A DNA stretch of 32,777 nt from Desulfobacteraceae bacterium (GCA_030613055.1 JAUWMR010000050.1:1-32777), one strand, 5' to 3'; shown: positions 1 to 32,777, counted from the first letter of the stretch. The notes: generated from the sequence alone by a model not told the origin. Program-made: numbers and translations.

Positions 1-27
1 TTTGATATGAGGAAGGGAATTATATGA
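1..27 (+). CDS. C-terminal tail of an upstream ORF (partial)
   Basis: Frame 1 is open from the window edge and reads FDMRKGII followed by TGA at 25-27. The stop overlaps the ATG of the next gene (ATGA), a typical translationally coupled operon junction. Only eight codons are visible, so the product cannot be identified. Because the next gene is an alpha-type subunit of an NDP-forming acyl-CoA synthetase without its ATP-grasp partner, a beta (ATP-grasp) subunit is a plausible guess. This is inference from context only. Confidence 0.3.
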   Translation, partial: FDMRKGII

Positions 28-1511
28 CTGTGGATAAGCTCGAATCTGGTCTGAATGCTGTTTTTAGTCCCAGATCAGTTGCAATTGTGGGCGCATCTTC
101 AACGTTTGGAAAATGGGGCCAGTTGATCATAAGCAATATTATAGCAGGGCATTTTCAAGGAAAGGTATTTCCTGTAAACCCCAAGGACGAGTTGATATGC
201 GGACTTCCTGTCTATAGGCGTATCCTGGATATTCCTGAGCCCGTTGATCTGGTCTTTATTACAACACCGGCCAGTACTGTCCCGGGGATTCTTGAAGAGT
301 GTGGTGAAAAAGGGGTGAAGGGGGTGGTTTTAATCACCTCCGGATTTAGCGAGACGGATGAGGCGGGGAAGGAGCTGGAGAGAGATATTGTCAATATCTG
401 CCAGGAAAAGGGTTTAACGCTTATCGGCCCCAATACCATGGGTATTATCTGCCCTGACGTCAACTTTTTCGCCACCGGAGCACATACAAGGCCTGAAAAG
501 GGATCCGTGGCCTTTGTGTCGCAATCGGGAAATCTGGGCCTCCAGCTTATCCACTGGGCGGAGCAGCAGGGGATTGGCGTTTCTGTATTTGTTGGCTCGG
601 GAAATGAGGCTATGTTCACCTGTACTGACTATTTGGAGTATCTGGAAAATGATACCTGTACTAAAATTATCGTCCTGTACCTTGAAAGCGTGGCCGAGGG
701 GAGTCATTTCCTGGAAGTAGCCAGGCGGATAAATCGAAAAAAGCCTCTGATTGTCTTAAAAGGCGGGCGGACAGAGGCGGGACGAATGGCCGCGGCTTCC
801 CATACCGGTTCCATGAGCGGGGAGGATTCGATATTCAGGGCCGTATGCCGTCAGTGTGGCCTTCTGGATGTCAATGTGCCTTCGGAATTGCTTGATCTTT
901 CGGCAGGCTTTTCCTCCCTGCCTTTGCCTAAGGGGAAACGTGTCGGCATTGTTACCCTTGGCGGGGGATGGGGAGTGGTGACCGCTGATGAATGTAACCA
1001 GAGAGGGCTTGAGGTGCCTGATATCCCGGAAGGCATTGTTAAAACCATCGGAAAATATCTCCCACCGTTCTGGAGTAAAGGCAACCCTGTGGATCTTGTG
1101 GGTACTCGCGATCTTGATGTTCCCATTGTGGCCGTAGAAGAGCTTTTAAAATGGGATGGAATTGATGCGGTAATAAGCTTGGGGATTGTGGGGCGTATGG
1201 AGCTTGTTCGCCTGCTTACCGAGTCTACCCGCAAGGTTGATAACTCTATATCATCCGAGTTCCTGGACCAGATAGAGGCGTTAAGTCAGCAATACGAAAA
1301 AATGTACACCACCAGGATGGTCGAACTAATGGAGACCTATGAGAAGCCTGTAATCGGCGTATCTCTTACCAGGACAGAACAGGGTACTGTCCGGCCAGTT
1401 CCTGGAAGTCCATACAGCGGGGTTTTCTATCAGACCCCGGAAAATGCGGTTAATGTCCTCTCCAGGATGGTGGAGTATCGTCGATTTATTGACGAACAGG
1501 GTTTAAAATGA
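24..1511 (+). CDS. Acyl-CoA synthetase (NDP-forming), CoA-binding/alpha-type subunit
   Basis: This 495-residue protein has the layout of the alpha half of ADP-forming acetate/acyl-CoA synthetases. An N-terminal Rossmann-like CoA-binding domain (about residues 10-110, with SVAIVGAS and PVNPK) is followed by succinyl-CoA-ligase-like domains (about 135-300 and 310-480, with LIGPNTMG and FVSQSGNLG). His260 in the ASHTGS motif is the expected phosphohistidine that carries phosphate between acyl-CoA and ADP. No ATP-grasp (beta) domain is present, so a separate subunit is needed, possibly the ORF whose stop overlaps this start. The family makes ATP from acyl-CoA or activates an acid; the acyl substrate cannot be read from sequence. 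The ATG at 24 is chosen because of the ATGA overlap and the purine-rich GAGGAAGGGAA just upstream. Confidence 0.85.
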   Translation: MTVDKLESGLNAVFSPRSVAIVGASSTFGKWGQLIISNIIAGHFQGKVFPVNPKDELICGLPVYRRILDIPEPVDLVFITTPASTVPGILEECGEKGVKGVVLITSGFSETDEAGKELERDIVNICQEKGLTLIGPNTMGIICPDVNFFATGAHTRPEKGSVAFVSQSGNLGLQLIHWAEQQGIGVSVFVGSGNEAMFTCTDYLEYLENDTCTKIIVLYLESVAEGSHFLEVARRINRKKPLIVLKGGRTEAGRMAAASHTGSMSGEDSIFRAVCRQCGLLDVNVPSELLDLSAGFSSLPLPKGKRVGIVTLGGGWGVVTADECNQRGLEVPDIPEGIVKTIGKYLPPFWSKGNPVDLVGTRDLDVPIVAVEELLKWDGIDAVISLGIVGRMELVRLLTESTRKVDNSISSEFLDQIEALSQQYEKMYTTRMVELMETYEKPVIGVSLTRTEQGTVRPVPGSPYSGVFYQTPENAVNVLSRMVEYRRFIDEQGLK

Positions 1512-1602
1512 TAAGACCCGTCAAAGGGTTCAGGGTTCGGGGTTTATTCATTCGAGCAAGTCAGCTATGAAAAGGCAACTTTAAACGGTGAACCTTGACA
1601 GT

Positions 1603-1703
1603 CTCGTAAAAAGTCCAATTTACCGTCACTCCCGCGAAGAGCTTGCCCCAGCGAAGGGAGGGGCGGGAATGACAAAAAAAGACAAATAAAGACTTTTTAC
1701 GAG
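1603..1703. repeat. MITE-like inverted-repeat element, copy 1
   Basis: Perfect 13-nt inverted arms (CTCGTAAAAAGTC at 1603-1615 and its complement at 1691-1703) enclose an imperfect inner palindrome of the GTCAnTCCCGC / GCGGGAATGAC type. The right side continues into GTTCATCA, which matches the longer arms of the second copy at 10034-10205. The left flank is diverged. The element lies in the 298-bp gap between the acyl-CoA synthetase gene and arnB and contains no ORF. It looks like a non-autonomous mobile or intergenic repeat; transcribed, it would form a long hairpin. Confidence 0.75.
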
Positions 1704-1759
1704 TTCATCAACTTTAAACCTCTGAACGCTTACGTAGATTTAATAAATCGCTGTTTTCC

Positions 1760-1787
1760 CTGCAATCAATCGCAGGGAGGATTGCAG
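1760..1787. other. Hairpin upstream of arnB
   Basis: CTGCAATC at 1760-1767 is repeated inverted as GATTGCAG at 1780-1787, a perfect 8-bp stem with a 12-nt loop, ending 22 nt before the arnB ATG. It is not followed by a T-run, so it is unlikely to be an intrinsic terminator. It could sit in the arnB leader. I see no convincing sigma70 promoter or other element in the rest of this gap. Confidence 0.35.
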
Positions 1788-1809
1788 ATAAAACCTGGAA
1801 AATCAGGCC

Positions 1810-2961
1810 ATGAGAAGTAACTTTCTGCCCTTTTCCCGTCCTTCCATTTCAGATGAAGACATCTCAGCAGTTGCAGGGGTGCTTCGTTCGGGATGGATTA
1901 CAACCGGTCCGAAGGTTGCTGATTTTGAGCAGAGGTTCTGCGACTATATTGGTTGTCAGGGGGCAGTGGCACTCTCCTCGGCTACTGCCGGAATGCATCT
2001 TGTGCTTAAGGCACTTGGCATCGGGCCAGGAGATGAAGTTATAACCCCTTCAATGACCTGGGTTTCCACTGTAAATCTCATTGTTTTGGCCGGTGCAAGG
2101 CCGGTGTTTGCGGATATTGACAGGGATACCCTGATGGTTTCCGGTGATTCTGTAGAGAATTGTCTTTCCGCGAGGACACGCCTGATTGTCCCTGTGCATT
2201 TTGCGGGGGCCCCTGTCGATATGGGGCCTATCCGCCGGATTGCCGGCAAAAAGGATATTCCCGTTATCGAAGACGCGGCCCATGCCTTGGGCACGGAATA
2301 CAATGGCGAACATGTTGGCCGGAGAGGAACCGCCGTATTCTCCTTCCATCCAATAAAGAATATCACTACAGGTGAAGGGGGCATGTTTTGTTCTGATGAT
2401 CAGGATGTTTTGGAACGTATTCGCCGTCTGAAGTTCCATGGGCTTGGCGTGGACGCCTATGATCGCCAGGCACAGGGACGGTCCCCTCAGGCCGAGGTTT
2501 TAGAGCCGGGATACAAATATAATATGACGGATATCTCAGCTGTCCTGGGTTTGAGACAGCTAGAGCGTATTGACGAGTTCAACAGGAAAAGGACCGAACT
2601 GGCCATGAGATACCGTGAACAACTCATTGATGTGGATGAAATACTGCCGCTGTCTGATCCTCCCTCTCCCATAAAGCACGCCTGGCACCTGTTCATTGTG
2701 CGCTTAGATATTGACAGGGCAGGGATCAGCAGGGATGATTTCATGGAGGAGTTGAAACATAAGAACATTGGCACGGGACTTCACTTCCGTGCCGTGCACC
2801 TTCAGAAATATTACATAGAATCAATGGGAATTAGACGTAACATGCTGCCAAATACCGAATGGAATTCCGATCGTATATGTTCGCTCCCTCTTTTTCCGGA
2901 AATGAACGATTCGGACGTGGATGATGTTGTAGACGCTATTAAGGAAGTGTTGAAAAGATGA
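1810..2961 (+). CDS. arnB: UDP-Ara4O aminotransferase ArnB (DegT/DnrJ/EryC1/StrS family)
   Basis: This 383-residue cytosolic PLP enzyme matches the usual ArnB length (about 380-385). The family transfers an amino group from glutamate to UDP-4-keto-pentose, giving UDP-4-amino-4-deoxy-L-arabinose (UDP-Ara4N). Visible family signatures are the N-terminal [41 protein letters not shown], and the PLP lysine Lys183 in [13 protein letters not shown]. The C-terminal [13 protein letters not shown] also fits ArnB. The stop overlaps the arnC start (ATGA), so the two are translationally coupled. The assignment to ArnB rather than another sugar aminotransferase rests on these signatures plus the adjacent arnC, arnA, arnD and arnT. 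Confidence 0.92.
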
Positions 2962-3911
2962 ATGAAACTCCTTTTGTATCAGTTGTTATTCCTGTCTTCA
3001 ATGAAGAGGCAAACCTTGATGAACTCATAAGGCGATGTCTTAATTCATGCTCAGGGATTGGCGAACCGTTTGAGATTATCCTTGTAGATGATGGAAGCAC
3101 TGACAGTTCAGCGGAAAAAATTACAGAGGCAGCCGAACAGCATGCGGGCAAGGTCATCGGGGTTATCCTAAACAGAAACTACGGCCAGCACGCTGCTGTC
3201 ATGGCAGGCCTTTTCGAGTCAAAGGGGGATATTGTCGTTACGCTCGACGCTGACCTCCAGAACCCACCCGAGGAAATACCGAGACTGGTAAAAAGGGCAG
3301 GGGAGGGATTTGACGTGGTCGGCAGCGTCCGGGTTCAGAGACGGGACTCTCTTTTTAGAAGGGTTGCCTCTTTTATGGTCAATAAGGCCGTGCAGCGTGC
3401 TACAGGTATTAATATGCACGATTACGGGTGCATGCTTCGTGCCTATCGCAGGAACATTGTGGATGCCATGCTCAAGTGTCATGAACGGAGCACATTTATC
3501 CCTATCCTTGCCAACAGCTTTGCCCGCAATACAACGGAAATCGAGGTGCGACATGAAGAACGTTTGGCCGGCCCATCAAAGTACGGGTTATGGAAATTGG
3601 TTAAGCTCCAGTTTGATCTTCTTACAAGCATGACGACTTTTCCGCTCCGTCTTCTGAGCGTGCTTGGCGGGATCATCTCGGCGGTGGGGATAGGCTTCGG
3701 GCTGTTCCTGCTTGTCATGAGGCTGATTCGCGGTCCCGAATGGGCCGCAGAGGGGGTCTTTACTCTCTTTGCTATTCTTTTCATTTTTATTGGTGCGCAG
3801 TTTATTGGCATGGGCCTGTTAGGGGAATATATCGGGCGGATTTATCACGATGTCAGGGCGAGGCCCCGCTATTTTGTTCAGCAGGTTGTGGGCAGGAACA
3901 GGCAGGCGTGA
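2958..3911 (+). CDS. arnC: Undecaprenyl-phosphate Ara4FN transferase ArnC (GT2 family)
   Basis: This 317-residue membrane-anchored glycosyltransferase (family about 320) transfers formylated Ara4N from UDP to undecaprenyl phosphate on the inner face of the cytoplasmic membrane. The GT2 catalytic domain occupies about residues 5-215, with [11 protein letters not shown] at the start, the nucleotide-binding ILVDDGSTD, and the metal-binding DAD (Asp97, Asp99) in [12 protein letters not shown]. Two hydrophobic helices follow, at about 228-255 and 265-290, with the [11 protein letters not shown] signature common to polyprenyl-phosphate glycosyltransferases. The start overlaps the arnB stop. Related DPM-like enzymes use glucose or mannose, but the operon context makes ArnC the best call. 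Confidence 0.92.
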
Positions 3912-3995
3912 ACCCGGAACTTTGAACCTGTGTAGTTGCGATATTTATAAACTCGTGGATTGAGACAAAACCATGTATTTATAACATCAGACCTC

Positions 3996-4156
3996 GTTAA
4001 GTGGTTGAATAGTTAAGTGGTTAAATTCACGGCCATATTTGTTTTTAGTCCCGCCGTGGCGGGAGACATTCATCATTTTGATATTTGTAACTTACTGAAA
4101 TTATAAAAATTATTTTCCAACTCAACCACTCAACCACTTAACCACTCAACTATTTG
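3996..4156. repeat. Inverted array of AACCACT-type heptads around a GC hairpin
   Basis: The left arm (3996-4027) carries repeated TTAAGTGGTT units, and the right arm (4119-4156) carries repeated CAACCACT / TAACCACT units on the opposite strand, so the arms can pair over about 30 nt imperfectly. Between them lies the palindrome TCCCGCC-GT-GGCGGGA at 4049-4064. The element fills most of the 276-bp gap between arnC and arnA and has no coding potential. It shares its architecture (short tandem units, inverted copy about 90-100 nt away) with the element at 13986-14119. Confidence 0.65.
4078..4107 (+). promoter_or_regulatory. Candidate sigma70 promoter for arnA
   Basis: TTGATA (4078-4083) and TATAAA (4102-4107) are separated by 18 nt, each one base off consensus. 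The predicted start lies about 75 nt before the arnA ATG. It sits between the arms of the heptad repeat, so the right arm would be transcribed into the leader. Prediction by eye only. Confidence 0.4.
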
Positions 4157-4187
4157 ACTATATCTGAACATAGAGAGAGTGTTTTAA

Positions 4188-6185
4188 ATGAAAACTATTG
4201 TTTTGGCCTATCATAATATTGGTTGCATCGGCATTGAAGCACTGTTGAGAAACGGGTTCGAGATCTCTGCGGTCTTTACCTACAGAGATGATCCCGGGGA
4301 GACTGTCTGGTTTGATTCCGTTGCGGAGCTTGCCGCATCCCGCGGCATCAAGGTGTTTTCACCGGAGGATATCAACCATCCGATCTGGGTGAAAAAAATC
4401 AGCGAGCTTGCGCCGGACATTATTTTTTCATTTTATTACCGCGATATGGTCGGATCATCCATTTTGGATATTCCGCCATCGGGATGCCTTAACCTGCACG
4501 GTTCCCTTCTTCCGGAGTATCGAGGCCGATGCCCGATAAACTGGGTGCTTGTCAAAGGCGAGAAAGAAACCGGTGTTACGCTCCATTACATGACGCCACG
4601 CCCGGATGATGGCGATATTGTATGTCAGAAAAAAATCAGCATATCGGATGATGACACAGTAAGATCCCTGTATAAAAAAGCGGAAAAAGCGTGTGCAAAT
4701 ATGCTTGATGAAATCCTGCCGCAAATAAAGGATGGTACAGCGCCGCGTGATCCCCAGGATCACTCAAAGGCGACCTACTTTGGAGGACGCAGCCCGGAGG
4801 ACGGCGAGATAAACTGGATGCGGGATGCCGCTGAAGTCAGAAATCTGGTCAGGGCAGTAACCCGTCCTTATCCCGGGGCGTTTAGCTATGTTGGCGACAG
4901 GAAATGCCTCCTCTGGGAGGTGACGCAATTGCCGGATGGCGGCAAAGGATCAGGGCCCGGCACTATCATTTCAATAGATCCGCTGATAGTTGAATGTGGG
5001 AAGGACGCTGTGCGGGTGGATTTTGGGCAGCCCGAGGAAGGCGTATACATGAGCGGCATTCAACTTGCTAATGAACTCGGTCTACTTGAGGGCATGACCT
5101 TTGGCGCATGTGTAAGCAGGCAGTTAGAGACAGCAAGAAAGAAGCGCATCCTTATTTTAGGTGTTGACGGTTTTATAGGTAATGCCCTTGTCGAACGACT
5201 CCTTGAGAGCGAAAAATACGAAGTACACGGTATGGACCTGCGCTCAAACGGTATCAAAAGACTCTTAGACCGCCCTGGATTCCATTTTGACGAAGGTGAT
5301 ATTGCCATTCACCGGGAGTGGATAGAATACCACATCAGGAAATGTGATATTGTAATTCCTCTGGTGGCCATCGCGACGCCTGTCGAATATACGAGAAACC
5401 CTCTCAGGGTTTTTGAGCTTGATTTTGAGGAGAACCTGAGGATTGTCCGGTATTGTGTGAAATACAAAAAGCGGATTGTTTTCCCGTCCACATCCGAGGT
5501 GTATGGAATGTGCGATGAGGAGCTGTTTGATGAAGACAACTCCAAACTCGTCTTAGGGCCTATCCGGATGCAGCGATGGATTTACTCATGCAGCAAGCAG
5601 TTGTTAGACAGGGTAATCTGGGCCTATGGAGAGCAGGAGGGCCTCAGGTTTACGTTATTCAGGCCTTTCAACTGGATAGGACCGAGACTGGATAGTCTCG
5701 CGTCAGCGCGCATCGGGAGTTCGCGAGCCATCACTCAACTGATCCTGAATCTCGCGGAGGGGACCCCTATCCAGCTTATTGATGGCGGAGATCAGAAACG
5801 TTGTTTCACGGATGTGGAAGACGGGGTGGAATGCCTTTGCCGGATTATCGAAAACAGGGGCGGTGTATGCGACGGAAGGATAATCAATATCGGAAATCCG
5901 GATAATGAAGTTAGTATCAAAGAATTAGCCGAGATGTTAGTGGAAAAATTTCAAGAGCACCCCTTAAAGTCAAAGTTTCCTCCTTTTGCAGGGTTCCGCG
6001 AGTTAGAAAGCGTTTCATATTATGGCGCCGGGTATCAGGATGTTCAACATAGAAAGCCGCTTATCAGGAATGCCCGAAATCTGTTGAACTGGACCCCTAA
6101 CGTAGTGCTTGAGCAATCCGTTGAGAAAACGCTTGATTTCTTTCTGAGGGAAGCCATCGAGCGTGGAGACTTCAGTTATATGTAA
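4188..6185 (+). CDS. arnA: Bifunctional ArnA: UDP-Ara4N formyltransferase / UDP-glucuronate decarboxylase
   Basis: This 665-residue protein (E. coli ArnA is about 660) carries both ArnA domains. The N-terminal formyltransferase (about 1-305) has Asn102 and His104 in [10 protein letters not shown] and Asp140 in the PDDGDI motif, the same catalytic numbering as the E. coli enzyme; it N-formylates UDP-Ara4N using 10-formyl-THF. The C-terminal extended SDR (about 315-660) has the NAD-binding [15 protein letters not shown], and a YSCSK catalytic Tyr/Lys, and oxidatively decarboxylates UDP-glucuronate to UDP-4-keto-pentose. [11 protein letters not shown] and [11 protein letters not shown] are typical of this domain. 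Both are cytosolic. The gene is separated from arnC by a repeat but has its own candidate promoter. No missing residues were noted. Confidence 0.95.
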
Positions 6186-6512
6186 CATTTTAGCTCTTTG
6201 AAAAAATCGGTCATCTGTTGTAGGGACATGGGGATCTCTTTTTTAAAAGCCGCATATGCTTACATCATTACATGGCACGGCAGTTAGGCCTTACAATTCA
6301 AGCAACGGACAGCCCCATACGGGAATCTTCATGATTAAGACCGCCATCTCTGCCTGCTCAGAGCCAATGGTCAAAGCCCAGCCTCCGGCCCATAGGGCCT
6401 ACGCCCCGGTGGGGGGGCGTGTTGTTAGCATTAGGTGAATTTGTGATGCGGCTTTTAAAAAAGAGCCCCCCATGTCCCGGTATTGTTTTCAAAGGGCTAA
6501 ACTATTACAATT
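6181..6512. repeat. 330-bp inverted-repeat mobile-like element between arnA and arnD
   Basis: The left arm (6181-6255) and right arm (6446-6512) are imperfect inverted repeats. The inner 33 nt (6223-6255 against 6446-6478) differ at about two positions and share CTCTTTTTTAAAAGCCGCAT. The outer parts share TTTAGCnCTTTGAAAA but the left has an extra 12 or so nt. The left end overlaps the arnA stop codon. The 190-bp core has a GC hairpin (ACGCCCC at 6401-6407 with GGGGCGT at 6414-6420) and no credible gene; a 60-codon ORF at 6256-6438 has no recognisable features. The last 55 bp recur exactly at 13192-13246. This accounts for the 385-bp gene-free stretch 6186-6570; the remaining 58 bp are the arnD leader. 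Confidence 0.75.
6483..6511 (+). promoter_or_regulatory. Candidate outward promoter inside the repeat, reading into arnD
   Basis: TTGTTT (6483-6488) and TACAAT (6506-6511) are 17 nt apart; the -10 has 5/6 consensus bases and the -35 has 3/6. Both lie inside the 55-bp repeated end, so the copy upstream of the tetR gene carries the same pair at 13217-13245. A start near 6518 would give arnD a leader of about 50 nt. Prediction by eye only. Confidence 0.3.
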
Positions 6513-6570
6513 ATATTGATTGACTCCGGACATAACCTCCCAAATTCCCGGTTCCAGCAGGAATAATTAC

Positions 6571-7485
6571 ATGAAAATAGGTTTAAGAATTGATGTTGAT
6601 ACCTTGAGGGGGACCAAATACGGTGTGCCGAATTTGTGCAGGCTATTTGCTTCTCATTCGATCACGGCATCGTTCTTTTTTTCTTTAGGCCCGGATAATA
6701 TGGGCCGGCATCTGTGGCGATTAGCCCGTCCCTCCTTTATCTGGAAAATGCTGAGATCGAGGGCTTCAAGCCTCTATGGATGGAATATACTATTAAGGGG
6801 TACGTTATGGCCGGGACCTGTTATAGGAGAAAAATCAGGCAGTATTATTCGTTCCGTGTCTGATGCCGGCCACGAAGTGGGACTCCATGCATGGGATCAT
6901 CACGCGTGGCAGCGACATATTGACAGGATGGACGGAGATGACATACACCGTTCTCTAAAATTAGGCGTGGACCTGCTTTCGCGGATTATTGGCAGAAGGC
7001 CGGCTTGTTCGGCTGTTCCCGGCTGGAAATGCAACGATCTCGTGTTGCTTGAAAAAGCCAGGTTTCCATTTGATTATAACAGCGACTGCAGGGGAACAAG
7101 TATATTCAGACCGGTTATTAACGGAAAGGAATTAGAGCAGCCCCAGATCCCTGTTACACTACCAACCTACGATGAGGTAATCGGGCATAACGGCATATCC
7201 AATAATAACTACAACGATTATATATTCTCCCTGCTTAAAACGGACGGGCTCAATGTCCTGACAATTCATGCAGAGGTTGAGGGTATTGTCTGTATAGAGA
7301 TGTTTGAGCGCTTCGTAAAGCGTGCTCAATCAAAAGGGGCATCATTTATCCCCCTAAAGAAATTCCTCACGCAGGCCCAGCCCATTGGCCGTTCGTCCAT
7401 TTCCCCTGAGAAAATTCCCGGCCGCGACGGCTGGGTCGCATGCCAGGCAGAAGCCATGACCCATGATAAGGAAATGGAATCATGA
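6571..7485 (+). CDS. arnD: Ara4FN-phosphoundecaprenol deformylase ArnD (polysaccharide deacetylase fold)
   Basis: The ATG at 6571 is preferred over an in-frame TTG at 6520. It has AGGA 8 nt upstream and gives the conserved N-terminus MKIGLRIDVDTLRGT, about 304 residues against about 296 in E. coli. The NodB/polysaccharide-deacetylase fold is shown by Asp8 and Asp10 of RIDVD, the GHEVGLHAWDHHAWQ metal-ligand histidine segment, and the PGWKCND region. ArnD removes the formyl group from Ara4FN-phosphoundecaprenol, making the transfer irreversible. The stop overlaps the arnT start (ATGA). The gene is preceded by a repeat carrying a candidate promoter, so it may be transcribed separately from arnBCA. 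Confidence 0.9.
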   Translation: MKIGLRIDVDTLRGTKYGVPNLCRLFASHSITASFFFSLGPDNMGRHLWRLARPSFIWKMLRSRASSLYGWNILLRGTLWPGPVIGEKSGSIIRSVSDAGHEVGLHAWDHHAWQRHIDRMDGDDIHRSLKLGVDLLSRIIGRRPACSAVPGWKCNDLVLLEKARFPFDYNSDCRGTSIFRPVINGKELEQPQIPVTLPTYDEVIGHNGISNNNYNDYIFSLLKTDGLNVLTIHAEVEGIVCIEMFERFVKRAQSKGASFIPLKKFLTQAQPIGRSSISPEKIPGRDGWVACQAEAMTHDKEMES

Positions 7486-9125
7486 AAAAGTCCTCCATTG
7501 CGGTCATAGGGCTCTTTGTTCTTCTTTACATTATCCCGCTCGGAGCGCGACCTGTTATTTCCCCTGACGAGGTTCGATACGCTGAAATTCCAAGGGAGAT
7601 GATCGCCACAGGCGATTGGGTAGTGCCCCGCCTAAACGGGCTCCGGTATTTTGAAAAACCTGTAATGGGTTACTGGCTCAACGCGGCAGCCATGATGCTG
7701 TTTGGGGAAAATGCGTTTGCCATCCGTTTGCCGTCAGCCTTAGCCGTTGGAATCTCTGCGCTGATGGTTTTCTTTCTGGTTCGACGGTTCGCAGGCGGAT
7801 ACCTGACGGGAATTATTGCAGCAACGGCTCTTTTTACCTGCCTGGAAGTTTTTGCTCTTGGGGTTTTTTGCGTCTTGGACAGCTCACTGGCCATGTTTGT
7901 GACCGTGGCAATGGTATTTTTCTTTTTTGCGCATATGGCCGAACGTTCCGGAAGAAGAACCCTTTTCCTTGCGTTTTTCGGGGCCTTTTGCGGCTTTGCA
8001 TTTCTTACAAAGGGCTTTTTAGCTTTTGCCGTACCGGCGGTTACCATCGTGCCCTTTTTGATCTGGGAGGGCCGTGTAAAAGACCTATTCAGGGATTTCT
8101 GGATCGCAATTTTAGCTGCCTTTCTTGTTTGTCTACCGTGGTCTGTTATGATCCATCTTCGCGAAAATGATTTCTGGAACTATTTTTTCTGGATTGAACA
8201 TATAAAAAGATTTATGTCCGATAATGCCCAGCATTCACAGCCGTTCTGGTTCTTTATTCCCGTAATAGCAGTGGGCGCGCTTCCGTGGACCGTTTTTATG
8301 CCTGCCGCGATTTCAGGGATGAGGGAGACACGCCTTGAGAAACCATTTGCCCGGTTTGCCATCTGCTGGTTCCTGTTCCCCCTTCTTTTTTTCTCTTTGT
8401 CCCAGGGAAAACTGGCCACGTACATCCTGCCCTGCTTTCCTCCCCTTGTGATTGTCATGACAGTCGGGCTGCAAAAGTATCTGGAAGGAAATAAAAAACT
8501 GGCATTCATTAGTGGAGCGTTTTTTCTTTCCATATTGACAGGTATTTTAGGGATATTCATTCTAATAACCCAAATGACAGGTTACTGGGGATTAGGGATA
8601 TATAGCCGTCCGGAAACATGGAAGTGGATCCTCGGTGCGGCAGGACTTCTGACAATGTCGTTTCTTTTTTTCTTAGCGGGTAAGGCAAATAACGTGCAAA
8701 AAAAAATATTATTCTGCACCATGGCCCCGATGCTGTTTATGTTCAGCGGGCATTTTATTTTGCCTGAGAAGATCAACGCGGCAAGATCACCTGGAACGTT
8801 TCTCATGCGCCATGCGCAAAAAGTGCATCCTGGCACGCCTCTTGTTTCGGATGACCACCTGACATACGATGTGTGCTGGTATTATAAGCGGAATAACGTA
8901 TTTCTGGTTTACAGCGGCGGCGAATTTGCATATGGCATAAGACGTGATGACTCTAAACACCGGCTTTTGCAGCGTGAAGAGTTCGAAGGGTTTGTAAAAA
9001 AACATACGGGAAAGAAACGGGTGACACTCGTTACCGATATTAAGCGTTTTGAGTGGTATAAATCCATTTTAGGCAGGCCGGCTTTTGTGTACACTGATGG
9101 CATTTTCGTATTTGCACAGTATTAG
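7482..9125 (+). CDS. arnT: Lipid A Ara4N transferase ArnT (GT-C, PMT-like)
   Basis: This 547-residue inner-membrane enzyme (E. coli ArnT about 550) moves Ara4N from undecaprenyl phosphate to lipid A phosphates on the periplasmic side, lowering envelope negative charge. The first periplasmic loop carries the GT-C acidic motif SPDEVRYAEIPREM (Asp29, Glu30). LPRLNGLRYFEKPVMGYW-like family signatures follow at about 50-70, then at least ten hydrophobic helices to about residue 420. The soluble periplasmic C-terminus covers about 430-547. The gene is coupled to arnD by an ATGA overlap. Fit to ArnT is strong; other PMT-like transferases are less likely here. Confidence 0.92.
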   Translation: MKKSSIAVIGLFVLLYIIPLGARPVISPDEVRYAEIPREMIATGDWVVPRLNGLRYFEKPVMGYWLNAAAMMLFGENAFAIRLPSALAVGISALMVFFLVRRFAGGYLTGIIAATALFTCLEVFALGVFCVLDSSLAMFVTVAMVFFFFAHMAERSGRRTLFLAFFGAFCGFAFLTKGFLAFAVPAVTIVPFLIWEGRVKDLFRDFWIAILAAFLVCLPWSVMIHLRENDFWNYFFWIEHIKRFMSDNAQHSQPFWFFIPVIAVGALPWTVFMPAAISGMRETRLEKPFARFAICWFLFPLLFFSLSQGKLATYILPCFPPLVIVMTVGLQKYLEGNKKLAFISGAFFLSILTGILGIFILITQMTGYWGLGIYSRPETWKWILGAAGLLTMSFLFFLAGKANNVQKKILFCTMAPMLFMFSGHFILPEKINAARSPGTFLMRHAQKVHPGTPLVSDDHLTYDVCWYYKRNNVFLVYSGGEFAYGIRRDDSKHRLLQREEFEGFVKKHTGKKRVTLVTDIKRFEWYKSILGRPAFVYTDGIFVFAQY

Positions 9126-9163
9126 CGATGAAAAACCTGACCCTGATTACAAGGTCTTGAGCT

Positions 9164-10024
9164 ATGACGACTATTAAGGCATGTATAAAGAGGCCTCAAT
9201 GGCTCTATCTGATATTCGGTTTTATAGCGATTACTCTGGTTGTTTATGCATTGTCATTTTTCATAAATGATAAGATCGACTGGCGAATCCTTTTGTTCTT
9301 GAATCCGGATTCGGCAATTCCGGTTGTAGATGACTTGATGATCCTTATTACCGATTATTCACTTTTAGGCTATGGCGTTGTGTTTTTCTTCTGGGAAATA
9401 GGATATCAAGCTTCAAAACGCACCCGGATAACAAAAGAAAATACAAACAGGGCCTTAAAGATAATCGGACTCGTGCTCTCGGTTGTTGCGTGTACTGCAT
9501 ATTTCTGGGCGGGATACGCGCATCCGATGATTTTTATGCCCTTAGCCATTATTGTCATTGGGTCATTCTGGCTTATAGGCAATTCAATGACTTTGTATGA
9601 TGATGAGAAACTCAATCAGATTAGTTGCCTTTTCTGGCTTACGCTTTTGTCAGGACTTCTTGCGGAATTGGCTGCAGAGGGGATAATTAAAGACATTGTT
9701 GGTCGTCCGCGCCCGCTTTCCGAGGCATATTCCGTGTACAACGCGGGAATTCGGATAGTGGCGGATGAAGTTGTCATGGGCGGACATTCTTATGTGGCGG
9801 GACATTCAACCGTGTTTTTTGCCATGGTAACCCCAATGATATACTTTGCTTCAAAAAACCGGTTTAAAGCGGGGCTGTTTGTTTGGGCTTCTGTTCATTC
9901 CTTCTCGCGGGTATATCTTGCAGCACATTTTCCGTATTGCAGCTTAGTAGGCTCTTTACTCGGATTTTCCATGGCAACCTTGATCGTAATGACATTTGGG
10001 GCCATGAAACTGAAAAACAAATAG
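9164..10024 (+). CDS. PAP2-family membrane lipid phosphatase with an altered third motif
   Basis: This 286-residue polytopic protein has about six hydrophobic helices. PAP2 motif 1 (K-x6-RP) is Lys176 to Arg183-Pro184 in KDIVGRPRP. Motif 2 is VAGH (His214) instead of the usual PSGH. Motif 3 (SR-x5-H-x3-D) is Ser248, Arg249, His255, but the final Asp is Cys259 (HFPYC). The family removes phosphate from lipid A, undecaprenyl pyrophosphate or phosphatidylglycerol phosphate. Its position 38 bp after arnT suggests a lipid A (LpxE/LpxF-like) or undecaprenyl-pyrophosphate phosphatase, but substrate is inference. AAGG lies 9 nt before the ATG. Confidence 0.8.
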   Translation: MTTIKACIKRPQWLYLIFGFIAITLVVYALSFFINDKIDWRILLFLNPDSAIPVVDDLMILITDYSLLGYGVVFFFWEIGYQASKRTRITKENTNRALKIIGLVLSVVACTAYFWAGYAHPMIFMPLAIIVIGSFWLIGNSMTLYDDEKLNQISCLFWLTLLSGLLAELAAEGIIKDIVGRPRPLSEAYSVYNAGIRIVADEVVMGGHSYVAGHSTVFFAMVTPMIYFASKNRFKAGLFVWASVHSFSRVYLAAHFPYCSLVGSLLGFSMATLIVMTFGAMKLKNK

Positions 10025-10033
10025 GCATACAAC

Positions 10034-10205
10034 TTTGATGAACTCGTAAAAAGTCATTTCACCTGTCATTGCGAGGAGCGAAGCGACGAAGCAATCTCCT
10101 GATTTCAAGCTGTTACAGCCAATGAGATTGCTTCGCGGAGTTTATCCCGCACTTGATGCGGGGCTCGCAATGACGTACTTTTCGACTTTTTACGGGTTCA
10201 TCAAA
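10034..10205. repeat. MITE-like inverted-repeat element, copy 2 (nested palindromes)
   Basis: Outer 22-nt arms at 10034-10055 and 10184-10205 are inverted repeats with one mismatch (TTTGATGAACTCGTAAAAAG..). A second nested palindrome lies inside: GTCATTGCGAG (10065-10075) with CTCGCAATGAC (10164-10174), and GAAGCAATCTC (10088-10098) with GAGATTGCTTC (10124-10134). The outer arms match the element at 1603-1703, but the inner palindrome is of a different family. No ORF lies in the 215-bp gap between the PAP2 gene and lptG. Confidence 0.8.
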
Positions 10206-10239
10206 TTTACGTTTACAAAAAAAAGAATAGTGATTAAAA

Positions 10240-11316
10240 ATGAGAATTTTTACCAGATACATCAACAGGGAGTTTTTTAAACTCCTGGTCCTCTGCATGC
10301 TAATATTTGTTGCCATGTATTTGTTAGGCCATTTTTTTGACGTGGGCGATAATTTTGTTGAGGCCAGGGTCCCCAGGCTTTTGATATTTCACTATTTCCT
10401 ATTTAAAATCCCTTATGTAATTGTTCAGATGCTGCCGCCGGCAGTCCTTGTAGCTATTATTATCATGTTTAGCATAATGAAAAAAAACAATGAAATAATG
10501 GCCCTCAAGGGTTGCGGAGTAAATATCTGGAGACTTTCGCAACCTGTTATTACAACCTGTTTTTTTTTAGCAATTGGTTTATTCTTTTTTTCTGAAACTG
10601 TTGTTCCTTATGCCAGTTCCAGGAGTAATGAAATATGGCGTGTAGAGGTCAAAAAACAGGCCTCCGGGCGTTTTTACGGAAAGGATCATATCTGGTATAG
10701 AGGGAGTGACACAATTTATTTTATAAGGCATTTTGATAACAAGAAAAAGATTATGGGGGGGCCTAGTTTCTATTTTTTTGATCCTTCTTTTAGATTGTAT
10801 AAGAGGATTGACGGTAAACAGGGGGTCTGGAAAGACGGGAAGTGGGTGATCAAAGACGGTCTTATCCTTGAAGCACTTGATGACGGCGAATATCACTTAA
10901 GCAAGTTTAAGGAAATGGACCTGTGGGTGCCGGAAGCCCCCGACACTTTTGTAGAAGAAAAAAGAATGCCGGAGGAGATGAATTGCTGGCAGCTTGCGCG
11001 ATTTGCCAACCGGACTAATGATGAAGGTTATGATGCCACCGAATACTTTGTTGACCTGAATATTAAGATAGCGTTTCCTTTTATTATCATAATTATGGCC
11101 CTTATCGGTATCCCTGTTGCCCTTGGGAACAGGAGGGGAGGGACACCGGCGGCCATAGCCTTAGGTGTGGTCCTCTGTTTTTTATATATCCTGGTTTTAG
11201 GGGTTTCCAGGGCATTCGGTCTGGGAGGAGTTTTGCCGTCTGTATTTTCAGCATGGGTGGCCAACGGGGTCTTTCTTTTGCTTGGCACCTACCTGATGAT
11301 GAATGTTGAGCAATAA
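10240..11316 (+). CDS. lptG: LptG-like permease of the LPS export ABC transporter (YjgP/YjgQ family)
   Basis: This 358-residue protein (LptF/LptG are about 355-365) has the family layout. Three hydrophobic helices lie in the first 125 residues (MRIFTRYINREFFKLL, then IPYVIVQMLPPAVLVAI with the coupling segment KKNNEIMALKGCGV). A periplasmic beta-jellyroll-like domain with IWYRG and IYFIRHFD spans about 135-265. Three more helices end the protein. LptG works with LptF and two LptB ATPases to lift LPS out of the inner membrane toward LptC/A/D. No lptF or lptB is in the window, so this may be a stand-alone copy. LptG is preferred over LptF because of the KNNEI coupling segment and IWYR motif; the distinction is not certain. 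Confidence 0.82.
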   Translation: MRIFTRYINREFFKLLVLCMLIFVAMYLLGHFFDVGDNFVEARVPRLLIFHYFLFKIPYVIVQMLPPAVLVAIIIMFSIMKKNNEIMALKGCGVNIWRLSQPVITTCFFLAIGLFFFSETVVPYASSRSNEIWRVEVKKQASGRFYGKDHIWYRGSDTIYFIRHFDNKKKIMGGPSFYFFDPSFRLYKRIDGKQGVWKDGKWVIKDGLILEALDDGEYHLSKFKEMDLWVPEAPDTFVEEKRMPEEMNCWQLARFANRTNDEGYDATEYFVDLNIKIAFPFIIIIMALIGIPVALGNRRGGTPAAIALGVVLCFLYILVLGVSRAFGLGGVLPSVFSAWVANGVFLLLGTYLMMNVEQ

Positions 11317-11341
11317 TTTCTTTTTCGCTTTTTTCATGGGA

Positions 11342-11370
11342 TTGACAAAGACGATGCCGTGGCCTAATAT
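11342..11370 (+). promoter_or_regulatory. Strong sigma70-type promoter for xsc
   Basis: TTGACA (11342-11347, perfect) and TAATAT (11365-11370, 4/6) are spaced by exactly 17 nt. The predicted start is near 11377, inside the palindrome at 11373-11390. The leader would be about 60 nt and ends with AGGAGGAA ahead of the xsc ATG. Confidence 0.7.
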
Positions 11371-11372
11371 GA

Positions 11373-11390
11373 TGACTGGCCGGTCAGTCA
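11373..11390. promoter_or_regulatory. TetR-type operator palindrome overlapping the xsc transcription start
   Basis: TGACTGGCCGGTCAGTCA is an 18-bp palindrome with one mismatched pair. Its size and GACnGnCCGGTCnGTC character fit TetR-family operators. It begins 3 nt after the -10 box, so a bound repressor would block initiation. The TetR gene at 13261-13914, directly downstream of xsc, is the obvious candidate ligand-responsive repressor (inference). Confidence 0.7.
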
Positions 11391-11436
11391 GCACTATGAT
11401 ATGACCGGATCTTTTCCAAAGCAGGAGGAATAAATT

Positions 11437-13158
11437 ATGACCACGATGACACCATCAGAGGCACTTGTTGAGACACTGGTGGCAGAAGATGTCAAAGCGG
11501 TTTTCGGAATCGTTGGAAGCGCTTACATGGACGCGCTGGACCTCTTTCCGGCCGCGGGTATCCGATTTATTTCAGTGGCCCATGAGCAGGCCGCCGCGCA
11601 CGCGGCAGACGGCCTGGCACGGGTGACCGGAAAACCGCAGGTTTGTATCGCCCAGAACGGGCCCGGGGCCGCAAATTTTGTATCCGCCATCACGGCCGCG
11701 TTCTGGGCACACTCACCGGTCGTTGCTGTCACACCCGAAACCGGGAGCATTGGAATCGGAACCGGCGGATTCCAGGAACTGGATCAGATGCCCTGGTTTG
11801 AGGCATGTACAAAGTACCAGGTTCGTGTAAACCGTCCTGAACGCATGGCCGAATTAGCCCGCCGCTGTTTCTATATTGCCAAGGCCGAATGCGGCCCCAC
11901 CCAGCTTAATATCCCCCGCGATTATTTTTACGGCGATATTGATTGCGAAATATACAAAACCGGGGACGTTTCAAAGGGTCCGGGACCGGAGGTTGACCTT
12001 GAAAAGGCTGCCGGGATTCTATCCCGCGCCTCCTGCCCGGTCATATTAGCCGGCGGAGGGGTTTCCATATCGGACGCGGTGGATCAGACCCGCGCGCTGG
12101 CTGAATACATCACGGCGCCGGTGGCAAACAGCTACCTCCATAACGACAGTTTTCCTGCCGGGCATGCCCTGAGCGTTGGCCCCATCGGGTACTGCGGGTC
12201 AAAGGCCGCCATGAAAACCATCGCAAAGGCCGATGTGGTGTTAGCCCTTGGCTGCAGGTTAGGTCCGTTTGGTACTCTGCCCCAGTATGATATGGATTAC
12301 TGGCCAAGTGATGCCAGGATTATCCAGGTAGATATTGACCATCGACAATTGGGCCTGAGCAAAAAGGTCGATCTGGCCCTGTGTGCGGACGCGGGGGAAT
12401 TTGCAAAACAGGTTCTCATGAAAATCAAACGAAACGAAGAGTCCCGCAATCCTGATTCGGACAGATTGGACGAAATAAAGGAGGAAAAAGAGAACTGGCT
12501 GAACGAACTGGACAGATGGTCTTCCGCACCGTCCAGGCGGATGCATCCGAGGCGTTTCCTTAAGGAACTCGCGGCTGTCGTGCCCAAAGGCGCAATCATC
12601 ACCACGGACGTAGGGAATACATGCTCCATGTGTAACAGCTACTTTGGATTTTCCGGCGCGCGACAATTTCTTGCCCCACTGAGCTGGGGTAATTGCGGTA
12701 TCGCATACGGTGTGGCCATGGGCGCAAAGATCGGCGCCCCTGACAAACCGGTTTTCGCGCTTCAAGGGGATGGGGCATATGGCATCAGCGGACTCAGTGA
12801 GGTTATGACCGCCGTTCGTGAAGAGATACCCGTTATCGCGGTGGTCTTTAACAACAACCAGTGGGGCGCGGAGAAGAAAAACCAGATAGACTATTATGAT
12901 AATCGGTTTGTCGGTGCCAATCTCGAAAACCCGGACTTCGCACGAATCGCACGTGATATGGGCGCTGAAGGGTACAGGATAGATCGTCCGGAAGATGTCA
13001 GGGAAATTGTTGAAACAGCCGTTAAGGTCCAAAAACCTGTTGTTATCGATGCGATTATTGACGGTGCGGCCGAGGTCCTGGCCGAGCCATTCCGGAGAGA
13101 CGCGCTCCAAATGCCGGTAAGACATCTACCCAAGTACAGACACCTTCGTGCGAAATAA
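11437..13158 (+). CDS. xsc: Sulfoacetaldehyde acetyltransferase (Xsc), ThDP-dependent
   Basis: This 573-residue cytosolic enzyme converts sulfoacetaldehyde plus phosphate to acetyl phosphate and sulfite, the desulfonation step in taurine, isethionate and other C2-sulfonate degradation. It has the three ThDP-enzyme domains (N-terminal PYR about 1-170, central about 185-340, C-terminal PP about 370-550). The ThDP-activating glutamate is Glu50 in VAHEQ; the metal/ThDP motif is Gly444-Asp445-Gly446 with Asn472-Asn473. Xsc-type signatures are VFGIVGSAYMDALDLFPAAG, SYLHNDSFPA, RLGPFGTLPQ, FNNNQWGAEKKNQ and FRRDALQMPVR. The ATG at 11437 follows GGAGGAATAAATT. No phosphotransacetylase, aldehyde-generating dehydrogenase or sulfonate importer gene is nearby, so the full pathway is not visible. 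Confidence 0.88.
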   Translation: MTTMTPSEALVETLVAEDVKAVFGIVGSAYMDALDLFPAAGIRFISVAHEQAAAHAADGLARVTGKPQVCIAQNGPGAANFVSAITAAFWAHSPVVAVTPETGSIGIGTGGFQELDQMPWFEACTKYQVRVNRPERMAELARRCFYIAKAECGPTQLNIPRDYFYGDIDCEIYKTGDVSKGPGPEVDLEKAAGILSRASCPVILAGGGVSISDAVDQTRALAEYITAPVANSYLHNDSFPAGHALSVGPIGYCGSKAAMKTIAKADVVLALGCRLGPFGTLPQYDMDYWPSDARIIQVDIDHRQLGLSKKVDLALCADAGEFAKQVLMKIKRNEESRNPDSDRLDEIKEEKENWLNELDRWSSAPSRRMHPRRFLKELAAVVPKGAIITTDVGNTCSMCNSYFGFSGARQFLAPLSWGNCGIAYGVAMGAKIGAPDKPVFALQGDGAYGISGLSEVMTAVREEIPVIAVVFNNNQWGAEKKNQIDYYDNRFVGANLENPDFARIARDMGAEGYRIDRPEDVREIVETAVKVQKPVVIDAIIDGAAEVLAEPFRRDALQMPVRHLPKYRHLRAK

Positions 13159-13191
13159 AAAATCCATGCTCTGCCTGCAATTGTGAAAATT

Positions 13192-13246
13192 AAAAAGAGC
13201 CCCCCATGTCCCGGTATTGTTTTCAAAGGGCTAAACTATTACAATT
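13192..13246 (+). repeat. Solo copy of the 55-bp repeat end
   Basis: This 55-nt stretch is identical to 6458-6512, the right end of the element upstream of arnD, and has the same orientation relative to the downstream gene. No left arm or core is present here. It fills most of the xsc-tetR gap and ends 14 nt before the tetR ATG. It carries the same TTGTTT/TACAAT pair (13217-13222, 13240-13245). Confidence 0.85.
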
Positions 13247-13260
13247 CAACAAGGTGCGGT

Positions 13261-13914
13261 ATGCCAAAAGAGACCTTCAACCAGCTCCCCTCGGAGAAGA
13301 GGGAGAAAATCCTTCAGACGGCGGCTATACTTTTTGCTGATCAGGGGTTCGCACGAACGGATATGGCCCAGATCGCAAAACGGGCCGGCGTGGCCAAAGG
13401 CTCGCTCTATAACTATTTTGAAAGCAAGGAAGACCTGTATCTCTATGTCTGTCGAGACGGCATCGAGCGCTCCCGGCAGGAAGTCTATGGCGATATCCGG
13501 CCTGAATGGGATCTCTACCGTCAGATCGATCACATTTTTCGACGGGGAGCGGCCTTTGTCTTAGCCAATCCGCAATATGCGCGACTTTATCTCAATAACG
13601 CCTCCTCCGGCATGGAGCGTTTCGCAGACCAGTTGAGCTTAGAAGTTGAGAAATACACGTCAGACCACCTGAAGCGCATCATTGCGGACGGCATGAGCCG
13701 TTGTATTGTTCGAGAGGATGTAGATGTTTCCCTTGCCTCATTTCTGATCAACAGCCTGTATATCATATTCGTTATTTCTCTGGTCTCCCGCCATTTCCAG
13801 ATTCGAATGAAGGAATACCTGGACATCAGGGAAGACTTGAACGATTTAGCCATAGAAAGACCCTTAGGCCAGGTGGTCAATTTGATATGTGACTTCCTGA
13901 AGCCTCCCGAATAG
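13261..13914 (+). CDS. TetR/AcrR-family transcriptional regulator
   Basis: The start is set at ATG 13261, which has AAGG just upstream and gives MPKETFNQLPSEKREKIL, the usual TetR N-terminus; a longer in-frame start at 13183 would run through the repeat. The protein is 217 residues. A TetR_N helix-turn-helix lies at about residues 13-58 (AAILFADQGF, then DMAQIAKRAGVAKGSLYNYFESKEDLY). The rest is a helical ligand-binding/dimerisation domain with no recognisable ligand signature. It lies between xsc and the second ThDP-enzyme gene, and a TetR-like palindrome covers the xsc start site, so repression of xsc is likely. A weak GGGCC/GGACCC hairpin followed by TTTTATT (13923-13948) may end its transcript. 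Confidence 0.88.
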   Translation: MPKETFNQLPSEKREKILQTAAILFADQGFARTDMAQIAKRAGVAKGSLYNYFESKEDLYLYVCRDGIERSRQEVYGDIRPEWDLYRQIDHIFRRGAAFVLANPQYARLYLNNASSGMERFADQLSLEVEKYTSDHLKRIIADGMSRCIVREDVDVSLASFLINSLYIIFVISLVSRHFQIRMKEYLDIREDLNDLAIERPLGQVVNLICDFLKPPE

Positions 13915-13985
13915 TAAAGAATCCGGGCCAAAGGACCCTGCTTTTATTCACCCCTGAAAGGGGCTATGATCACAGATAATCTTGT

Positions 13986-14119
13986 GAGTGCAAAGTGACT
14001 AAAGTGATCTAAAGTGACTAAAGTTAAGGAATTCCTTTGTTCTATAAATTAGATGGAGCGAAGCGACACTGCAACTTTAGGCACTTCAAACTTTAGCTCA
14101 TTTTAGGCACTCTTTGTGC
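13986..14119. repeat. Inverted array of CTAAAGTGA-type units
   Basis: The left arm (13986-14029) has tandem AAAGTGACTAAAGTGATCT-like units. The right arm (14072-14119) has the complementary CTTTAGGCACTTC / CTTTAGCTCA / TTTTAGGCACTC units, and the outermost GTGCAAAG and CTTTGTGC also pair. It lies in the 292-bp gap between tetR and the ThDP-enzyme gene, has no ORF, and resembles in layout the heptad array at 3996-4156. The remaining 87 bp before 14207 hold the leader with AAGGAGG and no clear promoter. Confidence 0.6.
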
Positions 14120-14206
14120 TTTACCCAGGCAGGGCTTACAGTCTCTAATCTGCCCTTAAGGACACAGTTTGCTATGATAAAATAAACCATGCCAAGGAGG
14201 ATTGAC

Positions 14207-15958
14207 ATGACGACCATGACAGGCGGTGAAATTATTGCAAGAATGCTCAAGGAAGAAGGTGTTGAAAAGGTATTCGGCATTATAGATGGCACCTATTTTG
14301 GCTTCTATTCCAGTCTTTCCCGATATGGCATCGACCTGATTACGCCTCGCCATGAGGCCACAGGTGCCCACATGGCAGGCGCCTACGCCAGGCTTACGGG
14401 AAAATTAGGCGTATGCATGGCCAGCAGCGGTCCGGGTGTTGCCAATGTCCTGGCAGCCGTACCGGTGGAAAACGCCGAAGGAAACCGTGTCGTCCTTATC
14501 ACGAGTTCGCGCCGAACCGGTATCATATCTCCCGACCGGGGCGGCGCATATCAGTATTTCAACCAGACAGCGGTAATAAAACCCATGGTTAAATGGTCCG
14601 GTTCGGCCTCATCATTCAACCGTATTCAGGAACTGGCCCGCCGGGCCCTCCGGATCTCTTACAGGGGTCGTCCAGGAGTGGTCCACTTAGACGTGCCCGA
14701 GGACCTCATGAACGGGAAGGACAAGACAGACGATTTCCGTCTTCCCCACCAGTACCGCCGGGTGTCCCCCATCACTCCCGATCCTGGTCAAGTGGAAGAG
14801 GCCGCACAGATGCTCGTGAAGGCAGAACTGCCTGTGATTCATGCCGGCAGCGGGATCATCCACGCGCGTGCCTTCGATGAACTGGCACAGTTGGCCGAGA
14901 TACTTCACGCACCCGTCACCACCTCCTGGGCGGGACGGGGCGTACTGCCGGAGACGTCAGAACTCTCCTGGCCCATGATGCATGTAAAGGCCGTGAATGA
15001 GGTCCGTAACGCAGCAGATCTGGTTCTCTGCCTCGGCTCGAGGTTAGGGGAGACAGACTGGTGGGGCAAGCCTCCGTATTGGAGGAATCCTTCTGAGCAG
15101 CGTCTTGTACAGGTTGACATAGACGATGATGTCCTGGGGGTCAACAAGCCCACGGACCTGGCCGTCCTGGCAGATATAAAGCCCTTTTTAGCGCAACTTC
15201 TGAAACGGCTCCGCGAGATGTCACACGGGATATCATTAGACGCACGGCGACAGAAGGTGAAAAAGCTCGCGAAAGACCGTGACAAGGATCGGGCCAGGTT
15301 AGACGAAAAGCTTTCGGACCGTTCCGCGCCCATGCTTACCGGCCACGTGGCCGCAGTATGCAGGGAGGTATTCGACGACGATGCAGTAGTGGTCTTTGAC
15401 GGGGGCAACACCGCTGTCTGGGGCAACTTCTACCATCAGGTCCGTGTGCCAAACACCCAGCTCTCGACCCACCATTTCGGCATGTTAGGCGCGGGTCTGG
15501 GACAATCCCTGGGGGCGGCCGTGGCCCTGCCTGACAGGCAGGTCTACTGCATCATCGGTGATGGTGCCTTTTCATTTCATGTCCAGGAGATCGAAACGGC
15601 GGTCCGGAACCGTTTGAAGGTAGTTTTTCTTGTATGCTGCGACAAACAGTGGGGTATGGTTAAGATAAATCAGCAGTTTGCCCTGAAACCGATCAAGACC
15701 ATGATCAAGAAATCTCTCGGACCTGATGAGACTATCAACACCGATCTGGAGGAGATCGAATTTGACCGGTTAGCAAGGGCAATTGGGGCACACGGGGAGC
15801 GGGTGAGCGACCCCGGGGAACTGCGGCCGGCCATTGAGCGGTCGTTGTCCTCGGGCAAATGCGCGGTCATCCATGTGGACGTGGACCCGGTAAAGCACAT
15901 GTGGGCCCCGGGTCTTATACACTTTAAAGACATGCACCAGGAACCAGGGGGGAAATGA
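14207..15958 (+). CDS. Thiamine-diphosphate-dependent enzyme, acetolactate-synthase-like, substrate unknown
   Basis: The ATG at 14207 is chosen over 14189 because AAGGAGG (14193-14199) lies 7 nt before it; the protein is 583 residues and begins MTTMT like the Xsc above. PYR, central and PP domains are complete. Glu50 in PRHEAT is the ThDP-activating residue. Gly451-Asp452-Gly453 starts the PP metal motif, but the usual Asn-Asn 25 residues later is Asp479-Lys480 (CCDKQWG). Asp can ligate Mg, so this is probably active. The Xsc-specific segments are absent (no SYLHNDSF, no FRRDAL), so it is not a second Xsc; acetolactate synthase, a decarboxylase or a carboligase are all possible. The stop is 1 nt before the transporter start. 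Confidence 0.82.
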   Translation: MTTMTGGEIIARMLKEEGVEKVFGIIDGTYFGFYSSLSRYGIDLITPRHEATGAHMAGAYARLTGKLGVCMASSGPGVANVLAAVPVENAEGNRVVLITSSRRTGIISPDRGGAYQYFNQTAVIKPMVKWSGSASSFNRIQELARRALRISYRGRPGVVHLDVPEDLMNGKDKTDDFRLPHQYRRVSPITPDPGQVEEAAQMLVKAELPVIHAGSGIIHARAFDELAQLAEILHAPVTTSWAGRGVLPETSELSWPMMHVKAVNEVRNAADLVLCLGSRLGETDWWGKPPYWRNPSEQRLVQVDIDDDVLGVNKPTDLAVLADIKPFLAQLLKRLREMSHGISLDARRQKVKKLAKDRDKDRARLDEKLSDRSAPMLTGHVAAVCREVFDDDAVVVFDGGNTAVWGNFYHQVRVPNTQLSTHHFGMLGAGLGQSLGAAVALPDRQVYCIIGDGAFSFHVQEIETAVRNRLKVVFLVCCDKQWGMVKINQQFALKPIKTMIKKSLGPDETINTDLEEIEFDRLARAIGAHGERVSDPGELRPAIERSLSSGKCAVIHVDVDPVKHMWAPGLIHFKDMHQEPGGK

Positions 15959-15959
15959 T

Positions 15960-16889
15960 ATGGATGCAGCAGCGATCGACCAGATACGACTCAATTTCAG
16001 CCCGCAGGCCCTTATTGGCCTCAATATAGTCATCGGATTGATGATGTTAGGGGTCTCACTCGACCTCAAGCTGGCCGATTTTAAGCGGGTCATTGTCTCA
16101 CCCAAGGCACCGGCCATCGGTCTGGGGGCGCAGTTCATCCTGTTGCCGGCGTTTACCTTCCTTCTGACCCTGATCGTTCGGCCTGCCCCTTCAATTGCAC
16201 TGGGCATGATTCTTATCGCATCCTGCCCCGGCGGAAATCTCTCCAATATCATGACCTATCTGGCCAGGGGAAATGCAGCCATTTCCGTCAGCATGACCGC
16301 CGTGTCTACTGCGGCCGCCGTCTTTATGACGCCATTTAATCTGGCCTTCTGGGGTGGGCTCAACCCTCAAACGGCCCCCATTCTCAGGCAGGTGAACCTC
16401 AACCCCATAGACGTTTTCACCACCATTGTCCTGATCCTCGGTGTGCCCCTAACTGTGGGTATGTTGGTCTCTAAGGCCTTTCCTGCTCTGGCAGACCGGA
16501 TCCGCAAGCCCTTCAAGATTTTCTCGTTTATTGTGTTTATCGTCTTTGTGGGTGCGGCCCTTGCAGCCAACTGGCAGATCTTTCTTAAAGTAATCGGTTT
16601 GATTATTTTTGTGGTCTTTATCCACAACGCCCTGGCCCTTAGCCTTGGCTACTGGTCCGGCCGGCTGGTCCGTTTAAACAGGCGGGATGTGAGGGCCGTG
16701 GCCATTGAGGTGGGCATCCAGAATTCGGCCTTAGGCCTGATATTGATCTTCAATTTTTTTGAGGGTCTGGGCGGCATGGCCATTATAGCTGCCTGGTGGG
16801 GCATCTGGCATATTATCGCCGGCTTGAGCATAGCCACGTTCTGGTCCCGGAGGCCACTCCCGGGCGATCCGGAGGTGCTGGCAGCATGA
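15960..16889 (+). CDS. BASS-family (bile acid:sodium symporter-like) transporter
   Basis: This 309-residue membrane protein has about nine or ten hydrophobic helices. ASCPGGNLSNIMTYLARGN (about residues 88-106) and the later EVGIQNSALGLIL (about 249-261) are the two crossover-helix signatures of the BASS/SBF family. Family members cotransport organic anions (bile acids, pantoate, pyruvate and others) with Na+. It starts 1 nt after the ThDP-enzyme stop, so a role in moving that enzyme's substrate or product is likely, but the solute cannot be inferred. It is not of the TauE/SafE sulfite-exporter type. AGGGGGGAAA supplies the ribosome binding site. Confidence 0.85.
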   Translation: MDAAAIDQIRLNFSPQALIGLNIVIGLMMLGVSLDLKLADFKRVIVSPKAPAIGLGAQFILLPAFTFLLTLIVRPAPSIALGMILIASCPGGNLSNIMTYLARGNAAISVSMTAVSTAAAVFMTPFNLAFWGGLNPQTAPILRQVNLNPIDVFTTIVLILGVPLTVGMLVSKAFPALADRIRKPFKIFSFIVFIVFVGAALAANWQIFLKVIGLIIFVVFIHNALALSLGYWSGRLVRLNRRDVRAVAIEVGIQNSALGLILIFNFFEGLGGMAIIAAWWGIWHIIAGLSIATFWSRRPLPGDPEVLAA

Positions 16890-17863
16890 GCGTTACCGAT
16901 CGTAAACATGATGCTGTCCTGGTCACAGGGGGGGGCGGATATATCGGCAGACAGCTCATATGTGCCCTGACAGCGGAAAGAGATCGGGTCGAAACCATTG
17001 TAGCTGCTGATGTACGGGAGACGCCGGCCGCGGAAAAACTGGAATCTGTTGAATACATTAAAACCGATATTCGTTCTCCCGAATTGGCAGACATTTTTAA
17101 AAAATTTGGCGTGGACACCGTGGCTCACCTGGCCTCCATTGTCACACCGGGGAAGAAATCGAACAGGAAATTCGAATATTCAGTGGATGTCCTGGGCACG
17201 GAAAATGTGCTTAATGCCTGTCTTGAGGCAGATGTGGACAAGCTTATCCTGACCAGCAGCGGCGCGGCCTACGGCTACTACCCGGACAACCCGGAGTGGC
17301 TTACAGAGAAGGATGTGCTGCGCGGTAATCCCGAGGTTGCATACGCCGACCACAAACGCCTGGTTGAGGAGATGCTGGCCCGTTATCGTAAGGAGCACCC
17401 GGAACTCAGACAGCTCATTTTCCGGCCGGGCACCATTCTCGGGGCCACCGCCGACAATCAGATCACCGCCCTGTTCCAGAAGCCGTATGTGCTTGGCCTT
17501 AAAGGCGCTGCCACCCCCTTCGTGTTTATCTGGGATCAGGATGTGGTGAACTGCCTGCTGAGGGGGATTTACACAAATCTCACGGGTATCTACAACCTTG
17601 CCGGTGACGGGGTTCTGACCATGAAAGAAATCGCCGCTGTCCTGAAAAAGCCCTACCTGCCCTTGCCTGTATGGCTTGTTCGCGCCGCCCTGTGGGTGCT
17701 CAAAAGACTCCGGCTGACCCCGTACGGTCCCGAGCAGGTCAACTTTTTGCGCTACCGGCCGGTGCTCAGCAACCGGCTGCTCAAAGAGGTATTCGGTTAC
17801 ATCCCGCAAAAGACGACCCGCCAGGTCTTTGAGTACTACCTGAAGGCGATTGCCATGGATTAG
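16886..17863 (+). CDS. NAD-dependent epimerase/dehydratase (extended SDR)
   Basis: The start at ATG 16886 overlaps the transporter stop (ATGA); an upstream in-frame ATG at 16796 would lie inside the transporter gene. The protein is 325 residues. The Rossmann motif VTGGGGYIG is at about residues 12-20, followed by VAHLAS at about 78-83. The catalytic Tyr/Lys are in YADHK, and the Ser is in LTSSGAAYG. The C-terminal part is typical of the NDP-sugar epimerase-like or hydroxysteroid-dehydrogenase-like branch. The substrate is unknown; the operon suggests a small-molecule redox or epimerase step rather than LPS sugar synthesis. Confidence 0.8.
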   Translation: MSVTDRKHDAVLVTGGGGYIGRQLICALTAERDRVETIVAADVRETPAAEKLESVEYIKTDIRSPELADIFKKFGVDTVAHLASIVTPGKKSNRKFEYSVDVLGTENVLNACLEADVDKLILTSSGAAYGYYPDNPEWLTEKDVLRGNPEVAYADHKRLVEEMLARYRKEHPELRQLIFRPGTILGATADNQITALFQKPYVLGLKGAATPFVFIWDQDVVNCLLRGIYTNLTGIYNLAGDGVLTMKEIAAVLKKPYLPLPVWLVRAALWVLKRLRLTPYGPEQVNFLRYRPVLSNRLLKEVFGYIPQKTTRQVFEYYLKAIAMD

Positions 17864-17880
17864 TTTTCTGGAGGGTCGAA

Positions 17881-18696
17881 TTGGGGGCCAAGAGAGATTT
17901 CAGGGGTAAAGTCGTTGTCATCACTGGTGCCGCAGGAGGCATGGGAAGTGCGTTGAGCCGCAGATTTGGCATGGCCGGGGCGAGGCTGGGGGTGACTGAT
18001 CTGGATGCTGGCGCTGTTCAGGCATTTGCCCGGACGCTTTCATCTGAGGGTGTAGAAAGCATCGGAATAGGGCTGGATGTCACTGACGAGGACGCCTGCA
18101 ACAGGGCCATGGCCGAGGTAGTGGATCAATTCGGCGGGATCGATGTGCTCATAAACAACGCGGGAATCACGCACAGAAGCGCGTTTACTCAGACAGATGC
18201 AGGCGTCTATCGCCGGGTTATGGATGTCAATTATTTTGGGTCTTTATACTGTACCAAGGCCGCTTTAGCCCAACTTATAAAAAACCAGGGACTAATCATA
18301 GTTATAAGCTCCATCGCAGGATTTGCGCCGTTATTAGGTCGCACAGGATACTCGGCCAGCAAATATGCCCTTCACGGGCTGTTCGATTCACTCCGGGCCG
18401 AATTGAGAAGCACCGGCGTCGGTGTAACCCTTGTCTGTCCGGGCTTCACCGCCACCAACATTGAGCGAAACGCCCTCGATGGAGACGGACGTCCAACCAT
18501 GCACCCCCAGTCAAATGTGGGAAAGGTCGCTACTCCCGAAAGCGTGGCCGAGGCGGTCTTTCGGGCGGCCTGCCGGGATAAACGCCTGCTGGTATTATCT
18601 GCGGTGGGACGGTTGACACGACTCATGACCAGATGTTTTCCTGCCTTTTACGAATGGATAATGGCCTGTTCCCTGAGATCGGAATTAGAGAGGTAG
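17881..18696 (+). CDS. Short-chain dehydrogenase/reductase (classical SDR)
   Basis: This 271-residue protein starts at TTG 17881, preceded by GGAGGG (17870-17875) with 5-nt spacing; no closer ATG gives the complete cofactor motif. The classical SDR motifs are all present: TGAAGGMG (TGxxxGxG), NNAG, the catalytic Ser in ISSIAG and Tyr/Lys in YSASK, then the PGFTATN loop. The hydrophobic C-terminus (about 230-260) may associate with the membrane. It lies 17 bp after the extended SDR and is probably in the same operon. Substrate unknown. Confidence 0.85.
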   Translation: MGAKRDFRGKVVVITGAAGGMGSALSRRFGMAGARLGVTDLDAGAVQAFARTLSSEGVESIGIGLDVTDEDACNRAMAEVVDQFGGIDVLINNAGITHRSAFTQTDAGVYRRVMDVNYFGSLYCTKAALAQLIKNQGLIIVISSIAGFAPLLGRTGYSASKYALHGLFDSLRAELRSTGVGVTLVCPGFTATNIERNALDGDGRPTMHPQSNVGKVATPESVAEAVFRAACRDKRLLVLSAVGRLTRLMTRCFPAFYEWIMACSLRSELER

Positions 18697-18725
18697 AATT
18701 TTCTTTTATTCCCTTTTCCCCTGAA

Positions 18726-18741
18726 TTAGATAGAATTTACA
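18726..18741 (+). repeat. 16-bp direct repeat, left of rhlB
   Basis: TTAGATAGAATTTACA matches 15/16 with TTAGACAGAATTTACA at 20281-20296, which overlaps the rhlB stop codon. The two copies bracket the helicase gene in the same orientation. They could be remnants of a dispersed repeat or the edges of an insertion. Confidence 0.5.
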
Positions 18742-18760
18742 GGATAAACATGATAAAATC

Positions 18761-18787
18761 CAGCAATTTTCTAATCGGAAATTGCTG
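18761..18787. other. Hairpin in the rhlB leader
   Basis: CAGCAATTT (18761-18769) and AAATTGCTG (18779-18787) form a perfect 9-bp stem with a 9-nt loop, 26 nt before the rhlB Shine-Dalgarno sequence. No T-run follows on either strand, so a regulatory leader hairpin is more likely than a terminator. The 127-bp gap holds nothing else convincing beyond a weak -10-like TAAAAT at 18754-18759. Confidence 0.4.
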
Positions 18788-18812
18788 ATATAAATTGGTA
18801 AACCGAAAACAA

Positions 18813-18829
18813 AAGGAGAAACAATTCTG
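18813..18829 (+). promoter_or_regulatory. Strong Shine-Dalgarno ahead of a non-canonical start codon
   Basis: AAGGAG (18813-18818) is 5 nt before ATT (18824-18826) and 8 nt before CTG (18827-18829). Both codons are in frame with the helicase, and no ATG, GTG or TTG occurs in frame between the upstream stop (TAA 18791-18793) and GTG 18965. Confidence 0.55.
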
Positions 18830-20284
18830 AAAAAAATTCCCCTGAAAGGAAAAACGTCTACCGCGGAACCCAAGCCCGGGCCGTCTCGTCCTGATCAGAA
18901 AAGCAGTTACACCCACAGGCGTTCCTCTCGAAAAAAAGGAAAGAAAGGCATCAGGATCGATGATGTGGCGACAGTGTCTGGCGGCACGGCACTGGAAGAG
19001 AGATGGAATGTTTCACAGTTCAAGGTCCCGCCGACCGAGGGAAAAACCCGGTTTCACGATTTCGATCTTCCGGCCCCGCTGCTTCATGCCATCTGGGATC
19101 TCGGCTTTGAGTATTGTACACCAATCCAGGCTGAAATCCTTCCCAGTAGCCTGTCCGGCAAGGACGCGAACGGCCGGGCCCAGACCGGTACTGGAAAGAC
19201 GGCAGCCTTTTTGATCACCGTCATCACCCGGATACTGCTAAACCCTATCCAGGAAAAAAGAAAACCAGGCACCCCCCGAATCCTGATCATCGCCCCCACC
19301 CGGGAGCTGGTGCTCCAGATCTCCGAGGAAGCTCGCCAGCTCTCCAAGTACTGTGCCCTGAAGATCGTTTCCGTGTTCGGGGGCATGGATTACGTAAAGC
19401 AGAGAGAGCAGTTAGCCTCAGGTCCGGTCGATATCATCGTAGCTACGCCCGGAAGGTTGCTCGACTTTCAGCGGCGCCGTGATATTAACCTGAAAAAGAC
19501 CGAAGTGCTGATCCTCGACGAAGCTGACCGGATGCTTGACATGGGTTTTATCCCGGATGTCCGAAAGATCATCTACAGCACGCCGGCAAAAGAGAAGCGC
19601 CAGACGTTACTCTTTGGCGCGACGCTGACCGGGGGGATACGCCGTCTTGCCTCCCAATGGACCCACAACCCGGTAACCGTTGATATTGAACCGGAACAGG
19701 TCGCGGTCGAAACCGTGGAGCAGATCGTCTACATCGTGACCGCCGACGAAAAATTCGGACTGCTGTTCAACATCATCGATCAACAGAACCTGGATCGGGT
19801 TATGGTTTTTTGCAACAGGCGCGACGAAGTGAGACGGCTCGCGGAGATGCTGACCCGCCATGGGATCAACTGCTCTGTGCTCTCAGGTGAAATTCCTCAA
19901 AAAAAACGGATTCGCCGTCTTGAGGAATTCAAGAACGGAAAGATTCGGGTCCTGGTCGCAACGGATGTGGCCGGACGCGGTATTCACGTTGAGGGTATGG
20001 ACCATATCATCAATTTTACATTGCCGCATGATCCGGAAGATTACGTGCACCGGATCGGGCGTACCGGCAGGGCCGGCGCGGCCGGCACCTCGATCAGCTT
20101 CGCAGATGAAAATGACGCATTCTACATTCCAGCCATCGAGGAGTTCATCGACCGGAAGCTGAACAGCATTGAGCCAAAGGAAAACTGGCTCATCATGCCA
20201 AAGCCTGTCCTTGCAAGGAAAATGCACAGATCCCGCCGCGGAAGGAAACCCGTGCCAAGGGGGAAAACCAAGATTTTTAGTTAG
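18824..20284 (+). CDS. rhlB: DEAD-box ATP-dependent RNA helicase, RhlB-like, with ATT/CTG start
   Basis: The core (from about 19040) closely follows proteobacterial Rhl[11 protein letters not shown], the Q motif YCTPIQAE, Walker [23 protein letters not shown] in [10 protein letters not shown], and [10 protein letters not shown]. Motif III is GAT (19616-19624) instead of SAT. RhlB-type helicases remodel RNA and often work with RNase E or PNPase. Start choice: the first ordinary in-frame start is GTG 18965, with only a weak AGGA. The frame stays open upstream to a strong SD 5 nt before ATT 18824, adding 47 basic residues that begin (M)[17 protein letters not shown]. Known RhlB proteins also start with a short Leu-Lys-rich basic tail. 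The total is 486 residues with ATT, or 439 from GTG. Confidence 0.85.
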
Positions 20285-20296
20285 ACAGAATTTACA
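20281..20296 (+). repeat. 16-bp direct repeat, right of rhlB
   Basis: This second copy of the TTAGAYAGAATTTACA repeat overlaps the rhlB stop codon. The PIN-domain fragment begins 2 nt after it. Confidence 0.5.
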
Positions 20297-20297
20297 T

Positions 20298-20402
20298 CTG
20301 GATGAAAACTGCCCGTTAATAACCGCTGATCGTAAGTTCCACCGCATCTTTTCAAAAACAGAATTAGCTGACTACCTATTGTGGATCGAAGAAGCCCTAT
20401 AA
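20298..20402 (+). pseudogene. C-terminal remnant of a PIN-domain (VapC-like) toxin gene
   Basis: The frame reads LDENCPLITADRKFHRIFSKT and on to WIEEAL, then TAA at 20400-20402. PLITADRKF is the characteristic C-terminal segment of PIN nucleases, holding the fourth acidic residue. Upstream, the frame continues only into the 3' end of rhlB in the wrong frame, so the N-terminal two thirds of the toxin are missing and there is no start or antitoxin. It is a truncated leftover and probably untranslated. Confidence 0.6.
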
Positions 20403-20405
20403 AGA

Positions 20406-20497
20406 AACACCCACGGTACCCCAAATAAAGGGTGTTGGAATTCGGGCAATGGCGCTGTGCCTGGGGCTATTATTGCCATATCCCGACATGGTCGGGA
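20406..20497. other. Cluster of three hairpins between convergent genes
   Basis: Three perfect inverted pairs lie between the PIN remnant and hicB: AACACCC/GGGTGTT (20406-20412, 20430-20436), GGCAAT/ATTGCC (20445-20450, 20472-20477) and TCCCGAC/GTCGGGA (20481-20487, 20491-20497, 3-nt loop). None has a clear T-tract. The last could slow polymerase arriving from either side, but I do not call it an intrinsic terminator. Confidence 0.35.
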
Positions 20498-20507
20498 TCC
20501 GCAGACT

Positions 20508-20840
20508 TTATGTGCGGGCTAACTTCGCGCCAGCAAGCTTGTTCAGGCTTACACCTGATTCTGCCGCCTGAAGTGCTAAATCCCTGTGAACTTCAGGGGG
20601 AACACGAACAATAAATTTTCCACTATATTGTTTACAGGATATAGGCTGAGGGATTTCGTCTCCGTCCTCTTTGAAAATTTCTACAGACTCTGCAACAACC
20701 TTCCGGATACCCTTTAAGGCCGCCTCAGGAGCGCTGGCTAGCCAGCTAAGGCTCGGGAACTCAGCGCAAAGTCCCACATATTCCTTGTCATCCGCAGACC
20801 ATATGACCCTGTACGCATATCTATCATTTTTCAAAGCCAC
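20508..20840 (-). CDS. hicB: HicB-family antitoxin
   Basis: This 110-residue protein has the HicB layout. A partial RNase-H-like fold lies at about residues 8-60 (YRVIWSADDKEYVGLCAEFPSLSW, then APEAALKGIRKVVAE). A ribbon-helix-helix-type DNA-binding tail follows at about 72-108 (GKFIVRVPPEVHRDLALQAAESGVSLN). It neutralises HicA, encoded 15 nt upstream on the same strand, and probably represses the operon through its C-terminal domain. The order toxin-then-antitoxin is normal for hicAB. Confidence 0.85.
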   Translation of the reverse strand: MALKNDRYAYRVIWSADDKEYVGLCAEFPSLSWLASAPEAALKGIRKVVAESVEIFKEDGDEIPQPISCKQYSGKFIVRVPPEVHRDLALQAAESGVSLNKLAGAKLART

Positions 20841-20855
20841 TTCTCTTCCTCCCTG

Positions 20856-21098
20856 TTACTCTTCCCTTTGATCGATGGCATGCAATACTTGCCTGACCTG
20901 ATAATCTTTGGCTTTCCCTTTGAAGTTTTGAATGTTTATTATCGGAGGAGAAATCCAAGGTGCTTTATAAATCCTATGGCTTGTACCCCGACTCCGCACT
21001 TTTCCGAAATAGAAATCACAAACCCTGGATAGCTCGCTAAATCTTATCCCATTAGGGTTCTGTCTCATATTCTCAACTATACTGTCAATATCTGCCAT
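20856..21098 (-). CDS. hicA: HicA-family mRNA interferase toxin
   Basis: This 80-residue protein has the HicA double-stranded-RNA-binding-like fold signature: FSELSRVCDFYFGKVRSRGTSHRIYK, then INIQNFKGKAKDYQVRQVL. The histidine in GTSHRIYK is the expected catalytic residue. HicA cleaves mRNA when free of HicB. No Shine-Dalgarno sequence precedes the ATG, and the predicted promoter places the transcript start almost at the start codon, so a leaderless mRNA is possible. Confidence 0.85.
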   Translation of the reverse strand: MADIDSIVENMRQNPNGIRFSELSRVCDFYFGKVRSRGTSHRIYKAPWISPPIINIQNFKGKAKDYQVRQVLHAIDQREE

Positions 21099-21105
21099 AG
21101 CTTAA

Positions 21106-21133
21106 ATAATATCACATAAGATACTACTGTCAA
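21106..21133 (-). promoter_or_regulatory. hicAB promoter, nearly leaderless
   Basis: On the minus strand, TTGACA (complement of 21128-21133) and TATTAT (complement of 21106-21111) are 16 nt apart. Transcription should start within about a nucleotide or two of the hicA ATG (21098). TATC and GATA half-sites between the boxes might bind HicB, but they are short. Confidence 0.55.
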
Positions 21134-21314
21134 AGAAAAACCACATCGTAGAGGAACTCAAAGTGGTTTCTCAGTCAAAGGCTTGTCCTCGGCCAGGATC
21201 AGGGAATGGACAATACGTGAAGCAATGAAAATAGTCCGAACCGGACACGAACAGCATCCGGATATGGGTGGCCAATTTCAATTGGACTTTTCCTACAGAC
21301 TCATTAGCCGTTGA
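21120..21314 (+). other. Unrecognised short open frame, possible gene remnant
   Basis: A 64-codon frame runs from just after a TAA (21117-21119) to TGA at 21312-21314. Its second half (IREWTIREAMKIVRTG, then HPDMGGQFQLDFSYRLIS) has a protein-like composition. The only starts are TTG 21183, without an SD, and an internal ATG. I do not recognise the sequence. It occupies most of the 263-bp hicA-vapB gap and overlaps the promoters on both sides, so it is probably a fragment of a lost gene rather than a working one. Confidence 0.25.
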
Positions 21315-21355
21315 CATACATCCGATTGTGTGACATGTTGTGTGCGTAAAGGAGG
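21311..21355 (+). promoter_or_regulatory. vapBC control region with direct repeats
   Basis: A TTGACA (21311-21316) is followed 17 nt on by a poor -10 (CATGTT). Two TTGTGTG repeats (21326-21332 and 21338-21344, 12 nt apart) lie between it and a strong AAGGAGG (21349-21355) placed 6 nt before the vapB ATG. The repeats are candidate VapB or VapBC binding sites (inference). Confidence 0.4.
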
Positions 21356-21361
21356 TGTGGT

Positions 21362-21559
21362 ATGCCCACTAACCTATCTATAGATCAGGAATTATTACAA
21401 AAAGCATTAGAAATAAGCGGGCTAAGAACTAAAAAAGATACAGTTAACTTAGCTCTAAAAGAATTAATTAATAGACACAAGCAATTGGAAATAATAAGTC
21501 TTTTCGGAAAGATGGACCCAGATCCTGACTATGATTACAAAAAAGGAAGAAGTAGGTGA
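21362..21559 (+). CDS. vapB: VapB-type antitoxin
   Basis: This 65-residue protein begins MPTNLSIDQELLQKALEISG, then TKKDTVNLALKELINRHKQ, the ribbon-helix-helix-like DNA-binding part of the VapB (DUF2191-like) family. The acidic, proline-containing tail (MDPDPDYDYKKGRSR) is the expected toxin-wrapping segment. The stop overlaps the vapC start (GTGA). It should inhibit VapC and autorepress the pair. Confidence 0.85.
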   Translation: MPTNLSIDQELLQKALEISGLRTKKDTVNLALKELINRHKQLEIISLFGKMDPDPDYDYKKGRSR

Positions 21560-21954
21560 AAGTTCTTGTTGATACTCCCATTTGGTCTTATGCTTTACGC
21601 GCCCGCAATAATGAATATCAATATGAGATAGATCAACTTAAGTCTCTTATCAGAGACCAAAGGGCTCTCATCATTGGCCCTATTCGCCAAGAAATTTTAT
21701 CTGGTTATAGTGATCTACGCAAATTTAGAATACTAAAAGAAAAACTCTCCTTTTTTGAAAACACTCCCATTCAAGATATTGATTATGAATTGGCTGCCGA
21801 GTTATCCAACCAGTGTAGGAAAAAAGGAGTTCAAGGCTCTCATATTGATTTCCTTATATGTGCTGTTGCAAAAAGAATTGAGGTTCCGATCTTTACCACA
21901 GATAATGATTTCCCCGCTTACCAGAAGATTATTTCGATAAAACTCTATGAGTGA
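21556..21954 (+). CDS. vapC: VapC-type PIN-domain ribonuclease toxin
   Basis: This 132-residue PIN domain starts at GTG 21556, overlapping the vapB stop. The conserved acidic residues are visible: Asp6 (VLVDTPIW), Glu46 (RQEILSG), Asp98 (HIDFLICAVA) and Asp116 (FTTDNDF). Free VapC cleaves RNA, in known cases often tRNA or rRNA. The gene is intact, unlike the PIN remnant at 20298-20402. Its codon use is A+T-richer than the metabolic genes to the left, in keeping with transfer. Confidence 0.88.
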   Translation: MKVLVDTPIWSYALRARNNEYQYEIDQLKSLIRDQRALIIGPIRQEILSGYSDLRKFRILKEKLSFFENTPIQDIDYELAAELSNQCRKKGVQGSHIDFLICAVAKRIEVPIFTTDNDFPAYQKIISIKLYE

Positions 21955-22076
21955 TGGCCAGCTAACATCGTAATTCATCAGACGGGGAATACCATAGCGA
22001 TCAGGGTTTTACATTTTCAACATATGATATAAATTTTTCCTTCCTACCCTCTAATGCCCGGTGGTGATTGCGTCGT

Positions 22077-22082
22077 TATAAT
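22077..22082 (+). promoter_or_regulatory. TATAAT -10 box
   Basis: A perfect TATAAT lies about 59 nt before the small cysteine-protein gene. There is no good -35 at 16-18 nt, so it is only a candidate. Nothing else was recognised in the 186-bp vapC-to-22141 gap. Confidence 0.3.
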
Positions 22083-22140
22083 AGGAAAAAAAGGCAGATG
22101 TTGTAAAATTTTTGTCAAAGGATATAACAGGTGAAATTAA

Positions 22141-22485
22141 ATGAAATTAAAAAGGAAAAAACCAAAAATCAAACAAGTCATGTCCACTTGTTCTTGGTGT
22201 GGCTTAAAGATAAGGAATGAAGGGCCAATTTATGCATTGGGGTGTAAAAAGCGACCTGAAGTTGACATCTCAAAGTATGAAAGCAAAGCTATGCCGATAA
22301 AGATATCTACCATAGACAAAACAATATGGTGTATAGTCCCTCCCGCCGATTCTGATGCACGAAAGGAGGGTAATGATTTTATGTTTACATTATGCTCGGA
22401 AGAATGCGGAAATCAACTTAAAGAAACATTGGATACTGAAAAAGAACTTGGTGAATTGATTCTTTCTGCAAAGCATATCTGTTGA
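22141..22485 (+). CDS. Hypothetical small protein with zinc-finger-like cysteine pairs
   Basis: I do not recognise this 114-residue protein. It starts with a very basic stretch (MKLKRKKPKIKQ) and has CSWCGLKI at residues 17-24 and LCSEECG near residues 83-89. That is a CxxC...CxxxC pattern that could bind one zinc. The middle part (PIKISTIDKTIWCIVPPADSD) has no known motif. A weak AAAGGA lies about 20 nt upstream and AACAGG about 10 nt upstream. It sits between vapBC and hsdR and has A+T-rich codons, so it belongs to the accessory block. A DNA- or RNA-associated role is possible but unsupported. Confidence 0.55.
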   Translation: MKLKRKKPKIKQVMSTCSWCGLKIRNEGPIYALGCKKRPEVDISKYESKAMPIKISTIDKTIWCIVPPADSDARKEGNDFMFTLCSEECGNQLKETLDTEKELGELILSAKHIC

Positions 22486-22521
22486 TGCTGAAAAATTATA
22501 ACAACACGCTGAGAAATAAAG

Positions 22522-22538
22522 GGGTCACCCGTTGACCC
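22522..22538. other. Hairpin upstream of hsdR
   Basis: GGGTCA (22522-22527) pairs with TGACCC (22533-22538). A longer imperfect pairing, CCGTTGAC with GTCAACGG, also spans 22529-22570. These lie in the 122-bp gap before hsdR and could form alternative structures in its leader or end the upstream transcript. No T-tract is present. Confidence 0.35.
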
Positions 22539-22607
22539 TCTCGTGCAGTAAATTAACAAGAGTCAACGGCAGACTTGCCCCCTACTAATTTAAAAGGTCT
22601 CTTCACT

Positions 22608-25430
22608 ATGGTATTTACCGAGGCAGAAACCAGGGCCAAACTCATTGACAAGAAGCTCCGTCTTGCGGGCTGGAATGTCCGTGACCCCTCGCAGGTCATC
22701 CAGGAACTGGACATTGATTTATCTGAGGCGGGTGTCCCCAAGATGGCCGAGCCTGAAACGCCTTACAGTGGCCACCAGTTCGCCGACTACGGTCTCCTGC
22801 TCCACGTAAAGCCCATTGCCGTAGTCGAGGCCAAGAAAACGTCCAAGGACGCGGCCCTTGGACAGGAACAAGCTCTCCAGTACGCCCAGAACCTCCAAAA
22901 GATATACAAAGGCAGGATACCATTTATTTTTTACACCAATGGCTACGACATCTACTGTTGGGAGTCTGAATTTTACCCGCCTGTCAAGATCCATGGTTTC
23001 CCGACCCGTGACGATCTTGAGTGGATGGACCAGCGCCGGGAAAACCGCAAACCGCTCTCCGTCGAGTTGATCAACACGAACATCGTGGATCGAGACTATC
23101 AGATCGCTGCGATCCGCAGTATCCTGGAAAACATCGAGGCCAGGCACCGCAAGTTCCTGCTCGTCATGGCCACTGGCACGGGAAAGACCCGGACTGCCAT
23201 AGCCCTGCTCGACGTGCTTATGCGTGCCCGCTGGGCCAAGCGGGTGCTTTTCCTGGTGGACCGGATAGCATTACGCGACCAGGCCCTGGACGCATTCAAG
23301 GAATACACACCGTCTGAACCAAGGTGGCCTCAGCAGGGCGAGAAAGCATTTTCAAAGGACCGCCGGGTCTACGTCACAACCTATCCGACAATGCTTAACC
23401 TCATCCATAATGGTACAACCCCTGAAACCTGGATCTCACCCCATTTCTTCGATGTGGTTATAGCTGACGAGAGCCACAGGAGCATCTATAATATCTACTT
23501 GCAGGTTCTTGACTATTTCAATGCGATCAAGCTGGGACTGACGGCCACGCCAAAGGACCAAATCGATCACGATACATTCGAGCTCTTTAACTGCGAGACA
23601 CACGACCCCACATTCGCATACAACTACGAGGAAGCCTTGGAGCACGACCCTCCCTATCTCTGCGATTTCGAGGTGCTAAAGGTCCGCTCCAAGTTCCAGC
23701 TCGAAGGCATTAAGGGGGGCACACTGCCCCCGGCTGTCCAGAAGAAGCTCATTGCCGAAGGCAAGGACATAGAGGATATCGATTTCGAGGGCACCGATTT
23801 GGAGAGGAAAGTCACCAATGCCGGGACCAATGCACTCATAGTTCGGGAGTTTATGGAGGAGTGCATCAAGGACTCTTCGGGCACCCTCCCCGGCAAGAGC
23901 ATCTTCTTTGCCATATCCAAGGGCCATGCCCGTAGGCTACAGGACCTGTTCGACAAACTTTACCCGGAGCAAAAGGGCAGACTTGCTCGGGTTCTCGTCT
24001 CTGGTGACCGTTTTGTTTATGGCAAGGGTGGTCTGCTCGACCAATTCAAGAACCAGGATATGCCCCGTGTTGCCATTTCGGTTGATTTGCTGGATACGGG
24101 CGTGGATATCCATGAAGTGGTTAATCTGGTCTTTGCCAAGCCGGTTTACTCCTATGTCAAGTTCTGGCAGATGATAGGCCGCGGCACCCGCGTACTTGAC
24201 CCCGATCCTTCAAAGCGGAAGGCATGGTGTCCTAAAAAGGATAAGTTTCTCATTATTGATTGCTGGGGAAATTTTGAATACTTTAAGATGAAGCCAAAAG
24301 GCCGGGAGCCCGGCCAGCAGGAACCCCTTCCGGTAAAGCTTTTCAAGGCCCGCCTCGACAAGCTGGAAGTGGCATTAGGTATGGGTCGCAATGATGTGTC
24401 CGGGTCTGTTAAGGCTGACCTTCGTAAGGATCTTAATGCCCTTCCCAAGAATAACGTGCTGGTTTCGGACAAAGAGGCCGAACTGGCAGTGGTCGAACCC
24501 GACCAGTTCTGGGATCAACTCAAGGCAAAAGATTTAGGATTCCTGCGCTCTGTGATCGCTTCCATACTCCGGGCGCGCTCAGATGCGGACTTCAAGGCCA
24601 TGCGTTTTGAGACCGAGGTGGTGGAATTAGGAACGGCCATTCTCTCAGAGAATATGGATGCCTTTGAGGGCATCAAAGAGAGCATTTTGGCCCAGATCTC
24701 GGAGTTGCCCCTCACCGTCAACCTTGTGGCCAAAGAGAGGGAACTCATCGAGGATATCCAGCAAGCTCACTGGTGGGCAACGCCGACCGAAGGGAAGCTG
24801 AACTCTCTTGTTGAACGTCTTGCCCCTTTGATGCGCTTCCGCCAGAGGCGAACGGACCCTATGATGCGGCTCGATATCGCAGATCTTATGGCTGTAAAAG
24901 AGTGGATCGAATTCGGACCTGAACACGAGCGAATGACTACCTCGGCCTACCGCGAGAAGGTCGAGGAATATATCCGCTGGCTTGTTGAAGAAAACAGGGC
25001 GCTTCAGAAATTGCAGGCAGGTGAGGAAATATCGGAATCAGAGATACGGGATCTGGCATACCTCCTTGAGGCTCAGACCCTGCACATCACAGAGGATAGG
25101 CTCCGCAAAGTCTACGACCACAAGACGGCCCGCTTCATCCAGTTCATGCGGCACATTTTGGGACTGGAAAAGTTAGAGTCCTGGCCAGAGACGGTCACAA
25201 GCGCATTCGACGATTTCATTGCGCGTCACACCACTTTCTCGGCACTTCAGATCCGGTTCCTACAAACACTAAAGACCTTCATCCTCCAGACAGGTAAGGT
25301 CGAGAGGGAAAACCTTATTGCCCAGCCCTTTACCAATCTTCACCCTCAAGGAATCCGGGGTCTGTTTGAGCCTTCTCAAATCCAGGAAATCATGACTTTT
25401 GTGGAAGAAATAGGGCAACAGGCTGCTTAA
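22608..25430 (+). CDS. hsdR: Type I restriction enzyme R subunit HsdR (EcoEI-like)
   Basis: The ATG at 22608 (MVFTEAETRAKLIDKKL) is preferred over TTG 22575; AAAAGG lies upstream. The 940-residue motor/nuclease subunit has a PD-(D/E)XK nuclease near the N-terminus (Asp60, Glu74, Lys76 in VVEAKK). The SF2 translocase follows, with Walker A ATGTGKT (188-194), DESH (287-290), TATPKD and QMIGRGTR. The C-terminal region after about 760 (PLMRFRQRRTDPMMRLD and on) resembles the EcoEI R C-terminal domain that docks on the methylase core. HsdR translocates and cuts DNA with unmethylated target sites. Length is nearer the EcoEI/EcoAI (type IB) branch than EcoKI. No broken motifs were seen. Confidence 0.93.
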   Translation: MVFTEAETRAKLIDKKLRLAGWNVRDPSQVIQELDIDLSEAGVPKMAEPETPYSGHQFADYGLLLHVKPIAVVEAKKTSKDAALGQEQALQYAQNLQKIYKGRIPFIFYTNGYDIYCWESEFYPPVKIHGFPTRDDLEWMDQRRENRKPLSVELINTNIVDRDYQIAAIRSILENIEARHRKFLLVMATGTGKTRTAIALLDVLMRARWAKRVLFLVDRIALRDQALDAFKEYTPSEPRWPQQGEKAFSKDRRVYVTTYPTMLNLIHNGTTPETWISPHFFDVVIADESHRSIYNIYLQVLDYFNAIKLGLTATPKDQIDHDTFELFNCETHDPTFAYNYEEALEHDPPYLCDFEVLKVRSKFQLEGIKGGTLPPAVQKKLIAEGKDIEDIDFEGTDLERKVTNAGTNALIVREFMEECIKDSSGTLPGKSIFFAISKGHARRLQDLFDKLYPEQKGRLARVLVSGDRFVYGKGGLLDQFKNQDMPRVAISVDLLDTGVDIHEVVNLVFAKPVYSYVKFWQMIGRGTRVLDPDPSKRKAWCPKKDKFLIIDCWGNFEYFKMKPKGREPGQQEPLPVKLFKARLDKLEVALGMGRNDVSGSVKADLRKDLNALPKNNVLVSDKEAELAVVEPDQFWDQLKAKDLGFLRSVIASILRARSDADFKAMRFETEVVELGTAILSENMDAFEGIKESILAQISELPLTVNLVAKERELIEDIQQAHWWATPTEGKLNSLVERLAPLMRFRQRRTDPMMRLDIADLMAVKEWIEFGPEHERMTTSAYREKVEEYIRWLVEENRALQKLQAGEEISESEIRDLAYLLEAQTLHITEDRLRKVYDHKTARFIQFMRHILGLEKLESWPETVTSAFDDFIARHTTFSALQIRFLQTLKTFILQTGKVERENLIAQPFTNLHPQGIRGLFEPSQIQEIMTFVEEIGQQAA

Positions 25431-25462
25431 ATAGGGTAATATTTGATTGACATTACCCTATT
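25430..25462. promoter_or_regulatory. Perfect 11-bp inverted repeat between hsdR and hsdM
   Basis: AATAGGGTAAT (25430-25440) and ATTACCCTATT (25452-25462) form a perfect inverted repeat with an 11-nt spacer, starting at the last base of the hsdR stop codon. A TTGACA (25447-25452) lies within it, but no good -10 follows at 17 nt. The spacing of the half-sites, one helical turn plus, suits a dimeric repressor; a weak transcript-end hairpin is the alternative. Confidence 0.5.
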
Positions 25463-25489
25463 AATCGCTAATCACTGAGAAGGAGAATC

Positions 25490-27046
25490 ATGTTAACCAC
25501 AACCCTTCGATCTAAAATAGACTCCCTCTGGGACAAATTCTGGTCGGGCGGCATTGCCAACCCACTGACTGCCATGGAGCAGATCAGCTACCTGCTTTTC
25601 ATGCGCCGGCTTGACGCAACAGACCGCAAACGATTGGAAGATGCAGAGTGGCTCAAACAATCCTATACGTCGATCTTCGATGGAAGTTACACTGCACCGG
25701 ATAGAAGAGACTATGATAAAGGCGAGCTTCGATGGAGCCATTTCCGGCACCTGCCCGGCGACGATATGCTTACCCATGTCCGGGACAGGGTCTTTCCCTT
25801 TATCAAGAACCTTGGCGGTGAAGACCATGCATTCTCCCAATATATGCATGACGCAGTCTTTATCATTCCCAAGGCGTCTCTGCTTGTGGAGGCCATAGGA
25901 ATCATCGATGACATCTACACCGAGATTGAACGGGAACGCTTAGACAACGGCCAGACCTTCCACGACACCCAGGGCGACCTCTACGAGTACCTGCTCTCCG
26001 AGATCAGCACTGCCGGTAAAAACGGCCAGTTTCGTACACCCCGGCACATCATCCAGATGATGTGCGCCCTGGTAGATCCAAAATTAGGCGACGAGGTCTG
26101 CGATCCTGCCTGCGGCACTGGTGGCTTTTTGTTAGGGGCCTATCAAAATATACTCACACGACATACCAGCCCGGAGCTTAGGCAGATAGATGAAAACGGC
26201 ATGGAGCGGGGCCTTGTTGGAGACCGGCTTACCGATGAGAGGCAGTGGAAGGTTTTGAGAGAACGGAGTTTTTACGGGTTTGACTTTGATACAACCATGG
26301 TACGAATCGGGCTCATGAACCTGATCCTCCACGGTATTGACCATCCCAACTTAGGTTACAAGGATACCCTATCCAAGAAATACGATGAGAAAGACCGCTA
26401 TGACGTGGTCCTGGCAAATCCACCCTTCAAGGGCAGTATTGATAAAGGGGATATCAACGAAGACCTCAAGCTCAAGACTACAAAGACAGAGCTTCTTTTT
26501 GTCAACCGCATGATCAACCTGCTCCGCATCGGCGGAAGGGCAGGGGTCATAGTGCCGGACGGCGTGCTATTCGGCTCAAGCAATGCCCACCGCAACCTGC
26601 GCGAGATGCTAATCGAGGAATGCGAGCTTCAGGGAGTGGTATCCATGCCCTCGGGTGTGTTCAAGCCTTACGCCGGGGTAAGCACGTCAGTGCTTGTCTT
26701 TGTCAAAGGCGGCCAGACCGAACACGTCTGGTTCTACGATATGCAGGCCGATGGCTACTCGTTAGACGATAAGCGCGACAAGATCGAAGAAAACGACATC
26801 CCCGATGTTATAAAGCAATGGAACCAACGCAATCCGGCTAAGGAAAAAGACCGCAAGGCCAGGGCGTTCTTTGTTCCGGCCCAGGAAATCCGCGACAATA
26901 AATACGACCTCTCTATTAACCGTTACAAAGAAATCCAATACGAAGAAGTCGAATACGATCCACCCAAGGTGATTCTAAAAAGGCTCCGGGAGTTGGAGGA
27001 TGAGATCGGCAAGGACCTCGATGAATTGCAGGGGATGTTGGGATGA
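25490..27046 (+). CDS. hsdM: Type I restriction-modification methylase subunit HsdM
   Basis: This 518-residue N6-adenine methyltransferase starts at ATG 25490, with AAGGAG 4 nt upstream. A helical N-terminal HsdM domain (about 1-150) is followed by the SAM-binding motif DPACGTGGFLLGA (Asp205 on) and the catalytic NPPF (Asn310) in VVLANPPFKGS. GQFRTPRHIIQMM just before motif I is typical of HsdM. Two HsdM bind one HsdS to methylate the target; with HsdR they form the restriction complex. The stop overlaps the hsdS start (ATGA). Confidence 0.95.
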   Translation: MLTTTLRSKIDSLWDKFWSGGIANPLTAMEQISYLLFMRRLDATDRKRLEDAEWLKQSYTSIFDGSYTAPDRRDYDKGELRWSHFRHLPGDDMLTHVRDRVFPFIKNLGGEDHAFSQYMHDAVFIIPKASLLVEAIGIIDDIYTEIERERLDNGQTFHDTQGDLYEYLLSEISTAGKNGQFRTPRHIIQMMCALVDPKLGDEVCDPACGTGGFLLGAYQNILTRHTSPELRQIDENGMERGLVGDRLTDERQWKVLRERSFYGFDFDTTMVRIGLMNLILHGIDHPNLGYKDTLSKKYDEKDRYDVVLANPPFKGSIDKGDINEDLKLKTTKTELLFVNRMINLLRIGGRAGVIVPDGVLFGSSNAHRNLREMLIEECELQGVVSMPSGVFKPYAGVSTSVLVFVKGGQTEHVWFYDMQADGYSLDDKRDKIEENDIPDVIKQWNQRNPAKEKDRKARAFFVPAQEIRDNKYDLSINRYKEIQYEEVEYDPPKVILKRLRELEDEIGKDLDELQGMLG

Positions 27047-28278
27047 ATAGTCAAGTTCCAATCTCATCTGTTGCGAAGATTTTCAATGGTAAAACCCCTT
27101 CAAAGGCCCAAAAGCGAAGTACCGGTCATCCTGTGCTGAAAATCAAGGATGTGTCCGAACAGGGAGAATTCCTTGGAATTTTCGACTCGTTCGTAGATAA
27201 CAATTTTGCAACCAGGTATTTAGAGAAACAGATTTGCCTTGGTGATATACTAATTCTTAATGCTGCTCATAACGCCGATTATGTTGGTTCAAAAATCTAT
27301 CTCATCGAGGAAACCGTAATTGGATCAATTGCCACAGGGGAGTGGCTCATTATTAGGCCCGACCCAAACACATTAGATTCAAAATACCTTTTCTTCTGGC
27401 TCATTGGTCAAAAGACACGTTACATACTTCGCCAGCTCGTAAAGGGAATCCATCTTTACCCGCGTGACGTAGGGCGTCTCAAGGTGACTGTCTTACGTCT
27501 CGCCGAACAACGCCGTATTGCAGCCATCCTCGACAAGGCCGATGCCATCCGGCGAAAGCGGCAGGAGGCGATCCGGCTGATGGATGAGTTTCTCCGCTCG
27601 GCATTTCTTGAGATAGTTGGACCCGGTGCTTCAGATTATGGGAAATGGCCTGATTATACTATTGAAGGCCTTGCCTTGGACAAGAAAAACTCTATGAGAA
27701 CAGGACCATTCGGGAGCGACCTAAGACACTCAGAGTTTGTTGATAAGGGAATCGCTGTTCTCGGCATCGATAATGCTGTTAAAAACTATTTTGATTGGGG
27801 TGAAAGGCGTTTCATCGCGCCGGAGAAATACGAAAAACTCAAAAGATACAAGATTTTTCCTAGTGATGTCATTATCACGATCATGGGAACAACAGGCCGT
27901 TCTGCCGTTATACCAGATGACATTCCTCTTGCCATTACTACAAAACACCTTGCAGCGATTACTTTGAATAGGGAATTGGCACATCCAGAGTTCATTGCGT
28001 ATGCCATTCATGCCCACCCTGAGATACTCCATCAAATAGAAAAAGCACAAAGAGGTGCAATAATGAATGGCCTCAATTTGACATTAATAAAGGAATTGCG
28101 CTTGCGTGTACCTCCTATGGCCGTACAGGAGCGTTTTGCATCAATTGCCCGAAAAGCCAGAAAGACACGCGATAAACTTACAAAGGAGAATAAAGTTGAG
28201 GTGAGCAACCTCTTCAACTCCCTCGTCCAACGTGCCTTCCGAGGGGAACTTGTTCCTACCGAGGCTCAACTGGCCTAG
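27043..28278 (+). CDS. hsdS: Type I restriction-modification specificity subunit HsdS
   Basis: This 411-residue protein has two target-recognition domains (about 1-145 and 200-350). Each is followed by a conserved helical spacer: LAEQRRIAAILDKADAIRRK at 153-172, and QERFASIARKARKTRDKL near 360-378. The two-TRD, two-spacer plan predicts a bipartite target with a non-specific gap; the actual bases cannot be predicted here. Both TRDs and spacers look complete. The A+T-rich composition of the TRDs compared with hsdM is usual, as TRDs are exchanged between strains. Confidence 0.9.
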   Translation: MNSQVPISSVAKIFNGKTPSKAQKRSTGHPVLKIKDVSEQGEFLGIFDSFVDNNFATRYLEKQICLGDILILNAAHNADYVGSKIYLIEETVIGSIATGEWLIIRPDPNTLDSKYLFFWLIGQKTRYILRQLVKGIHLYPRDVGRLKVTVLRLAEQRRIAAILDKADAIRRKRQEAIRLMDEFLRSAFLEIVGPGASDYGKWPDYTIEGLALDKKNSMRTGPFGSDLRHSEFVDKGIAVLGIDNAVKNYFDWGERRFIAPEKYEKLKRYKIFPSDVIITIMGTTGRSAVIPDDIPLAITTKHLAAITLNRELAHPEFIAYAIHAHPEILHQIEKAQRGAIMNGLNLTLIKELRLRVPPMAVQERFASIARKARKTRDKLTKENKVEVSNLFNSLVQRAFRGELVPTEAQLA

Positions 28279-28330
28279 AGCGGGCTGGGGGACTGGGATT
28301 CATTTACTTATAAGATCATCCTAAGTTAGT

Positions 28331-28349
28331 AAAAATAATGGTTATTTTT
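28331..28349. other. A+T hairpin ahead of the nuclease-ATPase gene
   Basis: AAAAATAA (28331-28338) and TTATTTTT (28342-28349) are perfectly inverted with a TGG loop and end in a T-run. It might end hsdRMS transcription weakly, or be part of the leader of the gene at 28362. The 83-bp gap suggests that gene may be transcribed with, or apart from, hsdS. Confidence 0.35.
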
Positions 28350-28361
28350 TGAGGCTAAAAG

Positions 28362-31300
28362 ATGACTGATCAGCAAAAGCAACAGAGCAACCCATTCTCC
28401 ACAGGAGATGGAGGCGGAAATTTCGAGACTCGTGTACAAACAGCGTTTACGGTTCTCATGCTAACAGGGGGAGTAGCTCCTTGTTTGCCATCTTGGCCTA
28501 TCATCAAAATCAAGCTTCAAGGGAAGTATGCTGGCTTTGATACCGATGACTGTATCGTCTTTGTAAAGGATGCCAACACCAAGAGAGAATGCAAGCTGCT
28601 TGCTCAAATAAAACATTCTGTGAGCATCACTGAAAGCAATCCGGTATTTTCTGAAGTCCTTCTTGCAGCATGGAAGGATTACAACAATCCAAACATATTT
28701 TCCGAAGGCATTGATGCAATCGCCTTAATAACTGGCCCGCTGAGCGCAACCGATATTAACCATGTCCGCCCCCTTCTGGAGTGGGCACGCCATTGTGCTG
28801 ATGCGAATGAGTTCATTTCAAAGGTAAACACCGCAAAATTCAGCAGTGACATCAAACGGAAAAAACTAAGTGCATTCAAAGTCCACCTAAAATCAGCCAA
28901 TAGAGGTACTGATGTTACTGATAAAATATTGTGGCGCTTTCTTAAGAGCTTCCATCTCATTGGTTATGATTTGGATTCAGCAGCTGGCAGTACTCTTGCT
29001 CTGCTCCAAGCACTGATTTTGCAGAGATCCAACGAGCGGGAATCTGACGCCGTTTGGTCACAGATACTTACTGCCGTTCAAAGTGCTAATCAGAGTGCCG
29101 GGACAATAACGCTCGACACCATTCCAGAGAGTATTCGTTCTTGCTTCAACACTTCTCTGAACCGAAATTGGGGTGCAGATCTTCAAAAGTTATATGACCA
29201 CAGCGATTACATCCTCAGCGGAATTCGAACTGACATTGCAGGAGTACATATCAAGCGTCATGATGTTTTTTGTCAGTTATTGGACCTTTCAGAAACCTCC
29301 AACTTTGTCCTATTATCAGGAGGACGGGGCTGTGGCAAATCCAGTATTATCAGAGAATTTGCGCATTTTATAGAAAACCGTCACCCTGTCTTTTGCCTTC
29401 GTACAGAGGACCTAAACGAATCACATTTGGACAGAGCATTCTCCGCTATGGGAATACAAAGCTCTCTCAGCGATCTTGGGGCCGGTTTTGCCATGATGTC
29501 AAAGAGGTTTCTGTTGGTGGAGTCTCTGGAAAAACTTTTTGAGCTTCAGAACACAGGTGCGTTCATAGACTTGATTCACTTTTTGAAAAAAAATCCGGGA
29601 TGGACGGTTATCGCCAGTGGGCGTGATTATGCCTATCAGCAGATAACATTTCACTATCTACAACCGCACGGGGTCAATTGGTCCTCCTTAATGATTCCAG
29701 AATTTAATGCTGATGATATCGGTATCCTATGCAGTCAAATTAAGGCATTGAAGCCTCTTGCAGCCAACGACGCAATAAGGAAACTCCTTAAAATTCCATT
29801 TTTTGCTGACTTGGCTGCTCGAGTTGCAGCAGCAGGAACACAGTTTTCTAAAAGTGACGATGAAACGGCCTTCCGTACGGCAGTTTGGCGAGATGTAATC
29901 TCCAAGGAACAAGAGCGAGCGAACGGTTTGCCTTTGAAGCGAAAGCGGGCTTTCATCGACATTGCGGTGAAACGCGCAAAACTTATGGCGTATGGCGTGT
30001 CCGAGAACGAGTTCGATTCTGATGCGCTACTCAGGCTTGAAGAAGATAACTTGATTCAGCGCAATCCAACGAAAGGGTTGGTCAGCCCTGCGAATGACGT
30101 CCTCGAAGATTGGGCGCTGGAGGCTTATATTGAGGAAGCATTCCAACAGAATACAGGTGATGTACCACATTTCCTGGACGCGGTTGGCTCTGAACCCGCT
30201 ATGAACCGTGCCTTTCGCCTGTGGCTTCATCACATATTGAGAAGCGAACATACTGAATGTGATGCAATAAACCTTGTGCTATCCGTTCTAGGAGATACAA
30301 CTCTGCAAGCTCATTTGCAGGATGAAACGATTTCGGCGGTTCTGATGGGAGATAAGCCGCTTGAATTTCTACATAATCTGCGTGATAAGCTTTTCGAAAA
30401 TAATTGGGAACTCCTTAAGCGTTTCTGTTTTATCTTACGAATATCCTGCAAAGCCCCAGATCATGCCCTAATACGACAGATAACCGGTGTAGATGACAAG
30501 CTTAACAAAGCCTCAGAAGCCTTGTTCTTAAGGCCTTATGGGAAAGCTTGGGAAGCAATTATCCTGTTTCTGCATGAAAACATAACCTTCATTTCAGAAG
30601 AGCTTCTACCCCACCTATCAGCAGTGCTTGATGAATGGGCGTCCCTGATACATATAGAAAAGGAGCTTCCTTCACCGGCACGCGAAGCGGGCCTGATAGC
30701 GCTTCACTTGCTCGAAATAGTCAAGGACAACTACCGCGATGATGGCAACAGAAAGAAATTGCTTGGGATAATCATCAAGGTTGTTCCCGCTATCAAGCCT
30801 GAATTCCTCAAACTTCTTGAACAAGATATTTTCCGCAAAGGTGACCACTCTGGCAAACATCGTCCAGGCTATGCCCGTCAATTTCTCCCAATGGCGCTTG
30901 TCAACTTTGAAACAGTCTTTCTTTGCAAATACGTCCCTGACTTGGTCATTAAGCTGGCATGGCAGGAATGGCTGATAGATGATGCGGATGAGCGTCGATT
31001 TTGGGGAGGGCATCGGGATGTCGAAGATTGCTTCGGATTGCATGAGCACAGGGAGGGTACAGACTTTTTCCCCGCCAGTGGCGCTAAAGGACCATTCTCT
31101 CACTTTTTGCGGTATGATCCCCGAAAAGGACTGGATTTCATCATCGAACTGTGCAATCGAACGGCCGAGAAATATGCGCACTCTATACTGGACTCCAAAG
31201 AAAAGGAGGCTTTTTTTCATACCAGCTTTAAAGAAGGATCTTTTACGGTCGAGATACCGTTACATGATGGTACACGTATAAAGCAGTATTGCTCTCATCG

Positions 31301-32654
31301 ACTTTGGTCCGGTTATCGGGGTACTGTGGTTCTCCCTTATCTGCTTCAGTCTGCACTAATGGCTTTGGAAAACTGGCTGATTGCCATGACAGACCAATCT
31401 GAAAAGACTGATACAGTGGAGTGGGTCATCGACCACATTCTACGAAACAGTAATTCCGTGATGCCTACAGCTGTAATTGCCTCAGTAGCCACTGGCTTTC
31501 CTGAAAAATTGGGTAAAGCATCGATCCCGTTGCTGCGAACACCTGATCTATACCACTGGGATTTGATCCGATCTACTCAAGAGATGGGAGGACGTGAAGC
31601 AATCTGGTTTGGCCCATTATGCCACGATCTAATGCGAGAGTTCTATGCGGAAGAAAGGCGTACGTCAGCATTGCGCCCATGGCGGAGGGAGCATCTGGAG
31701 AGTTTGGCAATTCGGCTTCAATTGACAGATTTGCGTGATGAGGTCTTCAAAATACTGGATGTGTTCCGGGCAAATATTCCCAAGTCAGACATTAATGGAG
31801 AAGATGATGAACGATGGCGTTTCCGCCTTCATCGAATGGATATCAGAGGTTGGAAACCGCAGGAAGATAAGGAGAACAATCGCATCTTATTGATGCCCAA
31901 AGACCTTGAGCCTGACTTAAAGGAAATCCATAATAACACTCAGGAAGACCAATTACTCACAAATCGTTTTATTTCCTTATTCCTGTGGAGCGAGCACACG
32001 TTCAAAGGCGAACAGCTTGAGCGCGAGTATTACACTGACTGGCAAAAAGCGCTCAAGGAGGCCAAGTCTCTGCTGGAATTGTTGAAAAATGGCGATGTCA
32101 GCGAATTGGCACGAATGCAATTCGGTGGCATTGTCAAAGCGGCGGCAATTTTTCTCCGGGATCACAACGCAGAGCTGAACGAAAAAGATGTGGAGTGGTG
32201 TGCTTTGCTTCTAACTGAGTCTATCTTTTTAAACTGCAACACAGATGACATGTTAGCAGTTGCAGATAAAACCGGTCATGACGGTGCACCTGCGGCCGCC
32301 GAAGTTATTCCCATCCTTTTAGATTTCACTGGAGATAAGAATGAGCAGAGCCAGATAAAACAAATTATCGCTGTTGCACTGACACATGCAAATGACACTG
32401 TCCGAACAGCAGCGGCGCAAGGAGTTCAAAAACACCTGTGGCAGAGAGAGCCTGAGTTTGCGCAGGTATGTATTGAAGGCGCGCTTGAGTATTCGCGGTT
32501 ATGCTGGGAGGAGATCCAAAATCGACGAAATGCTCAATCGTTGCCGTATCCTAAAGACCACGACGAATCCAGTGAATTAGAAACACCGGAATCTTGGTTG
32601 CCCCGTTTTCGTGAACGCATTGTTGCCGGTGAAGTAAACCCTGTAGTTGCATAA
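28362..32654 (+). CDS. Putative antiphage nuclease-STAND-like ATPase (Avs/NLR-like), 1430 aa
   Basis: No exact family is recognised. The N-terminal part (about 10-190) looks like a DUF4297/Cap4-type PD-(D/E)XK nuclease: GGGNFETRVQ (Glu22), GFDTDD (Asp62/63) and LLAQIKHS (Gln82-x-Lys84). A P-loop ATPase follows, with Walker A GGRGCGKS at 320-327, an unusual Walker B-like FLLVES (Glu387) where Asp is expected, and a sensor-like ASGRDY (Arg421). A winged-helix-like stretch covers about 470-600. Residues about 620-1430 are helix-rich without clear motifs, perhaps HEAT/TPR-like sensing repeats. Nuclease + STAND ATPase + long helical sensor is the plan of Avs and related NLR-like defence proteins, and the gene lies 83 bp after hsdS. 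GAGG lies 8 nt before the ATG. Defence function is inference. Confidence 0.65.
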   Translation: MTDQQKQQSNPFSTGDGGGNFETRVQTAFTVLMLTGGVAPCLPSWPIIKIKLQGKYAGFDTDDCIVFVKDANTKRECKLLAQIKHSVSITESNPVFSEVLLAAWKDYNNPNIFSEGIDAIALITGPLSATDINHVRPLLEWARHCADANEFISKVNTAKFSSDIKRKKLSAFKVHLKSANRGTDVTDKILWRFLKSFHLIGYDLDSAAGSTLALLQALILQRSNERESDAVWSQILTAVQSANQSAGTITLDTIPESIRSCFNTSLNRNWGADLQKLYDHSDYILSGIRTDIAGVHIKRHDVFCQLLDLSETSNFVLLSGGRGCGKSSIIREFAHFIENRHPVFCLRTEDLNESHLDRAFSAMGIQSSLSDLGAGFAMMSKRFLLVESLEKLFELQNTGAFIDLIHFLKKNPGWTVIASGRDYAYQQITFHYLQPHGVNWSSLMIPEFNADDIGILCSQIKALKPLAANDAIRKLLKIPFFADLAARVAAAGTQFSKSDDETAFRTAVWRDVISKEQERANGLPLKRKRAFIDIAVKRAKLMAYGVSENEFDSDALLRLEEDNLIQRNPTKGLVSPANDVLEDWALEAYIEEAFQQNTGDVPHFLDAVGSEPAMNRAFRLWLHHILRSEHTECDAINLVLSVLGDTTLQAHLQDETISAVLMGDKPLEFLHNLRDKLFENNWELLKRFCFILRISCKAPDHALIRQITGVDDKLNKASEALFLRPYGKAWEAIILFLHENITFISEELLPHLSAVLDEWASLIHIEKELPSPAREAGLIALHLLEIVKDNYRDDGNRKKLLGIIIKVVPAIKPEFLKLLEQDIFRKGDHSGKHRPGYARQFLPMALVNFETVFLCKYVPDLVIKLAWQEWLIDDADERRFWGGHRDVEDCFGLHEHREGTDFFPASGAKGPFSHFLRYDPRKGLDFIIELCNRTAEKYAHSILDSKEKEAFFHTSFKEGSFTVEIPLHDGTRIKQYCSHRLWSGYRGTVVLPYLLQSALMALENWLIAMTDQSEKTDTVEWVIDHILRNSNSVMPTAVIASVATGFPEKLGKASIPLLRTPDLYHWDLIRSTQEMGGREAIWFGPLCHDLMREFYAEERRTSALRPWRREHLESLAIRLQLTDLRDEVFKILDVFRANIPKSDINGEDDERWRFRLHRMDIRGWKPQEDKENNRILLMPKDLEPDLKEIHNNTQEDQLLTNRFISLFLWSEHTFKGEQLEREYYTDWQKALKEAKSLLELLKNGDVSELARMQFGGIVKAAAIFLRDHNAELNEKDVEWCALLLTESIFLNCNTDDMLAVADKTGHDGAPAAAEVIPILLDFTGDKNEQSQIKQIIAVALTHANDTVRTAAAQGVQKHLWQREPEFAQVCIEGALEYSRLCWEEIQNRRNAQSLPYPKDHDESSELETPESWLPRFRERIVAGEVNPVVA

Positions 32655-32757
32655 AAAATCGGTATTTTACGAAGTAAAGGGCTTGCGGGACCCTATGGAT
32701 AAAGGTTATAATTGAGTTTGACAAACAAAATTAACCCAATCCAGGAGGTCACCGCAA

Positions 32758-32777
32758 GTGAAATCTAGTAAATCACA
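32758..32777 (+). CDS. Start of a gene cut by the right edge (partial)
   Basis: GTG at 32758, with AGGAGG (32743-32748) 9 nt upstream, opens a frame reading VKSSKS before the window ends. The upstream 100 bp have no ORF. Six codons are too few to name the product; a transposase is possible in such a block, but nothing here proves it. Confidence 0.4.

Follow-up and report, generated by a model that had tools for sequence, protein, structure and literature searches.

The nuclease effectors of the Avs1-4 receptors bring about cell death through the cutting of both phage and host genomes (PMC12931631). In Avs4 (AVAST type 4) from E. coli (EcAvs4, PDB 8dgf, NCBIfam family NF041815) the portal protein is bound by the TPR domain of the receptor (PMC12847820). 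Here we describe a protein encoded in a 32,777-nucleotide stretch of DNA from a Desulfobacteraceae bacterium, which we call the window. The STAND ATPase and the whole helical sensor of Avs4 are homologous to and co-linear with the corresponding parts of this protein. The two differ in that the N-terminal nuclease of the window protein is Cap4-type, whereas that of E. coli Avs4 is Mrr-type, and in that the window copy is without the last ~295 residues of the sensor. We think it very likely that the protein is a STAND receptor of the Avs4 lineage in which the Mrr-type nuclease has been replaced by one of the Cap4/DUF4297 type, that the gene has been truncated at codon 1426 by an insertion sequence (IS), leaving a copy that is probably inactive, and that its intact relatives sense phage and cut DNA.

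The avs4-like gene as found is a truncated open reading frame (ORF) of 1430 codons at 28362-32654 on the + strand, comprised of 1425 native codons and an IS-derived tail of ~5 residues. This is not a chance ORF, because homologues align to it almost from end to end. Residues 1-262 (28362-29147, +) form the predicted nuclease domain, residues ~290-600 (29229-30161, +) a STAND NTPase with a winged-helix region, and residues 601-1425 (30162-32636, +) a helical sensor domain of the Avs4 type that is cut short. The NTPase was delimited from weak Pfam matches to AAA_16/nSTAND and from alignment to EcAvs4 (8dgf), and the sensor from profiles and alignments. An earlier note on this DNA had described about 800 helical residues with no familiar motif; the sequence beyond residue ~600 is indeed helical and matches the Avs4 sensor.

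The PADLOC profile for Avs4 (PDLC02169) matched residues ~260-1379 with an E-value of 5.9e-153, the next-best PADLOC model reached 0.013, and this search gave no match to bNACHT or Avs1-3. The NCBIfam profile for Avs4 (NF041815) matched at 3.9e-177 and 591 bits over profile positions 148-1253 of 1579, and a plain phmmer search found the EcAvs4-portal structure 8dgf at 3.1e-69. Both the window protein and its intact relative L036 (727 bits) fall under the NCBIfam equivalog cut-off of 1500 bits. We therefore call the protein, as judged from its sequence, Avs4-like, meaning that it is of the Avs4 lineage and not an NCBIfam equivalog; for the same reason ligand specificity is not confidently transferable at its ~24-25% identity to E. 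coli Avs4. In a tree of the STAND and sensor regions of 19 sequences, the window protein, five full-length relatives, proteins from Hymenobacter (L018), Haliscomenobacter (L123) and Calothrix (L125), and E. coli Avs4 (L124, L126) formed one 100/100 set. The low NCBIfam score, together with a head whose nearest solved neighbour is the Avs3 nuclease (Z 14.0), could also be taken to mean that the protein belongs to another NLR-like group, such as bNACHT or Avs2/3, or to a new clade that merely resembles Avs4. We find this highly improbable, since Avs4 alone was strong in PADLOC, the body clusters with E. coli Avs4 in the 100/100 set, and the intact relatives are co-linear with Avs4 to the end. 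The earlier note had raised the possibility of a new clade from the Walker B strand and the C-terminus; by profile, alignment to EcAvs4 and tree, the body instead belongs to the Avs4 lineage. Thus, a 1430-aa protein previously listed as unassigned now has a place in a known lineage of immune receptors, with its effector exchanged.

The ATPase has the features of STAND and NLR-like proteins. Walker A, GGRGCGKS, sits at residues 320-327 (29319-29342, +), exactly where the earlier note had put it, and the Walker-B-like strand that it had read is FLLVES at residues 383-388 (29508-29525, +), ending in Glu387-Ser388. In alignment, Glu387 (LVESLEKL) stands opposite the Asp of EcAvs4 (VVDSAEKL). The five closest full-length relatives also have Glu here, E. 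coli Avs4 and proteins further away have Asp, and by this comparison the Glu is a clade-level change. The MHD-like motif (HDxxEDW) reads NDVLEDWALE in the window copy, with Asn at position 578 (30093-30095, +) where all 8 relatives aligned have His.

At the N-terminus, Glu22 in helix 1 (28425-28427), Asp62-Asp63 (28545-28550) and Gln82-x-Lys84 (28605-28613), all on the + strand, make up a catalytic motif that the earlier note had located correctly; each of these five residues is invariant in an alignment of 45 homologues. Searches of Pfam with the head found nothing reliable, so we took the fold from structure prediction; profile searches of the PDB gave chance matches only. AlphaFold2 folds residues 1-272 (pLDDT 88.5, pTM 0.86) into the alpha-beta-beta-beta-alpha-beta core that is typical of restriction endonucleases (H18-35, E46-52, E64-69, E76-84, H94-107, E119-124). 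Among solved structures, this model comes closest to the Avs3 nuclease (Z 14.0), LmuA (13.4), Cap4 (12.9) and a HerA-DUF partner (12.6), whereas ordinary restriction enzymes score far below these, at about Z 6. Based on the model, the N-terminus is a Cap4/DUF4297-type PD-(D/E)XK nuclease, in agreement with the fold and the DUF4297/Cap4-like identity guessed in the earlier note. The note had named the lack of such a fold as grounds for dropping its reading, and by this model that refutation does not arise. The modelled head has the PD-(D/E)XK fold and the E..DD..QxK active site in common with the nucleases of Avs3, Cap4, LmuA and HerA-associated DUF4297 proteins. It differs from them in being joined to an Avs4 sensor and in having a sequence too distant for useful matches in Pfam, PADLOC or PDB profiles. 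The window N-terminus is not aligned to the Avs4 profile, and an HMM of the window-type nuclease matches the window clade and not E. coli Avs4.

The closest full-length relatives by sequence are from Candidatus Brocadiaceae (L036; 1716 aa, 73% to the window protein), Paenibacillus (L037; 1709 aa, 53%), Clostridia (L039; 1720 aa, 47%), Bacillus (L075; 1585 aa, 39%) and Gallionella (L104; 1676 aa, 28%). A search of genome contigs with the window protein alone as query found nothing, and the search succeeded with an alignment of four N-termini as query. The phage records searched contained no relative. L036 matches the Avs4 profile at positions 147-1579 of 1579 and 8dgf up to its final residue.

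From 32639 to 32777 (+) the window consists of the left end of a multicopy IS (CCCTGTAGTTGCATAAA...) that runs off the contig, and an identical sequence is found at three other contig ends (C10, C38 and C59). Codons 1426-1430 and the stop codon are wholly or partly derived from this IS, and the end of the ORF is the exact IS boundary. The missing C-terminus of ~295 residues (67% to L036) is at the end of contig C46, where it adjoins the right end of the IS, which recurs at C31 and C45. The two IS ends are imperfect inverted repeats (CCCTGTAGTTGCATAAA / CCCTAACGTTGCATAAA). A 4-bp target-site duplication, TAAA, is present on both sides of the IS (32635-32638, +, with the second copy on C46), and both gene flanks share the same codon phase at the junction. 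Thus, from the recurrence of the IS, its inverted ends, the TAAA on both sides and the matching phase, we conclude that an insertion sequence interrupts codon 1426 of the avs4-like gene. The 1430-aa length is therefore not native, the 3' end is artificial, and the uninterrupted protein has about 1720 residues. An ORF at a contig end may in this way mimic a new clade when an IS clips its sensor. The IS junctions were read from contig ends in a 97-contig draft assembly rather than from a closed genome, and the two halves of the gene (on C9 and C46) are described separately, with the intact relatives standing in for the joined gene.

Contig ends bounded by repeats are typical of short-read assemblies, and in a draft of this kind the insertion could be present in only part of the population, or be an effect of assembly, with an intact allele kept. 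A protein search of the source genome, however, gave one match only to the avs4-like gene. The same TAAA at both IS junctions and the TAAA- or TTAA-like sites that flank other IS copies are the pattern of a real insertion, and we consider an intact allele unlikely. The start of the IS transposase was found at contig ends only.

With an insertion in codon 1426, about a sixth to a fifth of the protein, all of it sensor, is missing from the window copy, which is probably an inactive pseudogene. The reading frame has stayed open, and apart from H578N the motifs of the nuclease and the ATPase are preserved, as would be expected if the 1430-aa product still worked as a receptor whose sensor had been shortened or retuned. 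Against this, all five full-length relatives aligned (1585-1720 aa) extend well beyond the break, those scanned reach the end of the Avs4 profile, and the ORF ends at the precise boundary of the IS. The Asn at position 578 is compatible with relaxed constraint, although a single substitution proves nothing. Some activity of the truncated product might persist; a working truncated receptor is very improbable, and function has probably been lost. The earlier note had proposed a stand-alone antiphage sensor-effector. The architecture of a nuclease, a STAND ATPase and a helical sensor of antiphage type agrees with this, and it is only the working stand-alone form that is unlikely in this genome, because the IS has split the gene and removed ~295 residues of the sensor.

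Returning to the Avs4-lineage receptor that we favor, the C-terminal helical sensor of intact relatives (~1710-1720 aa) would most likely bind a structural protein that is conserved among phages; homology to EcAvs4 points to the portal. The STAND ATPase would then oligomerise the protein, and the clustered Cap4-type nucleases would cut double-stranded DNA, aborting infection. That portal is probably the ligand of the window clade follows from homology at ~25% identity to E. coli Avs4, and this is the weakest step. Oligomerisation of a Cap4-headed Avs4-like protein and DNA cleavage by its head are likewise inferred. In the window genome, the IS in codon 1426, flanked by duplicated TAAA, has separated off the last ~295 residues, which are now on C46.

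The effector appears to be exchangeable on Avs4 bodies. Within the 100/100 set the heads are Cap4-type, trypsin-like (L123), Mrr-type, or not recognised (L125); the trypsin-like and Mrr assignments are based on reading of the sequences and on a profile search with L123. The Haliscomenobacter protein L123 has an Avs4 body (PADLOC Avs4, 5.4e-157) in common with the window protein. It differs in its effector, which is a protease fused to the body plus a separate nuclease encoded by an overlapping upstream gene of the MBL fold that matches the LmuA, RTasMBL and Avs1a models. Nuclease-protease pairs have been described for AVAST, Lamassu, Hachiman and DRT (PMC12799240), and L123 is, as read from its sequence, a pair of this style on an Avs4 body. 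Several effectors on one Avs4 body offer a ready-made series in which to ask whether the sensor sets specificity independently of the effector.

Directly upstream of the avs4-like gene is a type I restriction-modification (RM) system, as reported in the earlier note. The block at 22575-28278 on the + strand encodes hsdR (22575-25430; PADLOC REase_I, 2.4e-157), hsdM (25490-27046; MTase_I, 6.1e-183) and hsdS (27043-28278; Specificity_I, 2.8e-89). The avs4-like gene has the same orientation as hsdS and starts 83 bp past its end, and the intervening DNA shows no terminator-like site on the + strand; the gene could thus encode an accessory of the RM system rather than a protein that acts alone. The L036 copy similarly begins 62 bp past a type IIG RM gene, and related proteins of 1180 aa are embedded in hsdS-X-hsdR and BREX operons. 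By contrast, no homologue of the window hsdR, hsdM or hsdS was found in the stretches examined near L036, L037, L039, L075 and L104. Avs proteins act alone in E. coli, which also counts against an accessory role. We therefore consider such a role improbable for the window protein.

Searches with the nuclease head recovered 69 genome loci, 52 of which encode a protein of 1150-1215 aa, and 7 contigs from viral collections. This ~1180-aa family spans many bacterial phyla and archaea (L067, L098), and its N-terminal nuclease is ~50% identical to the window head. Representatives gave no useful match in Pfam, PADLOC or NCBIfam, and profile searches of the PDB gave chance matches only. A structural model predicts a Cap4-type head together with a small wHTH-like segment and an extended helical solenoid; no NTPase is recognisable in it. 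Beyond the head, a fold search with this model returned only generic HEAT/ARM solenoids with Z under 9, which point to no specific kinship. Thus, compared with the window protein, the family has no NTPase seen and a different helical-repeat body, and it sometimes lies inside type I RM or BREX operons.

No name for this nuclease-HEAT family was found in databases or in the literature examined; auxiliary PD-(D/E)XK nucleases are, as a general theme, already known from BREX loci (PMC12839542). We tentatively propose, with less than even confidence, that the head is an uncatalogued and very widespread defence effector whose main form is the ~1180-aa ATPase-less nuclease-HEAT protein. This protein could ride in type I RM (hsdS-X-hsdR) or BREX (pglX-X-...-pglZ) operons and serve there as a second line of defence that acts once restriction has failed. 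The Avs4 lineage would carry the same head where Mrr usually stands, or elsewhere a protease-plus-pro-nuclease pair. The ~1180-aa relatives may thereby represent a partner of RM and BREX that has yet to be named. In five loci (L070, L081, L082, L094 and L098) the gene for the ~1180-aa protein overlaps an hsdS-like gene, and two of these genes (L070 and L081) overlap hsdR as well. In L077, L085 and L090 the overlap is with the end of pglX, and pglZ and brxL lie downstream, with the BREX neighbours checked by profile in L090 and by similarity to L090 in the other two.

The N-terminal Cap4/DUF4297-type PD-(D/E)XK nuclease domain of the Avs4-like protein also heads a widespread family of proteins of about 1180 aa, found among relative-bearing loci L036-L111 (for example L040:10001-13546, L081:9995-13537, and L090:9995-13477), in which it is followed by a helical solenoid. 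No NTPase is recognizable in this family, and Pfam, PADLOC, and NCBIfam offered no useful model for it. At L070 and L081 the gene sits inside an operon with hsdS and hsdR on either side, and at L077, L085, and L090 it lies in BREX operons, 3' of pglX.

The same type of nuclease domain was observed on other bodies. An Avs2-like NACHT body carries it at L028:6364-9561 on the minus strand (PADLOC Avs2, 8.5e-26), and on two Burkholderia plasmids (L020:6902-11260 and L022:6893-11395) it forms a fusion with TPR and PIN domains, which are of the TPR-GreAB-C-PIN type. A 561-aa protein of Agrobacterium tumefaciens Ach5 pAt (L023:3156-8677) carries a distant copy of this domain, and two trypsin-like serine protease genes lie near its gene.

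An Avs4-bodied protein on a Haliscomenobacter hydrossis plasmid (L123:670-6673) has a trypsin-like head. The gene upstream encodes an MBL-fold nuclease and overlaps that of the trypsin-headed protein; together they make up a nuclease-protease pair in which the body is that of Avs4. In Bacillus canaveralius (L075:1-9963), the Avs4-like gene is directly 3' of genes that, read by eye, look like a Tn7-type transposition module. In the MHD-like motif of our Avs4-like protein, residue 578 (window:30093-30095) is Asn versus His in all eight relatives aligned.

The insertion sequence interrupting this gene is multicopy and has broken the assembly of the genome. Its left end is present at window:32639-32777 and at the ends of contigs C10, C38, and C59, and its right end at those of C46, C31, and C45. 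The termini are CCCT...GTTGCATAAA with 4-bp, TAAA/TTAA-like target duplications. The interior was not found among the assembled contigs.

A short distance 5' of the restriction-modification operon is a VapC-family PIN toxin gene (window:21556-21954; NF047959 above cut-off, PF01850). A 114-aa ORF at window:22141-22485 has no family. Genes for lipid A L-Ara4N modification, encoding an aminotransferase, a transferase, ArnA, and an ArnT-like protein, occupy window:1810-9125, and the host of this set is probably a Desulfobacterota genome.
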